Positions 1 to 64,000 of a stretch of 64,000 nucleotides of DNA are shown here, one piece after another (within the stretch, counting starts at the first letter, position 1; the number at the start of each line of letters is the position of its first letter). The DNA comes from Taibaiella lutea. GTDB lineage: Bacteria; Bacteroidota; Bacteroidia; Chitinophagales; Chitinophagaceae. The stretch is taken from assembly GCF_008629695.1 (NCBI RefSeq), contig NZ_VWSH01000001.1, positions 771,990 to 835,989 of the forward strand, read 5' to 3'. The notes under the pieces are model-generated. The model did not search any database. It saw nothing but the letters and a program-made list of their open reading frames with translations, and was not told the origin of the DNA. A program made the translations under genes and the position numbers.

Positions 1-405
1 TCAATTGAGGCGGATGTAAACGGAATTATCAATAGCACGCAGAAAAGGACTTTTATAAATATGGCCTGGATGCGCAATCCTATGGAAGATTTATATCAGC
101 TAAGTCCAAGAACGTTACCAATTGTGTTGAACGAATCATACGCAATAACCGACAGCATAGAAGTTACAATACCTGCCGGTGCGACAATTGAAAACATGCC
201 GACGGATATAGAAACGAAACTACCTTTTGCATTGTATAAAGTGCATTTCAATTTTAAAGACGATAAAATAACTATGGTACGGACCTTTAAGCAAATAAAA
301 GGTGTGTATGAAGCAAATCTTTATGAAGCTTATCAAAAGTTATACAAAGACATAGCGTCGGAGAAGAATAAACTGAATGTGGTGATTTTAAATAAGGCTT
401 CCTAA
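1..405 (+). CDS. C-terminal part of a DUF3857/transglutaminase-type protein
   Basis: The frame is open from the first base, so the start lies before the window and the ATG at 61 is internal. About 134 residues are visible. They carry the beta-rich pattern of the DUF3858-like tail of Bacteroidota DUF3857/transglutaminase proteins: an acidic-basic strand with ESYAITDSIEVTIPAG, then P-I-V-L-N-type strands and a final helix rich in Y, K and L. These are usually large secreted or periplasmic proteins with a transglutaminase core, which would be upstream and unseen here. Family assignment rests on the tail only. Confidence 0.6.
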   Translation, partial: SIEADVNGIINSTQKRTFINMAWMRNPMEDLYQLSPRTLPIVLNESYAITDSIEVTIPAGATIENMPTDIETKLPFALYKVHFNFKDDKITMVRTFKQIKGVYEANLYEAYQKLYKDIASEKNKLNVVILNKAS

Positions 406-480
406 AAAAGATTATAAAAGATCACTGTCAATTCTTGTGAACTTTTCTGCTTTGTACGTCTTCAGGAAAAATCGAATAAG

Positions 481-1305
481 ATGAAACTAATTTCCCTTAT
501 AACATTTCTCCTGAGTTCATGCACACAAACGCCGTCGGAATATTTTCAACAGCATAATAACACTCCTGATATCCGGCAAAAGTTAAGTGATCTTCCTTTA
601 CCTAAAGGCTATAAAAGGATAATTGCAGGCAATAATAGCTTTGCTGTTTACGCCAGGAATATTCAGTTAAAAAGCGATAACACCGTTTATCTTTTCAGCG
701 GGATTAAGAAAGGGAATCAATCCGCACAATATGCAGTTCTGAATATAGATGTCGGCAACAAGGATTTACAACAATGTGCAGATGCTGCTATGCGCTTAAG
801 AGCAGAATATCTTTTTTCCCAAAACCGATACAATGATATAAAATTTCAATTTACAAATGGATTCCTATGCGATTTTGAACACTATGCAAATGGTTACAGG
901 GTAAAATTTAACGGCAATAATTGCAGCTGGATAAAGCAGACTGGCATAAGCTACACACATGCTACTTTGAGGAAATACCTTGACCTTGTTTATTCTTATG
1001 CCGGAACAAAATCATTGTACAATCAAATGAAGCCCGTTTCATTTTCAAAGATAGAACCTGGTGATGTTCTATTGCAAAAGCGGGAACCTTACGGACATGC
1101 GGTAACGGTAATGGACATGGCTTATAACCCTCAAACCAAAGACACTATTTTTCTTTTAAGTCAAAGTTATATGCCTGCGCAGGATATCCATATTTTGCGC
1201 AATCAGATGAATGATGATTTATCGCCCTGGTATTCCGTTAATGGTGCGGATATAATTGAGACGCCAGAATGGACTTTTACTAAGAATGATCTGAAATTTT
1301 TTTAA
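481..1305 (+). CDS. DUF4846 family lipoprotein
   Basis: A 274-residue protein with a short lipoprotein signal (LLSSC, Cys14), so probably anchored in a membrane facing the periplasm. The body matches what I recall of DUF4846: a central CADAAMRLRAEYLF helix and a C-terminal block PGDVLLQKREPYGHAVTVMD followed by LLSQSYMPAQDIHIL. The conserved His in GHAV and the SQSYMPAQ segment look like a possible active site, but no biochemical role is established to my knowledge. Its last four bases overlap the end of the convergent gene at 1302-1847. Confidence 0.72.
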   Translation: MKLISLITFLLSSCTQTPSEYFQQHNNTPDIRQKLSDLPLPKGYKRIIAGNNSFAVYARNIQLKSDNTVYLFSGIKKGNQSAQYAVLNIDVGNKDLQQCADAAMRLRAEYLFSQNRYNDIKFQFTNGFLCDFEHYANGYRVKFNGNNCSWIKQTGISYTHATLRKYLDLVYSYAGTKSLYNQMKPVSFSKIEPGDVLLQKREPYGHAVTVMDMAYNPQTKDTIFLLSQSYMPAQDIHILRNQMNDDLSPWYSVNGADIIETPEWTFTKNDLKFF

Positions 1306-1847
1306 CGTTGCAGATAGACTAAATAATTGTGTGGAGTCAAATAATAGATATCAGCATATTTATTATTCAGTTCAAATAATAAATATGAGAAATCAGGCTG
1401 CAAACTACCGGGAGATGTGGAACAGGGTGTATCCTGCAACCAAGTAAAAGATTTTGGTCCTTCATGTACATTGGTAATAGAAAAGACTTTATTAATTGCC
1501 GGAATAACAATCGTATAATCATTACCTACCTTTATTTCAAAAAATCCATTCTTCACCCATTGGGAGCTACTTGCAGCATAAGCTGTATCACTTGCAAAAA
1601 TGCTATTAGACAAATCTAATGTATCGGTCAATTCCAAAGTATCGAATTGACTATTGGCTACATATTTATTTAATACTACAATTTTCAATTCGTCGGCAGA
1701 AAACCCTTTAAATACAGGGCTTGCTGGAAGATAAAAACAAGATCGCCCGCATACATATTGCTGCGATTCGGTTTGTACTTTCTTTTTACAAGAACCCAAT
1801 ACTAATGGAATAATCAGAACAATTATAAGAAAAGACGATAGTTTCAT
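1302..1847 (-). CDS. Hypothetical lipoprotein
   Basis: 181 residues with a clear lipoprotein signal (hydrophobic run ending VLGSC, Cys20). The rest is beta-rich and polar, with no motif I recognise; it has a Cys pair near the N-terminus (YVCGRSC) and another Cys near residue 143. It reads like the small immunoglobulin-like lipoproteins common in Bacteroidota. A TAnnTTTG-type -7 box (TACATTTG, minus strand, 1872-1879) lies 25 bp before the ATG, so it may be transcribed alone. Confidence 0.55.
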   Translation of the reverse strand: MKLSSFLIIVLIIPLVLGSCKKKVQTESQQYVCGRSCFYLPASPVFKGFSADELKIVVLNKYVANSQFDTLELTDTLDLSNSIFASDTAYAASSSQWVKNGFFEIKVGNDYTIVIPAINKVFSITNVHEGPKSFTWLQDTPCSTSPGSLQPDFSYLLFELNNKYADIYYLTPHNYLVYLQR

Positions 1848-1890
1848 GTCCGGGGAATTTTGCAGTTAAAACAAATGTATATAAAAAGAC

Positions 1891-1924
1891 GAATGCCGGA
1901 CTCAATAACTTGAGTCCGGCATTC
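1891..1924 (-). terminator. Rho-independent terminator of the thiolase gene
   Basis: A perfect 15-bp stem (GAATGCCGGACTCAA at 1891-1905 with its complement at 1910-1924) and a 4-base loop. On the minus strand it is followed by a T-rich run. It starts 20 bp after the thiolase stop. Confidence 0.85.
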
Positions 1925-1943
1925 TATAAATGTCTATTTCATT

Positions 1944-3137
1944 TTATACCAATTCGTAAATAATAGCAGCGCCCTGCCCTACTCCGATACACATGGTAGC
2001 TAAACCATAACGTACATTACGGCGTTTCATTTCATGCAATAATGTAGCCGAAATACGCGCACCGCTACAACCCAACGGATGACCGATGGCAATAGCGCCA
2101 CCGTTTACGTTCACTATCTCAGGATTGATTTTTAAGTCCTGCATTACTGCCAATGACTGCGATGCAAATGCTTCGTTTAGTTCTGCAAGGCCAATATCCT
2201 CAATCGTCAAGCCTGCGCGCTGCAATGCCTTCTCCGTTGCAGGTACAGGCCCGATACCCATAATAGAAGGATCGACTCCGGCAATAGCACGGCTGACAAT
2301 TTTTGCAATCGGTTTTAGGTTATATTTTTTTACTGCATCTTCAGAAGCTAATAATAGTGCTGCTGCACCATCGTTAATACCACTGCTGTTACCTGCCGTA
2401 ACAGTACCGTCTTTAATAAAAGCGGGTTTTAATTCTGCAAGCTTATCTAATGGAGACATACGCGGATGCTCGTCTTTGTCGAAGACAGTAGTTTTTCCTT
2501 TTCCAAGTTCGATGGTTACCGGCACCAATTCATCTGCAAATTTACCTGCTTCATGAGCTTTCTGATATTTATCCTGGCTTTCAAAGGCAAACTGGTCTTG
2601 TGCTTCGCGGCTTATATTCCATTGTTTAGCTACATTTTCCGCTGTTTCACCCATAGTATATGGATGATATAATGCAGATAATTTAGGATTGATAAAACGC
2701 CAGCCCATAGTAGTATCAAACATTTCCTGCGAACGGCCGAAAGGTTTATCAGATTTACCCATTACAAAAGGCGCACGGGTCATGCTTTCCACGCCACCTG
2801 CTATAAATATTTCACCTTCTCCGCACTGAATAGCACGACTTGCATCCATGATAGCCTGTAAACCTGATGCGCACAAACGGTTAACAGTATTGCCACCAAC
2901 AGTAATAGGTAATCCGGCCAACAATGCAGACATGCGCGCTACATCGCGGTTATCTTCGCCCGCCTGATTAGCAGCTCCGGCAATCACATCTTCAATAGCA
3001 TTTACATCTAATCCGGGATTTCTTTCCACCAGAGATTTAATAACATGCGCTAACATATCATCAGGACGGACACTGCTCAAAGTACCGCCATACTTACCTA
3101 TCGGCGTACGTACGGCATCTATTACATATACGGACAT
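1944..3137 (-). CDS. pcaF: Acetyl-CoA C-acyltransferase, 3-oxoadipyl-CoA thiolase type
   Basis: A full-length 397-residue thiolase II. It cleaves 3-ketoacyl-CoA with CoA, or condenses acetyl-CoA in reverse. The nucleophile Cys89 is in NRLCASG, the catalytic His353 in GHPLG and the second Cys383 in CIGVGQG, so the active site is intact. The N-terminal run VRPDD, the ANQAGEDNRDVARM block and DTTMGWRF are more like PcaF/PaaJ (3-oxoadipyl-CoA thiolase) than FadA. No other aromatic-degradation or beta-oxidation gene is adjacent, so the substrate is uncertain. It is a single gene with its own terminator, and its upstream region holds the 21-bp array at 3268-3519. Confidence 0.88.
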   Translation of the reverse strand: MSVYVIDAVRTPIGKYGGTLSSVRPDDMLAHVIKSLVERNPGLDVNAIEDVIAGAANQAGEDNRDVARMSALLAGLPITVGGNTVNRLCASGLQAIMDASRAIQCGEGEIFIAGGVESMTRAPFVMGKSDKPFGRSQEMFDTTMGWRFINPKLSALYHPYTMGETAENVAKQWNISREAQDQFAFESQDKYQKAHEAGKFADELVPVTIELGKGKTTVFDKDEHPRMSPLDKLAELKPAFIKDGTVTAGNSSGINDGAAALLLASEDAVKKYNLKPIAKIVSRAIAGVDPSIMGIGPVPATEKALQRAGLTIEDIGLAELNEAFASQSLAVMQDLKINPEIVNVNGGAIAIGHPLGCSGARISATLLHEMKRRNVRYGLATMCIGVGQGAAIIYELV

Positions 3138-3267
3138 TGGAAATTGAGAATTTAATATTAAAGGTTTGATTTTTAAGGCTGTAAAATTAAGAATTTAATA
3201 GGAGAATGGCTAAATCTGCCATATGTTTTGATTTGAGGCAAGTCTTCTCCGAACATTTTTCTAACCA

Positions 3268-3519
3268 CAGTTTTGATGTATTAGCCGGAAGGCTGAATGT
3301 ATAACATGAAAGTTTGAATGTATTCCATAAAGGTTTGAATGTGTTATATTGAAGTTTCCATCTATCAAAATGAAGCTTTTGTGTATAACACTAAAGTCGG
3401 CATATATCATATTACTGTCTTAATGTATGATACTAAAGCTTGCATGTGTTACAGTAAAGTCTCAATGTATTAAAGTAAAGGCCGGATGTATTACATGGAA
3501 GGCTGCATTTATTACTTTT
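3268..3519. repeat. Array I: 12 diverged tandem units of exactly 21 bp
   Basis: Units start at 3268, 3289, 3310, 3331, 3352, 3373, 3394, 3415, 3436, 3457, 3478 and 3499, with no insertion or deletion. The rough pattern is AAGKYTG-N-ATGTATTACA plus three variable bases. Individual units differ at many positions, yet the period never slips. The array occupies the space upstream of the thiolase gene and downstream of the DUF4468 gene. The rest of 3138-3614 has only the hairpin at 3561-3593 and no gene that I can see. Confidence 0.85.
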
Positions 3520-3560
3520 TTGAGATTTAACGAGGCTAAAATTCAAAGTTTATAGCAAAA

Positions 3561-3593
3561 ACATGTCCCACACTTTAAAAGTGTGGGACATGT
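3561..3593. terminator. Perfect hairpin, GTCCCACACTTT family
   Basis: Arms ACATGTCCCACACTTT and its exact complement meet around a TT/AA centre. It lies 21 bp beyond the stop of the DUF4468 gene and probably ends that transcript. A near-identical hairpin sits on the other side of the same gene (4257-4292) and a third after parB. Confidence 0.75.
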
Positions 3594-3614
3594 TACAAGT
3601 TGAATTCATTAATA

Positions 3615-4166
3615 TTACCAATCGTCTTTCTTGGCTCCGCCCTTAATATTATTTTCTAAATCAATGGATAAAGCCAAAAGAGATTTATTTACTTTTTCAA
3701 TTACACTTGAATTATACTTTGCACCTCTACCCGGGAACATTTTAGTTCCGTTATAAGCTACAGGAGGATCAATAGGAAAATTATTAGATTTCACCATAAG
3801 ATTATCAAAACGAAACTTATATTTTCCATCCTTAAAAGAAAGTTTAATCTTAAAATTTACATAATCGCCGGGCGCACTTTTAAATTTCTCTAATACAATA
3901 GTAGGAGAGTTAAATATGATGAATTCTTTTTCATCAAATCCGGCACTATTATCTTCTGTTTTAAAGGTTGAAAGAACCCATTGTTTCGCCCTCTTAAACA
4001 TTTCTTCTTTTGTAACTCCTTCTACAGGAACAATCCCTTCATAATAATAATTGGTAGCATTATCGTCTGATACAAGAACTGTTTTTACTTCTTCATCTTT
4101 ATCCTGTGCCTTTATGTTTGGCGTAGCAAAGAATAAAGCTGTTGCAATCAATAAAACTCTTTTCAT
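3615..4166 (-). CDS. DUF4468 domain-containing secreted protein
   Basis: 183 residues with a cleavable signal peptide (ATALFFATPNIKAQ). The mature part fits DUF4468, described as having a TBP-like fold: YYYEGIVPVEGVTKEEMFKRA at the start, a W-V-L-S-T-F segment, then FKIKLSFKDGKYKFRFDNL. These are small periplasmic or cell-surface proteins of unknown role found widely in Bacteroidota. It stands alone between two nearly identical hairpins. Nothing in the sequence indicates a catalytic function. Confidence 0.75.
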   Translation of the reverse strand: MKRVLLIATALFFATPNIKAQDKDEEVKTVLVSDDNATNYYYEGIVPVEGVTKEEMFKRAKQWVLSTFKTEDNSAGFDEKEFIIFNSPTIVLEKFKSAPGDYVNFKIKLSFKDGKYKFRFDNLMVKSNNFPIDPPVAYNGTKMFPGRGAKYNSSVIEKVNKSLLALSIDLENNIKGGAKKDDW

Positions 4167-4256
4167 GGTTAATTAAAATTTTGGTTAAATAAAAAACATT
4201 GCCTCATATAATTGCAAGACATTGCCAAAGAAACATAAAAATTTATTTAAGGTCAA

Positions 4257-4292
4257 AACATGTCCCACACTTTTAAAAGTGTGGGACATGTT
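4257..4292. terminator. Perfect hairpin, GTCCCACACTTTT family
   Basis: Arms AACATGTCCCACACTTTT and its exact complement, 18 bp each with no unpaired loop. It lies 47 bp after the kbl stop and likely terminates that transcript. Confidence 0.75.
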
Positions 4293-4338
4293 TGCAGTAA
4301 TATCTAAAATCTAAAGTCTAACATTTAATATCTCATAT

Positions 4339-5529
4339 CTACTTTATCACTCCCAACTCCTTACCCACTTTAGTAAAGGCTGCAATAGCAGTATCTAAAT
4401 GGTGTTGCTCATGTCCGGCAGAAATCTGTACACGGATACGTGCCAGGCCTTTTGGCACTACAGGGAAGAAGAACCCGATTACATAAATACCTTCTTCCAA
4501 TAAACGGGCAGCCATTTTTTGCGCCAATACTGCATCATACAACATTAAAGGACAAATCGGGTGTGTGCCGGGTTTGATGTCGAAACCTGCGGCAGTCATT
4601 TGCTCACGGAAATATTTGGTATTTGCTTCCAGTTTATCTCTTAATTCCGTTGTTTCGCTGATCATATCCAATACAGCAATGGAAGCGCCTACTACAGAAG
4701 GAGCAACGGTATTGCTGAACAAATAAGGACGGCTGCGCTGACGCAACATTTCGATCACTTCTTTTTTACCGGATGTAAATCCGCCGGAAGCACCACCCAA
4801 AGCTTTTCCTAATGTACCTGTAATAATATCAATGCGTCCCATTACGCCACATAATTCGTGTACACCGCGACCTGTTTTACCCATAAAACCGGAAGAATGG
4901 CTTTCATCAATCATCACAATAGCATCATATTTATCAGCCAAATCGCAAATTTTGTCCAATTCGGCTAAAGTGCCATCCATAGAGAATACAGAATCGGTAA
5001 CAATCATACGGGTGCGGGCATCTTTGTGCTCTTTTAAACGTTCTTCCAGTTCAGCCAGGTCTTTATTCTTATAACGTGCTCTTTTTGCTTTGCACAAACG
5101 CACACCGTCAATAATGGAAGCATGGTTCAATTCATCAGAAATAATGACATCTTCCTCGCCTAACAATGGTTCAAACACACCGCCATTGGCATCGAAACAA
5201 GCTACGTAAAGAATGGTGTCTTCCGTTCCCAAAAACTTAGAAAGCTTTTGTTCCAGTTCTTTGTGAATATCCTGCGTACCACAAATAAAACGAACGGAAC
5301 TCATGCCATAACCACGTTCATCAATAGTTTTTTTGGCAGCTTCCACCACTTTCGGATGAGAAGAAAGCCCAAGGTAGTTATTGGCGCAAAAGTTCAAAAC
5401 CTTTTTACCGTTCACCAATATTTCGGCTCCCTGCTCGGAATCAATGCGACGTTCTGATTTGAAGAGGCCGTTCTCTTTAATTTCTTCAATCTCGCCTTGA
5501 ATACGAGTATAAAATGAATTGCTTGACAT
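4339..5529 (-). CDS. kbl: Glycine C-acetyltransferase (2-amino-3-ketobutyrate CoA ligase)
   Basis: A PLP enzyme that joins glycine and acetyl-CoA to 2-amino-3-ketobutyrate or runs the reverse step of threonine breakdown. The start is placed at 5529 ([11 protein letters not shown]), giving 396 residues, close to the E. coli length; the frame is open for 46 more codons upstream, but that extension does not match the family. The PLP Lys is in GTLGKALGG near residue 241, with [10 protein letters not shown] and the [14 protein letters not shown] entry motif present. No threonine dehydrogenase is next to it. A minus-strand TAGCTTTG box (5566-5573) could be its -7 element. Confidence 0.93.
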
Positions 5530-5676
5530 ATAATTAAGAAAGTATTTTGGGATATAAACAGGCAGCAAAGCTAATAAATTAATTGTTTCTCCACACTTAA
5601 TCAAAGAATACCTACACTTGTTCAAAATGTTTATTTTGGGTGCTGAACCGAACGAATTTTGATTCAAATTTAATTC

Positions 5677-8600
5677 ATGAAAAACCTTTTGATTGCCTGC
5701 CTGTGTATCGCAGCTATCTATTTAAACAGTTGCGGCCCCTCTTCCAGAGTTTCCAGCGCCGAATTCGGCAAATACGTTTCCGGGTTTACATCGGGGAAAG
5801 TAGACATGGATGCGGAAATAAAAATCGAACTGACAGCTGCTGTATTGGACAGCATGTCGGCGGAAAAGAGGGATTCTTCTTTTCTGAAAGACCATATCAG
5901 CATTTCACCCGATGTTGACGGAAATTTTTACTGGGTGGATTACAGGACAATCGGATTTAAACCTGAAAAACAATTCCAGCAGGGAAGGCATTATCATGTC
6001 AGATTCAAATTAGGCAAATTCATCAATACGCCTGTTAAGTTCAGGACGTTTGAATTCAATTTTGAGACAGATGAAAAGAAGATGGATATTTCTGAACCGG
6101 GACTGCAGGTAAACAATCCTTATGTTGCGGAATGGCAGAATTATACATTGATAGCCACTTCAAATTTTGAATTGGATCCAAAAGAAATACAGAAATGCTT
6201 TCATGCTACAGAAGGCGACAAATCGTTGCCTGTTACTTGTGTGCAGATAGAACCGAAAAGATATAAAATAATTGTTGACAGCATCGAAAGAAAAAACAAG
6301 GAGGAAAAGCTGCATCTGGAATGGAATTGCAAAAGCCTTGGTTTAAAGAATAAAGAAGAAAAAACAATTTCCGTTCCAAGCCTCGGCAACTTCAAAGTAT
6401 TGAGCATGGAGGTGAAAGATGATGGCGACCAGCAATTGGATATCACTTTCAGCGATGCCATCCAACCGAGTCAGAAATTAGATGGTATAATAGAAATTGA
6501 AGACGCTTCCAATTTAAAATTCAACATAACAGGAAATGTGGTGTCCGTTTTTCTCAATGAAAGAATTGAAGGAACGAAAAATGTAACTGTCAACAAAGGC
6601 ATACTGAATTACAAAAATTACAAAATGGATTCCACCAATACGGGCATTGTGGAATTTGAGGGGGTGAAACCCGCGTTGCGCCGGCAGAACAAAGGGTGCA
6701 TATTGCCTAACAGCCAGGGTTTGTTATATCCTTTCGAAAGTATCGGTATCCATACAGTAGATGTCCGCATTATTAAAATCAGGGAAAATAATGTTCATCA
6801 ATTCTTACAGGTAAATGAACTGGATGGCGATGACGGCTTAACGCGTGTAGGCAGAATTGTGGTGGAGAAAAAAATAAATATCATAGCAGATACGGTCAAT
6901 CCCCAAAATCAATGGACTACGCACATCCTTGATTTAGGTAAATTAATACAACCTGAACCCGGCGCACTTTACAGGGTTTGTATCCGTTTCAAAAAAGATT
7001 ACACTTACCTCGATTGCCGGAACGATAACAATAATGATGATAACAATGAAAATTACATGTATGAATCTGAAGACACAGAGGATTCGACATGGAATGAATA
7101 CGGCTGGCACGGTAACGGATTTGACGGCTATGATACATGGCGCTGGAATGAAGACGAAGATCCTTGCGAAAACAGTTATTATAATGGCGGCGCCATCTGC
7201 AGCAATATTTTAGCAAGTGATATTGGTGTTATTTATCAGGAAGAAAAAGATAAAACAGCAAGAATTGTAACAACTAACCTGTTAAATGCAGCTGCATTGC
7301 CCAATACGGAAATCAGCCTCTATTCCTACACCCAGGAGAAAATTGCTGCCGGCACAACTGATGCCAATGGTTTTCTGAGATTAAGCCCTAATCAAAAGCC
7401 GTTTTTATTAGTTGCAAAAAAAGGAAAACAAAGAGCGTATTTAAAATTGACTAATTCCAACACGTTGTCATTGTCAAAATTCGACATTGAAGGAACAGAC
7501 CGGGGAGATGGCCTGAAAGGCTTTCTGTATGCCGAACGTGGCGTATGGCGACCGGGCGATTCCGTGTTCCTGCATTTTGTTTTGAATGACAAGAGTAATC
7601 CTTTGCCGGCAGCACATCCTGTTAAGTTTGAATTAAGCGACCCCGACGGGAAAACGATTTTCAGCAGAACGACCACCGAAAATACCGGTCATATTTATCC
7701 ATTGTATTTCAAGACTGCGGATAATGCGAGAATGGGGAGCTACACCGCAACTGTAACGGTAGGGAATGCACGGTTCTCTCAGGATATTTTGCTGGAGTAT
7801 ATTGTACCTAACAGAATGAAGCTGGAAAGCAATGTGGACGGCAAACTGCTGACACAAAAAGACAGTACTGTCCAATTAAAAGTAATGTGGCTGAATGGCG
7901 CTACCGGCAAGGGCTTAAAAACACAGTGCGCTGCTTCTTTAAGGCCAAACTGGAATTACTTCACTAAGTTCAGCGATTATCAATTCATAGCGCCTTACAA
8001 TAAAGATTACAGAGGCAATTTTGAATTACCGGAAGTTATTACCAACGATTCGGGTATAGCGAGATATAATATACCGGGCGTTACCACTGCTGATGCTCCA
8101 GGCATCATGTCGGCAAGCTATGTGTTTAAAGCTTTTGAGCAAGGCGGAGGTTTCAGTATTGACAAATCTGTTTCCAATATCTCCGTTTTTGACAGTTATG
8201 TGGGATTGAAATCGCCCGATGGCGGCAGCTATTACGGTTCGCTTGATTATACCAAAAGTTATGCTTTCCCTTATGTTATAGTAAACAAAGACCAGGTATT
8301 GGTGGCGGGCCATCATCTGCATTTGAAAATATATGAAATGCAGCGCAGCAACTGGTACGAAGCGGATGAAGACGACATTGCAACTTTTAAATCTTATAGC
8401 GGTAAAATCTGCGTAAAAGACACGCAATGGGTTGCGGCGAAAGGTGATGGCAATTTCAAATTCGGCAATATCGGCAAACCTTATGGCAGGTATATGATTG
8501 TACTGAAAGACCTTGCCAGCGGACATGAAAGCGGCATGATTGTAGTGTTTGACAATCCGTATTGGGAAAGATATAGCTCTGATGATGCCGATTATGAAAC

Positions 8601-11196
8601 GATTGTTCAGTTAAGTTCCAGTAAAAAAGTTTATACCGTTGGTGAACATATTAAGTTGAGCGTACCTGCACCTGAAAACGCCAATATTCTTATTAATATA
8701 GAATCTGACAGCAAAATCATTAAACAATTTTGGGTGAAGGGCAATAAGAAGAATGAGCCGATTGACATAGAAACCAATGCCACAATGGCTCCTGGAGTAT
8801 ATGTTCATGCTACGGTATTGCAGCCACACCATTATACAAAAGACGGCTCGCCGATAAGACAATACGGCATCATTCCGTTAAAGATTGAAAATCCTGAGAC
8901 AAAGTTATTGCCTGTCATAAAAATGAATGACGAAATAAGACCTGAAACACCTGCGAATATTCAGGTTTCGGAAACAAGCGGTAAGGAAATGAATTACAGC
9001 CTGGTGTTGGTTGACGAGGGCTTATTGGATTTAACGCATTACCGTTTGCCTGATATCTGGGAATTTATGAATAGTCAGCAATCACTGAAAATAAAGACAT
9101 GGGATATGTATGACCAGGTGATTGGCGCTTATGCGGGTGTTATCCAAAATGTATTTACCATTGGCGGTGATGGTTCTTATGATGAAAGCGAGGATTCAAA
9201 GGCAAACAGGTTTAAGCCTGCCATTATAAATCTGGGCGTTTTTCATTTGAAAGCCGGAGAAAAGAAAACACATACTTTCGTTATCCCTAATTACTGCGGC
9301 AGAATGAAAGCCTTTGTAATAGCCTATTCCAATTACAATTCCGGAAGTGCGGAAAAAGAGTTTTATGTAAAGAAACCATTGATGCTTTTGACCTCTGCTC
9401 CGAGAATGATGTCAGCAAAGGAAAACTATATGCTGCCTGTAACGGTTTTCAATCTGGATAAAAAGGCTAAGAAAGTAAAAGTAACATGCCGCATTGAAGG
9501 ACTGCAAGGTTATAAATTCAATCAGGAACAAAATATTGCATTTAACGATGAAGGGGATGCGGTTGTAAATTTCAATCTGCAATTGCCGGAAGCTGTGGGC
9601 ATTCTGAATATGGAACTTACTGCTACAGACGGCAAGGAGGTAACAAAGGAAAAAATAGAAATTCAGGTAAAGCCGACGCAGCCTGTCATCAATCATCAAA
9701 AAACGTTTGAAGTAAATGCGGGCAGCAGCATAACAATAGATGCAGGGGTAAAAGGCATGAAGGGCACTTATAACAGTACGCTGGATGTTAATGATAAAAT
9801 GAATTTTGATTTCCAGAACAGGCTGAATTATCTGATTCAATATCCGCATGGATGCGTCGAGCAAACTACCTCTTCTGCTTTTGCACAATTATTTCTGAAT
9901 GATGTTCAGGACGTAAATGATGATGAAGCGAAAGAAATCAAAGACCATGTTGACATTGTGCTCAAAAAACTGCATCAATTCCAGACTTATAACGGAGGAT
10001 TTGCATATTGGCCTTATCAGTACGAGGTGAATGATTTTGCGAGCGTATATGTTTTACATTTCATGACAGAAGCCAGGGACAAAGGTTTTGTCGTATCTGA
10101 TTATATCTGGAAGAATGCCTTGAATTATCAGAAAGAGGCTGCAAAACATCATGAAAACAGCTTCACGGCAAATTCTTATACTTATTGGGATAAAGAGCTG
10201 ACACAGGCATACAGGTTGTATTTATTGGCAAGATTAAATCAGGCGGATATTACTTCTATGAATAAGATGCAGGGTGAAGTCTTGCAAAGCAATACTTCAA
10301 AAGCCTTTTTGGCTAAGGCATACAGCTTAATCGGCAAAAACGATGTAGCGAAAAACCTCCTGCTGACATTTAAAGCAAAAAGTAATAATTCGTTGGATTA
10401 CAGCAATACGTTCGGCAGCGATTTAAGAGATGAAAGCATGTCTCTGATTGCGTTAAACAATATGGGTTCCAAATCTTATTGTCAGAATCTTGCAAATGAC
10501 ATCAGCCGTCTGTTAAGCAATAATTATTGGAACAGCACTATATCGACATCGTTGGCATTAACGGCGCTGTCCAAATATTATTCGCTGGATAAGCAGGGCA
10601 TCCATAATTATAGCCTGAACGGGAAGGCATACAGTTTTTCAAAACATACGCAAACTGTGAAACTTAGTACCGTGGCTGCTTACGGTAATATTATTTTTAA
10701 AAACAGCTCGGCACAGAAAATGTACCTCACACTAAATGAAAGATATTCGGACAATAATTTCATCGCGCCATTAATAAACAGGGGCATGAAATTAAATATC
10801 AGCTACTGGGACATGAATAACCACAGCCTAAAAGAATGGAGCCTGCAACATGGAACAAATTTTATGGCTAAGATTGAGGTAAGCAATACAACTGATATAT
10901 CTATGCAAAATGTGGCACTGGAATTCGGCATAGCAAATGGATGGCAGATTATCAGCAACAGGTATATGGATGATGAAACGATCAACAAGAATTCGAGCTG
11001 CGATTATAAAGATGCGAAGGATGACGGCGTATATTACTATTTCAATTTAACGCCAAAGGAAACAAAAACCTTCTATGTGCTTTTGAATGCATCGTACAAA
11101 GGAACATTCTATTTACCCTTGGCCCAATGTTACCCGATGTATAATGAGGGTTATAAAGCGCAGCAGGCGGGCAAATGGGTGAAAGTCGGGGATTAA
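5677..11196 (+). CDS. Bacterial alpha-2-macroglobulin family lipoprotein with thioester
   Basis: A 1,839-residue protease-trap protein of the YfhM/alpha-2-macroglobulin family, thought to protect the periplasm against incoming proteases. A lipoprotein signal ends at Cys19 (LNSC). The repeated macroglobulin (MG) beta domains fill most of the length, including [16 protein letters not shown] typical of the MG2 region. The thioester motif GCVEQ lies at residues 1392-1396 within [12 protein letters not shown], so the covalent trap looks functional, and a helical thioester-domain bundle follows ([15 protein letters not shown]). An unusual acidic, Asn/Asp/Glu- and Trp-rich insertion lies near residues 450-505. 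Penicillin-binding protein 1C, its usual partner, is at 15116, separated by a two-component system. Confidence 0.93.
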
Positions 11197-11213
11197 AATA
11201 GTTTATTATCACA

Positions 11214-11246
11214 AGAGTTGTCAACTTTTAAAAAGTTGACAACTCT
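11214..11246. terminator. Bidirectional terminator, GTTGTCAACTTTT family
   Basis: Perfect stem with arm AGAGTTGTCAACTTTT and a T/A-rich flank on both sides, placed between the convergent alpha-2-macroglobulin and LytTR regulator genes. The same hairpin type recurs at 20417, 47163, 47808 and 62366. Confidence 0.85.
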
Positions 11247-11258
11247 TTTAATGTAATA

Positions 11259-11990
11259 TCATAAACTCTCCAAAGCCTTAATGACATCCTGTTTCTTCCT
11301 GCTGCTTACGGGTACCTGAGAATGATCGGATAATATCAGCAAATCATCATTCTTATGTAATTCCAGTATTTTCCTTGCATTTACCAGATGGCTGTGATGT
11401 ACACGAATAAATTTATGTTCCTGCAATAATTCATCGTATTCTTTCAAGGTCTTTGAAACAACAATTTTCTTACCACCTTCCATAAAGAAGAAGGTATAAT
11501 TATCTTCGCTCTGGCAACGGATAATATCGTCAATCCTGACCAGCTGAATCCGGTCCTGTGAATTCAGCGCCAATATTTCATTATGCTTTTTCTTATTACT
11601 CTCTTTCAGTAAATCATAACGTAAATGTTGTTCCGGCAATAGCTTCTGCAATTTCGAAACGGCTTTAACCAAATCGTCCGGGTCAACCGGTTTCAGTAAA
11701 TAATCGACTGCGGAATACTTAAATGCCCTTAAAGCATGCCCATCATTTGCCGTGATAAATATGATGTGAAAATCAATTTCAGGTATCATGTCAAGCACAT
11801 CAAAACCGCTGCCATCTTCCATCTGGATATCCAGAAAAACAATATCAATCTTGTTTTTATTCAGATATTTCACCGCTTCCACTACCCCGCTTGCTTCTGC
11901 AACAACTTCAATATCGGAACAATAAATTTCCAGATCTTTTTTGAGCGTATTTCTTGCCTGTGCAATATCATCAACTATTAATGCCTTCAT
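11259..11990 (-). CDS. LytTR-family response regulator
   Basis: 243 residues. The receiver domain spans about residues 1-120, with the acid pocket at VDD (7-8), the phospho-acceptor Asp54 in VFLDIQM and the conserved Lys in LLKPVD. The LytTR DNA-binding domain follows (about 140-240), recognisable by RIDDIIRCQSEDNYTFFF and KFIRVHHSHLVN. It is 7 bp downstream of its kinase gene and transcribed with it. LytTR proteins bind paired direct repeats about two helical turns apart; a candidate pair lies upstream of the kinase at 15027-15067. Targets may include the neighbouring envelope genes, but this is inference. Confidence 0.93.
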   Translation of the reverse strand: MKALIVDDIAQARNTLKKDLEIYCSDIEVVAEASGVVEAVKYLNKNKIDIVFLDIQMEDGSGFDVLDMIPEIDFHIIFITANDGHALRAFKYSAVDYLLKPVDPDDLVKAVSKLQKLLPEQHLRYDLLKESNKKKHNEILALNSQDRIQLVRIDDIIRCQSEDNYTFFFMEGGKKIVVSKTLKEYDELLQEHKFIRVHHSHLVNARKILELHKNDDLLILSDHSQVPVSSRKKQDVIKALESL

Positions 11991-11997
11991 AAATGTT

Positions 11998-14900
11998 TTA
12001 TTGAAAAGGTAATATCAATTTTACCAGAGTACCTGCAGGCTTGCCTTCCGACTTTAAATCAACAATAGTAATAAACTCACCGTTGTCATTATGATGTAAG
12101 ATCTGCAACCGCTTTCTTGTGATTCCAATCGCCATTGACTGATGCCCGGAGGTATCCTGCTGTTTTGCTTCCGTATCCCTGCCTTTCCCGTTATCTTCAA
12201 TGATACAAATAATTTCATTCCCCTCTGATTTTATATCCAGTTTCAAACGTGCCCTTCTATCCTGAAGGTTTTTGAATCCATGTTTAATTGCGTTCTCTAT
12301 AAATGGCTGGATAATCATAGACGGAATCTTGTATTCTTCCTGAAGCAATACCGGCTCAACATTTAGTTCAAAATCAAACTGCTTATTATTGCAAAATTGT
12401 TCAATCAATATATAATTTTCAATCATTTCCAGTTCTTCATTGATATCAATCCAGGCCTGTTCGCTGTGCTTCAGAATCTGGCGCATCAACTTACCGAATT
12501 TAGCCATGTAATATCTTGCTTCCTGATCATTATTATTCCCTATCTGGCTTTGGATGCTGTTCAATGCATTGAAGATAAAATGAGGATTCATTTGCAGCCT
12601 CAAAGCCTTATGTTCCAGGCTTTGCAATTGATTTTCCATTTGCAGCTCGTGTTGCTTTTCCGCCGCATCTTCTTTAATCGATTTAATACGCCAATGAACA
12701 ATCCGGTATGCTATAAAGACACCAAGCAGCGATACTATTATTATAAACCACCATTCCTGCCAGAAAGGCTTCTTTATAATGATATGATATTGAAATGGTT
12801 TTGCATTCCAGATACCATCCTCATTGGATGCGTTAATCAACAAATCATATTCTCCGGGAGGAAGGTTGCTGTAAGTAACGGAATGCTGCGCAGAAACAGG
12901 GCTCCAGTCCGCGTCAAAATTTTCGAGCTTCCATTTATACATTACGCCGTCTCCGTTACCAATATTGACACCCATAAAATCGAACGTCAGGTGATTCTGA
13001 TTATAAGGCAATGTAAGCGTGTCTTTTGCAGAAAAAGATTTTAAGAGGTTTTTGAAAGAAGTGTTTTCAATCGGGTTGTAAAACAGCTTAATATCTGAAA
13101 GGCTCAATAAAGGGGCTGCATTGTTTGTCGAACCCTTGGATGGATTGTATAACGTAAGTCCGTCAATCGTTCCAATCCAATAACTTCCGTCTGCATTTGC
13201 ACAAACGGCATTCAGGCAGGTTTCTATTCCAAGAAAGCCTTCTCCCTTTCCGTAGTGTTTTAACCTGATAATATTATGCTGCTTATCCAAAAAAACATGT
13301 TCCAGACCCTTTTCTGTACCAAGAATCAGGTTTCCTGACTTATCAACCTGAAGTATATAAATATTTAAAGAAGGCAGTTGGGAATTATCAAATTCAACAA
13401 GTTTATTTTTACGTAAATCATAGGCCGAAATCCCTTTGTCGCTGGTTGCAATCCAGGCAATGCCGTCATTTGAAATTACAATACTTCTGGTAAGATTCGA
13501 CAAGATGCCTGTACTTGTATTCAACCGGAATGCCGATTCACGCTCATTTTCAATCAAGCCGACACCTTGGTTTTCCGTGCAATAGAAAACCTTTCCCGGC
13601 AATTGTGTATTCAAATATTGAACACGTGGATTAATAATATGATCTACAAACTGACGAATATCGAAGTCTGTTAGATTGTTGTTTTGAGGCTTTAATCTAT
13701 AAATACCATTACCTGCCGTAGCAAGCCATATATCACCAGCAGCAGTCACCTCTATATCTTTTATAAACTGCCTGCCAAGTTCTGCTACAAAGCGAAAAAC
13801 GCTGTCCTGAAAAATATACAGTCCTTCACCTTCCGTACCTATTAATAAAGCACTGTTATAAGGCTTGATGGATTTCACTTTTGTATTTATAAAGCCATTT
13901 GAAGCATTGAAGACCGCAATGCTGTCAGATGTCATTCTTACCAGCCCTTTGTTATTGCCCACGCCTAACCATGTCTCTCCGTCATTTCTTTGAAAAACAG
14001 CATAAACAAAATTATCAGGGAAGCCGCTCTGTCTGTCAAAATGCGCAAACATCTGGCCACCAAAATTGCTGATGCCGCCGCCGCTTGTCCCGAACCAGAA
14101 ATTGCCGCTTCTGTCTTTGAAAATTTTCCTGACGTGATTATTGGAAAGCCCCTTGCGTTCATCTATAGTTTCCAGCTTTTTGTTTTGAAAATTATAAATG
14201 AAAACGCCGTTCTCTAATGTGGCTATATATAAAGATTGTTTGTCCTCATACAGATCCAGCACCTTCTCTTTTGTGCTTATTACCGTGTCAAGGTACCGGT
14301 ACATCCTGTCGTTTTCTACTTTAAAAAGGCCATAACCAAAAGTGCCGGCAATTAATTCGCCTTTTGAATTCCTTAATAAAGAAGTAACGCTGATACTCGG
14401 ATTCGTAATGCCATAGGGCACTTTAAAGGATTTGTCATAGCCGGCTTGAATATTTATCCGGAACAAGCCAAAGTCATTTCCAAAATATAACAAGCTATCC
14501 TTGTCAATAAAAACAGTGTTGCAAACTATCTTCTGCAGATGTAATTTTTCCGTGATATTCTCAAACTTTCCGTCTTCAAATTTCACCAAGCCCACTTTGG
14601 ATGCGAGCCATAACCTTTTGCGTTTGTCGACAGCGATTTTCTGAATCCAGATTTGCTCACCGATATTGGAAGGATAATATTTTGTAATCTTTCTGCCATC
14701 GTAATAATTCAGCCCGTCATTGGCTCCAATCCAGATATTCTGGTACTTATCTTTTGCAAAACAATACACAAAATCATTGGATAATCCGTTCTTGTGATTC
14801 AATGTTTTAAATGTCAGACCATCGTAAATACTGATACCACCGCCTCTTGTAGCCATCCACAATTGCCCTTTGGCGTCTGTTGTCATGTCATACACCTGAC

Positions 14901-15009
14901 TTTGCGCCAATCCATCTTTTACATTCAGATTTTTGAACTGAATTTTTTGAGAAAATCCGGCGAAGGCAGCTGCAAGAAGAATCACGAAGAGAAATAACCG
15001 CGGGAACAT
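11998..15009 (-). CDS. Beta-propeller sensor histidine kinase (LytS-type catalytic core)
   Basis: 1,003 residues: an N-terminal signal or anchor, then roughly 14 propeller blades with the two-component-propeller signature (GLSNDFVYCFAKDKYQNIWIG and similar W-I-G/W-F-G repeats) to about residue 640. A Y_Y_Y domain follows (NLPPGEYDLLINASNEDGIW), then one membrane helix near 757-778, a His_kinase domain with phospho-acceptor His near residue 808 (LQMNPHFIFNALNS), and an HATPase with IENAIKHGF. The architecture resembles hybrid-like outer sensors in Bacteroidota that read periplasmic ligands, but without a fused regulator. It pairs with the LytTR regulator immediately downstream and diverges from pbpC across 106 bp. 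Confidence 0.93.
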   Translation of the reverse strand: MFPRLFLFVILLAAAFAGFSQKIQFKNLNVKDGLAQSQVYDMTTDAKGQLWMATRGGGISIYDGLTFKTLNHKNGLSNDFVYCFAKDKYQNIWIGANDGLNYYDGRKITKYYPSNIGEQIWIQKIAVDKRKRLWLASKVGLVKFEDGKFENITEKLHLQKIVCNTVFIDKDSLLYFGNDFGLFRINIQAGYDKSFKVPYGITNPSISVTSLLRNSKGELIAGTFGYGLFKVENDRMYRYLDTVISTKEKVLDLYEDKQSLYIATLENGVFIYNFQNKKLETIDERKGLSNNHVRKIFKDRSGNFWFGTSGGGISNFGGQMFAHFDRQSGFPDNFVYAVFQRNDGETWLGVGNNKGLVRMTSDSIAVFNASNGFINTKVKSIKPYNSALLIGTEGEGLYIFQDSVFRFVAELGRQFIKDIEVTAAGDIWLATAGNGIYRLKPQNNNLTDFDIRQFVDHIINPRVQYLNTQLPGKVFYCTENQGVGLIENERESAFRLNTSTGILSNLTRSIVISNDGIAWIATSDKGISAYDLRKNKLVEFDNSQLPSLNIYILQVDKSGNLILGTEKGLEHVFLDKQHNIIRLKHYGKGEGFLGIETCLNAVCANADGSYWIGTIDGLTLYNPSKGSTNNAAPLLSLSDIKLFYNPIENTSFKNLLKSFSAKDTLTLPYNQNHLTFDFMGVNIGNGDGVMYKWKLENFDADWSPVSAQHSVTYSNLPPGEYDLLINASNEDGIWNAKPFQYHIIIKKPFWQEWWFIIIVSLLGVFIAYRIVHWRIKSIKEDAAEKQHELQMENQLQSLEHKALRLQMNPHFIFNALNSIQSQIGNNNDQEARYYMAKFGKLMRQILKHSEQAWIDINEELEMIENYILIEQFCNNKQFDFELNVEPVLLQEEYKIPSMIIQPFIENAIKHGFKNLQDRRARLKLDIKSEGNEIICIIEDNGKGRDTEAKQQDTSGHQSMAIGITRKRLQILHHNDNGEFITIVDLKSEGKPAGTLVKLILPFQ

Positions 15010-15026
15010 AGCATCAATTTCGGGAA

Positions 15027-15067
15027 CATTTACCCATTAAACGAAAACACTTACTCATTTAAACGAA
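15027..15067. promoter_or_regulatory. Candidate LytTR operator: paired direct repeat
   Basis: Two imperfect copies, CATTTACCCATTAAACGAA (15027-15045) and CACTTACTCATTTAAACGAA (15048-15067), have their AAACGAA cores 22 bp apart, which is two helical turns. On the minus strand each core reads TTCGTTTAA, sharing the CGTT centre of known LytTR sites. The pair lies in the 106-bp gap between the kinase gene and the divergent pbpC. A second short repeat, CGGGAACAT, occurs at 15001-15009 (over the kinase start codon) and 15021-15029. Confidence 0.45.
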
Positions 15068-15115
15068 TCGAAACTAAAAATAGCTTTTTTTTGAGTATAA
15101 TCTCGAAAGTACGAC

Positions 15116-17374
15116 ATGAAGAAATGGTATAAACACAAGTATTTCAAAAGAACAATATTGGTTTCAATAATACTGTTCTTTATCTGGTTTATATTCTTTT
15201 CCATTCCGAAAGAACCTTTTAATGTGCCATACAGCAAAGTCATGTATTCGCAGGATGGCTATTTACTGAATGCAAAAGTCGCAAAAGATCAGCAATGGCG
15301 CTTTCCTATGGGCGCAAGCCTCAGCCCGAAATTTGAAAAATGCATTCTGACCTTCGAAGACAAAGGATTTTACCACCATATCGGCATATCTCCCACAGGT
15401 GTTGGCAGAGCTATTGTTCAAAATATCCGACATCATAAAATTGTAAGTGGCGGCAGCACGATCACCATGCAGACGGTGCGGCTAATGAAACAAAATCCCG
15501 CGCGAACCTGGCACGAAAAAATACTTGAAATGATTCTGGCGATGCGCATTGAATTGCGCTATTCCAAGAAAGAAATTCTCACCATGTATGCCATGCACGC
15601 CCCTTTCGGCAATAATGTGGTGGGCATCGAAGCGGCATCATGGCGTTACTTCGGCAAAAAAACAACTGACCTCAGCTGGGCGGAAAATGCATTACTGGCC
15701 GTGCTGCCCAATGCTCCGGGCTTGCTGTATCCCGGTAAAAACCATGACAGGTTATTGCAAAAAAGGAACCGCCTTTTAGCACAATTACTAAAAGAAAAAA
15801 TCATAGATGCCAATACTTATAATCTTTCCATTGCTGAAAGCATACCTGACAAACCTTTACCTCTGCCTGATTTGGCATGGCACTATTTTGCATCGACAGG
15901 AAGCGATAAAAACATCAATTACAGTTCCATTCAATTCAGGATTCAGGAGCAATGCTTAAGGATCGTAAAGAATTATGCCGCAAAGAATCAGGATAACCAG
16001 ATACAAAGCATTGCGGTGATTGTAAGCGATATCCATTCAGGGAAAATATTGGCATACATCGGCAATACACCAAAACAATGGAATCCGCAAACAAACTTCG
16101 TGGATTGCGCAGATGCGGCAAGAAGCAGCGGCAGCGTGTTAAAGCCGTTATTATACTACGAAGCAATGAAAGAGGGTCTTATTTCACCCGGCTCAAAATT
16201 ATTCGATATTCCCGTTTCTTATAATCACTTTGCACCGCAGAATTATGCCCGTAGTTATGAAGGGCTTGTAAGTGCCGAAAACGCTTTGGCTAAAAGCCTC
16301 AACATACCGATGGTCGGCCTTTTGAATGAATATGGCTTACAGAAATTCCATATCGATTTAAAGCATTTAGGCTTCAGACATCTTAACAGAAACAGCAGCA
16401 ATTATGGGCTTTCGCTTATTCTGGGCAGCGGTGAAATAACACTGAAAGAATTAAATCTTGTGTATAATAACTGGGCAAGACATTTGTTGCTGAAAGATGA
16501 TATCAATTATAACAAAGCCTGCATCTACGAAGCAATGGAAGCGATGACACAAGTGAATCGTCCTGATGAAAACGGTAACTGGAAAGCTTTTATCAATACC
16601 CAGAAAATTGCATGGAAAACAGGCACAAGCTTTGGCAACCGCGATGCATGGAGCGTAGGTATTTCAAGCGACTATGTCGTTACAGTCTGGGTGGGCAATG
16701 CGGATGGTTCCGGAAGGCCCAATCTTACTGGTATTGGTTATGCCGCTCCTGTTTTATTTGACATTTACAATACATTGCCAAAGTCCTATAAATGGTTTCC
16801 AAAGCCGGTTACAGGTTATGAGAATATTGCTGTATGTAAGGCAAGCGGTTTCAAGGCGGGCGACTATTGTACGGACGCACAAACAATAAGCCTTCCAAAA
16901 ACATGTATACAAATGCCTGTATGTCCTTTTCACCATTTGTTGACGGTCAATCAGGAAGAAACTTACAGGGTCAATGCAAGTGTTTATGACTGGAGAAAAA
17001 TAAAACAGAAAAGCTACTTCATCCTGCCGCCTGTTGTAGTTAATTATTACAAAGCTTGGAACCCTGATTTTAAAATGCCGCCCCCCTGGCATCCCGATAT
17101 TAAAGAAGCCGCCCAACATTTGAAAATCATCTTCCCTGACAAAAGCACACTTTTGTGTTTTGGTGAAAATACAGCCATGACTGTAAATTTCAAAGCAATG
17201 GCGGAGGCTAAGAATACAATCCTGTATTGGCATGTGGATAATAATTACATCGGCTCGACTACCAATATCCATGAATTGCAATACAATTTACCGATCGGCA
17301 AGCATATACTTTCCATTATTGACGAAAACGGGAATGAACAGCAAACAACATTCAACATTGCAAAAACACAATAG
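15116..17374 (+). CDS. pbpC: Penicillin-binding protein 1C
   Basis: A 752-residue class A PBP that polymerises glycan strands. One N-terminal membrane anchor is followed by the glycosyltransferase 51 domain (FEDKGFYHHIG and GGSTITMQTVRL). The transpeptidase domain has SVLK (S-x-x-K), SLN (S-x-N) and KTGTSFGNRDAW (KTG), and a BiPBP_C-type beta domain ends the protein. Catalytic residues of both domains are present. PBP1C commonly sits beside an alpha-2-macroglobulin gene; here that gene is about 4 kb upstream with a two-component system between them. The gene at 17434 follows by 59 bp. Confidence 0.95.
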   Translation: MKKWYKHKYFKRTILVSIILFFIWFIFFSIPKEPFNVPYSKVMYSQDGYLLNAKVAKDQQWRFPMGASLSPKFEKCILTFEDKGFYHHIGISPTGVGRAIVQNIRHHKIVSGGSTITMQTVRLMKQNPARTWHEKILEMILAMRIELRYSKKEILTMYAMHAPFGNNVVGIEAASWRYFGKKTTDLSWAENALLAVLPNAPGLLYPGKNHDRLLQKRNRLLAQLLKEKIIDANTYNLSIAESIPDKPLPLPDLAWHYFASTGSDKNINYSSIQFRIQEQCLRIVKNYAAKNQDNQIQSIAVIVSDIHSGKILAYIGNTPKQWNPQTNFVDCADAARSSGSVLKPLLYYEAMKEGLISPGSKLFDIPVSYNHFAPQNYARSYEGLVSAENALAKSLNIPMVGLLNEYGLQKFHIDLKHLGFRHLNRNSSNYGLSLILGSGEITLKELNLVYNNWARHLLLKDDINYNKACIYEAMEAMTQVNRPDENGNWKAFINTQKIAWKTGTSFGNRDAWSVGISSDYVVTVWVGNADGSGRPNLTGIGYAAPVLFDIYNTLPKSYKWFPKPVTGYENIAVCKASGFKAGDYCTDAQTISLPKTCIQMPVCPFHHLLTVNQEETYRVNASVYDWRKIKQKSYFILPPVVVNYYKAWNPDFKMPPPWHPDIKEAAQHLKIIFPDKSTLLCFGENTAMTVNFKAMAEAKNTILYWHVDNNYIGSTTNIHELQYNLPIGKHILSIIDENGNEQQTTFNIAKTQ

Positions 17375-17433
17375 TTACTGCAAGCTTCTGTCTGATTATC
17401 GTACTTTTGCCACTCATTTGATTTTACGGATAC

Positions 17434-18108
17434 ATGTCTTTTAAAAAAATAACATTCCTGTTTTTATGTTGCTGCCTTAGTAGCTTTTTAACGCAGGCGC
17501 AAAAATTATTGTCGGAAGGAACGATTACTTACAAAATCACGATTAGTGGTAAAATACCGACGCCCGCCAATGAGCCTTCTGTTACGGAAACAAAATCAGG
17601 AACGGTTTCTATCAGAATCAAAGGCGACAATATACGCCAGGATATAAAACTGGAAGACGGATACAGCCATGCGCAGATAAGCAATTATGCAACGGGAAAA
17701 GAAATTATCCTGCAATCTATAAATGAGCTGAAATACGCCATTGAACTGAATATAAAGGATAAGGAAACCCAGAACGCTTCCTATTATAAAGCTGCATTGA
17801 CACTTAATAAGGAGAAAAAAACGTTCGCAGGTTTTGACGCCGTATCAGCATTATTGACTTATAAAAACGGCACAACATTCTCATTATTTATCGTACCCGA
17901 TTATTATATCAGCTATCCGGCTATATTTGACAGGTTCCCTGATATAAAAGCCATTCCGGCCAGTTATGATTTATTGATGACCAACGGGTTCACTATGCAT
18001 TTTGAGTTAACAAGCTTAAATGAAGTCCCTGTTGAAAATGCAGCCTTCAGAGTACCTGTAGGCTACAGGATAATAGGTCAGAAAGAATATGAAAAATTGC
18101 TGAGATAA
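17434..18108 (+). CDS. Hypothetical secreted protein, DUF4412-like
   Basis: 224 residues with a signal peptide ending near FLTQAQ. The mature part begins LSEGTITYKITISGK and later has TVSIRIKGDNIRQDIKL, a layout shared with Bacteroidota DUF4412/GLPGLI-type beta-rich proteins: a strand-rich fold that begins with an E/G-I-x-Y-x-I motif. No catalytic motif is visible. A TACTTTTG box at 17402-17409, 25 bp before the ATG, may be its -7 element, so it may be transcribed separately from pbpC. Function unknown. Confidence 0.55.
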   Translation: MSFKKITFLFLCCCLSSFLTQAQKLLSEGTITYKITISGKIPTPANEPSVTETKSGTVSIRIKGDNIRQDIKLEDGYSHAQISNYATGKEIILQSINELKYAIELNIKDKETQNASYYKAALTLNKEKKTFAGFDAVSALLTYKNGTTFSLFIVPDYYISYPAIFDRFPDIKAIPASYDLLMTNGFTMHFELTSLNEVPVENAAFRVPVGYRIIGQKEYEKLLR

Positions 18109-18150
18109 CAGGTTAATTGTATATTTAACCTCAAAACAAAACCGGTTTTT

Positions 18151-18990
18151 ATGAGATGGAGAGGCGAACGCGAAAGCGGTAACGTAGAAGACAGAAGAGG
18201 GATGAGTGGTGGCGGTAAAGTGGCTATCGGCGGCATCGGCGCTGTTATAGTTGTGGTTATTGGCTTGCTGACAGGAAAGGATTTTTCAGGCATCCTGAAT
18301 GGTGTTCAGACAACCAATACTGAACAATCAAGTAATTATCAGCCTCCTGCCGATGATTCCACGGCTGATTTAATAAAAGTTGTCTTGGCAAGCACCGAAG
18401 ATGTCTGGGGCGAAATCTTCCAACAAAACGGTGAACAATATCAACCTTCTACGCTTGTAATGTTCACCGATGCTACTCAAAGTGGCTGCGGCGGAGCATC
18501 TTCGGCAATGGGGCCTTTTTATTGTCCGGCCGACCAGAAAGTTTATATTGATTTGTCTTTTTGTAACGAATTGCAGGACAGGTTTGAAGCTCCCGGAAAT
18601 TTCGCGGTGGCTTACGTCGTGGCGCATGAAGTAGGCCATCACATTCAGGATTTATTAGGCATTTCAGAAAAAATACAACGGCAACGTTCCCAATTGAGCG
18701 AAGCGGATTATAATAAGTTATCCGTAAAGCTGGAATTGCAGGCCGATTTTCTTGCAGGTGTCTGGGCTTATCATGCTAACAGGATGCGTGGCATTCTGGA
18801 ACCGGGAGATCTGGAAGCGGCACTGACTGCGGCCAATGCTATCGGTGATGATAAATTGCAGAAAGAAGCACAGGGTTATATTGTGCCCGATGCTTTTACA
18901 CATGGTACATCGCAGCAAAGAATGTATTGGTTCAAAAAGGGTTTTGAAACAGGCGACATGAATCAGGGAAGGTTTCAGGATATTCATTAG
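18151..18990 (+). CDS. Neutral zinc metallopeptidase, YpfJ family
   Basis: 279 residues. The short N-terminal region (MRWRGERESGNVEDRRG) and a single membrane helix (VAIGGIGAVIVVVIGLLTG) are typical of this family, followed by a periplasmic domain. The zinc motif HEVGH is in VAHEVGHHIQDLLG near residue 158, with the downstream ELQADFLAGVWA helix supplying the third ligand. CGGASSAMGPFYCP and YIDLSFC are also family hallmarks. The physiological substrate is unknown. It begins 42 bp after the preceding gene. Confidence 0.92.
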   Translation: MRWRGERESGNVEDRRGMSGGGKVAIGGIGAVIVVVIGLLTGKDFSGILNGVQTTNTEQSSNYQPPADDSTADLIKVVLASTEDVWGEIFQQNGEQYQPSTLVMFTDATQSGCGGASSAMGPFYCPADQKVYIDLSFCNELQDRFEAPGNFAVAYVVAHEVGHHIQDLLGISEKIQRQRSQLSEADYNKLSVKLELQADFLAGVWAYHANRMRGILEPGDLEAALTAANAIGDDKLQKEAQGYIVPDAFTHGTSQQRMYWFKKGFETGDMNQGRFQDIH

Positions 18991-19083
18991 TTGAGTCGAT
19001 AGTAAATTCGGAATTGGGAGATTGCCATTGGCAATTGAAATATGGTTTTGAAGTTTGAACTTTGTAAATTTTCACTTAATAAA

Positions 19084-19998
19084 ATGTCGATAAAAGTAAC
19101 GGGCCTTACGAAAATATTTGGCGAACAGAAAGCAGTAAACAATATATCCTTTGAAATAGGAAGCGGTAATGTAGTGGGTTTCCTTGGACCAAACGGTGCA
19201 GGCAAATCTACAACCATGAAAATGCTGAGCACTTATATCACGCCTACATCCGGACAGGCAACTGTTTGTGGTTTTGATGTGGTTGAAAAACCAATGGATG
19301 TACGCAGATTGGTTGGTTATTTGCCCGAAAGTAATCCCCTGTACTATGACATGTATATCAGGGAATACCTGGAATTTGCCGCAGGTGTTCATCAGTTAGG
19401 CAAAATGTCTAAAAGCCGTATTGATGAAATGATTGAGATGACAGGCTTGCAAAAAGAAGTAAAGAAAAAAATAGGCGCTTTATCCAAAGGTTATAAACAA
19501 AGAGTGGGTTTGGCACAAGCTATGATCCACAACCCGAAGGTTTTAATTTTAGATGAACCTACCAGTGGTCTTGACCCGAATCAAATCATGGACATTCGTG
19601 ATTTGATAATCAATCTGGGTAAAGAAAAAACGGTATTGCTTTCCACACATATCATGCAGGAAGTACAGGCCATGTGTAGCCGTGTTATCATTATCAATAA
19701 CGGCAATATCGTAGCAGACGATGCTATCGGGAACATCCAATCTGCAGAAAAGCAGCAACAAGGTTTAGTTGTTTCATTTGGTAAAGATGTTACTGCCACT
19801 GCATTACAACAAATGAAAAATGTCGTTCGGGCTAAGAAATCCGATGACAATCAATGGATATTGGAAACAGCGCAACCTGATTTATTACGTAAAGAATTAA
19901 TGGCCTGGTCGCTTCAAAATGACATTGATATCCTGAGTCTGCAAAACAGCAGCCAAAGCCTGGAAGATGCTTTCAGAGATTTGACAAAGGGAAAATAA
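19084..19998 (+). CDS. gldA: Gliding-motility ABC transporter ATPase GldA
   Basis: 304 residues from the ATG at 19084 (MSIKVTGLTKIF); the frame extends 14 codons further upstream without homology. Walker A is GPNGAGKST, the signature LSKGYKQRVGLAQA, and Walker B LILDEPTSGLDP. The length and the C-terminal domain fit GldA, the ATPase that acts with GldF and GldG in Bacteroidota gliding or secretion. Neither gldF nor gldG is in the window, so it could also be another ABC-2-type ATPase. Confidence 0.82.
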   Translation: MSIKVTGLTKIFGEQKAVNNISFEIGSGNVVGFLGPNGAGKSTTMKMLSTYITPTSGQATVCGFDVVEKPMDVRRLVGYLPESNPLYYDMYIREYLEFAAGVHQLGKMSKSRIDEMIEMTGLQKEVKKKIGALSKGYKQRVGLAQAMIHNPKVLILDEPTSGLDPNQIMDIRDLIINLGKEKTVLLSTHIMQEVQAMCSRVIIINNGNIVADDAIGNIQSAEKQQQGLVVSFGKDVTATALQQMKNVVRAKKSDDNQWILETAQPDLLRKELMAWSLQNDIDILSLQNSSQSLEDAFRDLTKGK

Positions 19999-20031
19999 AA
20001 TTTAAAAACTCCACATAAACAACCTGATAAA

Positions 20032-20376
20032 GTGAAAGCAAAACAATTTGCAGAAGAATGGATAAGCTCATGGAATAGCCATGACCTTGATGTAATTTTA
20101 AGCCATTATTCAGATGATATTGAAGTTACTACGCCCATGATTAGAATGGCAGCGGGAATTGAAAGCGGAACGCTGAAAGGAAAGGAAGCCGTTGCAGATT
20201 ACTGGCGTAAAGCATTGTCAAAAATACCCGACTTGCATTTTGAATTAATAGACGTTACGGAATGCATCAATTCTATTGCCCTGTACTACAAATCCGTCAT
20301 GAATAAAATGTGTGTAGAAGTTATGTTTTTTAATGAGGAAGGAAAGGTTTATAAAATGTTTGCTCATTACAATTAA
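20032..20376 (+). CDS. SnoaL-like/NTF2-fold protein
   Basis: 114 residues starting at a GTG. It has the one-domain NTF2-like pattern: a helix with EEWISSWNSHDLDVILSHYSDDI, then strands with DLHFELIDV and KVYKMFAHYN. This is a common small ligand-binding or isomerase fold. It follows gldA by 33 bp. No function can be given. Confidence 0.75.
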   Translation: MKAKQFAEEWISSWNSHDLDVILSHYSDDIEVTTPMIRMAAGIESGTLKGKEAVADYWRKALSKIPDLHFELIDVTECINSIALYYKSVMNKMCVEVMFFNEEGKVYKMFAHYN

Positions 20377-20378
20377 TA

Positions 20379-20410
20379 AGTGTCCGACACCTTTGAGGTG
20401 TCGGACACTT
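20379..20410. terminator. Perfect hairpin, AAGTGTCCGACACC type
   Basis: Arm AAGTGTCCGACACC, loop TTTGA, and the exact complementary arm. It begins three bases after the SnoaL-like stop. It is followed at once by a second hairpin of another family. Confidence 0.8.
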
Positions 20411-20416
20411 ATTGTA

Positions 20417-20456
20417 AAAAAGGGTTGACAACTTGTTAAAAGTTGTCAACCCTTTT
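20417..20456. terminator. Perfect hairpin, GTTGTCAACTT family
   Basis: Arms AAAAGGGTTGACAACTT and its complement; a T run follows on the plus strand and an A run precedes. It ends the fabD transcript on the minus strand and can also serve the plus-strand gene. Confidence 0.8.
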
Positions 20457-20479
20457 GAATTAAATGAATCAACAGATAT

Positions 20480-21361
20480 TTAATTCAATCCGCTCGTAAC
20501 AGATTCCTTGTGTATCTTTTTCACCAGCCCTTGCAAAACATTACCGGGACCGCATTCTGTAAATTCAGTAGCGCCGTCGGCAACCATGTTCTGAACCGTT
20601 TGTGTCCAACGGACAGGCGCAGTTAATTGATTAATTAAATTCTTCTTGATTTCATCAGGATTCGTATATGGTTTTGCATCCACATTCTGATAAACCGGGC
20701 AAATAGGTGTCTGGAAATTCGTTGCCTCTATTGCTGCCTGCAATTCCTGACGTGCAGGTTCCATTAATGGTGAGTGGAATGCGCCACCCACTTGTAATAC
20801 CAATGCACGTTTGGCTCCCGCGGCTTTCATGGCTTCGCAACCCTTTTCAATACCTGCAATGCTTCCGCTGATAACCAATTGACCGGGACAGTTATAATTT
20901 GCAGGAACGACAACTTCATCCGTTATACCTGCACAAACTTCTTCCACTTTTGCATCTTCCAAACCAAGAATTGCGGCCATTGTAGATGGATTTTGCTCAC
21001 ATGCTTTCTGCATGGCAATTGCACGTTGATACACTAATTTCAAAGCATCTTCAAACGACAAAGCGCCCGCGGCAACCAAAGCAGAAAATTCGCCCAACGA
21101 GTGGCCTGCTGTCATTTGCGGCTTTAATTCCGGATGTACCAGAAATGTAATAACAGAATGCAGGAATACAGCAGGTTGCGTAACCTTTGTTTGCTTCAGT
21201 TCGTCTTCCGTTCCGGAAAACATAATATCCGAAATGCGGAAACCCAGAATTTCATTTGCCTGTTCAAACAAAGCTTTTGCCTGCTCGTTTGTATCATATA
21301 GATTTTTGCCCATGCCTGAAAACTGGGCGCCCTGACCGGGAAAAATGTATGCGTGCTTCAT
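20480..21361 (-). CDS. fabD: Malonyl CoA-acyl carrier protein transacylase
   Basis: 293 residues. It loads malonyl from CoA onto ACP for fatty acid synthesis. The nucleophile is in GHSLGEFSAL (Ser92), with FPGQGAQ at the N-terminus and the catalytic His in GGAFHSPLM. Full length. It is transcribed alone here, away from other fab genes. Confidence 0.95.
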   Translation of the reverse strand: MKHAYIFPGQGAQFSGMGKNLYDTNEQAKALFEQANEILGFRISDIMFSGTEDELKQTKVTQPAVFLHSVITFLVHPELKPQMTAGHSLGEFSALVAAGALSFEDALKLVYQRAIAMQKACEQNPSTMAAILGLEDAKVEEVCAGITDEVVVPANYNCPGQLVISGSIAGIEKGCEAMKAAGAKRALVLQVGGAFHSPLMEPARQELQAAIEATNFQTPICPVYQNVDAKPYTNPDEIKKNLINQLTAPVRWTQTVQNMVADGATEFTECGPGNVLQGLVKKIHKESVTSGLN

Positions 21362-21695
21362 ATTTGAATTTGCTGAATTATTTTAATTGGCCAATTGTAA
21401 ATGAGCAATAGTCAATGATAATAAAGAATGGCCTGTAAATTGAATATTCAATATTTACCATTCACAAATTAACTATTAAACATCTTACAAACATACAATT
21501 AAACTTAATAAATACTAATCAGGCTGCAATGTTACGGCTTAACAATGAATGCTGCAAATGATTTGGGCGAAACAAGCCTCGTATAATTTCTATTTTATCC
21601 ACATTTCTGCGATATTTCATTCTTTGACGTATTTTTGTAACCAAGTTTGGGGTAATCCGCCTTATTGAACAAATACATTTTCAAATAAATAAACG
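21362..21695. promoter_or_regulatory. Divergent intergenic region with one promoter box
   Basis: A 334-bp AT-rich gap between the divergent fabD and 21696 genes, with no ORF worth calling. On the plus strand TATTTTTG at 21630-21637 matches the Bacteroidota -7 consensus TAnnTTTG and lies 58 bp before the 21696 start; the matching TTTG -33 box is poor. I see no operator-like palindrome. Confidence 0.4.
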
Positions 21696-22373
21696 ATGAA
21701 TTTTACGTTTTACGGTCATGCTTGCTTTGCTGTAGAAGTAGCAGGCAAAAAGTTGCTGTTTGATCCCTTTATTACAGGCAATCCTCTGGCTAAAAACATT
21801 GACATATATAGCATTGAAGCCGACTATATCCTTGTTTCACATGGACATGGCGATCACGTGGGCGATTTAATTGAAATTGCAAAGCATACCGGCGCAACCG
21901 TTATCTCTAATGCCGAAATAACAACATGGGTGGCAAAGCAAGGCTATGAAAAAGTGCATCCGATGAACTTCGGCGCACGTGATTTTGATTTCGGAAAAGT
22001 GCATTATGTCCCTGCCATGCACAGCAGCGGCCTGCCTGATGGCAGTTATGGCGGCAACCCCGGTGGTTTTGTTATCAGGAATAAAGACATCAATTTCTAC
22101 TTTGCAGGCGATACCTGCCTTACAATGGATATGAAATTGATTCCGATGTACACCAAACTGGATGTTGCAATTTTGCCTGTCGGCGGCAATTTCACTATGG
22201 ATGCGGAAGAAGCGGTATTAGCAGCAGACTTCATTCAATGTGATAAAATTGTAGGCATTCATTTTGATACATTCGGGTATATTGTAATCGACCATGAAGC
22301 TGCAAAACAAAAATTTGCGGATGCAGGAAAAGAATTGATTTTGCCGGAAATAGGCAAGACGATAGAGATTTAG
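21696..22373 (+). CDS. UPF0173-type metal-dependent hydrolase
   Basis: 225 residues, a metallo-beta-lactamase fold without the long N-terminal extension. It has the ligand set HGHGDH (48-53), then a central MHSSG, and AGDTCLTMDMK, with a C-terminal GIHFDTF. The family (YtkL-like) is close to glyoxalase II-like hydrolases; the substrate is unknown. It is a single gene between fabD and parA. Confidence 0.85.
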   Translation: MNFTFYGHACFAVEVAGKKLLFDPFITGNPLAKNIDIYSIEADYILVSHGHGDHVGDLIEIAKHTGATVISNAEITTWVAKQGYEKVHPMNFGARDFDFGKVHYVPAMHSSGLPDGSYGGNPGGFVIRNKDINFYFAGDTCLTMDMKLIPMYTKLDVAILPVGGNFTMDAEEAVLAADFIQCDKIVGIHFDTFGYIVIDHEAAKQKFADAGKELILPEIGKTIEI

Positions 22374-22410
22374 AATAAAAACAAGTCAAATACATCAAAA
22401 CAGCGCTTTT

Positions 22411-22460
22411 GTCATTCCGTAGGAATCTATTATTGAAACGAAAGATTCCTACGGAATAAC
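22411..22460. repeat. Palindromic dispersed element, GTCATTCCGTAGGAATCT arms
   Basis: Arms at 22411-22428 and 22443-22460 pair at 17 of 18 positions. It lies between the 21696 gene and parA. It may act as a terminator but resembles the GTCAT-ended palindromes at 40161 and 25849. Confidence 0.6.
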
Positions 22461-22538
22461 AAATAACGATGAAGAAAATAAGTATTCATAAGATAAAGTA
22501 GTTGTTCAGATTCATTTTCTGGCTCTACAAACAGACAC

Positions 22539-23363
22539 ATGGCAAAAATAATAGCAATAGCAAACCAGAAAGGCGGCGTAGGTAAAACTACCACAGCAAT
22601 TAACCTTGCAGCCAGCCTTGCAGTACTGGAATATAAAACATTACTGATTGATGCGGATCCGCAGGCAAACAGTACGACGGGTAATGGTTTTGATTTGAGG
22701 AATATTCAGGTGAGTCTTTATGATTGCATTGTGAATGAAATGCCGGTGAGTCAGGCCATGTTGGAAACGGAAACACCGAATCTTTATTTATTGCCTTCAC
22801 ACCTGGATTTGGTGGGTGCAGAAATCGAATTAATCAACCATCCTAACCGGGAGCATATTTTAAAAAATGCGCTGGAAAAAACAGGTAAGGATTTTGATTT
22901 CATCATCATTGATTGTTCTCCGTCTTTAGGTTTGATTACTGTAAATGCATTGACAGCAGCCAATTCTGTTGTCATCCCTGTTCAGTGCGAGTACTTTGCA
23001 TTGGAGGGTTTGGGCAAGTTGCTGAACACTATTAAAATTGTTCAGACCCGCATCAATACCGATTTACAGATTGAAGGCATTTTAATGACCATGTACGATG
23101 GCCGTTTACGTCTGAGCAACCAGGTGGTGGAAGAAATTAAAAATCACTTTGAAGAGTTGGTATTCGATACCATCATCCACAGAAATACAAAATTAGGCGA
23201 AGCGCCAAGCTTTGGGAAGCCTGCGTTAATGTATGATACCGAAAGTACGGGCGCCATCAATTATCTGAATTTAGCTAAGGAGATTTTACAAAAGAACGAT
23301 TTAACGAAGATTAAGAACGAGGATAAAATATTTGAAGAAGATGAGCATGGAACCAACAACTAA
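22539..23363 (+). CDS. parA: Chromosome-partitioning ATPase ParA (Soj)
   Basis: 274 residues of the ParA/MinD family, an ATP-dependent DNA-binding protein that segregates origins with ParB. The deviant Walker A is KGGVGKTT at the N-terminus and the A' motif is IDADPQANST. The lack of an N-terminal helix-turn-helix makes it the chromosomal rather than the long plasmid type. It overlaps parB by 32 bp, a tightly linked operon. Confidence 0.95.
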   Translation: MAKIIAIANQKGGVGKTTTAINLAASLAVLEYKTLLIDADPQANSTTGNGFDLRNIQVSLYDCIVNEMPVSQAMLETETPNLYLLPSHLDLVGAEIELINHPNREHILKNALEKTGKDFDFIIIDCSPSLGLITVNALTAANSVVIPVQCEYFALEGLGKLLNTIKIVQTRINTDLQIEGILMTMYDGRLRLSNQVVEEIKNHFEELVFDTIIHRNTKLGEAPSFGKPALMYDTESTGAINYLNLAKEILQKNDLTKIKNEDKIFEEDEHGTNN

Positions 23364-24309
23364 TACCGATGTGAAAGAAAACGCGCACATGACGAATTCA
23401 AACAATAAAAAGAAAGCATTAGGATTGGGCATAAAAGCCCTGTTAAATAATATTGACGAAGAGCTGAAAGCTACGGCAGATAGCCTTCCCGCAGCTTCCA
23501 ACAAAAATACCGCAGCCGTAGTGGGTGGCCGTATCCCGATGGAGCAGATTGAAGTAAACCCAAAACAGCCGCGTCACGATTTCGATGAACAGGCTTTGAA
23601 AGAATTGTCCGAAAGCATTGCATTGCATGATATCATCCAGCCTATCACAGTTGCTAAAATGGCAAACGGCAAGTTCAGGCTGATATCCGGCGAACGTCGT
23701 TTCAGAGCTTCCAAAATGGCAGGATTAAAAGATATTCCGGCATATATACGCACGGCTGATGACCAGGAATTACTGGAGCTGGCTTTATTGGAAAACCTGC
23801 AAAGAGAAAACCTGAATGCCATTGAGATTTCTTTGAGTTATAAAAGACTCATGGACGAATGTTCGCTGACGCAGGAGCAAGTGGCCGACCGTATGAAGAA
23901 AGAGCGAAGCACCGTTGCCAATTACCTTCGTCTATTAAAACTACCGCCCGATATCCAGAAATCAGTAAGAGATGGCCTGTTGAGCATGGGCCATGCAAGG
24001 GCAATAATCGGGCTGGAAAACGTGGAAGAGCAGTTGTATGTGTACCGAGAGGCCATTACCAAAGGGCTTTCAGTTAGGCAGGTAGAAGCTTTGGTTAAAA
24101 ATATGGTTCATGAGAAAAAGCCATTGGAGAAAACCGAAAACAAAGAAGTAAAGTTGCCGCCTGCCTACAAACGTATTCAGGACAACATGTCAACCCATTT
24201 CTCTACTAAAGTTTCACTGGAAAGAAAGAAAAACGGTAAAGGATCCATTATGATTGAGTTCTATAACGATGAAGACCTCGAACGAATAATGGAAGCAATG
24301 AAAATATAA
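23332..24309 (+). CDS. parB: Chromosome-partitioning protein ParB
   Basis: 325 residues. The ParB nuclease-like N domain has the CTP-binding GERRFRASKMAGL, and IEVNPKQPR is the conserved entry strand. A helix-turn-helix follows (LTQEQVADRMKKERSTVANYLRLLKLP), then a C-terminal dimerisation region. Other in-frame starts are MSMEP and MTNSN; the family start near ALGLGIKALL suggests the first 20-25 residues are unstructured. parS sites would be expected near an origin; none was found close by. Confidence 0.94.
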   Translation: MKKMSMEPTTNTDVKENAHMTNSNNKKKALGLGIKALLNNIDEELKATADSLPAASNKNTAAVVGGRIPMEQIEVNPKQPRHDFDEQALKELSESIALHDIIQPITVAKMANGKFRLISGERRFRASKMAGLKDIPAYIRTADDQELLELALLENLQRENLNAIEISLSYKRLMDECSLTQEQVADRMKKERSTVANYLRLLKLPPDIQKSVRDGLLSMGHARAIIGLENVEEQLYVYREAITKGLSVRQVEALVKNMVHEKKPLEKTENKEVKLPPAYKRIQDNMSTHFSTKVSLERKKNGKGSIMIEFYNDEDLERIMEAMKI

Positions 24310-24329
24310 TGATTGAAAAAGTTTCGTTT

Positions 24330-24372
24330 AAAACAGATGTCCCACATTTTTAAAATGTGGGACATCTGTTTT
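24330..24372. terminator. Perfect hairpin after parB, GTCCCACATTTT type
   Basis: Arms AAACAGATGTCCCACATTTT and its complement around a T, then a T run. Third member of the family at 3561 and 4257, here extended at its base. Confidence 0.8.
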
Positions 24373-24520
24373 AAATACATTGCCGGATATCACCTGATAT
24401 TAAATGGCGATTAGGAACCGGCTTTGTATATTTGGAATTGACAAAATTTTAAACTTCTTTTTAAAATAATAAAGGGAAATTTGAAAATTCACTCATGCAT
24501 GAAATTCCAACTTTTTAAAA

Positions 24521-25021
24521 TTGAAGCAACAAAATAAATTACCTGAAATTCCGAATCAAAACGAAGTAGACGATAGGGAACATATCAAATCAGAATCAGA
24601 CAAATATGATGCACACGTAAATTTTTATTACACAAACATCATTAATTCACTTGTATTATTCACTTTTAATGCTGAACAATTAGACAAAATGACTCCCGTT
24701 TTAATTGATCCATTAACAGAATTATATGAAGAACTTCAATACGCATTCACCCCTGTTTCATTTGAAACGGTTTTCAGAAAGAATTTAATTGATCTGAAGT
24801 TTAGGGAGGATCTGTTGAACTTCAAATCGAAAGTCGAAGAAATGCCTAATGAAATTTGGGATTGGGAATTTATAAATGAAAATAAAAAATGGAAACAACT
24901 GCGAACTTACGCTGATGAACTATTGAGTAAAATTGGAGTAAGCTCAAGAACATACAATGATGAATTCACAACAATAATATTGAATACGGGAGAAATAATA
25001 AAATCAGGAAAGAAATCATGA
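24521..25021 (+). CDS. Hypothetical protein
   Basis: 166 residues from a TTG start (an ATG is not available in the conserved part). It is acidic and mostly helical by appearance, with no signal, membrane helix or motif I know. TATATTTG at 24427-24434 could be its -7 box, 86 bp upstream. It is probably real because the frame is free of stops and codon use resembles its neighbours, but no family is assigned. Confidence 0.5.
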   Translation: MKQQNKLPEIPNQNEVDDREHIKSESDKYDAHVNFYYTNIINSLVLFTFNAEQLDKMTPVLIDPLTELYEELQYAFTPVSFETVFRKNLIDLKFREDLLNFKSKVEEMPNEIWDWEFINENKKWKQLRTYADELLSKIGVSSRTYNDEFTTIILNTGEIIKSGKKS

Positions 25022-25094
25022 CTTAAATAAAACTTGTTATCCGGATTAGCTACATGTACACTCCCTGTTTTACACAACAACTCATTCAACCATT

Positions 25095-25826
25095 ATGCGC
25101 ACATTCATAACCATACTTCTTTTCTTCACAGTTACCAATGCATTCGCACAGAAGAAAAACGCTCCGCTCGAGATTTCACACCTTACCGGTGATTTCTATA
25201 TTTATATTACCCACCAGGATATAGATGGCAGTCCTTATCCTGCAAACGGCATGTATATGGTAACAGACGAAGGCGCTGTCATTTTTGATACCCCCTGGGA
25301 TTCCACACAGTATCAACCTTTACTGGATACTATATGGGCGAGGCACCATAAAAAGGTCATCATGAGCATTGCAACGCATTGGCACGAAGACAGGACAAGA
25401 GGCTTTGATTATTACAACCAGCAAGGCATCCGTACCTATGCTACTACGCAAACGGATGAACTTTGCAAAGAACATCATAAAGCCCGCGCAAAGTATCTGA
25501 TAAACAACGACACAACTTTCACTATCGGCGGACATACTTTTCAAACCTATTATGGCGGTGAAGGACATACATCCGACAATATCGTAATCTGGTTTGGCAA
25601 GGAGAAAATACTGTATGGCGGCTGTCTGATTAAAAGCACCGAAGCGCAGAACCTGGGCAACCTTGAAGATGCCAATGTAAAGGCATGGGCTGCAACTATC
25701 AAAAAGATTCAGGCAAAGTTTGGCAAACCAAACTTCATCATACCCGGGCATCAAAGTTGGAAGAGTAAAAATTCACTGAATTACACCTTGAAATTAGTGG
25801 AGGAATATAACAGGAAGCACAAGTGA
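25095..25826 (+). CDS. Subclass B1 metallo-beta-lactamase
   Basis: 243 residues with a signal peptide ending at FAQ, so periplasmic. All six B1 zinc ligands are present: His95, His97 and Asp99 (THWHED), His158 (GEGHTSDN), Cys177 (YGGCLIKS) and His219 (IPGHQ). The Cys ligand and the NLGNLEDANVKAW block place it in subclass B1, with BlaB/IND/CfiA-like enzymes of Bacteroidota rather than B3. The expected activity is hydrolysis of beta-lactams including carbapenems, though this has not been shown for this protein. There is no integron, insertion sequence or other resistance gene next to it, so it looks like a resident chromosomal gene. Confidence 0.9.
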   Translation: MRTFITILLFFTVTNAFAQKKNAPLEISHLTGDFYIYITHQDIDGSPYPANGMYMVTDEGAVIFDTPWDSTQYQPLLDTIWARHHKKVIMSIATHWHEDRTRGFDYYNQQGIRTYATTQTDELCKEHHKARAKYLINNDTTFTIGGHTFQTYYGGEGHTSDNIVIWFGKEKILYGGCLIKSTEAQNLGNLEDANVKAWAATIKKIQAKFGKPNFIIPGHQSWKSKNSLNYTLKLVEEYNRKHK

Positions 25827-25848
25827 TAACCTGATATCAGGAGCGTCT

Positions 25849-25916
25849 GTCGTCATCCCGACCGGAGTCATTTTATGAAATGAGATGGAATAAAATGGCA
25901 CAGTGGAGAGCTCTCC
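25849..25916. repeat. Relic of the GTCAT-CTCGACCGGAGT palindrome family
   Basis: CGTCATCCCGACCGGAGT followed by AAATGAGATGGAA and GTGGAGAGCTCTCC matches the left half of the intact element at 40161-40316. The right half is missing. It sits in the convergent gap after the lactamase gene. Confidence 0.6.
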
Positions 25917-25957
25917 AAATTATATAGTACGCGAAAGCTGAACAGTCCGCTTAACCC

Positions 25958-26848
25958 CTACAGAAACAACAAATCTGCAATCACGAAAGCTGCAAATACA
26001 ATACTTGCAATACCGTTTGTTGTCATGAAGGCAATATTTACCTTGCTCAAATCATCCGGCTTAACCAAAGTGTGCTGATAAATAAGCAGACAGGTAAAAA
26101 AGCCCGCCCCTATCCAGTACAGTAAGTGAAAGCCCGCCATAAAACCCGCGGTAATCACAAACAAGGCAGAAAGCACATGCAGCACATTTGAAATCATCAA
26201 AGCACCTTTTTTGCCAAACGCCGTAGGTATGGAATGTAGTTGCTGGCTTTTGTCAAAATCCTCATCCTGCATGGCATAAATAATATCAAAACCCGAAACC
26301 CAGGTCAACACTGCAAAAGAAAACAATAACGGCAGCCATTTAAAATATCCTGTCACCGTAAGATAGGCTCCTATAGGCGCCAAAGACAAACCTATGCCCA
26401 ATACCAGATGACACAAAGCTGTGAAACGCTTGGTATAACTGTAAAAAAGAATGACAAACAACGCAACAGGTGAAAGATAAAAACAAATACTATTGATGAA
26501 ATAAGTAGCAGCCACAAACAGGATACAGTTGACAATCGTAAACGCCAGCGCATGTTGCGGCTTAATAATGCCCGCAGGAACCTCTCTTTGTGCCGTACGT
26601 GGGTTCAATGCATCAAATTTGCGATCCAGATATCTGTTAAAAGCCATAGCTGCACTTCTGGCAAAAACCATACAAAGCAACATCAATATCAGCAAGTGCC
26701 AGTGAAACGCCTGTCTTTCATAAACAATAGCCAAAGTAAACCCGATGAAAGCAAAGGGCAATGCAAAAACCGTATGGCTGAATTTCACTAACGAAAGATA
26801 CTTTGCTACCGCCGTTTTATTCTGCGGCAAAACCTGCGCCTGACTCAT
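25958..26848 (-). CDS. ubiA: UbiA-like prenyltransferase (menaquinone/futalosine type)
   Basis: 296 residues with about eight membrane helices. The first aspartate-rich site is AMAFNRYLDRKFDALNPRT and the second DIIYAMQDEDFDKSQQLHS. The NRxxD form, followed by LNPRTxxREVPAG, is the pattern I associate with the MqnP/ubiA_other group rather than UbiA proper or MenA. It would attach a polyprenyl chain to a benzoate- or naphthoate-type acid in quinone synthesis. No other quinone gene is beside it, so the pathway is inferred. Confidence 0.82.
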   Translation of the reverse strand: MSQAQVLPQNKTAVAKYLSLVKFSHTVFALPFAFIGFTLAIVYERQAFHWHLLILMLLCMVFARSAAMAFNRYLDRKFDALNPRTAQREVPAGIIKPQHALAFTIVNCILFVAATYFINSICFYLSPVALFVILFYSYTKRFTALCHLVLGIGLSLAPIGAYLTVTGYFKWLPLLFSFAVLTWVSGFDIIYAMQDEDFDKSQQLHSIPTAFGKKGALMISNVLHVLSALFVITAGFMAGFHLLYWIGAGFFTCLLIYQHTLVKPDDLSKVNIAFMTTNGIASIVFAAFVIADLLFL

Positions 26849-26899
26849 TTTTGTTTAATTTCAGATTCCAAATAATAACTCATGATAACGGGTAACAAC

Positions 26900-27424
26900 C
26901 TATTCTCCCGCAGATGACCCATCCGCTCTCACTACCTCAGCATCAAAGCTTACCGAAACACGGTCCCTCTTGGCGTTAGAGAAAACCATCACAGATTTAT
27001 GGTTTGTTCCCAAACGACCGGCAGTATTAAACTCAACGGTAATTTCACCATGTTCACCCGGCATTACAGGCGCTTTGGAAAACGACGGAATAGTACAACC
27101 GCAGGAAGCCTGTGCATCTGCTATCATCAACGGGTTTTCACCGATATTTATAAACTTAAAAGCATGGCGCACCTTTGTATCCAGCTTAACCTTTCCGAAA
27201 TCGAAATGATCCTGCTCAAATGCAATCTCTGTTTTGGGCATTTTATTGATTTCTTGCGTTCTCTTGCTACGCTCGTCCGGATCCGTTCCGTGAGAAGGAG
27301 GATTGCCGATACCGAATTTATTATACAAAGAGTGCGAACTGATACCCGTCAGTTCAACAATCGCAATGGTAAACACAGACAATGTTAATACAGTAAGCAA
27401 TATGGTTTTCACCTGTGCATTCAT
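26900..27424 (-). CDS. DUF1573 domain protein
   Basis: 174 residues from the ATG at 27424 (MNAQVKTILLTVLTLSVF); a longer frame upstream has no signal and is not favoured. One N-terminal membrane helix or uncleaved signal is followed by a DUF1573 immunoglobulin-like domain: FDFGKVKLDTKVRHAFKF, SCGCTIPSFSKAPVMPGE and VEFNTAGRLGTNHKSVMV. These are surface or periplasmic proteins of unknown role, often near envelope genes. Confidence 0.85.
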   Translation of the reverse strand: MNAQVKTILLTVLTLSVFTIAIVELTGISSHSLYNKFGIGNPPSHGTDPDERSKRTQEINKMPKTEIAFEQDHFDFGKVKLDTKVRHAFKFINIGENPLMIADAQASCGCTIPSFSKAPVMPGEHGEITVEFNTAGRLGTNHKSVMVFSNAKRDRVSVSFDAEVVRADGSSAGE

Positions 27425-27482
27425 AAATTTTATATTTTTTGGTGATTTGTTTATTCTTGTGTGTAAAGGTAATTGTAAATGC

Positions 27483-28751
27483 TTATAAAAAGATTTGTTC
27501 CATAGCATTTGCCTTCAATCTTACTTCCTCCCACTCTGCTTCCGCAACGCTTTCATACGTAATCGCTCCGCCCGTCTGATAAGAAAGATATTTCGATGTT
27601 TCATGGTACAACAGGCTTCTTATTACAACATTAAAATCAAAATTTCCTTCCGGGTCTATGTACCCCACGCTTCCGGAATACAAGCCCCTCCGGGAGAGCT
27701 CATATTGTTCTATCAGTTGCATGACCATTACCTTCGGCGCGCCTGTCATGCTCCCCATAGGAAAAGCATTTTTGATAATCGTTTCATTGCCGCAACCTTC
27801 TTTTATTTTACCGCAGACAGTCGATATCAGTTGATGCACCTGCGGAAAACTATAAACGCCGAACAGCTCCGGAACTATCACACTACCCGGTTCACAGCTT
27901 TTTGCCAAATCATTCCTTACCAGATCCACAATCATTACATTCTCCGCCCTTTCCTTTCTGTCATGTAACAATGCCTGCTTTAATGCTTCATCGGTAACAG
28001 CATCTTTGCTTCTCCTCGCAGTGCCCTTTATGGGTTGCGAAAGCAGCATATCATTTTCCCTGTAAATAAACCTTTCCGGGCTCGCACATAACAACCATTT
28101 TGTTTCATTGCGGTACAAAGCCGCAAACGGAGAAGGGTTCAGCGAATTCAGCTTATAAAACCGGTAAACAGCATCCATTTCCACCGCTTCGCAATATGCT
28201 TCCGTACAAAAATTCAGCTCGTAACAATCACCCGCTTCAATATGCTTTCTTATCCGTTCAACAACCTCAATATACCGCTCCTTCTGAAAACGATAATTCC
28301 AATGCGGCTTTGCATCATCATGGGTATTCCGAACAATGCCTGGCATTGCAAGTATAGCATCCAGAATAGCATCCGCATCTTCCTTTAATGTCGCTACATG
28401 CAATTCAGAAGAACCAGTCTTGATATAAACCACCGTTTCAGGCTGAAAGAAAAGCACATCCTCAAAACCCGTATTATTAATATGGTTGCTTTGCAGCTTC
28501 GGTTCTATGGCATTCTTCAAATCATAGCTGATATGTCCCAGCCACCAGTCCCTTTCAGGTAAATCAAGGGAATGCTTTGTCTGTATTGCATTACAGCCCG
28601 CAAGCATTTCATACCGGCACGGACCATGCCCGTATTCGTTATTGTCCATGTATGAAAAAATGCTGAATGACCTAAGCCAGTTCAGCATTTTATTCTTTAT
28701 CAGTCTCCTTTCATTTTCAGCAAAGGAAAAACTAACTGTATTTCGTTTCAA
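27483..28751 (-). CDS. pabB: Aminodeoxychorismate synthase component I
   Basis: 422 residues of the chorismate-using TrpE/PabB family. The motif PIKGTARR (Lys near residue 241) carries the lysine that marks PabB; anthranilate synthase has Ala there. FPMGSMTGAPKVMVMQ and YQTGGAITYESVAEAEW complete the active site. It makes 4-amino-4-deoxychorismate for folate with a glutaminase subunit, which is not adjacent. The start is ambiguous among in-frame Met codons; the first is used. Confidence 0.88.
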   Translation of the reverse strand: MKRNTVSFSFAENERRLIKNKMLNWLRSFSIFSYMDNNEYGHGPCRYEMLAGCNAIQTKHSLDLPERDWWLGHISYDLKNAIEPKLQSNHINNTGFEDVLFFQPETVVYIKTGSSELHVATLKEDADAILDAILAMPGIVRNTHDDAKPHWNYRFQKERYIEVVERIRKHIEAGDCYELNFCTEAYCEAVEMDAVYRFYKLNSLNPSPFAALYRNETKWLLCASPERFIYRENDMLLSQPIKGTARRSKDAVTDEALKQALLHDRKERAENVMIVDLVRNDLAKSCEPGSVIVPELFGVYSFPQVHQLISTVCGKIKEGCGNETIIKNAFPMGSMTGAPKVMVMQLIEQYELSRRGLYSGSVGYIDPEGNFDFNVVIRSLLYHETSKYLSYQTGGAITYESVAEAEWEEVRLKANAMEQIFL

Positions 28752-28772
28752 TATCGGAAGCGTTTAGATAAC

Positions 28773-29225
28773 TTAAAAATCATCGTCATCATCGTCAAAT
28801 CCGCCGCCGCCACCGCCAAAGTCATCTAAGCCCAGGTCGCTGAAATCGTCATCAAAATCATCGCCGCCCTTTTTCTTCTTGGCAGGACTTGTACCTTTCT
28901 TTGATTTAGGGATATCGAATTCTTCAAAATCAGGATCTTCATCATCAAAATCATCTTTAAAATCATCGTCACTGTTGAAGTCATCATCTTCTTCTTCGTC
29001 CATATCATCATCGTCGTCATCATCGTCATCCGCTTTTTTAGATTTCTTCGGTCCTTTAGCAGCAGCTTTCTTTTTAGGAGCCTCGTCATCTAAAAAAAGA
29101 TCATCGTCTTCGTCCAAATCATCTTCTTCCGTGTTTTTGGACTTAGCGCTTTTTTTGGGCGCTGATTGGTTTTTTGCCGGAGCAGCTTTCTTCACAGCTG
29201 CTTTGTTTTCTGAGTTAGTTTTCAT
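28773..29225 (-). CDS. Low-complexity acidic/lysine-rich protein
   Basis: 150 residues from the ATG at 29225. Lys/Ala-rich N-terminal third (KKAAPAKNQSAPKKSAKS), then long Asp/Glu runs, a Lys cluster, and a GGGGG-FDDDDDDF end. Similar polyacidic proteins occur in other Chitinophagales in my memory, but I know no function; a role as an intrinsically disordered nucleic-acid or ion-binding chaperone is possible. It is 22 bp upstream of pabB in the same direction and 97 bp downstream of purA's stop. The same DNA is open in other frames because of its GAT/GAA bias. Confidence 0.65.
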   Translation of the reverse strand: MKTNSENKAAVKKAAPAKNQSAPKKSAKSKNTEEDDLDEDDDLFLDDEAPKKKAAAKGPKKSKKADDDDDDDDDMDEEEDDDFNSDDDFKDDFDDEDPDFEEFDIPKSKKGTSPAKKKKGGDDFDDDFSDLGLDDFGGGGGGFDDDDDDF

Positions 29226-29330
29226 AGCACACAACTATTTCAAGATTCTTAAAATGGAGATGTAAATTTTTATTAGTTTTTTGGTTTGACAAAATTTTTC
29301 TTAAAAAATTTTGAACATTTTTTTCTTTTA

Positions 29331-30596
29331 TTAGAACAATGTTAGCAGTTGGTCTCTTCCCGTTCCGTTTGATATATATTGTAACCTGGTCTGTAAAAAC
29401 TCCTCAACAAATTTACAATAGTTTTTAAAAGTTTCGGGCAATTCTTCAGGCGAATTACATTCGCTTATATTTTTATCCCAGCCGCTGAAAGTTTTGTAAA
29501 CAGGGTTAATTTCCGCATCACAAATATCAAAAGGAAACTCGTTTGTTTCGTTCCCGCCTATATTGTAAGCAGTTGCAACCTTTATCTCTTCAAAGTTATC
29601 CAGTACATCCGCCTTTGTAAGAATCAAACGCGTTACACCGCTCAACATGCAAACATAACGTAAAGCTACCAGATCAATCCATCCGCAACGACGGGGGCGT
29701 TTTGTTACCGCACCGAACTCATGGCCCTGCGCACGTAATTTCTCACCCACCTCATCATGCAGCTCCGTAGGGAAAGGGCCGCCGCCAACGCGTGTGCAAT
29801 ATGCTTTCGTAATGCCATACACCTCGCCTATCTTCGATGGAGCAACACCTAAACCCGTACATACACCCGCTACGATTGTATTGGACGATGTTACAAAAGG
29901 GTACGTTCCGTAATCCACATCCAGCATACTGCCCTGCGCACCTTCCGCAAGCACCTTTTTACCGTTTGCAATATGCTCATTCAGCCAGTATTCGCCATTC
30001 ACTATATTCAAAGAACGCAGGTATTCGATAGCTGCAAAGAAATCGGCCTCCCATGTTTCCCATTCAGGCACCTCGTTGTACATGCGCAGCATCTCAATAT
30101 GCTTTGCACGCAGGCGTTCGTATCTGTCCTGCCAGTTAGGCGCAAGGATATCGCCCACACGCAAACCGTTCCTGCCTGTTTTATCCATATAAGCAGGTCC
30201 TATACCTTTTAAAGTCGAACCGATTTTTTCTTTTCCTTTGGCATGTTCAGAAGCCGCATCCAGCGCGCGGTGCGAAGGAAGAATCAGGTGTGCTTTGTGC
30301 GAAATAAAAAGATTGTTTTGCAGGTTTAAGCCCAATGCTTTCAATCCTTCAATTTCCTCTTTCAAAGTAACCGGATCTATAACAACACCATTACCGATAA
30401 GGTTCAGCGTTTGTTCCTGAAACACACCTGAAGGAATAGTGCGGAGTACGACCTTCTCGCCATTTACATATAATGTGTGACCAGCATTGGGACCGCCCTG
30501 AAAGCGTGCAATGATGTCATAGTTTGCGGCAAGATAATCCACAATCTTCCCTTTACCTTCATCGCCCCATTGAAGGCCTATTAATACGTCAACCAT
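29331..30596 (-). CDS. purA: Adenylosuccinate synthase
   Basis: 421 residues. Joins IMP and aspartate using GTP to form adenylosuccinate in AMP synthesis. QWGDEGKGK (the catalytic P-loop), GGPNAGHT, GIGPAYMDK, LVEGAQGSMLDVDYGTYP-like and TRVGGGPFPTE motifs are all present. Full length with an intact N-terminus. Confidence 0.97.
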   Translation of the reverse strand: MVDVLIGLQWGDEGKGKIVDYLAANYDIIARFQGGPNAGHTLYVNGEKVVLRTIPSGVFQEQTLNLIGNGVVIDPVTLKEEIEGLKALGLNLQNNLFISHKAHLILPSHRALDAASEHAKGKEKIGSTLKGIGPAYMDKTGRNGLRVGDILAPNWQDRYERLRAKHIEMLRMYNEVPEWETWEADFFAAIEYLRSLNIVNGEYWLNEHIANGKKVLAEGAQGSMLDVDYGTYPFVTSSNTIVAGVCTGLGVAPSKIGEVYGITKAYCTRVGGGPFPTELHDEVGEKLRAQGHEFGAVTKRPRRCGWIDLVALRYVCMLSGVTRLILTKADVLDNFEEIKVATAYNIGGNETNEFPFDICDAEINPVYKTFSGWDKNISECNSPEELPETFKNYCKFVEEFLQTRLQYISNGTGRDQLLTLF

Positions 30597-30787
30597 GTTT
30601 TGATTTTAATACGAAAGGGCAAAAATAAAGAAACGACACGGGTTACAAACAAGGATTTTCTTTTTTTTTATTGCTTGTTTTTGTGTATTACGTAGCGGGA
30701 GAGGATAGATGTTAGATATAAGATGTTGGAAAGGAGATTCTTTGACAAATTGATTTCTGTGCCAGCATATCATATTGGTTCTGTCTC

Positions 30788-31036
30788 CGCAGCGTTTTCT
30801 GCAGAAGACGCTGCGCACGTTATCTATTATCGTAAACGCATGTAAAGGATTATATCATAAATGCTTAGCGTCCGCAATATCCAGTAAGGGGTGTTGCGGA
30901 CGCTATATGAACATCATCTCTTTATTCTGCAAGATTCAGGAGTTGTCCACGCAGCGTCTCCCGAAGGGGACGCTGCGGTTATTGCGGACGTTAAGATAGG
31001 AACATCTGCTCTCTATTCCGTAGGATTCAGGAGTTC
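30788..31036. repeat. Cluster of GC-rich palindromes with a duplicated gene tail
   Basis: The 416-bp gap from 30597 holds three palindromes: 30788-30815 (CGCAGCGT arms), 30866-30905 (TAGCGTCCGCAA arms) and 30950-30977 (CGCAGCGTCTCC arms). A 37-bp segment, 30909-30945, matches 31000-31036 at 30 positions, and the second copy includes the 3' end of the 31013-31291 gene. The preceding TTGCGGACG is also repeated, so a unit of about 91 bp has been tandemly duplicated. No gene is called between 30597 and 31012. Confidence 0.75.
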
Positions 31037-31291
31037 ATTAATCTTATTATCCGCCATGAACTTTTCGGTTTCTTCCCTGAAAGTGGTTGCAAGAGCAGCA
31101 ACGAGCTCCAGGTTTTCACTTACTTTGGTATAGATCTCACTAAGACTTTTTTCAAGCGATGTATTATTCAGATTGATGTTGTCTGCTTCTATCTGTCCTA
31201 TTTTTTTGAGTACCGCAGTCTGGCTGTTGGAAAGGTCATCAAGCTCACGTACAATTTTATCCATCAATTGCCATTTTTCTAACTTTTGCAT
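31013..31291 (-). CDS. Small coiled-coil hypothetical protein
   Basis: 92 residues, nearly all helical by composition, with heptad-like spacing (LDDLSNSQTAVLKKIGQIEADNIN and so on). There is no signal or membrane helix. No family recognised. Its last codons (NELLNPTE) lie in the duplicated segment described at 30788-31036. Confidence 0.6.
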   Translation of the reverse strand: MQKLEKWQLMDKIVRELDDLSNSQTAVLKKIGQIEADNINLNNTSLEKSLSEIYTKVSENLELVAALATTFREETEKFMADNKINELLNPTE

Positions 31292-31486
31292 ATTTCTATA
31301 TTTTTATTTGTCTTAAAATAAGAAAAATATCCCACTATTCAGTTTTAATTAACAACACTTTACGAAAGACTGATTAGAAATAAATTTAGTAAAACAGGCA
31401 AAAGCTAAATAAAACATAGATTCGTGTTATCGCCGATTACAATAGACAAACATCCTTGATAATGTTTCAACCCATAAAGAAATAAC

Positions 31487-31993
31487 ATGCCTAACATACA
31501 CCATCAGGTATTCATTATTGCTCCTGCCGAAAAAATATACGATGCATTGACAAGCCGTGACGGATTGGCCTCCTGGTGGACACCAAAAACGGAGACAAGT
31601 GCCGGCTTACATTCCGTTGCAAGGTTTACTTTCGGCGGAACCTATTATAAAGAAATGAAGATAAAGGAACTAAAACCTCCGGTATTGGTAAAGTGGAAAT
31701 GTATTGCAGGCGCAGATGAATGGAAAGGGACCTCCCTTTCTTTCAAGCTGGAAGAGGGAACTAAAGAAGCATTGATAGAAACACATCCTGAAATGCAGGA
31801 CCAGTTTCAGCAAAGCCAACCTGCCGCCAAAGGAACATTATTAATTTTCCACCATGACGATTGGAAAGCATATACACCCATGTTTGCCGAATGTAATTAC
31901 ACCTGGGGACAATTTTTGAAAAGCCTCAAATTATTTTGCGAAACAGGGAAAGGTAAGCCCTGGCCCAATCAACATAGCAACAGTATGGAGTAA
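31487..31993 (+). CDS. SRPBCC/AHSA1-like protein
   Basis: 168 residues with the START-like/Bet v1 fold: an N-terminal strand HHQVFIIAPAEKIYDALTSRDGLASWW, a central FKLEEG strand and a long C-terminal helix (FAECNYTWGQFLKSLKLFCETGKG). Family members bind hydrophobic ligands or Hsp90; the true role is unknown. Confidence 0.82.
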   Translation: MPNIHHQVFIIAPAEKIYDALTSRDGLASWWTPKTETSAGLHSVARFTFGGTYYKEMKIKELKPPVLVKWKCIAGADEWKGTSLSFKLEEGTKEALIETHPEMQDQFQQSQPAAKGTLLIFHHDDWKAYTPMFAECNYTWGQFLKSLKLFCETGKGKPWPNQHSNSME

Positions 31994-32106
31994 AGCAGCC
32001 ACTGTTATTAACTTAAGAAGCACCTATGTTAAAACTTGTTTTCTATGCACCCTTTCATCACAATTTCATGCTGAATAATCTGCCTATGTATCTATGTGTT
32101 TAAATC

Positions 32107-32228
32107 AACCCATGCTTATTTCTCCACCTTACCTCTTCTGTCCCCGCAACGTCTCCCGCAGGGGACGCTGCGGAAGTTTGTCCCTTACATCGAAAACCCA
32201 TGTTTATTTCTCCATCGCACCTCTTCTT
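32107..32228. repeat. GC-rich palindrome flanked by a duplicated gene tail
   Basis: The palindrome at 32144-32173 (CCGCAACGTCTCC/GGGGACGCTGCGG) lies between two copies of a 34-bp segment (32107-32140 and 32195-32228) that match at 29 positions. The second copy is the 3' end of the monooxygenase gene (RNKHGFSM). Period 88 bp. Confidence 0.8.
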
Positions 32229-33300
32229 CCGTTTTTGGTAAAAGTTTATCCAGCATCTCCACCGCAGCCGACTGCACCTCTTCTACAAAAGGGCGCAAGT
32301 CTTTGTTGTATGCCTCAAAAGCCAATTCAAAATCCCCGTTGTGTTTTTCAAACGCATCAGCCAATGCCGTAGCGCCTATGATAGCCAGGGAACCGCCCAT
32401 ACCCGCTGCCGGCGAAGCACAATAACCCGCATCACCTACCAGCGCCACCCTGCCCTTTGTCCACGACGGCATTTTTATCTGACAAAATTTATCGAAGTAA
32501 AACGATTTGGATTGCAGCAATTCTTTTTGAAGTTCGGCAGCTCTCCAGCCTACGCCCTCAAACTGTGCTGCAATGATTGCTTTATGCTCCTCCTGGTTAC
32601 GGAAATCATAAGCAATTTCTTTTTCCGGCCGGAAAGTGAAAATAATATCCGTTTTATGATTATACGCATATAGCGCAACCCCTTTATCAGGCTCCGCATA
32701 CATTTGGTAAGTACCCTCTTCCACCAGCAGTTTATTGACAATAGCAATGGAAAAATATTGCCCCAGGAAATGATTGTATTCCGATTCGTGCCCGAACCAT
32801 AATTTTCTTACTGCCGAATGTATGCCATCGCAACCGAACACAAGTTCAAACCGGCTCTGAGCACCATCCTTAAAAGTAACCGCTACAAAATCCTCCCTTT
32901 CTTCCAGAGATTGAATGCTGTTATGGAAGACAAAATCAACATCTTCTTTCAGCAGGTCAAACAGCATATTCAGCAAAACATCTCTTTCTATTTCAAATTC
33001 ATCATCCGGCAATGATTCCCCCGGTTGTTTAAATATTACAGCATGTTCCGTAACATCATCGGCATTTTTGAACTCCCACTTCTCCGGCCCTATTCTGTTT
33101 GATTTTATTTGTTCAAAAAGCCCCATACGCTTTACAATATCAACCGTACGGTCTTTTATATCTACAGGTGTACCGCCCATTTTAAGATGACTGCCTATCT
33201 CTACCACCGTCACCTTATAACCCATCTTGTTCATCCAGTAAGCAGTCGTCAATCCTGCAAAACTTGCACCCGACACAAGTACTCTTTTATTTTGCTCCAT
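32185..33300 (-). CDS. FAD-dependent monooxygenase, TetX-like
   Basis: 371 residues of the PHBH-type flavoprotein hydroxylase fold. The N-terminal FAD fingerprint is GASFAGLTTAYWMNKMGYKVTVVE (GxGxxG region with A at the third position), the DG motif CDGIHSAVRKLWF, and the GD motif GDAGYCASPAAGMGGSLAI. This last and the length are reminiscent of TetX and related antibiotic- or aromatic-modifying enzymes, but the substrate cannot be read from the sequence. It sits convergent with the SRPBCC gene and downstream of the AraC regulator gene on the same strand, 81 bp after it. Confidence 0.85.
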   Translation of the reverse strand: MEQNKRVLVSGASFAGLTTAYWMNKMGYKVTVVEIGSHLKMGGTPVDIKDRTVDIVKRMGLFEQIKSNRIGPEKWEFKNADDVTEHAVIFKQPGESLPDDEFEIERDVLLNMLFDLLKEDVDFVFHNSIQSLEEREDFVAVTFKDGAQSRFELVFGCDGIHSAVRKLWFGHESEYNHFLGQYFSIAIVNKLLVEEGTYQMYAEPDKGVALYAYNHKTDIIFTFRPEKEIAYDFRNQEEHKAIIAAQFEGVGWRAAELQKELLQSKSFYFDKFCQIKMPSWTKGRVALVGDAGYCASPAAGMGGSLAIIGATALADAFEKHNGDFELAFEAYNKDLRPFVEEVQSAAVEMLDKLLPKTEEEVRWRNKHGFSM

Positions 33301-33381
33301 TATTATTGATTAATTAATTCAGGACACAAAATTCCGCTCTGAAATCATTTCAGAAAATAAACGGACACAGTAAGTATTGGA

Positions 33382-34254
33382 CTAATCGTGGTTTTTGCTT
33401 CGGAAAGACAATGCGGACATGCCTGTAGCCTTGGCAAACATCCGTGTAAAATAAGGGTAATCCACATAACCCAATTCAAAAGCTATCTCCTTAACCGATT
33501 TGTCGGTATGATGCAGCAAACGCTTTGCTTCCAGAATGATTCTATCCTGAATGTTTTGTGAAACCGAAAAGCCCGTAGCATTTCTGATACATTCATTCAG
33601 ATAAGGGGTGGAAATATTCAGCAGCCCCGCATATTCACCCGGTCGCTTGATAGTGCAATAATTTTTTTCTAATAATTGCCTGAACCCCTTTGCAACTATT
33701 TCAAATCTTGAAAGATGGCTTTCCGGCTTATGCTGATTTAGAAACTGCGAAATCAGAAAAGCAACCAAAGTATTGCAACTATCCTTTAATAGCGGGCGAT
33801 GCAGTTTGTTGTTTTTTTGTACTGAAAAATGTAAGCATAGCGAAAAAATAGCGGCAACGGTGGAACTGGCTTCCTTTGTTAAAAGCAATGGCTTAGCAGG
33901 AGCAATCTCTTCCAGAAATTTAAGATAATCGGGATTCAGGCTTTCATTTTTAATTGCCAGCGAACCAACAGTGATGTTTTTAAACTCTAGGATACGATGT
34001 ACTTGATTAGGGTGCATATAAACAACAGCAGGAGCCGTGATGATATATTTTTGAAAATCAATTTCAATAAGCACACTGCCCTTCTCAACTATATGAAATG
34101 TATAACCCTCATCCCGGTGTGATTGTGTTGATTGTTCATATTCCTCTGCCGATTTAAAATCCGTTTTCTTAATATGGATTCTATCAATAGAAATGCCCCC
34201 GCTGAAATCGTCAGACATTGTATTAACCGGTATATTTTTATTGTTTTTCGGCAT
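33382..34254 (-). CDS. AraC-family transcriptional regulator
   Basis: 290 residues from the ATG at 34254 (MPKNNKNIPVN); homologues of this type begin near K-N-I-P-V. The frame continues 36 codons upstream through a GC-rich palindrome, so that extension is probably not translated. An N-terminal cupin-like sensing domain is followed by two C-terminal helix-turn-helix motifs, including ISTPYLNECIRNATGFS and VKEIAFELGYVDYPYFTRMFAKATGMS. It probably regulates the downstream monooxygenase gene 81 bp away, or the repeat-flanked divergent genes. Confidence 0.88.
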   Translation of the reverse strand: MPKNNKNIPVNTMSDDFSGGISIDRIHIKKTDFKSAEEYEQSTQSHRDEGYTFHIVEKGSVLIEIDFQKYIITAPAVVYMHPNQVHRILEFKNITVGSLAIKNESLNPDYLKFLEEIAPAKPLLLTKEASSTVAAIFSLCLHFSVQKNNKLHRPLLKDSCNTLVAFLISQFLNQHKPESHLSRFEIVAKGFRQLLEKNYCTIKRPGEYAGLLNISTPYLNECIRNATGFSVSQNIQDRIILEAKRLLHHTDKSVKEIAFELGYVDYPYFTRMFAKATGMSALSFRSKNHD

Positions 34255-34300
34255 CAAAAAGCTAATCAGGATAGTAAGTAAAAGTATAACAAATAGTACT

Positions 34301-34340
34301 CGTCTCCGCAGAGTCCCTTTCAGGAGACTCTGCGGAGACG
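34301..34340. repeat. GC-rich palindrome in the AraC regulator leader
   Basis: Arms CGTCTCCGCAGAGTC (34301-34315) and its exact complement (34326-34340). It belongs to the GCAGCGTCTCC palindrome family at 30950 and 32144. In the transcript it would be a strong hairpin before the regulator's start codon. Confidence 0.75.
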
Positions 34341-34390
34341 AAAGCAACCAATAAACTCCCATAACCTTATCCGCAAATCACATAGCTTTC

Positions 34391-34810
34391 AATACAACTG
34401 CCTCTAACAATTAATAATCAGTCTCTTACAATCCCGCGAAACTATTCGAATTCCAATCGAACACCTCTTACATCTGTGCGAACCCCTCAAACATGTAATC
34501 AGTTTTAATATAATACAAATCGAAGCCCTCTGACACGAAATCAAACACGGCTGACATGAAATCAAAGACCGCTGACACAAAATCAAACGCGGCTGACACG
34601 AAATCAAACACGGCTGACACGAAATCAAACACCGCTGACACAAAATCAAAGACCTCCGGAGCAAAATCGAACACCATCGACAACAAAACAATGACCGCAT
34701 GCACCAAATCAGCAAATGCTGACAGAAAAACAAATGCTATCGACACAAAATCAAACACCACCATCACTGAAGCAAACACCCTATATACAAAATCGAACAC
34801 CGCTGAGTCA
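34391..34810. repeat. Array II: 20 tandem units of exactly 21 bp
   Basis: Strongest from 34517 to 34810, where 14 units follow AAATCAAACACCGCTGACA plus two bases; weaker but in-phase units extend back to 34391. No unit gains or loses a base over 420 bp, although sequence varies. Because 21 is divisible by three, both strands stay open and encode spurious heptad repeats (FDFVSAV, DTKSNTA). The gap 34255-34984 holds only this array and the palindrome at 34301. Confidence 0.9.
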
Positions 34811-34984
34811 AAGTAAATGCACAACATTTTTTCATCAACCCTCATAATAATTCATTCGAACATACGTTTTCAAATATAAATTACCCTGTGCGGTAATGTC
34901 ATAAAAAGGAAAACCAAAGCCAAAAAAGAGCCGCATTGTGAAAAGATGAAAATGCTTTTTTAGAAACTTAAAAAATTCCCGACA

Positions 34985-35698
34985 ATGACAAAACGTCAAG
35001 AAGATCAGCTGACCATGTGGACCGCAACAAATGCAGTATTGAAAAACTATGAGGAAAAATGGAAATCCATTGCTGCATTTGCAAACGCAGCCCATCTGTT
35101 CCGGAAAATAAGTCTGGAAGTAAATGCAGCAATAAGCACACAGCAACAGGACAATACCGGCATCACGCAAGGCAAGATAGCCATGCGAAGCAACCTGACC
35201 GAACAATGCAGGCAGATGGCCCTCAACATTGAATCTTATGCCTTCAACATAAAGGATTTTGCCCTCGAGCAACAATTCCATTTTACCCCTACTTATTTTG
35301 AAAGGCTCAGGGACAATGCCCTGCCCGTTGTGGCAGGCGCCATATTCCAAAAAGCATCCGACCTTAAAACCCAACTAAGCGATTATGGTGTAGGCGATGA
35401 AGAACTGAAAGAGCTGAAAACATTGATAGAAAAATACAAAGGCATGAATCCAGCTCCCAGACTGGCAAAGGGCGAAGTAAAACAAGCCACCGTCAATATT
35501 GCGGATAAGATAAATGAAGGCACGGAGCAGCTAAATCTGATGGATAAATTAGCGGGTAACTTCAGTAAAAAATCACCCGAATTTGTAAGCTCCTTCAGGA
35601 ACGCCCGCATCGTCATCAATAGGACCAGCAGCAAAAAGCTGAAGAAAGCTTCCGATACCACAGTTGTAAAACAAATAACCGCAGCCATCTACCGATAA
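34985..35698 (+). CDS. Hypothetical helical protein next to Array II
   Basis: 237 residues, almost entirely helical in character, with no signal or membrane segment; probably cytoplasmic. It has two alpha-rich lobes (MTKRQEDQLTMWTATNAV… and NIADKINEGTEQLNLMDKLAGNF) and a basic C-terminus (RTSSKKLKKASD). I have an uncertain memory of similar proteins of about 200-240 residues in other Bacteroidota, also of unknown function, so this may be a family. It begins 174 bp after the repeat array and 37 bp before the methyltransferase gene. Confidence 0.6.
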   Translation: MTKRQEDQLTMWTATNAVLKNYEEKWKSIAAFANAAHLFRKISLEVNAAISTQQQDNTGITQGKIAMRSNLTEQCRQMALNIESYAFNIKDFALEQQFHFTPTYFERLRDNALPVVAGAIFQKASDLKTQLSDYGVGDEELKELKTLIEKYKGMNPAPRLAKGEVKQATVNIADKINEGTEQLNLMDKLAGNFSKKSPEFVSSFRNARIVINRTSSKKLKKASDTTVVKQITAAIYR

Positions 35699-35734
35699 TT
35701 AAATAATTTCGTCTGCACAATCTAAACCGACAAC

Positions 35735-36358
35735 ATGAGCGACAACTGGACAGACAGATGGAACGACAGATACAGCAATGAAACATTTGCCTACGGCGAA
35801 CAGCCCAATAATTACCTGAAAGCACAACTGGAAAAGTTAGAGCCCGGGGCCATACTTTTCGCTGCGGAAGGAGAAGGACGAAATGCCGTTTTTGCTGCAA
35901 AGATCGGCTGGACAGCCGCTGCATTTGACATAAGCACTGAAGGCAAAAAGAAAGCCATGCAGCTTGCTGAAAGCAATAACGTCACAATCGACTATCAGGT
36001 AGGAGAACTACAGACATTGAATTACCAGCCAGGACAATTCGATGCCATCGCTTTGATATATGCGCATTTCCCCGCAGACATCAAATCACCTTATCACCAC
36101 ATACTTGACAAATATTTACGGAAAGGCGGCATCGTCATTTTTGAAGCATTCAGCAAAACACACCTTGATTACCTTGCTAAAAACGAAAAAGTAGGCGGCC
36201 CAAAAGAAATAGACATGCTGTTTTCCATTGAAGAAATAAAAGCCGATTTCCCTGATTACGAAATCCTTGAATTAACAGAGACCGAAATTGAATTAAGCGA
36301 AGGCGCATTCCACAACGGACAAGGTTCCGTAATCAGGTTCGTAGGAAAGAAGAAATAG
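35735..36358 (+). CDS. Class I SAM-dependent methyltransferase
   Basis: 207 residues. The SAM-binding region has [28 protein letters not shown], matching the ExGxGRN motif I of TehB-like enzymes, then [12 protein letters not shown]. Substrate unknown; related proteins detoxify tellurite or modify small molecules. Same strand as and 37 bp after the 237-residue gene, so probably co-transcribed. Confidence 0.85.
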
Positions 36359-36410
36359 ACCACTGACATAAAATGTCTTTGAATTATTTTTTTGTTGCCT
36401 GGAAAATAGC

Positions 36411-36960
36411 CGATGTACTATTCTATGCTCTTTTCTATGTTTAGCCTTTCATGATTTTGATTAAATCATTTTAATCAAAACATTTATAGTATGTCTGTTT
36501 TATAGAAAATAGCCGATGTACTATTCTATGTTCTTTTCGTATGCTTAGCCCGGGCGTGCGGTAGCTGCACAAATTCAGCGGAGCATTTGAATTTGTGGCG
36601 CCTTTTTTGTTTCTTTTTTGGCGAAGCAAAAAAGAAAAAGAATAAACATTGTATATCTTGCAACCGATATTATTAGCCTCTTCAGGATGTGATTAAATCA
36701 TTTCAATCATAGCATTTATAGTACCTCTGTTTTATAGAAAATAGCCGATGTCCCTATTCTATGTTCTTTTCGTATGCTTAACCCGGGCGTGCGGTAGCTG
36801 CACAAATTCAGCGGAGCAACTTTTCTCATGCGCACCATCTAAAATAAATAAATGCGCATATTTGAATTTGTGGCACCTTTTTTGTTTCTTTTTTGGCGAA
36901 GCAAAAAAGAAAAAGAATAAACATTGTATATCTTGCAACCGATATTATTAGCCTCTTCAG
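36411..36960. repeat. Imperfect triplication of a ~230-bp unit with nested hairpins
   Basis: Copy A is 36471-36684, copy B 36703-36960; an internally deleted third copy starts at 36411 (GAAAATAGCCGATG). Each full unit has a hairpin CACAAATTCA…TGAATTTGTG and an AT hairpin TTTCTTTTTT-GGCGAAGC-AAAAAAG. In copy B the first hairpin's loop has a 40-base insert containing TGCGCA repeats. Copy B ends three bases before the M28 peptidase ATG, so it likely contains that gene's promoter. No ORF in 36359-36963 is convincing. Confidence 0.8.
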
Positions 36961-36963
36961 AGA

Positions 36964-37959
36964 ATGAAACACCTGTTTAACGGAATACTTTTCGCTGCCG
37001 CAATCATTGCAGGTAGCTGTTCCTCAACCAATAATTCAGCCGAGCAAACAACGGATACTTCCGCTGAAAGCACTGCACCGCAAGTAAAAGTGCCTCTATT
37101 TAATGCCGACTCCGCCTATTCTTACACGGCGCAGCAGGTTGCCTTCGGTCCGCGCACACCCGGCTCCGCATCGCAACTGAAATGCGCAAACTGGATGGAA
37201 ACACATCTAAAGATGTACACCGACACGGTGTATCGTCAGGAAACCACCGTCATTGCGGGCGACAATAAGACTAAGCTGCGTTGCATCAACTTAATCGGTG
37301 TCATAAACCCGCAAGCGCCCCGCAGGATTTTATTGTTGGCACATTGGGACAGCCGTCCCTGGGCAGACAGAGATATTGCCAACAAAAACACGCCTATAGA
37401 TGCCGCAGACGATGGTGCAAGCGGCGTTGCCGTATTAATAGAACTCGCAAACCGCATCAGGCAAAATCCGCTGACAAATAAAGATATCGGTATCGACATC
37501 CTGCTAACAGATGTAGAAGATTACGGCAAAAGTGAATGGGGAGATAACTCCTATGCATTAGGCACGCAATACTGGGCAAGAAACCCGCATGTGCCGGGAT
37601 ATAAAGCCGAAGGCGGTATTTTACTCGACATGGTAGGCGGTAAAAATGCAAGGTTCCTCCTGGAATCTATTTCGCGCCAGTTTGCTGGCAATCTGCAGAG
37701 AGATGTCTGGAGCGCAGCCACCACAGCAGGCTTCTCTTCCTTCTTTGTGTATGACGAAGGCGGACAAATTACCGATGACCATGTGCCTGTAAACGAAATC
37801 ATGCACATACCGACCATAGATATCATTTGCCTTCCCGCAGATTCGCCCACAGGCTTTCCCCTGCATTGGCATACACACAACGACAACATGAGCGTCATTG
37901 ATAAATCTACCTTAAACGCCGTCGGACAAACTTTGTTACAATTTATTTATAGTCGGTAA
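36964..37959 (+). CDS. M28-family peptidase / glutaminyl cyclase-like protein
   Basis: 331 residues with a lipoprotein signal (IIAGSC). The zinc-peptidase core has LLLAHWDSRPWAD, DAADDGASGVAVLIELA (Asp ligand), LTDVEDYG (Glu) and FPLHWHTHNDNMSVID (His). The HWDSRPW and WHTHNDN patterns are nearer to glutaminyl-peptide cyclotransferase than to aminopeptidase. It would form N-terminal pyroglutamate on secreted proteins. The substrate cannot be proved here. The 3' end TTACAATTTATT is repeated downstream. Confidence 0.87.
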   Translation: MKHLFNGILFAAAIIAGSCSSTNNSAEQTTDTSAESTAPQVKVPLFNADSAYSYTAQQVAFGPRTPGSASQLKCANWMETHLKMYTDTVYRQETTVIAGDNKTKLRCINLIGVINPQAPRRILLLAHWDSRPWADRDIANKNTPIDAADDGASGVAVLIELANRIRQNPLTNKDIGIDILLTDVEDYGKSEWGDNSYALGTQYWARNPHVPGYKAEGGILLDMVGGKNARFLLESISRQFAGNLQRDVWSAATTAGFSSFFVYDEGGQITDDHVPVNEIMHIPTIDIICLPADSPTGFPLHWHTHNDNMSVIDKSTLNAVGQTLLQFIYSR

Positions 37960-38220
37960 AATTTTCCTCGCAGCGTCGCGGCGACACTGCGAGAATCATG
38001 TCAATTTCTTACAATTTATTAGAAAACACCTTCGACAGAGGCTCGCCATTGTTGCGTCTTTGATCAACAGCAGCAGCTATAATTTCCCATCCCGCTGCAT
38101 CGTTGCGTCGCCGAGAGAATCATGTCAGTTTCTTACAATTTATTAGAAAACACCTTCAGCGTCTTTTGACTAACAGCAATAGTTATAATTCCTCTCGTTG
38201 CATCGTTGCGACGCTGCGAG
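37936..38220. repeat. Gene-tail copies among GC-rich palindromes
   Basis: TTACAATTTATT occurs at 37936 (inside the M28 peptidase 3' end), 38009 and 38133. The last two are parts of a 124-bp tandem repeat starting GAGAATCATGTC. Palindromes lie at 37967-37993 (CTCGCAG…CTGCGAG) and 38194-38220. The 316-bp gap 37960-38275 has no convincing gene. Confidence 0.75.
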
Positions 38221-38229
38221 AAAAAAACA

Positions 38230-38253
38230 AAACCGCTTCGATTGAAGCGGTTT
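38230..38253 (-). terminator. Terminator of the thioredoxin-like gene
   Basis: Stem AAACCGCTTC/GAAGCGGTTT; on the minus strand it is followed by TTGTTTTTTT. It lies 22 bp after the 38276 stop. Confidence 0.85.
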
Positions 38254-38275
38254 CTTTCTGAGAAAACAGAATGCG

Positions 38276-38788
38276 TTATTTAGCATATCGTCTTAAAGAA
38301 TCCAGCGGAATATCGCCCTGGAAAGTCTTGATCAGCTTCCTGTCTTTATCGTAAATATTCAGCTGAGGCAACATATGGTAATTGTATATCTTTTCAATAG
38401 CAAAAGCGCTGTCGATACCCACTACGATTTCAGGATATTTGCCGATTTTCGTAGCCTGATAAAAGCTATTCAGGTAAGACATCATTTGCGGCCCCGCCAT
38501 GAATACAATATCATTCTTCTTAAAGGTTTCATAATTTTCACCCATCAGCTTTGCCATATTAATGCAATGTCCGCAGGTAGGATTGAACATAAACAGAAAT
38601 AAATTGTGTTTACTGTCGAATGACTTTTCATTGTATTCTTTACGCGTACTGTCAATCAGGCGCATGGCAGGCAACGGAGCGCCCGGTAATTTGTAATTAT
38701 CTAAAACAGGATCGCCCTTTTTATCCTGCGCAAAAACAATGGAACATAATGCAACGATGACCGCTGCGCTTAAAAATATTTTTTTCAT
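38276..38788 (-). CDS. Secreted thioredoxin-like protein
   Basis: 170 residues with a signal peptide ending VFAQ. A TlpA/thioredoxin-fold core has the active site CGHC in FNPTCGHCINMA and a later MLPQLNIYDKD cis-Pro loop. It is likely a periplasmic thiol-disulfide reductase or isomerase; the partner is unknown. It is divergent from rarA, with 70 bp between starts. CAAAAATA at 38831-38838 is a reverse TAnnTTTG box for this gene. Confidence 0.85.
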   Translation of the reverse strand: MKKIFLSAAVIVALCSIVFAQDKKGDPVLDNYKLPGAPLPAMRLIDSTRKEYNEKSFDSKHNLFLFMFNPTCGHCINMAKLMGENYETFKKNDIVFMAGPQMMSYLNSFYQATKIGKYPEIVVGIDSAFAIEKIYNYHMLPQLNIYDKDRKLIKTFQGDIPLDSLRRYAK

Positions 38789-38858
38789 CCGATGTATGAA
38801 TAATTGAATTTAGCTTGGAACTTTACCTTTCAAAAATAAGGCAAAACAAATAATAATC

Positions 38859-40136
38859 ATGTCTAAACCGCCAAACAATAACATTCCGTTAGCCGAACGC
38901 ATGCGCCCGCAGTCCCTGCAGGAGTTTACGGGTCAGAAGCACCTGACAGGCGAAGGGAAAGTATTGCGCAATATGATTGAAAGCAAGCAACTGCAATCCA
39001 TGATTTTCTGGGGCCCTCCCGGCGTCGGCAAAACTACCCTCGCGCAAATCATTGCAAAGCAAATGGACATGCAATTCTTTCAGTTGAGCGCCATAGAAAG
39101 CGGCGTAAAAGAAGTACGTGCCGTTATCGACTTATCGCGCAAAGCAGGAAAAGCTATTTTATTCATTGACGAAATACATCGCTTCAATAAAGCACAACAG
39201 GACAGCCTGTTGGGCGCAGTTGAAAAAGGGATCATAACGCTTATTGGCGCTACAACCGAAAACCCTTCCTTTGAAGTTATCAGCGCATTGCTCAGCCGTT
39301 GCCAGGTTTATATTTTAGAAGCCTTTACAGAAGACGAATTAAAAGAAATCATTCAGCATGCCTTTGAAAAAGACGAATGGCTCAAATCGCAGCATGCGGA
39401 AATAGTTGAATGGGAAGCGTTGATACAATTGAGCGGCGGCGATGGCCGGAGAATACTGAACCTCCTTGAATTAGTAGTACAGAGCCTCCCTGCAGATGAT
39501 AAAAAAATAACCAATGAAAAAGTGCAGCAGATTGTACAACAGAAAATGGCTTTGTACGATAAAAGCGGCGAACAGCATTACGACATCATCTCGGCATTTA
39601 TAAAAAGCATCAGAGGCAGCGACCCCAACGCAGCCGTTTATTACCTCGCAAGAATGATTGAAGGCGGCGAAGACCCGAAATTTATCGCGAGAAGATTATT
39701 GATACTCGCAAGCGAAGACATCGGCAATGCCAATCCGAATGCTTTGCTATTGGCTACCTCCTGCTTTCAGGCCGTTGAAATGATTGGCTATCCCGAATGC
39801 AGGATCATTCTTTCCCAGGCAGTAACCTATCTGGCATCCTCTGTAAAAAGCAATGCTGCTTACATGGCTATCAACAATGCACAGGCATTGGTAAAACAAA
39901 CAGGCGACCTGTCGGTACCCTTACACATCAGGAACGCGCCCACAAAATTGATGAAAGACATTGGCTATGGTAAAAGCTATAAATACGCGCACGATTTTCC
40001 CGGCAACTTTGTAGAGCAGCAATTTATGCCCGATGCAATAGATGGTACAAAACTCTACGACCCGGGCAACAATGCTGCTGAAGAAAGACAACGCGAATAC
40101 CTCAGAGCCTGCTGGAAAGAAAAGTATGGTTATTGA
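38859..40136 (+). CDS. rarA: Replication-associated recombination protein A
   Basis: 425 residues of the RarA/MgsA AAA+ ATPase, which acts at stalled replication forks. Walker A is GPPGVGKTT, Walker B LFIDEIHRFNKAQQD, and ATTENPSFEVISALLSRC is the sensor region. The C-terminal MgsA domain is present (RGSDPNAAVYYLARMIEGGEDPKFIARRL). Full length. Confidence 0.96.
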   Translation: MSKPPNNNIPLAERMRPQSLQEFTGQKHLTGEGKVLRNMIESKQLQSMIFWGPPGVGKTTLAQIIAKQMDMQFFQLSAIESGVKEVRAVIDLSRKAGKAILFIDEIHRFNKAQQDSLLGAVEKGIITLIGATTENPSFEVISALLSRCQVYILEAFTEDELKEIIQHAFEKDEWLKSQHAEIVEWEALIQLSGGDGRRILNLLELVVQSLPADDKKITNEKVQQIVQQKMALYDKSGEQHYDIISAFIKSIRGSDPNAAVYYLARMIEGGEDPKFIARRLLILASEDIGNANPNALLLATSCFQAVEMIGYPECRIILSQAVTYLASSVKSNAAYMAINNAQALVKQTGDLSVPLHIRNAPTKLMKDIGYGKSYKYAHDFPGNFVEQQFMPDAIDGTKLYDPGNNAAEERQREYLRACWKEKYGY

Positions 40137-40160
40137 ATTAAAAGTCAAAGCCAACAAGTG

Positions 40161-40316
40161 TCCGTCATCTCGACCGGAGTAAAAATTACGAAGCAAAGCG
40201 AAGTTATTTTTATGAGCGGAGAGATCTCCCCGACGCGTGCAAAAACCTCGGAGATCTCTCCGCTCGCAAATTTCCTTCATTTCATTCCGGAAATTCGCTC
40301 CGGTCGAGATGACGGA
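40161..40316. repeat. Nested palindrome, MITE-like
   Basis: 19-bp perfect inverted ends (TCCGTCATCTCGACCGGAG at 40161-40179; complement at 40298-40316). Inside is a second palindrome, GAGCGGAGAGATCTCC and its complement. It lies in the convergent gap between rarA and 40332. It has no coding capacity; a half copy is at 25849. Confidence 0.8.
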
Positions 40317-40331
40317 CCCACCGAACTCAGA

Positions 40332-40940
40332 CTATGATTTGAACTTTGGCAAGCTCAATTTCTTGGTTACCGCAACAAAACGAATCAGGAAAATAAATAG
40401 CCCGGAAAGTATAAAACTTAAAGTCCTGTCCATCTGTAAATGCTCCAGTCCCAGGTAAAGAAAAGCGCCTGCAAGACAAGCTGTAGCGTAAATTTCTTTT
40501 CTGAACAATACAGGTGTCTGGTTACTCAGCACATCACGGATAACACCGCCCATTACCGCAGAAAACATACCCATCATAGCGGCTATCAAAGGATGTACAC
40601 CGAGGTTCAATGCTTTCTCCGTACCGAGAATGGTGAAAAGCGAAATCCCGAATGTATCGAAAAGGAAAAGCATCTTCCGTAATTTCAGTAAGGGGCCATA
40701 GAACACTTTCGCCAGTATAACTCCCGCAATAATAGCATACAGGAACTGAACATTACTGATCCACACCAAAGGATAGCTGCCTAATAATATATCCCTTAAG
40801 CTACCGCCGCCGATAGCTGTTATAAATCCGATAAAAGTAACGCCAAACCAGTCGTGTTCGTCATTATTGCTCGCAGCCAATGCACCAGAAACAGCAAAGA
40901 AACAGGTACCGAAAAGCTCAAAGATATATTGGATACTCAT
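40332..40940 (-). CDS. TRIC/UPF0126-type membrane protein
   Basis: 202 residues, about six to seven membrane helices in two related halves, each with a G-rich kink (GGGSLRDILLG and MGGVIRDVL). This is the bacterial trimeric intracellular cation channel (YicG/UPF0126) pattern. It likely conducts potassium or other monovalent cations across the inner membrane. Confidence 0.88.
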   Translation of the reverse strand: MSIQYIFELFGTCFFAVSGALAASNNDEHDWFGVTFIGFITAIGGGSLRDILLGSYPLVWISNVQFLYAIIAGVILAKVFYGPLLKLRKMLFLFDTFGISLFTILGTEKALNLGVHPLIAAMMGMFSAVMGGVIRDVLSNQTPVLFRKEIYATACLAGAFLYLGLEHLQMDRTLSFILSGLFIFLIRFVAVTKKLSLPKFKS

Positions 40941-40949
40941 AAGGCAGGC

Positions 40950-41957
40950 TTAGGTTTTATGAACATTTGCATACATCATTTCAATGATACCCACTACCGC
41001 TTTTCCTTCCTCTGCGCCCGTCATGATTGGCATATCATGATTCAGCACATCTACCACATTTTGTATAACCTTATCATGATTACTCATAGAACCCTTATAC
41101 AGCCCGTAATCGTTTTCTTTCGCAACAATATTGATCTGAGGCAAAGCTTCTCCCTGAATGCATTGGTATTCCAGCGTATTCAGGTATTGGCCGCCGATTT
41201 TCAACGTCCCGTTTTCTGCAAGAATGGTAATGGAACCTTCCATATTCTTCTCATACGCACAGGTAGAGAAATTGAAATTGATTAAAGAACCATTTTCAGC
41301 TTCCAGTACAAAAGCGCCGCTATCTTCAAACTCTGTATTATCCTGATGCGCAAAATTGCGAAGCACACCCGATGCCTTGCTGATATTACCATTCAGGTAA
41401 TAAAGAATATCAATAAAATGGCTGAACTGCGTAAACAAACAACCGCCGTCTTTATCTTTCTTGCCACGCCATTCGCTTTGGGCATAATAATTATTGCTGC
41501 GGTTCCAGAAACAATTTACCTGCATCATATACACTTTGCCCATTCTTCCCGATTGTACCAAATCTTTCACAGCAGCCACCGGCGGGTTATACCTGTTTTG
41601 CTTAACAGCAAACACATGCTGCTTTGTTGATTTGGCAACAGCAATCATTTCATCACATTCTGCAATACTCATAGCCATTGGTTTTTCAACAACGACATGC
41701 TTACCGGCTTTCATTGCTTCAACCGCATGTTGACAATGCAGATAGTTGGGCGTGCAAATACAGACAACATCTATGTTAGTCCCCGAAAGCATTTCAGCAT
41801 AATCATTATAAAAAGAGATCCCTGCATCCGGTAAATGTTTTGCTCCATCCGCGTCAATATCACATACCGCAACCAGCTTGCAGGCATCATTATTCAAAAT
41901 ATGCTCTGCATGACGCTTCCCTATATGCCCGAAACCAATAATCGCAAAATGAATCAT
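40950..41957 (-). CDS. Gfo/Idh/MocA oxidoreductase, WlbA-like
   Basis: 335 residues from the ATG at 41957; four additional codons are available upstream. N-terminal NAD fold has IGFGHIGKRHAEHI, with catalytic-type VEKPMAMS. The following NRYNPP and the helical insert are reminiscent of WlbA, which oxidises UDP-GlcNAc(3NAc)A at C-3. An aminotransferase of the DegT type that acts next in such pathways is 3 kb away, separated by recQ and a membrane gene. The precise substrate is uncertain. Confidence 0.85.
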   Translation of the reverse strand: MIHFAIIGFGHIGKRHAEHILNNDACKLVAVCDIDADGAKHLPDAGISFYNDYAEMLSGTNIDVVCICTPNYLHCQHAVEAMKAGKHVVVEKPMAMSIAECDEMIAVAKSTKQHVFAVKQNRYNPPVAAVKDLVQSGRMGKVYMMQVNCFWNRSNNYYAQSEWRGKKDKDGGCLFTQFSHFIDILYYLNGNISKASGVLRNFAHQDNTEFEDSGAFVLEAENGSLINFNFSTCAYEKNMEGSITILAENGTLKIGGQYLNTLEYQCIQGEALPQINIVAKENDYGLYKGSMSNHDKVIQNVVDVLNHDMPIMTGAEEGKAVVGIIEMMYANVHKT

Positions 41958-42005
41958 AGAAGAATTCAAAAAGTAAAAAGTAAAAAAGTAAGCTCCATCC
42001 GTAAA

Positions 42006-43898
42006 TCAGTTAGCAAATATAACCCCTGTGACGCTAATACGGCATAAACCCTCGTCATTCAATATACGTACCTGCTCTATGATGTCCTCCTGCTGCACTT
42101 CAGGAAAATTCGTTTGTATGTCTGCAACAGTTATTTCTTTGGATTGATCAATCAATGCCAGAAGGCCGCTCCTGAAATCTACAGGCAAATTATGCGTTCT
42201 TTGTTTTCTCAGGCAGGCATCACATTGTCCGCACTCTTTCTTTATAGATTCGCCAAAATACCGGGAAAGCAAAATATTTCTGCAGACATCTTCGTTTCTT
42301 ATATAGGCAATCATTTTTGAAAGCCGCTCCTGATAAGACTTTTTGAGCATGTCAATCCTTTTCATATTCAGCCGGAACGTCGGCTTTCCTATTCTGTCGT
42401 GCAGCCAGTATAAGGTTCCTCCTGTCGTTGCAGGCTGATATTGAATAATACCCAAAGCTGCCAGTTGCCGCAGCCCTTCATCTAATTGCGGCTTCTCGAT
42501 ACGCAGCATCTTACTTACGTCAAAAGGCTGTATTGCCGTAGGGAAATGAAAAACGCTTCCATACAAACGCAATAAACCTGTTGCTATGTAAGCAAGCTTC
42601 GGATGGCTTTTCTCCAGATGATTCAGCGTACTCCTGTCCGTACTGAATTCCACAATTGTTTCTGTACCTGCATTTTCATTCCACACCCAAAAGCCTTCTC
42701 TGTCCAGCAACTTGATAGCGCTCAACGTCTTAAGCATTTCCAGCTGAAAAGCCTGTATAAAAGCAATGGCATCGAATGCAAGCAATTGCTCCGCGCCGCT
42801 GCCGACAGGCATTTTCATATAATCACCCACCAGATGATATATCTTCTCAAGGTATTCAGCCGGAGGATATTTAATATCCACTGAGGCCTCAAGATTAACG
42901 ATATCTCTTTGGTTAAAAAACATGGAAGCCATGGCCTGTTTACCGTCGCGCCCTGCCCTGCCCGCTTCCTGATAATATTCTTCCAGATTTTCAGGAACAT
43001 CGTAATGCACCACCTGACGGACATCAGGCTTATCAATGCCCATGCCAAACGCCGTAGTTGCACAAATAATGGCTTTATCGCTTTGCGTCCATTTCGCCTG
43101 TGCAAAATCACGCTCTTCTTTTGTCAGCCCGGCATGGTAAATACCTGCATCAAAGCCCTCATTCTTCAACTGCAAAGAAGTCTCCGCACAGCGTTTCCTG
43201 CTTCTGCAATACAATATACCGCTGCCGCTGTTCTGTCTGAAGGCATGATTTATATCACCCGGCTTATTTTCAGAATAATGAACCTGATAAATCAGGTTTT
43301 CACGCACCACGCTTTGCTTGAATATATTTGGTTCACGCAGTTCCAGTTGATGGATAATATCATCCTGTACCTGCTGGTTGGCAGATGCAGTCAGTGCCAT
43401 AAAAGGCACATCAGGAAAACTTTTCCTTAGAACCGAAATCTTGCGGTAAGCTGGCCGGAAGTCATGTCCCCATTGCGAGATACAGTGGGCTTCATCCACC
43501 GCAATCAGATTTAAATTAAACTGTGGTAAATAATCCTGAAACAGCTCCGACTGTAACCTTTCCGGAGAAACATACAGGAGTTTATAAGCATTTTTAGAGG
43601 CCTGATACAAAACCTCATCCAATTGTTTGTTTGTAAGACCCGAATGGATAAACACCGCGTCTACACCACGCTTCCTTAGCTGCATGACCTGATCCTGCAT
43701 CAAGGCAATAAGAGGACTTACTACCAGGCAAAAACCGTCCTGCGCCAACGCAGGTACCTGATAACATATTGATTTGCCGCCGCCAGTGGGCAACATGGCA
43801 AAACAATCCTTGCCGCCCAGAACAGTGTTGATAATATCTTCCTGCATCGGACGGAAGCCATCATAATTCCAATATTGCTTTAGTATTTGTCGGAGCAA
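42006..43898 (-). CDS. recQ: RecQ-family DNA helicase
   Basis: 630 residues. Helicase motifs include MLPTGGGKSICYQ (I), DEAHCISQWGHDFRPAY (II), ATTAFGMGIDKPDVRQVVHYDVP (V) and QEAGRAGRDGK (VI). The zinc-binding cysteines are present (CRNIL, CGQCDAC). There is a winged-helix region but no HRDC domain visible, so it is a shorter RecQ. It ends only 48 bp past the WlbA-like start. Confidence 0.93.
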   Translation of the reverse strand: MLRQILKQYWNYDGFRPMQEDIINTVLGGKDCFAMLPTGGGKSICYQVPALAQDGFCLVVSPLIALMQDQVMQLRKRGVDAVFIHSGLTNKQLDEVLYQASKNAYKLLYVSPERLQSELFQDYLPQFNLNLIAVDEAHCISQWGHDFRPAYRKISVLRKSFPDVPFMALTASANQQVQDDIIHQLELREPNIFKQSVVRENLIYQVHYSENKPGDINHAFRQNSGSGILYCRSRKRCAETSLQLKNEGFDAGIYHAGLTKEERDFAQAKWTQSDKAIICATTAFGMGIDKPDVRQVVHYDVPENLEEYYQEAGRAGRDGKQAMASMFFNQRDIVNLEASVDIKYPPAEYLEKIYHLVGDYMKMPVGSGAEQLLAFDAIAFIQAFQLEMLKTLSAIKLLDREGFWVWNENAGTETIVEFSTDRSTLNHLEKSHPKLAYIATGLLRLYGSVFHFPTAIQPFDVSKMLRIEKPQLDEGLRQLAALGIIQYQPATTGGTLYWLHDRIGKPTFRLNMKRIDMLKKSYQERLSKMIAYIRNEDVCRNILLSRYFGESIKKECGQCDACLRKQRTHNLPVDFRSGLLALIDQSKEITVADIQTNFPEVQQEDIIEQVRILNDEGLCRISVTGVIFAN

Positions 43899-43903
43899 GG
43901 CAA

Positions 43904-44917
43904 TTAAATTAAACTATCTTTTTTGGACCTCAGTGTAACGAGGCCTAATGTGATAAAAAACAATCCCAAAATCAACATAAAAACAACACCTGTAGTTTTA
44001 CTATTATTGTGATGCGCTGCATTATAATCCCTTAGTGCCAGGTATTCTGAAGAAACATCAGCCAGTTCAATAACATCAATACTATTGCATTTAATCGTTT
44101 TGTCCCAAAAGTTCAGCGGTTCTGTCCTGATGATTTTCTTATTGTAGTCAGCGGTTTTAATTCCTATAAATACAGAATCTCCTCTCTTGACTGTATTCAC
44201 ATAATCTTCGGCATACATGGCTTTATAAGCAGCACCTGATATATTGAACGTAAACTCAGGATATGATTTCAATTGAATTTCAATAGATCGCGCGCCCTTT
44301 GAACCTTTTATTATATACGGGTCATTATCCAAGACATCTGTTACCAATCTGATATCAACGGATGTCAGATCAGGATCTTCTTTTTTCACAGCCCAACAAC
44401 CGGTTAGTATAAGAATTAAGACACCTAATGCCAGCAATACATAACCAATCCTTCTTGTATTTCTTAATTTTATTTCTTTTTCCTTACTCCTGTTTCTGAA
44501 CGCATACCTTCCAATTTCAGATTTAAGCTTATCATAGTTTTTGTAAACACGAGAGCTAACGCTATATTTATCTGATTCACCATAAATCGTCATTTCAAAC
44601 CATGACGAATATTTATCTTTTTTAGGCATCTCAATCCAATCCTGTACAGCAGGCAAATAAATTTCCTTTTTCTTATAACCTAAAATAGAATAGACAATAA
44701 GCATTTCATTTTCTATAACAATTTTGTCAAAGTTCAATATGCCCCAAAATATTACCAGAGCAGCAAGAAAAAAGAAACAAGCCATGATAAAGGTTACTAA
44801 ATTCAAATAAACTCCTTTATTGGCTTGCACAGTCAAGAATACTGAAACGGCCAGGCAAACTAAAAATGCTCCCGACAACAAAAGAAACGGTCCTAATTTC
44901 TTCTTTAAAATAATCAT
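43904..44917 (-). CDS. Hypothetical membrane protein
   Basis: 337 residues from the ATG at 44917 (MIILKKKLGPFLLLSG). The frame goes further upstream, but that would run through the terminator of the preceding gene at 44934-44958, so this start is better. Two N-terminal membrane helices, a PH-like or small beta domain (IYLPAVQDWIEMPKKD), a third helix (IGYVLLALGVLILILTGCW), a soluble domain and a last helix. The DUF is not recognised. It begins only 5 bp upstream of recQ's start. Confidence 0.65.
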   Translation of the reverse strand: MIILKKKLGPFLLLSGAFLVCLAVSVFLTVQANKGVYLNLVTFIMACFFFLAALVIFWGILNFDKIVIENEMLIVYSILGYKKKEIYLPAVQDWIEMPKKDKYSSWFEMTIYGESDKYSVSSRVYKNYDKLKSEIGRYAFRNRSKEKEIKLRNTRRIGYVLLALGVLILILTGCWAVKKEDPDLTSVDIRLVTDVLDNDPYIIKGSKGARSIEIQLKSYPEFTFNISGAAYKAMYAEDYVNTVKRGDSVFIGIKTADYNKKIIRTEPLNFWDKTIKCNSIDVIELADVSSEYLALRDYNAAHHNNSKTTGVVFMLILGLFFITLGLVTLRSKKDSLI

Positions 44918-44933
44918 ATCAGGCAATAAAAAA

Positions 44934-44958
44934 ACAGGCAAGAGAAATTCTTGCCTGT
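44934..44958 (-). terminator. Terminator of the DegT aminotransferase gene
   Basis: Stem ACAGGCAAGA/TCTTGCCTGT with loop GAAAT; on the minus strand a T-run follows. Ends 27 bp after the stop at 44985. Confidence 0.85.
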
Positions 44959-44984
44959 GTAAAAATAATCTTTTTTCTATTTCT

Positions 44985-46127
44985 TTAATTCGCTGTAAGC
45001 TCATTCACCACTTCAATAAAATTCCTCGTAATAAACTGCATCTCTTCCTCCGTCATTTCGGTATGAATCGGCAAAGAAATCACACGTTTATTCAAATAGT
45101 CTGTTGTTGCCAGTTCCACCTGCTCTACATCCATTCCGTCAAACATTTTTTGCTTATGGCTCGGAACAGGATAATATATCATACTCGGGATGCCACGCTC
45201 CGTAAGCTTTTCCTGTACTTTATCACGATTGACATTATCCAGTTGCAATGTATATTGATGATACACGTGATGGCTGTAAGAAGCCCGCTTAGGGGTTATG
45301 ATATTCGCATGATTTGCAAAAGCATTATCATAATAATCTGCCACGGCACGTCGTGTATCACAGTAACCGTCCAGCTCTCTCAATTTGATACGCAGGATTG
45401 CTGCCTGAATGGTGTCTAACCTGCTGTTGCAACCTACCATATCATGATAGTATTTCACTTTTTGCCCGTGGTTTGCTATCATGTATAATTTTTCAGCCAA
45501 AACATCATCATTGGTAAAAATAGCGCCGCCGTCACCGTAACAACCCAGGTTTTTGGAAGGGAAAAAGGAAGTCGTACCAATGGCTCCCATTGTACCATTC
45601 ATCTTCTTCGTTCCGTCAGGGAAAGTATAAGTGCCGCCGATAGCCTGCGCCGTATCTTCAATCACAGGAATATTATGCTCAGCTGCGATATCCAGAATTT
45701 CTTTCATCGCAGCACTCTGACCATATAAATGCACCGGAATAATTGCTTTGGTTTCAGGAGTGATTGCAGCTTTCAGTGATTCCGGAGTCATGGTAAAAGT
45801 AGCTTCGTCCACTTCAACAAAAACCGGTTTCAATCCCAGCAAAGCAACTACTTCAACAGTTGCGATATAAGTAAAGGATGGTGTAATTACTTCATCACCG
45901 GGTTTCAGACCTAATGCCATCAAAGCTATCTGGATAGCGTCTGTTCCGTTGGCACATGGAATGACATGCTTCACTTGTAAATAATCCTGTAACTCCTGAG
46001 CAAATAATTTCACATCAGGACCATTAATAAATGCAGTAGTATCAATTACGTTTGCAATTGCTGCATCAATCTGTGGTTTAATCTTTAAATATTGGCGTTT
46101 TAAATCCACCATTTGTAAAGGGGCCAT
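44985..46127 (-). CDS. DegT/DnrJ/EryC1/StrS aminotransferase
   Basis: 380 residues of the sugar aminotransferase family. PLP motifs are NGTDAIQIAL, EDTAQAIGGTY and the Lys in SFFPSKNLGCYGDGGAIFT; it also has YGQSA and the C-terminal YHQYTLQL. It is close to WbpE/WlbC, which aminate a 3-keto-UDP-sugar; with the Gfo/Idh/MocA gene 3 kb away this suggests a pathway to a 2,3-diamino sugar for surface polysaccharide. No glycosyltransferases lie beside it. Confidence 0.9.
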   Translation of the reverse strand: MAPLQMVDLKRQYLKIKPQIDAAIANVIDTTAFINGPDVKLFAQELQDYLQVKHVIPCANGTDAIQIALMALGLKPGDEVITPSFTYIATVEVVALLGLKPVFVEVDEATFTMTPESLKAAITPETKAIIPVHLYGQSAAMKEILDIAAEHNIPVIEDTAQAIGGTYTFPDGTKKMNGTMGAIGTTSFFPSKNLGCYGDGGAIFTNDDVLAEKLYMIANHGQKVKYYHDMVGCNSRLDTIQAAILRIKLRELDGYCDTRRAVADYYDNAFANHANIITPKRASYSHHVYHQYTLQLDNVNRDKVQEKLTERGIPSMIYYPVPSHKQKMFDGMDVEQVELATTDYLNKRVISLPIHTEMTEEEMQFITRNFIEVVNELTAN

Positions 46128-46187
46128 TATAATATAGATATTAGATTTGAGATTTGGAAGCTGGGTTTTGGAATTTTATACTTTCTG

Positions 46188-47114
46188 CTATTCTTCTTTT
46201 TTGCCTGCAAGCAAATAAAGTACTGCCATCCGGACAGCTACACCGTTTTGTACCTGATCCAGGATAATGGAATTCTTGCTGTCTGCTACATCACTGTTCA
46301 ATTCCACGCCACGATTAATGGGTCCCGGATGCATTATAATAATTTCCTTTTTCAATGAATCGAGCATCGCTTTATTAATGCCGTAATACAAAGAATATTC
46401 CCTTAACGTAGAAAACAAAGGTTTATTCTGGCGTTCCAACTGGATTCTTAAAACATTTGCAACGTCGCACCACTCCAAAGTCTTCCTTACATCATAAGAG
46501 ACTTTCACACCAAGCTTTTCAATATGTTTTGGAATCAGTGTAGGCGGGCCGCAAACAATCACTTCCGCGCCCATTTTCGTCAGTAAATAAATATTGCTCA
46601 ATGCAACCCTCGAATGCATGATATCGCCGAAAAGCGCTACCTTCTTGCCTTTCAGATCTCCAAGTTTCTCGCGTATGGAAAAAGCATCCAGCAAAGCCTG
46701 AGTGGGATGTTCATTAATACCATCGCCTGCATTGACAATACTTGCATTAATATGTTGCGCCAGAAAATGCGGCGCCCCGCTTGCAGAATGGCGCATTACT
46801 ACCATATCCACTTTCATGGAAAGGATGTTATTAACGGTATCAATCAATGTTTCACCTTTGGAAACCGAACTACCGGATGCCGTAAAATTAATGGTATCGG
46901 CACTTAATCTTTTTTCTGCCAGTTCGAACGAAATGCGCGTCCGTGTTGAATTCTCGTAGAATAAATTTACTATGGTCGTATCTCTGAGTGTAGGAACTTT
47001 TTTAATAGGTCGTTGTAATACGTCCTTAAAATTATCTGCCGTGCGAAGAATCAAATCTATATCCTCCGGAGTCAAATCTTTAATACCTAATAAATGTTTA
47101 ACGGATAACGACAC
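46188..47114 (-). CDS. pyrB: Aspartate carbamoyltransferase catalytic subunit
   Basis: 308 residues. It makes N-carbamoyl-aspartate in pyrimidine synthesis. The carbamoyl phosphate site ENSTRTRISFE is intact, with HPTQALLDAFSI and GDIMHSRVALSNI. Downstream of pyrR in the same orientation but separated by the hairpin at 47163-47194 and 78 bp. The regulatory subunit pyrI is not present here. Confidence 0.95.
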   Translation of the reverse strand: MSLSVKHLLGIKDLTPEDIDLILRTADNFKDVLQRPIKKVPTLRDTTIVNLFYENSTRTRISFELAEKRLSADTINFTASGSSVSKGETLIDTVNNILSMKVDMVVMRHSASGAPHFLAQHINASIVNAGDGINEHPTQALLDAFSIREKLGDLKGKKVALFGDIMHSRVALSNIYLLTKMGAEVIVCGPPTLIPKHIEKLGVKVSYDVRKTLEWCDVANVLRIQLERQNKPLFSTLREYSLYYGINKAMLDSLKKEIIIMHPGPINRGVELNSDVADSKNSIILDQVQNGVAVRMAVLYLLAGKKEE

Positions 47115-47162
47115 TTTATAGCTTTAAATTTTAATATTTGTTACAATCTATTTTTCAGAAAA

Positions 47163-47194
47163 AGAGTTGTCAGCTTCAAAAAGTTGACAACTCT
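47163..47194 (-). terminator. Terminator/attenuator between pyrR and pyrB
   Basis: AGAGTTGTCAGCTT and its partner AAGTTGACAACTCT pair with one mismatch. It overlaps the last codon and stop of pyrR. On the minus strand it is followed by TTTTT. It could end pyrR, or attenuate transcription into pyrB. Confidence 0.7.
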
Positions 47195-47723
47195 AATCCA
47201 ACATAACTACTTCATCTTTTTTATCTTTCTCTTTCCAAAGCACTTTTACTTTTTGCGCTGCCACAGAATCAACAGTCATACCAACATAATCGGGCTGAAT
47301 AGGTAATTCCCTGCTAAACCTTCTGTCAATTAAAACCAATAGTTCTACAGATTCGGGCCTTCCGAAATCAAGCAATGCATCCAGTCCCGCACGTATCGTA
47401 CGCCCTGTGTACAATACATCATCAATCAACACTACTTTCTTATTTTCCAGAGAGAAATTTATCTGTGTTTCTTTGGCTATATGCAATTCGGGCGAGGTAT
47501 TGAAATCATCTCTGTAAAAAGTGATATCCAACATCCCATAAGGAATAGAAACACCGGGAATCAATTCTTTTAATTTCTGATGAATCCTGTCGGAAAGAAA
47601 GACACCTCTCGGCTGCATACCAATCAACACCGTATCAGAAAAATCAAGATGATTTTCGAGCAACTGATGCGCAAGGCGCTCAATTGTTATTTGCAGATGC
47701 TGTTGGGTGAATAAGGATTTCAT
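47193..47723 (-). CDS. pyrR: PyrR bifunctional regulator / uracil phosphoribosyltransferase
   Basis: 176 residues. The PRPP-binding loop VVLIDDVLYTGRTIRAGLDAL is intact, with RGVFLSDRI. PyrR in Firmicutes binds pyr mRNA and has weak uracil phosphoribosyltransferase activity; its RNA-binding role in Bacteroidota is less clear. It is upstream of pyrB. Confidence 0.93.
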   Translation of the reverse strand: MKSLFTQQHLQITIERLAHQLLENHLDFSDTVLIGMQPRGVFLSDRIHQKLKELIPGVSIPYGMLDITFYRDDFNTSPELHIAKETQINFSLENKKVVLIDDVLYTGRTIRAGLDALLDFGRPESVELLVLIDRRFSRELPIQPDYVGMTVDSVAAQKVKVLWKEKDKKDEVVMLD

Positions 47724-47807
47724 TTATGTGAATTGTCAATAGCTAATTGTCAATAGTGCGAAATGTTTTATTCCAAGAATTTAATGGAATTAACTTCTTT
47801 TTTTAAA

Positions 47808-47840
47808 AGATTTGATAACTTTTAAAAAGTTGTCAAATTT
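47808..47840. terminator. Hairpin after pdxH, GTTGTCAAC family
   Basis: Arms AAATTTGATAACTTTT and AAAAGTTGTCAAATTT pair with one mismatch (a G-T pair in RNA). It lies 30 bp after the pdxH stop on the minus strand. Confidence 0.75.
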
Positions 47841-47869
47841 CAGTAACAATCTGAAAGGCAATTTTAAAT

Positions 47870-48556
47870 TTACGGTGCCAATCTAAATGTTTCCCATTGG
47901 CTGTATCCCGGCAATTCGCCTTCACCATTATCTGTTTCCGGCTCACGAAAGAAAACGATTCGATCATGCAATCTATTGCTTCGGCCCTGCCAGAATTCAA
48001 CTTTTTCAGGAATAACTTTATAGCCGCCCCAGTGACCCGGTCTTGGAATTTCCTGTTCCGCATATTGCTGTTCCAGTTCTATCACCTTATTTTCCAACAC
48101 AGACCTTCCTTCAATAATCTCGCTTTGAGGAGAAGCGACAGCGCTTATCTGGCTACCTTGAGGCCTTGAATGAAAATAGGCATCAGATTCCTCTGCGGAA
48201 ATTTTTCGTGCTGTCCCTTCAATACGCACCTGTCTTTCCAATTCTTTCCAGAAAAACAATAATGCTACCGAATCTTCGTCTGCAATCTGCCTGCCTTTTT
48301 CACTATCGTAATTGGTGTAAAAGGTAAACCCTTCTTCATCCAGACCTTTCAGTAAAACAATACGTGCAGAGGGCATGCCCCACATATTGGCAGTGGCAAG
48401 CGTCATCGCATTTACTTCTGTTATACCTGCTGCTTCGGCCTGGCTGAACCATTTTTGAAAAAACAGAAGCGGGTCGTTACCTACTTCTGTTTCGCTTAAT
48501 GTAGCCATTTTGTAATCGGCACGGATTTTAGCAATATGTTCAGATGAATTAATCAT
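47870..48556 (-). CDS. pdxH: Pyridoxamine 5'-phosphate oxidase
   Basis: 228 residues. It oxidises pyridoxine or pyridoxamine phosphate to PLP using FMN. SARIVLLKGLDEEGFTFYTNYDSEKGRQI, VRIEGTARKIS and the C-terminal WQGRSNRLHDRIVF are hallmarks. Its start overlaps the stop of a 47-residue ORF (48549-48692) by 8 bp. Confidence 0.95.
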   Translation of the reverse strand: MINSSEHIAKIRADYKMATLSETEVGNDPLLFFQKWFSQAEAAGITEVNAMTLATANMWGMPSARIVLLKGLDEEGFTFYTNYDSEKGRQIADEDSVALLFFWKELERQVRIEGTARKISAEESDAYFHSRPQGSQISAVASPQSEIIEGRSVLENKVIELEQQYAEQEIPRPGHWGGYKVIPEKVEFWQGRSNRLHDRIVFFREPETDNGEGELPGYSQWETFRLAP

Positions 48557-48692
48557 TCAAATTCTCTGTATTCAAGTATTTAAACATTACCCAAATCAAG
48601 ACAATAGCCATAAGAATAGTGATGCCATAAGCTGATACTTCACCGATAACATTGCCTGTTTCGTACATCGAAGCTAAAAATGTTGAAGTCAT
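48549..48692 (-). CDS. Small single-pass membrane protein overlapping pdxH
   Basis: A 47-residue ORF on the minus strand, MTSTFLASMYETGNVIGEVS and onward, with one membrane helix (AYGITILMAIVLIWVMF) and a polar tail NTENLND. Its last codons and stop overlap the pdxH start (ATGATTAA), which would couple translation. There is no known family. Support comes from the overlap geometry, the clean ATG and the helix. Confidence 0.55.
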   Translation of the reverse strand: MTSTFLASMYETGNVIGEVSAYGITILMAIVLIWVMFKYLNTENLND

Positions 48693-48727
48693 AAAAAAGT
48701 ATTATAATGTTTTTTATAAAATATTTT

Positions 48728-48749
48728 GTGTCCTCGTAGGGACTTGAAC
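48728..48749. repeat. Left att-like direct repeat
   Basis: Matches 53263-53284 at 21 of 22 positions; the shared core is GTGTCCTCGTAGGGACT. It is a detached copy of the tRNA-Lys 3' end. Confidence 0.85.
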
Positions 48750-48839
48750 GTTATTGATGAAAGTATTGAAAATAAAGGGTTTCACGTAAAACTTGTTACT
48801 CGTTGTTTACCATTGTTTACTAAATTTGTATGCAAATAC

Positions 48840-49336
48840 ATGGCCGCAATCACCTTAATAATACTTGATCAAAGAAGACTGAAAAAGGGTGGCACTTATC
48901 CTATAAAACTGCGCCTGACATTCAATCGTGAGCAAAGGTATTACAAAACCCCTTATAATCAAAGCCCGGATGAATTTCTAAAATGCATGGATGCAAAGCA
49001 AGTGGGGAATTCAAAATAGCCGGCCTTAAATTCAATGCAATAGAACAAAAAGCAAACAAGATAATAGAAGACCTTGGCGACAACTTTACTTTTTCTTCAT
49101 TTGGGATGATAATATCATAGAATCGTATTGGCAAAGGCATTAGGAATAGATAAGCCGGTTACAACTCACTCCGCCCGGCACTCATTCGCAACAATATTAA
49201 AAAACAGTGGAGCTCCGGTAGCAATTATCAGCCAGGCACTAGGACATAGTTCTGAGGCTACTACTCAGAACTACCTTGCATCTTTGAAACAGACAAATTA
49301 AAAGACGCTACTGCGGCACTGACAGCATTTAAGTAA
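48840..49336 (+). pseudogene. Tyrosine recombinase (integrase) remnant
   Basis: An N-terminal arm-binding piece (MAAITLIILDQRRLKKGGTY) is intact to 49019. Then comes a frame change with a linker segment (LKFNAIEQKANKIIEDLGD), and a large deletion of the catalytic core. The C-terminal catalytic part returns in another frame with THSARHSFAT (H-x-x-R) and ALGHSSEATTQNYL (His and Tyr). A last frame change gives the usual KDATAALTAFK end. The first catalytic Arg is missing, so it cannot recombine. Family: Bacteroidota site-specific integrase. Confidence 0.85.
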
Positions 49337-49420
49337 CGATAAAATCCCTGTATATGAGATTTTGTACTATTGCTCTCCTTTAAAAACAAAAACGGGGCAC
49401 TGTTATACCCAATCCTATAT

Positions 49421-49591
49421 TTAATCCTGTTCTTTCAACACTTCTTCCAATACATTAATAGCATTGTAGATCCGCAATATTGTACTACGTAATTCAGATT
49501 CTTGCTGTTGAAGTTTTTCCAAGCGCTCTTGTGCTAAAGAATACTGATGCTTTAGTTCATTAATACGATTTTGTATTAGTACCTTATCCAT
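49421..49591 (-). CDS. Small coiled-coil protein
   Basis: A 56-residue ORF: MDKVLIQNRINELKHQYSLA and onward, with heptad L/I spacing (LEKLQQQESELRSTI). It is not recognised. It may be an accessory of the island. Confidence 0.4.
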   Translation of the reverse strand: MDKVLIQNRINELKHQYSLAQERLEKLQQQESELRSTILRIYNAINVLEEVLKEQD

Positions 49592-49644
49592 CTTTATTAG
49601 TTATTAGCTGGTGTATTATTTTAAAATCTTAGACTTGACATTTA

Positions 49645-49965
49645 CTATTCCTCCATACCGAAAAGATACCAATAAAAATCTTTGCCTGGTATAGTGTCTT
49701 TTTCTACGACTTCAAGTGGCTTTCTTATCTCCTCCCTATGCTGTTTATAGAAATATGCCCTGTCAAATATTACTTCCCTTCCCTTATCATCAGAAAATCT
49801 GCAATCTAAATACAGCATTAAAGTACCTTCAATTGTTGATTAATCATCTTCAGACTGAGTTGTTTCGATTCGGTTTTTAAATAAGGGTTCTTTAGAATTA
49901 TTGCAGGCCGAGAACATAAGCAACATTCCAACAGAGAGCGTACTGGCTCGTAAGTACTTTTTCAT
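49645..49965 (-). pseudogene. Short lipoprotein with an in-frame stop
   Basis: Starts MKKYLRASTLSVGMLLMFSAC (lipobox FSAC). A TAA at codon 42 stops it; the same frame then continues for 64 codons (STIEGTLMLYLDCRFSDD…) to a TAG. The frame is otherwise clean, so a recent nonsense mutation is likely; two separate small proteins or readthrough are possible. No family. Confidence 0.5.
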
Positions 49966-50032
49966 ATGTATTAGGATTTGGGACCTAAAATACACTTATT
50001 TCTTAATATTTAAAATTAGTTTTATATCTCAT

Positions 50033-50342
50033 TAACAAAGCGAGTGAAATGAAGCCGTTCTATCGGTATGTTTCAGATAATGGGTGAACATTGGAAGCAC
50101 TTGGCTATTCTTCGATTAGTGAAATGTGGGATGATTTCAAGAAAGGCGAATTTCAACAGATAGCAGCTTTGGTAAAATTCATCCGCATTGGCAACCGACT
50201 CTTTTCTGCTTTAAAATCCCACGATTGGGATAAGGTAGCAAAAATTTACAATGGCGCTGCTTACAAGGAAATGACTGTCAAATGGAAAAGGGAGCCGTAT
50301 GATGTGAACCTGCGAAAAGCTTATGAAAAATTTGAAATATAG
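50033..50342 (+). pseudogene. N-acetylmuramidase (DUF3380) endolysin remnant
   Basis: The frame holding GMFQIMGEHWK (50065 onward) shifts by one base into MEALGYSSISEMWDDFKKGE…, which ends DVNLRKAYEKFEI. These match the C-terminal part of phage-type N-acetylmuramidase domains (FQIMG, RALKxxDW, YNGxxY, YDxxLxxAY). The N-terminal catalytic part is missing. Confidence 0.65.
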
Positions 50343-50464
50343 ATTTGTCATTTATCCATAACATTTTAAGAATGTGTTTGTGCCGGCTTATTCTTTGGTC
50401 GGCTTTTTATATGTTGAATTTTAAGTTAAGTAATCATTATATTTGTCTTGAATTAAACCCTTTC

Positions 50465-50953
50465 ATGAAATCAAATCTATTGTTCCTAATAATAACTGTG
50501 ACGTTATTCACCTCTTGTAGCAAGAAAGACAAATTTGAATGTGGGGTAGAAAGCAATTCACCACCAACGGAAGATAGCAGCATACTTTTTATTCCAACTG
50601 CATTTTCACCCTATCAAGACGGATTAAATGACCAGTTTCTAATTACAACCATAAATATCAACTCTACTCATATTGAAATATACAATAACGAAAATGAGTT
50701 GTTGTTTGAAACTGATGAATGGAAAGGTTGGGCTCCGAATACAGAAACCGGACTTACACTATACCATTATAAAGTAACCGCTAAAAGTCTACAGGGGTAT
50801 GAATATTACAGGTGTGGTGATGTTTATTCTTTTAAATGCTTAACAAAGGGGTTTGACGCTAATAAGCTTATTTTCGGAGATCAGTTCGATCCTACTCAAC
50901 CCGGATATTATCTTCCTGGAACTTCTGCAGAAATTATTGAAAATTGCAAATAA
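50465..50953 (+). CDS. Lipoprotein with a CHU_C-like domain
   Basis: 162 residues from the ATG at 50465 (MKSNLLFLIITVTLFTSC, lipobox TSC); 40 upstream codons are in frame but not favoured. The body has FIPTAFSPYQDGLNDQFLIT, IEIYNNENELLFETDEWKGW and TLYHYKVTAKSLQG, the pattern of the gliding-motility C-terminal (T9SS type B) domain. That domain is normally the tail of a large secreted protein; here it is alone, attached to a lipoprotein signal. A role on the cell surface is likely but unproved. Confidence 0.65.
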   Translation: MKSNLLFLIITVTLFTSCSKKDKFECGVESNSPPTEDSSILFIPTAFSPYQDGLNDQFLITTININSTHIEIYNNENELLFETDEWKGWAPNTETGLTLYHYKVTAKSLQGYEYYRCGDVYSFKCLTKGFDANKLIFGDQFDPTQPGYYLPGTSAEIIENCK

Positions 50954-51030
50954 AATGTTGCTGGAAGAAGCCAACAATATGTCCGTGCAAAATGTTGAAG
51001 TTTTCGGAAAATTTAAAATAAATTCAAATA

Positions 51031-51062
51031 AAAAACAGCCTGGAACTACCCGGGCTGTTTTT
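51031..51062. terminator. Terminator, AAAAACAGCC arms
   Basis: AAAAACAGCC pairs with GGCTGTTTTT, then TTTT. It lies 78 bp after the CHU_C-like gene. The rest of the 308-bp gap 50954-51261 holds one more hairpin and the leader described below. Confidence 0.75.
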
Positions 51063-51141
51063 ATTTTAGGGAAGCTTATGAAAAGTATTTGATTGCTTAT
51101 TCTACTTTTGTTTCTCTGGTTAAGTCGATTCTATCCAGATT

Positions 51142-51173
51142 AAAGCACACCTTACTCCAATTCAGTGTGCTTT
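51142..51173. terminator. Terminator, AAAGCACAC arms
   Basis: AAAGCACAC and GTGTGCTTT are 14 bases apart and are followed by TTATT. It is in the gap before the first tail-fibre-like gene. Confidence 0.65.
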
Positions 51174-51215
51174 TTATTATTTGAAATAATAATAACTATA
51201 TATCTATCGTTTGGT

Positions 51216-51261
51216 ATAATCTTTAACCCATTGCTGATGAAGCAATATAAACCAAAATATT
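51216..51261 (+). promoter_or_regulatory. Shared leader of the tail-fibre-like genes, copy 1
   Basis: About 46 bases immediately before the ATG, nearly identical to 52367-52413: ATCTTTAACC, then a small hairpin ATTGCTGATGAAGCAAT, then AACCAAAA. It may be a translation-start or promoter-proximal element of this gene pair. Confidence 0.6.
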
Positions 51262-52173
51262 ATGCCAGATAATTTAAGCTTAAGTAATATTAACGCAAAC
51301 ACAATCGACATTGACATTTCAGGAGGTGGAACTTCTGTTACATTACCAGCTGCTGATGCAACAGCAAATACAGCAGGATTAATGAGCGCTGACGATAAAG
51401 CGAAAATCATTTTACAGGATGGTAATGCTTTTAGTTCAGATATGAATATAGGAACTAAGAACTCTAATACTTTAAATTTCAAGATCAATAATACTACAGT
51501 TGGCCAATTTGCAACTAGTGGAAACTTCTACACAAACAAAATTGGTTTTTTGCAAAGCGGTGCAGGTAGTCCTAACTCGGCGTTAATTACTTTCGCATCC
51601 TCAGGCGTAACTATTTCAAGAAATGTTGCAAATTCAAATACGACGTTAACAGTCAATCAAGCTCATGCAAGTTCTACAGGAAATACTTTGACGTTACAGA
51701 AAGCTGGAAGCGATCAACTATCCATGAATAGTACAGGTATATTGAAAGTGAATAACCTTGCCGGCACAGGAACGCGAATGGTTACGGCAGATAGCACTGG
51801 CAATTTAAGCGCATCTACAGAAGTTACTTCCGGAACTTATACTCCGACAACTGCTATTACACCGACAGGAACTGCAACTCCGCAAGGTTTTACCTACATG
51901 AGAGTAGGCAATATTGTTCATGTATCTGGAAGGCTAGATTGCACAGGTATAACGGGAGGAATAAGCGATGTTCAAGTTACGTTGCCTATCGCTTCAACAT
52001 TAAATGTTGCAACGGACGTTTTGGGAGTCGTTACCGGAAACGGGTTAAGTGGCGCGTCGCCTAATCTCGTAATTGGTGTTCCTGGTGCTGGTAACAATTA
52101 TGCTCAAGTGAAATTTTTTGCTACTAGTGGTTCACCTGCAGTGTATGTTCAATTTCAATATCAAGTTATATAA
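51262..52173 (+). CDS. Phage tail-fibre-like protein
   Basis: 303 residues, Ser/Thr/Asn/Gly-rich and beta-rich. TAGLMSADDKAKI near residue 37 is the short motif common in trimeric tail fibres (AGLMSAxDK). The C-terminal half (TSGTYTPT…TPQGFTYMRVGNIVHVSGR) resembles the shorter paralogue at 52414. No signal peptide. It likely formed part of a virion or tailocin adhesin. Confidence 0.7.
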   Translation: MPDNLSLSNINANTIDIDISGGGTSVTLPAADATANTAGLMSADDKAKIILQDGNAFSSDMNIGTKNSNTLNFKINNTTVGQFATSGNFYTNKIGFLQSGAGSPNSALITFASSGVTISRNVANSNTTLTVNQAHASSTGNTLTLQKAGSDQLSMNSTGILKVNNLAGTGTRMVTADSTGNLSASTEVTSGTYTPTTAITPTGTATPQGFTYMRVGNIVHVSGRLDCTGITGGISDVQVTLPIASTLNVATDVLGVVTGNGLSGASPNLVIGVPGAGNNYAQVKFFATSGSPAVYVQFQYQVI

Positions 52174-52184
52174 CAATTAAAAAA

Positions 52185-52227
52185 GCAAACATAAAAGCAC
52201 ATCGTAACGATGTGCTTTTATGTTTGC
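52185..52227. terminator. Long perfect terminator hairpin
   Basis: A 21-bp stem (first part GCAAACATAAAAGCACATCG) at 52185-52205 pairs with 52207-52227 around a single base; the effective loop is longer. A T-run follows. It lies just after the first tail-fibre-like gene. Confidence 0.9.
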
Positions 52228-52366
52228 CTTTTTATTTCTCCGAAATCCTAAAAAGGTTCCTGGGTTACGATTCCCTCCTATTCTGACTCAATTGTTCGTT
52301 TAAATATTTGCGCAAGGTTTTCATGGTATTTTGTGATAAAATGAAAACTGAGGTAGCTTCGTTATA

Positions 52367-52413
52367 ATAAATCTTTAACCAATTGCTGATAAGGCAATAT
52401 AAAACCAAAAATC
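52367..52413 (+). promoter_or_regulatory. Shared leader of the tail-fibre-like genes, copy 2
   Basis: Matches 51216-51261 with ATCTTTAACC, ATTGCTGATAAGGCAAT and AACCAAAA before the ATG. Confidence 0.6.
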
Positions 52414-52917
52414 ATGTCAGATTTAATTTTCGGTGCGACTTCACCAACAGACCAAGCTATTGGCATTACAGGAGGTATAGGTATTACTTTGATATCTGCC
52501 ACTTCTTCTGATGCAGGCTTAATGAGTGCAAATGATAAAACAGTATTGGACCTCTTGCCTCCAGTTACTTCCGGAACTTATACTCCAGCTTGCGTAGGGC
52601 CAGCAACCTATACACCAGCTGGTTTTAGGTATATAAAAGTTGGGCATATCGTGCAGGGCGGCGGATTAGTCGAAGTTAGTGGAGGTGTAGTGGGCGATAA
52701 TTCGTTTGCTTTTGATTTACCATTTTCTTCAGTAATCTACGATTTGACCAATGTAACAGGAACATTAACAGGTATAAATATAGGCGCTCCGGTTTCGACT
52801 GGTACAGGCAATTATGTTAATGCTTATTTTGCAGCCACAGCAATGGCAGCAGCGCACTTTACAGCAACAGACACTGACTCTACTGTATACATAGAATTTA
52901 CTTACATAGTGCTTTAG
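52414..52917 (+). CDS. Short tail-fibre-like paralogue
   Basis: 167 residues. DAGLMSANDKTVLDLL and TSGTYTPACVGPATYTPAGFRYIKVGHIVQ align with the larger gene at 51262; the middle of that protein is missing. The pair probably arose by duplication. Confidence 0.65.
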   Translation: MSDLIFGATSPTDQAIGITGGIGITLISATSSDAGLMSANDKTVLDLLPPVTSGTYTPACVGPATYTPAGFRYIKVGHIVQGGGLVEVSGGVVGDNSFAFDLPFSSVIYDLTNVTGTLTGINIGAPVSTGTGNYVNAYFAATAMAAAHFTATDTDSTVYIEFTYIVL

Positions 52918-53227
52918 AACCTAGACTTATTGGTTTGCGGAAAAAGGAGAAAGTATGTAACAATGCAACGGACCAATGGAAATTAACATCCCGTCCATTA
53001 TTGGCCGGGGTGTTGGTTAACTCGAAGTTTGATCGGAAAGAATAGTGAGATAAATTAAAATAATTGAATCCCATCGGTGCACTTATCTGATCCCTAACGT
53101 CCTTTTTCAATTGAAGTAATTGTTTCAAAGAAGCGTTGAAAGGATGTTACAGCATTAAATCCAAATCTAATAAGGCTGAATTCTTACTCTTAAATGTATG
53201 TAAACTGTATGTAAATGAAAATAAAAA

Positions 53228-53253
53228 AAGCATTTACAGTTATGCAAATGCTT
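53228..53253. terminator. Hairpin beside tRNA-Lys
   Basis: AAGCATTT and AAATGCTT pair around 10 bases. It lies 10 bp beyond the tRNA 3' end, probably as tRNA terminator or element end. The remaining 52918-53227 has a 76-codon minus-strand frame that I do not accept as a gene. Confidence 0.55.
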
Positions 53254-53263
53254 GATTATCAAG

Positions 53264-53336
<73 letters not shown>

Positions 53337-53402
53337 AATTTGTGGTGTAAATGTACTAAACAGCAGCGGGATTTTTAAATCCTGAATGAATATTCCTTGT
53401 TT

Positions 53403-54062
53403 TTATTCTTTCCATAAAAACGGGAATAAAACCATTGCCAATCCGATAATTAATACATCCATGCCAACCATCATCCATGCCATTCCTGCCCAACCTTCCT
53501 GAAGCACACTGGAAACAGCTCCCAAAGCAAGATTACTTAATACCATCAGTAACGGAATAGCAATCGGAAAACCTAAAATTGCCATCAATGCTGCATTTTG
53601 ACGTGCCTGAGCCGCAATAGCGCTTAAAAAAGTAAATAATAATGATAAGCTTGATGCACCTAAGCAACATACTATAATGAATGTTTTCTTATTCTGTATC
53701 GGACTTCCGAGCAATAAATTAAATAACAGTAACGAAATGAACATCATAAAAAGCATCATTACCGTGCTGTAAATCATTTTGGCTAATATATATTGCAATG
53801 GCGTTACCAGCGTAAAATAATATCGCATCCTGCTAATACCTTCCTGCAGAAAGCTTTTTGCTACTGTGTTGACCGTTACAAAAAGTTGCGCGACCCAAAA
53901 CAATGCATTCCAGATACGGCTTTCAGGCTGACCTGTCATCATAAATAAAACAAATACCGTACACCCTACGTACAGAACCACACCAAAAAAAGTATGTTTC
54001 TGGCGCCATTCCAACAAAAGGTCTTTTTTGAGAAGGGTAAGTATCTGGTTTATGTATAGCAT
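53403..54062 (-). CDS. ccmB: Heme exporter protein CcmB
   Basis: 219 residues with six membrane helices. The N-terminus LLKKDLLLEWRQKHTFFGVVLYV is a hallmark. It forms the permease of the heme-chaperone ABC system for cytochrome c maturation. No ccmA, C or E gene is adjacent, which is common in Bacteroidota. Confidence 0.9.
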   Translation of the reverse strand: MLYINQILTLLKKDLLLEWRQKHTFFGVVLYVGCTVFVLFMMTGQPESRIWNALFWVAQLFVTVNTVAKSFLQEGISRMRYYFTLVTPLQYILAKMIYSTVMMLFMMFISLLLFNLLLGSPIQNKKTFIIVCCLGASSLSLLFTFLSAIAAQARQNAALMAILGFPIAIPLLMVLSNLALGAVSSVLQEGWAGMAWMMVGMDVLIIGLAMVLFPFLWKE

Positions 54063-54076
54063 TAGTTTGTTTTCAT

Positions 54077-54111
54077 TTAAACCTATAAGGTTTTAAAAAC
54101 CTTATAAGTTT
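54077..54111. terminator. Hairpin after the nitroreductase gene
   Basis: Arms TAAACCTATAAGGTTTT and AAAACCTTATAAGTTTA pair with one mismatch. It is 20 bp beyond the nitroreductase stop on the minus strand. Confidence 0.75.
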
Positions 54112-54131
54112 AACCTTATTAAGTATCAGGA

Positions 54132-54716
54132 CTATGCCCATCTGATTTTTTCTTCCATCGGAATATTACGAACCGCTTCTTTCTTTGGCTGGTCGGTGTA
54201 ACCCATGTATAAAAATCCTAAAACCTCATCTTCTTCCTGAAGGTTTAAATATTGTTTCATAGCAGGTTTCAGCACCATACCACCAGTACTCCAGAAAGTA
54301 GCAACATCTAAAGCCTCGGCGCCTAACAATACATTTTGAATAGCAGCAGAAGTTGCAGCATATTCTTCCAGTTTCGGAATTTTAGCTTCCGGTGTACGGC
54401 GCATAATAGCAATTACCAGATGAGAGGCCATATCACCCATATGCTCAAAATTATCGTAAGATGCCTGTTTACGATTTTCTTCTGCTGTGTTTTCCCAATA
54501 AAGATTTGCATGGTCTTTACAAAAGTTCTTAAGGCTCTCTCCTGTATAAACCACAAAGCGCCATGGCTCTGTACGGGCATGTGTAGGTGCAAAATCCGCC
54601 AATGCCAACAATTGTTGCATTGTTTCTTTACTGATTTTATTGCCATTCATGGCTGCCGCTTTAGTCGTTCTTCTGTTGCGGATTACTTTTTCTACTTGTT
54701 CAAATTGCGGATTCAT
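54132..54716 (-). CDS. Nitroreductase family protein
   Basis: 194 residues from the ATG at 54716 (MNPQFEQVEKVIRNRRTTK); nine upstream codons are in frame. The FMN pocket has the RRTTKAAAMNGNKISKE start, TEPWRFVVYTG and AAIQNVLLGAEALDVATFWSTGG. It resembles the short YdjA group. Substrate unknown. Confidence 0.87.
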   Translation of the reverse strand: MNPQFEQVEKVIRNRRTTKAAAMNGNKISKETMQQLLALADFAPTHARTEPWRFVVYTGESLKNFCKDHANLYWENTAEENRKQASYDNFEHMGDMASHLVIAIMRRTPEAKIPKLEEYAATSAAIQNVLLGAEALDVATFWSTGGMVLKPAMKQYLNLQEEDEVLGFLYMGYTDQPKKEAVRNIPMEEKIRWA

Positions 54717-54751
54717 ATTGTGTCTTTTATTTGGATGCTTCATTAACGGCG

Positions 54752-54759
54752 CAAAAGTA
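54752..54759 (-). promoter_or_regulatory. -7 promoter box for the nitroreductase gene
   Basis: TACTTTTG on the minus strand, 36 bp before the ATG at 54716, matches TAnnTTTG. The -33 box is not clear. Confidence 0.4.
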
Positions 54760-54787
54760 CAAAGATTGGTTCGTTCTATTTAATTGT

Positions 54788-54795
54788 TATTTTTG
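54788..54795 (+). promoter_or_regulatory. -7 promoter box for the heptose gene pair
   Basis: TATTTTTG matches TAnnTTTG, with a possible TTGG -33 element upstream. It is 80 bp before the ATG at 54876. Confidence 0.4.
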
Positions 54796-54875
54796 GCGTC
54801 TTAAAAAGGGGAAGATAGTCGATAGTCGATGGTGAACTGAGAATAGATAGATAAATAAGAAATAAATTTCTACAA

Positions 54876-55565
54876 ATGGAATGTATTATACTGGCAGGCG
54901 GATTAGGCACAAGATTGAGCGGCGTGGTGAGCGATGTACCTAAATGCATGGCTCCTGTAGCCGGAGAGCCATTTTTATCGCACATTCTGCAATACCTGGA
55001 AGATCAGTTTGTGGACCATGTAATATTTTCTCTTGGCTATAAATCCGAAGTAGTAATTGAATATCTCAGACAAAAAGCATATACTTTCAAGACTTCATGG
55101 GTATTGGAGAAAGAACCTTTAGGCACGGGTGGCGGCATTCGCCTTGCAATGGCAAAAAGTAAGGAAGATGAATTATTTGTGCTTAATGGAGATACTATGT
55201 TTGATGTTGATTTAAGAAATATGCAATCCGCTTTCAGCAAGGAACACAAGGGAATACTGGCATTAAAGCCTATGCAAAATTTCGAAAGATACGGATCAGT
55301 TCAGTTGAATGCGGCAAATGAAATTACCGCATTCAATGAGAAACAATTTATGAAAGAAGGCCTTATTAATGGCGGCGTTTACCTTATCAATAAATCATCG
55401 GCGAATCTTCAATCTTATCCTGATAAATTTTCTTTTGAAAAAGATTTTTTAGAACCGGAAGCATTAAAACATTCATTGCAAGGCTTTGTCAGCAATGGTT
55501 ATTTTATTGACATTGGCATTCCTGAAGATTATTATAAAGCACAGGAAGACTTTAAGAAAGAATAA
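54876..55565 (+). CDS. Sugar-phosphate nucleotidyltransferase, HddC-like
   Basis: 229 residues. LAGGLGTRL and PKCMAPVAGEPFL are the nucleotide-binding motifs, with EKEPLGTGGGIRLA and FVLNGDTMFDVDL. Together with the HAD phosphatase gene that follows it resembles HddC, which makes GDP-D-glycero-alpha-D-manno-heptose. The exact sugar is inferred from the gene pair. Confidence 0.82.
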   Translation: MECIILAGGLGTRLSGVVSDVPKCMAPVAGEPFLSHILQYLEDQFVDHVIFSLGYKSEVVIEYLRQKAYTFKTSWVLEKEPLGTGGGIRLAMAKSKEDELFVLNGDTMFDVDLRNMQSAFSKEHKGILALKPMQNFERYGSVQLNAANEITAFNEKQFMKEGLINGGVYLINKSSANLQSYPDKFSFEKDFLEPEALKHSLQGFVSNGYFIDIGIPEDYYKAQEDFKKE

Positions 55566-55657
55566 GTTATCAGTCGATAGCTTTTAGTCGTTATTAAAAA
55601 GGATTAACAATGAATCAAAAACTATCTGCTATTGACTGACCACTAACCACTAAAGAA

Positions 55658-56185
55658 ATGGCTACAGCATTATTTCTCGACAGAGACGGCGTTATAAATG
55701 AAGAAAAGCACGGAAGCTATATCTTCCACAAAGATGAGTTTATATTTTATCCAGGTGCAGAAGCTGCATTGATAAAACTTTCCAAACAATTTGATTATGT
55801 CTTTATCGTAACTAATCAACGTGGCATAGGGCGTGGTTATATGACGGAAGCGGCTTTACACGAAATACATGAACACCTTATTTCAACAGTAGTAAATGGT
55901 GGTGGCAAAATAGATAAAGTATATTTCGCACCATCTGTTGATTCTAATCACTCGCATCGCAAACCAAATACCGGCATGGCTTTGGATGCCTTGAACGATT
56001 TTCCTGATATTGAATTTAATAAAAGCATTATGGTCGGAAATAATTTGAGCGATATGAAATTCGGCAAGACAATGGGCATGAAAACCATCTTCCTCTCTAC
56101 AACTCAACCCGCTTTTAGCTTGCCGCACGAATTAATCGACAAACAATACGATTCTTTAAAATCGTTTTCCGATAATTTCAGATAA
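55658..56185 (+). CDS. HAD-IIIA phosphatase, GmhB-like
   Basis: 175 residues. LFLDRDGVINEE (nucleophile Asp), VTNQRGIGRG and KPNTGMALDAL are typical of histidinol/heptose-bisphosphate phosphatases. GmhB removes the 7-phosphate of D,D-heptose-1,7-bisphosphate. The cysteine zinc knuckle usual in E. coli GmhB is not visible. It follows the nucleotidyltransferase by 92 bp; the last bases overlap the convergent 56178 gene. Confidence 0.82.
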   Translation: MATALFLDRDGVINEEKHGSYIFHKDEFIFYPGAEAALIKLSKQFDYVFIVTNQRGIGRGYMTEAALHEIHEHLISTVVNGGGKIDKVYFAPSVDSNHSHRKPNTGMALDALNDFPDIEFNKSIMVGNNLSDMKFGKTMGMKTIFLSTTQPAFSLPHELIDKQYDSLKSFSDNFR

Positions 56186-57002
56186 AATCTGAGACAGCCT
56201 TAATTAAAGAATTCAGGCGAAAAGTGAATGTCATTCCAATGCTGATATACACAGGAAAATTGCCTGCAATTTTTGCATTATTAATCTGATTGGCCGCTCC
56301 CACCTGAATATTTCCTTTAAAAAACTTATAGCCTCCTTCGAAATTAAAAAACGGCTCAAAAAATACATATATAGGCGCTGTCACATCCTTGCCACTATTC
56401 CCTATTTCATATTTCAATTGTGGATCGGGCGCTTTAAAATCATAAAAAGTCAGGAAAGCTGTCCTGAATCCACCGGACAATGTGAAATAGTTGCCAAGCT
56501 TAAAACCTAAAGCGGGCTGAATGAAAAAACGATTATATTTTGTATCATAATTATACTGCGGATTTGTAATCCCCACGCGGTTCAAAGATCCGTTACCATA
56601 TCCGCCATATGCCTCAACAAATCCTTTGCTACCGATTGTGTCATAGTAACCAACCCCTATTTCCCAACGCTTTCCGTTAAAACGGCCACCAATCTGCTCT
56701 ATTCCCCAAAAGCCGCCACCATCGTTTTCATGAATGACCCTGTCGTTTATCCATCGGTAAGAAGCAATAATACCAAAATGGTTTACAGGAGAAAATGCAA
56801 GATCAATACTGGAACCAACGCTGCTGTTTTCTTCTGAATTATCATTAGCCTGAGGCTTCATTGAAAAAGTTGCTTTGGCTTCCAGCGCTTTTGTTAATCC
56901 TGGAGAATTAGCTCTGTCCGGGAAATACATTTTTTGCTGGCAAGATGAAATTCCTATAATTAAAAGGAGAAGAATAAAGCCTTGTAGTAATTTTCTATTC
57001 AT
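56178..57002 (-). CDS. Hypothetical outer-membrane beta-barrel lipoprotein
   Basis: 274 residues from the ATG at 57002 (MNRKLLQGFILLLLIIGISSC); the upstream part of the frame lacks a signal. After the lipobox the protein has alternating aromatic strands (GFVEAYGGYGNGSLNRVG, RFFIQPALGFKLGNYFTLSGG) ending with IYISIGMTFTFRL-type strands, consistent with a small barrel. Not assigned to a family. Confidence 0.65.
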   Translation of the reverse strand: MNRKLLQGFILLLLIIGISSCQQKMYFPDRANSPGLTKALEAKATFSMKPQANDNSEENSSVGSSIDLAFSPVNHFGIIASYRWINDRVIHENDGGGFWGIEQIGGRFNGKRWEIGVGYYDTIGSKGFVEAYGGYGNGSLNRVGITNPQYNYDTKYNRFFIQPALGFKLGNYFTLSGGFRTAFLTFYDFKAPDPQLKYEIGNSGKDVTAPIYVFFEPFFNFEGGYKFFKGNIQVGAANQINNAKIAGNFPVYISIGMTFTFRLNSLIKAVSDFI

Positions 57003-57087
57003 AAACGGCGGATTAGTGATTTGTAAGATAGACGAAATATTAAAGATGAACATTAGTCCGGCTATTAAAATTATGTTAGCATATATA

Positions 57088-57127
57088 GCAGGAAGCGCTT
57101 TGGGAGATTTCCCAAAGCGCTTCCTGC
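57088..57127. terminator. Strong terminator after the acyl-CoA dehydrogenase-like gene
   Basis: An 18-bp perfect stem (GCAGGAAGCGCTTTGGGA) with a 4-base loop. It lies 12 bp past the stop of the minus-strand gene at 57140. Confidence 0.85.
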
Positions 57128-57139
57128 CGGTTTTGAAAA

Positions 57140-58249
57140 TTAATTTACCTCACACATTGGCGACAGCAAATAATGTTGACTTACAACAGCTGCATCTCTC
57201 CAGATTTTATTCATTTCGTTTTGCTCTGAAACTATATTCAATCCGCAAAGGGGATATAATTCATAAATCAACTGCCTGGAAAGCTTTGCAGCACTATTTA
57301 CCGACTTACGGAAATCCAAAATTAAATCTTCCGGAGGCGTTTCCTTTCTTTCATAATAATCCCAAACACTATCCAATAGATTATACATTTTCAATCTTGC
57401 TTCCAGAAAATTGGAAGAGGCTTTTTGGAATATAGTTTGCGCCACGTCATCTTCAGACAAATAAACAGTGCCGTGCAATGGCTTTTTCGCTTTTGCCAGC
57501 GCCTCATAAGACTCCATGAAATGCATAGCCAGGCCTGTTATCATACTGGTCATATTTATTTCAGCCAGATATAAAAAGGGGAAATGATAAACAGTACCAT
57601 CGGCAAATGCAGAAGGCTTTTTAAGATCAAATACAAATTCGTCATTCACAAAAACATCATTAATCTCGAAATCATTACTTGAGGTAGCTTTCAGACCAAT
57701 GGCTTTCCAGTTTTTATGATTGGTTGCATTTGCCTTCGGAACGATAAACGAACGGAACATGGGTTGCCCCTCTTCTACAAGCACAGCGCCGGATTCATCC
57801 AGTAGCAAAGCATTGGCAGTAAAATGTGTTGCATGATTGGCTCCGCTTGCATATTTCCAACGGCCGGTAAGTTTATAGCCTCCTGTTGTTTTAATTGCCC
57901 TGCCTCTGACTGCACCGCTTCCTGCACAACAGGTTTTGCGATGATCAAAGATATTTTTAGAAACTACTTCATTCAAATAGCCTGAAAACATATTAGCTCC
58001 TGCTCCTAAATTGACACACCATCCTACATTGGCATCAGCATAAGCCAATGCTTCAAAAAGTTGAACAGCCTGCGACAATGTGTATTCCAGGCCGCCGCTT
58101 TTCTTCGGAACCAAAACCTGAAACCATCTTTCCTTATAAATCAAATCCAGTGTTTCCTTTGGCAAACTCCTCAGTTCTTCCGTTTCAAATGCTCTCTGGC
58201 GAAGACTATCAATGATTTGTCCGGATATTATTTCTGTTGGATGAAGCAT
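57140..58249 (-). CDS. Acyl-CoA dehydrogenase-family protein
   Basis: 369 residues. N-terminal helical domain with LVPKKSGGLEYTLSQAVQLFEALAYADANVGW, then a beta domain (GGYKLTGRWKYASGANHATHF), then a C-terminal helical bundle. The usual Glu base of acyl-CoA dehydrogenases is not clear to me, and the pattern also fits flavin-dependent monooxygenases of the HsaA/DszC type. Substrate unknown. Confidence 0.8.
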   Translation of the reverse strand: MLHPTEIISGQIIDSLRQRAFETEELRSLPKETLDLIYKERWFQVLVPKKSGGLEYTLSQAVQLFEALAYADANVGWCVNLGAGANMFSGYLNEVVSKNIFDHRKTCCAGSGAVRGRAIKTTGGYKLTGRWKYASGANHATHFTANALLLDESGAVLVEEGQPMFRSFIVPKANATNHKNWKAIGLKATSSNDFEINDVFVNDEFVFDLKKPSAFADGTVYHFPFLYLAEINMTSMITGLAMHFMESYEALAKAKKPLHGTVYLSEDDVAQTIFQKASSNFLEARLKMYNLLDSVWDYYERKETPPEDLILDFRKSVNSAAKLSRQLIYELYPLCGLNIVSEQNEMNKIWRDAAVVSQHYLLSPMCEVN

Positions 58250-58349
58250 GTAATGTAAATTGGTTTTGACGGATTCAGACGCCGTTTGGTCATTGAGGTT
58301 ATCTAAATGATAAATCGGTAAATGGGTATTTTAATCGGATGATATTATG

Positions 58350-60566
58350 TTAAAATCTCAAATTCACACCTAATAAAAAGTTGAACCCTGCTTGCGGATA
58401 ATAATAATTCTGAGTGGTTAATGTACCATCAGACTGATAACTGAAAGTATAACCGTTGGATTCGTATTTTTTGTTCAAAACATTGTTCAATGCCAATGAA
58501 ATGCCGAGTTCCTTTACAATATTTGTCTTAACGGTATAACGCAACCTTACATCCGCTAAACCATATGGATTGATGCTTCTGTCTTTGTTAGTCGTATTAT
58601 CCATATATTGGCGTCCGACATATTTACCCAATAAATCAATAAAGAATGATTGGTTATTCAAAAGCTTTTTCAATGGTTCAAATGTTGCTGTTCCACCGGC
58701 AATCACACTTGGAGAAAAAGCTATATCAGTAGATTTATAAGTATTTACAATTTGTCCGTTGCCATCATAATTATCTATGTATTCCGTAAAGTTTTTGATT
58801 TTATTGCTGGATAATGTTGCATTTGCCTGAATATTTATCCATTCAATGGGACGCCAATGCGCAGTCAGTTCTATGCCGGCTCTATAACTATTAGGAACAT
58901 TTTGACGCACATAAGAACCTACATCATTGATTTTGCCTGTAAGTATCAACTGGTCCTTGTATTGCATATAATAAAAATTCGCTCCCAAGCCATATTTATA
59001 ACCTCCCCATTGGTAACCGGCTTCTGCATCATACAATGATTCGGATTTAGGAAGCTGGTTAGGCGATGCCTCGAAATCATCTCTGTTAGGTTCTTTATTA
59101 GCAACTGCAAAAGAAGCATAAGCCTTGCTTTGAACGTTGTTATTATGAGCAGCTATATAACTTAAGCCAACCTTAGGATTAAAGAAATTGTAAGTAACAT
59201 CAGGCATTAAATCAGGATTTCCCTCAAACCCGTTTATCTGATAGCCCACCCTCCTGTATTGCAAATCAGCAAACAAGTACCAATGTTCAGCAAATTGCTG
59301 TTGTAATTTGGAATAGATACTAAAATCGGTTTTATGAGCCGTAAGGTTATACCACCTGTAGTTATCAGGAATGCCATAATCTGCCCAGGTTACAAAGCCA
59401 TAATGCTTTGCATCATAACGATTATAACCACCACCAATAATCCATTGCGTTTTATTTTTCTGATAAACAAAAGAATAAATACCGCCAAAATAATAATTAT
59501 CCAGCCATAACTGACGTGTTAAGTTTGTACTGCCGAATGTATCGCCTTTAGGCGTAACAAAATCCTGTAATCCATAATCAGAAAAGGGTTCGTCTAATTT
59601 GTATTCATTATAAAAACCTTTCCCTCTTGTCAGGAACAAAGCTGCATGAGCGCTCCAGTTTGTATTGATTTCCTGGTCAAAAAACAATTGATAATAGTCC
59701 TGCTGATAATTATCTGTCTGGTCATTATAGTAAGTCCCATCCGCCTTTAAGCCAAGCTCATTATAGGTTCTGTTTGTTTGTAAAGAATCTTGCGGAACAC
59801 CGTTCCATGCCTGGCCTGTCTTTTCTTTTCCTGTAAATAAATTAAAACGCAGTGCGGTTTTTTCATTTTTTGAGGTCCAGCCACCGGTAAACTGAAAAGC
59901 TTTCATATCGGAAGAAGAACGGTCGATATAGCCATCAGAACTGATTTTAGACGCGCGCACATCAAATTGAAAACCATTTTTCATCAATCCCGTTCCTGCT
60001 TTAACCGTATGTTTCCACGTAGTAAAAGAACCGAATGAATTATTGGCTTCGGCATAAGGCTGCTTGTCCTGAGACAAATTACTGAGATTTACAGAAGCTC
60101 CGAATGCACCGGCGCCGTTGGTAGAAGAACCCACACCGCGTTGCACCTGAATACTGTTGGTTGAAGAAAGTAAATCAGGAAAATCAACAAAAATGGCTCC
60201 CTGCGATTCGGCATCGTTTACCGGGATACCATTGATGGTAAAATTAATACGGGAGGCATCCGTTCCGCGAATACGAATTCCGGTATAACCTACACCTGCA
60301 CCTGCATCAGAAGTGATGACGGTTGACGGCGTCTGATTTAAAATATATGGAATATCCTGTCCTAAGTTCTGGGATTTTATATCCTTTTCATTCAAATTAG
60401 AAACGGCATAAGGCGACTTGTCGTTTACACGTACTGCCCTGATTTCAACAGGAATCAATTCCTGTTGTGTGAATGACTTTGAGGTGTCTGTATCCTGCGC
60501 CTGCGCTGCAATGGAAAGAAAGGTAGCTGCTAATGTAAGCAAAGCCGGATGTTGATTTTTTATCAT
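58350..60566 (-). CDS. TonB-dependent receptor under TPP control
   Basis: 738 residues: signal (IAAQA), a plug domain (VNDKSPYAVSNLNEKDIKSQ, GIRIRGTDASRINFTINGIP, RGVGSSTNGAGAFGASVNLS) and a long barrel ending in LLGVNLRF. The TPP riboswitch upstream suggests uptake of thiamine, its phosphates or a precursor across the outer membrane. No inner-membrane thiamine permease is next to it. Confidence 0.9.
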   Translation of the reverse strand: MIKNQHPALLTLAATFLSIAAQAQDTDTSKSFTQQELIPVEIRAVRVNDKSPYAVSNLNEKDIKSQNLGQDIPYILNQTPSTVITSDAGAGVGYTGIRIRGTDASRINFTINGIPVNDAESQGAIFVDFPDLLSSTNSIQVQRGVGSSTNGAGAFGASVNLSNLSQDKQPYAEANNSFGSFTTWKHTVKAGTGLMKNGFQFDVRASKISSDGYIDRSSSDMKAFQFTGGWTSKNEKTALRFNLFTGKEKTGQAWNGVPQDSLQTNRTYNELGLKADGTYYNDQTDNYQQDYYQLFFDQEINTNWSAHAALFLTRGKGFYNEYKLDEPFSDYGLQDFVTPKGDTFGSTNLTRQLWLDNYYFGGIYSFVYQKNKTQWIIGGGYNRYDAKHYGFVTWADYGIPDNYRWYNLTAHKTDFSIYSKLQQQFAEHWYLFADLQYRRVGYQINGFEGNPDLMPDVTYNFFNPKVGLSYIAAHNNNVQSKAYASFAVANKEPNRDDFEASPNQLPKSESLYDAEAGYQWGGYKYGLGANFYYMQYKDQLILTGKINDVGSYVRQNVPNSYRAGIELTAHWRPIEWINIQANATLSSNKIKNFTEYIDNYDGNGQIVNTYKSTDIAFSPSVIAGGTATFEPLKKLLNNQSFFIDLLGKYVGRQYMDNTTNKDRSINPYGLADVRLRYTVKTNIVKELGISLALNNVLNKKYESNGYTFSYQSDGTLTTQNYYYPQAGFNFLLGVNLRF

Positions 60567-60702
60567 AATCGCAAATTGATTTTAACAATTTCTCAAAGCA
60601 AAGAGCCTTGAACCAATAAAATTTTAAGCGACGATAACAGACACGGATTGTCTTTCATCGAAACTCAAAAAATTCAATAAGGTAAGATTGGAAAAACCAT
60701 TT

Positions 60703-60787
60703 ACTTACCATTCCTAACCGGCATTATCCGGTCAAGGTTCTACGGGTTTGATCTCAGCCTGATAGTAAGGCACCCCGTGGTTTCTCT
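60703..60787 (-). ncRNA. TPP riboswitch (THI element)
   Basis: On the minus strand the core reads CACGGGGTGCC, then GGCTGAGAT, AACCCGTAGAACC, CCGGATAATGCCGG and TTAGGAA, the thiamine-pyrophosphate riboswitch consensus. It precedes the TonB receptor by about 136 bp. One difference from the usual CCTGA sequence, CCTTGA, is noted. The 347-bp gap 60567-60913 also holds a promoter box and a terminator. Confidence 0.95.
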
Positions 60788-60839
60788 TATAATTTCTAAC
60801 GAAATATTTTTTCTAAGAGTTTTTGTAATTATTACGCTG

Positions 60840-60847
60840 CAAAGGTA
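60840..60847 (-). promoter_or_regulatory. -7 promoter box of the riboswitch transcript
   Basis: TACCTTTG on the minus strand fits TAnnTTTG. It is about 55 bases upstream of the riboswitch core. Confidence 0.45.
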
Positions 60848-60878
60848 AATGCTATTTTAACACATTTCCAAGAAAAAA

Positions 60879-60907
60879 AATGGTTTTGATAAAAAATCAA
60901 AACCATT
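60879..60907 (-). terminator. Terminator of the PAP2-like gene
   Basis: AATGGTTTTGAT pairs with ATCAAAACCATT; on the minus strand TTTTTTTTC follows. It begins 6 bp after the stop at 60914. Confidence 0.85.
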
Positions 60908-60913
60908 CTAAAA

Positions 60914-61564
60914 TCAGTTATTCGCCTGCGTAAGCTTTTTCCCTGCCAGAAAACATAAATAGGTTAGCGGAATGGCAGCGACCACATCAACGGTATAATG
61001 CACATGCTGCAACAATACCAGGATTCCTACGGTAATAGTCGATATTAAGGCAAGTATCTTGTCTTCTTTTTTAGGCAAACATAAAAAGTATAAAAACTGC
61101 GAAGAAGTATGACCGGAAAAAAACAAATCCTTTGTAACGAAATGAGATTTACCGTAAAAGAAATTGGATATAGGATCTATTAACGGAATAAGCCCATGCG
61201 GTGGGTTCAATGGCACCAGAGAAATAGTCAACATCCTGAATAAAGTCAATATGGTGAAGCTATACAGGCTTGTAAGAAACAATTGCGGTTGTTTTACGCA
61301 TCTTACAATTACCAATGCAGTAATACCCCAGATGCAGATAAATATCGGAACAGAAGCGTCAAAAGGCTTTACATTATCGATGATAAAGTCCTTTAGCAGC
61401 CTGCCGTCTCTTTGTTCAATATGCTGGAAGAAATAAGGGAACACACATAATATTGCTACAAAAACTATTGAAACAATAATGAGCCTGATTTTGAAGAAAT
61501 CATCTTTTAATGCCGCTTTCCATGTCAGAGATTCCGTATTATTATCGTTACTAAAAGATAACAT
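60914..61564 (-). CDS. PAP2-related protein, sphingomyelin-synthase-like
   Basis: 216 residues with about six membrane helices. FFSGHTSSQFLYF and HYTVDVVAAIPLTYLC match motifs of the PAP2_C family: the SGHT and the HYTxDV catalytic triad residues (His, His, Asp) of sphingomyelin/ceramide phosphotransferases. Bacteroidota make sphingolipids, so a lipid head-group transferase is plausible. Activity is not shown. Confidence 0.82.
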   Translation of the reverse strand: MLSFSNDNNTESLTWKAALKDDFFKIRLIIVSIVFVAILCVFPYFFQHIEQRDGRLLKDFIIDNVKPFDASVPIFICIWGITALVIVRCVKQPQLFLTSLYSFTILTLFRMLTISLVPLNPPHGLIPLIDPISNFFYGKSHFVTKDLFFSGHTSSQFLYFLCLPKKEDKILALISTITVGILVLLQHVHYTVDVVAAIPLTYLCFLAGKKLTQANN

Positions 61565-61682
61565 GCTTTGAAATAAAATAAAAAGTCAAAAGTCAAAATT
61601 CAAAAAAACAAAGTGTTGAATTTTAACCGTTGAATACTATTACTTGAAAAAATAAAATCGATTTGTGTCTGCAAAGATGCGA

Positions 61683-62327
61683 TTAGTTTTTCAATGTAGC
61701 CTGAAAATATTTACAGCCTTGCTGTAAACCACATATTTCACATTTGGGGCTACGCGCCACACAAACGTACCTTCCATGGAGGATAAGCCAATGATGTGCT
61801 TTGTGAATCAACTCTTTAGGAAAGAATTTTATCAGTTGTTGTTCTGCCTGCAACGGCGTTTTTGCCTGTAAAGTCAGGCCGATTCTTGCAGAAACCCTGA
61901 AAACATGTGTGTCAACAGCCATATTCGGCTGTTCGTCAATGACAGAGGTAATTACATTGGCCGTTTTCCTGCCTACACCGGGTAGTTTTATCAACTCTTC
62001 CACCTTCAAAGGTACCTCTCCATTAAAATCAGCAACGAGCATCTGTGCCATTCCGATTAAGTGTTTGGTCTTATTATTGGGATAGCTTATGCTCTTTATA
62101 ATAGGGAACAATTCATCAAAAGTAGCTTTGGCAAGGCTTTCCGCATCAGGAAATTTTGCAAAAATAACAGGCGTAGTGAGATTTACACGTTTGTCGGTAC
62201 ATTGGGCAGAAAGTATGACAGCGACTAAAAGCTGAAACGGGTTATCATATAACAATTCCGTTTCGGCTTCAGGAGCGTGTTCGCTGAAATAATCAATAAC
62301 AAACTGATATCTGTCTTTGCGGGTCAT
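61683..62327 (-). CDS. nth: Endonuclease III
   Basis: 214 residues. Glycosylase/AP lyase for oxidised pyrimidines. The helix-hairpin-helix is LPGVGRKTANVI with the catalytic Lys; the catalytic Asp is in VDTHVFRVSARIGL. The 4Fe-4S ligands follow the C-x6-C-x2-C-x5-C pattern (CVARSPKCEICGLQQGC). Confidence 0.95.
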   Translation of the reverse strand: MTRKDRYQFVIDYFSEHAPEAETELLYDNPFQLLVAVILSAQCTDKRVNLTTPVIFAKFPDAESLAKATFDELFPIIKSISYPNNKTKHLIGMAQMLVADFNGEVPLKVEELIKLPGVGRKTANVITSVIDEQPNMAVDTHVFRVSARIGLTLQAKTPLQAEQQLIKFFPKELIHKAHHWLILHGRYVCVARSPKCEICGLQQGCKYFQATLKN

Positions 62328-62365
62328 TTTGTTTACTATGAATGATAAATATACATCTCTTAAAA

Positions 62366-62398
62366 AAAATTGACAACTTTTAGAAAGTTGTCAATTTT
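62366..62398. terminator. Hairpin after pyrH, GTTGTCAAC family
   Basis: Arms AAAATTGACAACTTT and AAAGTTGTCAATTTT around a TAG loop. It lies 36 bp after the pyrH stop and before nth. Confidence 0.8.
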
Positions 62399-62434
62399 AA
62401 TAATGTCTTGTAATCTTGTCGTGGCAAGAAAGAT

Positions 62435-63145
62435 TTATTTTACTAATGTTCCTACATTTTTACCGCTCACAACATCGGTAAGATTGCCAACTTTATTCAT
62501 ATCAAAAACAATAATCGGCAAATTATTTTCCTGACACAATGTAAATGCCGTCATATCCATAACCTTCAGGCCGCGGCCGATTACTTCTGCAAAACTGATG
62601 GTTTCATAACGTGTTGCATCGGGGTTTTTCTCAGGATCTTCTGTATAAATGCCATCTACACGCGTACCTTTCAAAATTACATTGGCATTGATTTCAATGG
62701 CACGTAATGAACCCGCTGTATCGGTTGTGAAATAAGGATTTCCCGTACCGGCACCAAAGATTACCACACGGCCTTTTTCCAGATGGCGGATAGCGCGGCG
62801 ACGGATATATGGTTCTGCAATCTGCTCCATTTTAATAGCACTTTGCAAACGCGTTTTTACACCCACCTGCTCCAATGCAGCTTGTAATGCCATACCATTA
62901 ATAACGGTTGCAAGCATGCCCATATAATCCCCCTGAGCTCTTTCGATGCCCGTTTCTGCTTCGTTCATGCCACGATAAATATTTCCACCGCCAATCACGA
63001 TAGCCACCTGTACACCCAGGTCCGTAATAGCCTTGATGTCGTTTGCATATTGTGAAAGCATTTGAGGGTCCAAACCATAATTACGTTCGCCCATTAAAGA
63101 TTCGCCTGAAAGCTTTAGTAAAATTCTGTTGTACTTTGGTAGCAT
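62435..63145 (-). CDS. pyrH: UMP kinase
   Basis: 236 residues of the amino-acid-kinase fold. [25 protein letters not shown] and [12 protein letters not shown] are the UMP and ATP sites. It phosphorylates UMP to UDP. Full length. Confidence 0.95.
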
Positions 63146-63193
63146 GAGGATGTTTCTGAAATATATAAATGAAATTTTTCTCTATTTTATCAA

Positions 63194-64000
63194 CTATAAA
63201 AAACGGTCGCCTTTATTACGCTTGGCTTCGGAAAGATAATCTTTAATTTGCCCTTCTTTATTTCTTTCGCACACCAGCAAAACTTCCGGCGTATCAATAA
63301 TAATGTATTGTTCCAGTCCCTGCAGTATAACCAACTTATGTTCAGGCGCCTTAACCATACATCCCGAAGCATCTATCACCATAACATTTTTACCATAAAC
63401 GGCATTGCCCAGATAATCTTTTTCCGAATGTTCATAAACAGACTCCCAGGTTCCCAAATCGCTCCATCCAAATCTGGAAGTAACAATAGAAACATTACGC
63501 ACTTTTTCCATGATGGCATAATCAATAGAAATGTTGGTGCATTGCGCATACAGCATTTCCATGGCTTTGGCTTCCTTTGGCGTGTTTAACACATCTTTTG
63601 CCTGGACGAAAACATCATTCAGCTCGGGAAGGTATTCTTCCAGCACTTTAATGAAGGTCTTTACATTCCATGCAAAAATGCCTGAGTTCCAGAGAAAATC
63701 GCCGGAACGCAAAAAGGTGCGCGCAATATCAAGATTAGGTTTTTCCACAAAGGTTTTTACTTTATGAAAAGTATCTTCCTGATCTTTATGTTCGTATTGA
63801 ATATAACCGTATTTGGTATCAGGCCTTGTGGGCTTAATGCCGATTGTTGCAATATTGGGGTGATGCGCAACATAATCAAGCGTTTCAAAAACCTGTTGCT
63901 GAAAATTGCGGTCATTTGTAATCAGATGATCGGCCGGGGTAATAATTATATTGGCATCGGGATTGATGGCGAGTATCTTATGTGAAATATAAGCGGCGCT
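63194..64000 (-). CDS. manC: Mannose-1-phosphate guanylyltransferase (C-terminal part)
   Basis: 269 residues are visible; the frame is open to the end of the window and the start lies beyond. The visible part has TPADHLI, GIKPTRPDTKYGYIQY, FVEKP and FLWNSGIFAWNVK, and ends with the short catalytic domain (no C-terminal isomerase), so it is the single-function type. It makes GDP-mannose for polysaccharide. It is 48 bp upstream of pyrH on the same strand. Confidence 0.9.
   Translation of the reverse strand, partial: SAAYISHKILAINPDANIIITPADHLITNDRNFQQQVFETLDYVAHHPNIATIGIKPTRPDTKYGYIQYEHKDQEDTFHKVKTFVEKPNLDIARTFLRSGDFLWNSGIFAWNVKTFIKVLEEYLPELNDVFVQAKDVLNTPKEAKAMEMLYAQCTNISIDYAIMEKVRNVSIVTSRFGWSDLGTWESVYEHSEKDYLGNAVYGKNVMVIDASGCMVKAPEHKLVILQGLEQYIIIDTPEVLLVCERNKEGQIKDYLSEAKRNKGDRFL

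Follow-up and report, generated by a model that had tools for sequence, protein, structure and literature searches.

The closest described systems are repeats that lie beside, or are linked to, genes. Plasmid iterons, as in R6K and pSC101, are few in number, have one sequence, reside on replicons and are bound by Rep proteins of known fold. In the araBAD operator, I1 and I2 are two direct-repeat sites 21 bp apart with sub-sites one helical turn apart, and AraC-type factors bind such 21-bp direct repeats via two contacts one turn apart. REPINs are short palindromes, and RAYTs are transposase-like. Intergenic arrays of the heptamer TAACTGA have been described from Beggiatoaceae, Cyanobacteria and Bacteroidetes and are long noncoding direct repeats that often lie upstream of genes (PMC4679880).

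Here we analyse a 21-bp repeat array, and the gene that follows it, in a 64,000-nucleotide stretch of the Taibaiella lutea genome (hereafter the window). The array is not a local oddity, being one of many that lie beside genes for several families of helical proteins in Bacteroidia. We found no earlier description of these two-turn arrays in the literature that we searched.

The array in the window

Autocorrelation, which had been proposed as a check in the initial annotation of this DNA, gives a period of exactly 21 bp: identity at lag 21 is 0.581 over positions 34391–34810, compared with 0.295 at lag 20 and 0.279 at lag 22, and 2,000 mononucleotide shuffles of the same segment yield a lag-21 mean of 0.299 (SD 0.022, maximum 0.381). 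Tandem Repeats Finder independently detects the array (34517–34711, plus shorter rows). The initial annotation had counted 20 strict 21-bp units; the strong and exact period stands, but only 14 consecutive units are clear, forming a plus-strand core at 34517–34814 whose consensus, AAATCAAACACCGCTGACACA, is given in the sense of the downstream gene. The 14 windows from 34517 to 34810 match this consensus in register at 14–21 of 21 positions, whereas the first six (34391–34516, plus strand) are weak, matching at 12, 10, 5, 15, 10 and 6 positions with an internal lag-21 identity of 0.410. These six are probably an old part of the array, because they can be aligned with the diverged 5′ block of same-type arrays in the same genome. 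No phase slip was detected in the 298-bp core, which carries 62 differences from its consensus; the claim that no base had been gained or lost is therefore limited to the core, as the weak windows cannot be judged in this respect. One frame on each strand is free of stops through most of the core (ORFs at 34556–34816, plus strand, 86 aa, and 34468–34845, minus strand, 125 aa), and since 21 is divisible by three, such frames may stay open by chance from unit to unit. Between array and gene lies a plus-strand leader (34815–34984), which is similar in a paralogous locus (L002) and in an orphan array (L130).

Several other features surround the array. A perfect 16-bp inverted repeat (TCGTCTCCGCAGAGTC ... 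GACTCTGCGGAGACGA, noted by eye) is located at 34300–34341, between an AraC-type gene and the array, and overlaps an ATG-started ORF (33382–34362) whose true start may be further inside. An Rfam scan of 33300–36500 gave three matches, none reaching its gathering score, and a sub-threshold match spans the hairpin at 34300–34341. On the other side, long direct repeats (CCGATGTACTATTCTATG... and CCCGGGCGTGCGGTAGCTGCACAAATTCAGCGGAGCA...) occupy noncoding DNA at 36370–36960, before a peptidase M28 gene (by eye). A second period-21 array, at about 3229–3555 and with no strand assigned, is flanked by an acetyl-CoA acetyltransferase-like gene (1944–3137, named by eye), whose 5′ end faces it, and by an ORF at 3615–4166, and no family A gene (see below) was found near it.

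The adjoining gene, family A

The gene that follows the array (34985–35698, plus strand), a member of what we call family A, encodes a 237-aa helical protein without a Pfam match at E 0.001 and is one of five copies in the genome. Its predicted structure is all-helical (moderate confidence: mean pLDDT 78.6, pTM 0.44); the best Foldseek match of this model in the PDB has an E-value of 0.16, which is no convincing solved fold, and no DNA-binding fold was recognised in the predicted model. A sequence-profile search of the PDB with the window protein gave a best E-value of 0.0055, to part of a Cas10. The helical domain of the family passed no curated cut-off in Pfam, NCBIfam, PHROGs or PADLOC: its best score was 22.4 bits to NCBIfam PQLLE_fam, against a cut-off of 80, and its best E-values were 0.0018 in PHROGs and 0.0066 in PADLOC, both without cut-offs. 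The sole cut-off passed among the proteins scanned was that of a C-terminal CarboxypepD_reg match in one relative (L010; 32.7 bits, cut-off 32.3). A similar C-terminal domain in another (L014) falls below the cut-off. The match lists of the scanned relatives, which extend to E 1 or 0.1, contain no Rep domain, no transposase family scored above cut-off for the proteins scanned, and no signal peptide was noticed by eye in L010, L014 or L265. Family A is not generally basic, with a median pI of 6.63 (35% above 8.5 and 37% below 6); the window protein has a pI of 9.39.

Four of the five copies in the genome, including that of the window, have a period-21 array just upstream, the exception being L003. 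Unit sequences differ among these copies except at L001 and L002, which have one common type and whose proteins are 66% identical. A relative was found in Taibaiella helva, and the genome G003 belongs to the window's genus; among viral contigs there was no confirmed relative of the window protein.

Arrays at family A loci across Bacteroidia

Family A was found in 38 of 294 genomes of the window's taxonomic family and in 41 of 295 genomes of the class; a genome has up to nine matches, a figure that is a floor in that about nine candidates were scored per genome. The 106 family A loci considered here (38 + 40 + 28) are those delivered or the best-listed places and hence a nonrandom sample; they are also related to one another, and one-per-genome versions of the results are given where made. 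An upstream array, defined by a segment score of at least 28 at lag 21 or lag 42 within 1,200 bp upstream, was found at 32/38, 31/40 and 18/28 of these loci, or 81 of 106 in total, whereas 16 other lags between 15 and 35 gave arrays at 0–2 of 100 rescanned loci (the rescan left out six misses of the first 38-locus set). The arrays have a median length of 276 bp and end a median of 117 bp before the start codon. The initial annotation had asked whether the signal recurs near homologues of the 34985 gene; it does, with a period of 21 or 42 bp and mostly unrelated unit sequences, and tandem direct repeats of about two helical turns adjoin family A genes, an iteron-like arrangement. Among the 25 of 106 loci that fail the upstream rule, at least five (L011, L106, L110, L118, L121) have an array downstream instead (identity 0.58–0.72; lag 21, 41 or 42), and the failures include two loci with less than 300 bp of upstream DNA available (L186, L189) and one with a wrong ORF call (L074).

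The annotated adjacency to an AraC regulator holds for the window, where the gene does adjoin the array, but looks incidental: at ten other family A loci, judged by eye from the first 70 residues of each ORF, we saw no conserved neighbour genes and no conserved AraC-like neighbour in particular, and the AraC-type gene was rejected as a partner on this ground.

Conservation inside the repeat unit

Coding DNA is expected to be conserved with a period of 3, single-stranded RNA without a 10.5-bp period, and double-stranded DNA contacted on one face in columns one turn apart. Within the units of the 81 arrays, the conservation spectrum peaks at 10.5 bp (share 0.240, compared with 0.100 for permuted columns), and nulls permuted in blocks of 3–4 columns place 13–14% of power there (z 8.4–8.7). 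This harmonic is the largest of ten in 39 of the 81 arrays. The signal holds with one array per genome (z 10.1, 48 arrays) and outside the window's family (z 4.7, 18 arrays), is weaker beside genes of families D, E and F (z 2.4, 13 arrays) and B (z 2.6, 10 arrays), which are described below, and beside no surveyed family gene (z 3.3, 13 arrays), and is gone when arrays are read at the wrong period of 20 (z 1.0). The window array alone is without it (share 0.037), having its power at 21 bp instead (0.288). Because conservation in the units oscillates with 10.5 bp, the arrays are probably read as double-stranded DNA from one face, and the pattern suggests that something grips the DNA along one side. 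That the two-turn period matters, as had been supposed, is borne out both by the 21- or 42-bp period common to unrelated units and by this 10.5-bp conservation within them.

The two conserved patches match a weak common motif, in gene sense TCTGACA-N7-AAAT in outline. When 48 arrays, one per genome, are aligned circularly, the weak motif reads TCTnACA then GAAAT, again in gene sense and in outline, with an information content of 3.41 bits compared with 2.62 ± 0.05 in ten column-permuted controls (an earlier motif set omitted L079 and L085 of 32 arrays). The motif lies on the same strand in 36 of these 48 arrays, where controls have a mean of 0.58 and a maximum of 0.65, an excess for which p is 0.01 relative to that mean and 0.09 relative to that maximum. 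Arrays beside proteins less than 30% identical likewise have an excess of same-strand likeness (0.0129, where 2,000 random strand flips reach at most 0.0074). An AraC-type arrangement of 21-bp repeats with two sub-sites one turn apart is thus found in the array set, not in the window array alone.

Beyond this motif, most unit sequences are unrelated once the proteins are less than about 50% identical, and near-identical proteins may have unlike arrays (91% protein identity with an array similarity of 0.49, and 73% with 0.24); arrays turn over faster than proteins. For proteins below 20% identical, array similarity is 0.271 within a genome (21 pairs) and 0.278 between genomes (1,611 pairs). Since sharing a genome makes arrays no more alike, a single genome-wide sequence-specific reader was rejected as unsupported.

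Phase, curvature, folding and coding capacity

The initial annotation took the fixed phase as a sign of selection on spacing. Slips are rare over the arrays (9, set against 8,184 differences, in a scan that recovered 96 of 113 planted indels), but short-period control arrays in the same scan are nearly as clean (4 slips and 1,294 differences; Fisher p 0.09). Arrays without a family gene have 1 slip and 802 differences (eight 21-bp arrays) and 3 slips and 166 differences (two 22-bp arrays). Since controls and unlinked arrays are similarly slip-poor, phase constancy was set aside as proof of selection. Nor was the suggestion of bent DNA supported for family A arrays as a set, their curvature as predicted from wedge parameters being no greater than that of column-permuted arrays (mean z 0.12 over 80 arrays); the window array is below its control (47 compared with 73 degrees per 105 bp). 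Single curved arrays do exist (L004, 155 compared with 80; L005, 128 compared with 68).

RNA hairpins are not supported as a general feature of family A: across the 81 arrays the folding excess over controls is small (mean z −0.40 and −0.27; −0.4 for the window array), and about 10% of the arrays fold at z below −2 on each strand. A coding array is unlikely for the class, and we take the arrays to be noncoding, because in 21 of 32 every one of the six frames is interrupted by stops; the other 11, including the window's with its one open frame per strand, have a stop-free frame within the array. A heptamer origin was rejected as well, there being no 7-bp sub-period over the 81 arrays (z 0.1). 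The arrays as a set are not palindromic (0.373 compared with 0.368).

Promoters, dispersal and census

The Bacteroidota-type promoter consists of TTG, 17–23 bp and TANNTTTG. In the stretch that starts with the final 45 bp of the array and runs to the gene, exact two-part matches occur at 7 of 81 loci (0.8 in mononucleotide shuffles) and matches with up to one mismatch at 29 of 81 (12.6 shuffled); the −7 element without the TTG is in small excess (13 of 81 compared with 8.2 for exact matches, 60 compared with 55.0 with mismatch). This enrichment is a group result for family A leaders and not individual to the window leader.

The window's array type is found at six places in the genome, two with a gene (the window and L002) and four without (L015, L130, L131, L132), among which L130 has kept the leader. 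Similarly, the array type of L004 occurs at three places, one of them with a gene. Same-type copies are alike in block order and ends, with internal gaps mostly of 21 or 63 columns plus single bases, and their matches are 66–90% identical, with no recent identical set.

A census of noncoding arrays of true period 21 or 22 covered 2,184 kb sampled from 17 genomes, with heptamer-like arrays excluded. It found nine in 624 kb of this genome (the target array included), six in 400 kb of five A-rich genomes, two in 380 kb of five genomes with few family A genes and none in the 780 kb from six genomes in which family A had no match; other true periods from 10 to 39 accounted for four arrays, 18 with a shorter sub-period having been dropped. 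The 16 non-target arrays in 1,404 kb of the 11 genomes with family A compare with none in 780 kb of the six without (p 0.0009 by bases; 4/11 vs 0/6 and p 0.24 by genomes), a link between arrays and family A genomes that is strong by bases and weak by genomes and in which some of the 16 arrays adjoin B, D, E or F genes. Among the six A-free genomes, the status of two (G024, G057) comes from one search, these being unnamed in the later A and B search listings, and only G006 is named in the E and F search listings. No hidden family A genes were found by profile beside other arrays in the stretches searched. We also note heptamer-type (7-bp) arrays in genomes without a family A match (L208, L211, L220, L221, L223, L248), which mimic a 21-bp lag signal.

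Other helical families with arrays

Family B, of 165–170 aa, was found via an array of the window's own genome. At an identity of at least 0.55, a 21- or 22-bp array lies directly 3′ of the gene at 13 of 29 B loci, with a 22-bp unit in 3 of the 13, and none lies on the upstream side of the 29; these loci include four with less than 350 bp of downstream DNA and one with a wrong ORF call (L159). Compared with column-permuted controls, B arrays have an excess of folding (mean z −3.4 in gene sense, with 8 of 13 below −2), and one B protein is acidic (pI 4.32). Palindromic by tendency, B arrays may differ in kind from those of family A, and because they lie 3′ of the gene and tend to form palindromes, a single role for all arrays is doubtful. 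At two B loci (L055 and L056, equivalent to L148 and L166), the B gene and its 22- or 21-bp array are followed by a gene of about 113–129 aa; the products of these third genes are 35% identical to each other and have, by eye, a helix-turn-helix look and a coiled-coil-like tail. Two 22-bp arrays without a linked family gene (L025, 3931–4562; L039, 6759–6973) have a common palindromic AGGTNNTACCT core, again by eye, and that of L025 contains three phase slips.

Three further ORFs, D, E and F, were reached via arrays in two A-rich genomes, and E and F occur in 19 and 9 of 198 class genomes, respectively. In a chosen sample (11 of 62 listed places for E and F, and one locus for D), an array of at least 0.55 identity adjoins E on either side at 6 of 7 loci, the seventh having 0.54, and lies upstream of F at 4 of 4. 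The D protein (L265) has an apparent beta domain after its helices, by eye.

Proposed function and alternatives

It is plausible, and in our judgement about an even call on these sequences, that the array serves as a platform of double-stranded DNA to which protein binds and that it forms a cassette with the adjoining helical-protein gene. Each unit would then present two contact patches one turn apart and, with units recurring every two turns, an array would offer about 9–20 same-facing sites, possibly filled cooperatively by a row of protein molecules. At family A loci, such a row would stand just upstream of the gene's promoter, where it might control the gene or be the place at which the gene product assembles. 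The readers probably differ from array to array, because the arrays in one genome have unrelated sequences, and the product of the adjacent gene would be the simplest candidate, with a DNA-binding partner encoded elsewhere the next. Private array sequences favour a private reader and hence the neighbour's product, whereas the charge of the proteins, and the fact that near-identical ones can adjoin dissimilar arrays, point to a factor that demands little of the sequence or to a partner; the latter observation also speaks against strict recognition by the encoded protein. Arrays of one type without a gene look as if cassettes had been copied and the gene lost or left behind. Considerably more speculative, and to us rather doubtful, is an extension in which Bacteroidia would hold a guild of helical families, each gene with a two-turn array of private sequence, that would act as orthogonal address tags on one chromosome: each pair would build a one-faced protein row on its own arrays only, organising DNA or controlling genes, and the orphan arrays would be remote docking sites.

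Alternatively, the arrays might be upstream operators that a host DNA-binding protein reads through paired contacts, two at each site and one turn apart, the helical proteins being no more than regulated cargo. We consider this possible, though distinctly short of an even chance. It accounts for the weak common motif lying mostly on one strand, for conserved patches one turn apart, for the two-part promoter matches between array and gene and for a family of proteins that are not generally basic, but one sequence-specific reader misfits arrays that are no more alike within a genome than between genomes, arrays are on the 3′ side of the gene in family B and at some A and E loci, and inspection by eye gave no conserved regulator among the neighbours. 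That the arrays are instead elements that move or are copied passively, in the manner of short non-autonomous repeats, with the helical protein as mobiliser or passenger, seems unlikely. The gene-less copies of the window and L004 types, their common block order and ends, and the leader left without a gene at L130 would all be natural for such elements; their diverged copy matches and the transposase result for the proteins scanned would not, and mobility does not predict conservation with a 10.5-bp period.

We think it very unlikely that these are ordinary minisatellites, in which a bias of local duplication would yield functionless tandem units of 21–22 bp. Other short-period arrays keep phase too, and faster turnover of arrays than of proteins would be expected of minisatellites, but other true periods of 10–39 bp are nearly absent from the census once the sub-periodic arrays are dropped, the arrays track particular gene families on a side that is mostly fixed for A, B and F, and their conservation within the unit follows the helical period of DNA; the 780 kb sampled from genomes without a family A match, taken as a check on this reading, contained no 21-bp arrays. 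Least credible of all, and close to dismissal in our view, is an array that functions at the RNA level or codes for a protein of heptad repeats (seven codons making up 21 bases). The open frames of the window array and of ten more, the minority of well-folding A arrays and the folding of the 13 B arrays lend it something, against which stand the stops in all six frames of most A arrays, the small folding excess of the A set and a conservation period of 10.5 rather than 3.

If a protein-binding platform is the right reading, a widespread DNA element, undescribed as far as we found, would be tied to several uncharacterised gene families, with a repeat length kept across Bacteroidia, a sequence free to change and unit conservation that follows the DNA helix. 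Such a system would offer a testable example of DNA that is read through its spacing and face besides its sequence, would open a first way into several functionally uncharacterised protein families and would supply natural arrays of about 9–20 same-face sites in many different sequences.

Comparison with known systems

The arrays resemble the TAACTGA heptamer arrays in being long noncoding direct repeats that are often upstream of genes and occur in Bacteroidetes too, and differ from them in that those have a period of 7 and one heptamer (PMC4679880). Family A arrays are without a 7-bp sub-period and have unrelated sequences. As in REPIN–RAYT systems, there is a gene with a linked repeat and there are dispersed gene-less copies of that repeat, but family A arrays are not palindromic and the proteins scanned match no transposase family above cut-off. 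Like the I1 and I2 operators of araBAD, they consist of direct repeats with a 21-bp spacing, each with a pair of sub-sites separated by one turn, and are placed upstream of a promoter; here, however, there are about 14 sites rather than two, no AraC gene was seen as a conserved neighbour of family A, and B arrays lie 3′ of the gene. In contrast to plasmid iterons, the arrays occur on large chromosomal contigs, several to many per genome, with unrelated sequences and beside proteins in which no Rep domain was recognised. Like iterons, they are tandem direct repeats of about two helical turns, bound (here putatively) on one face and lying beside the gene of what would be their binding protein.
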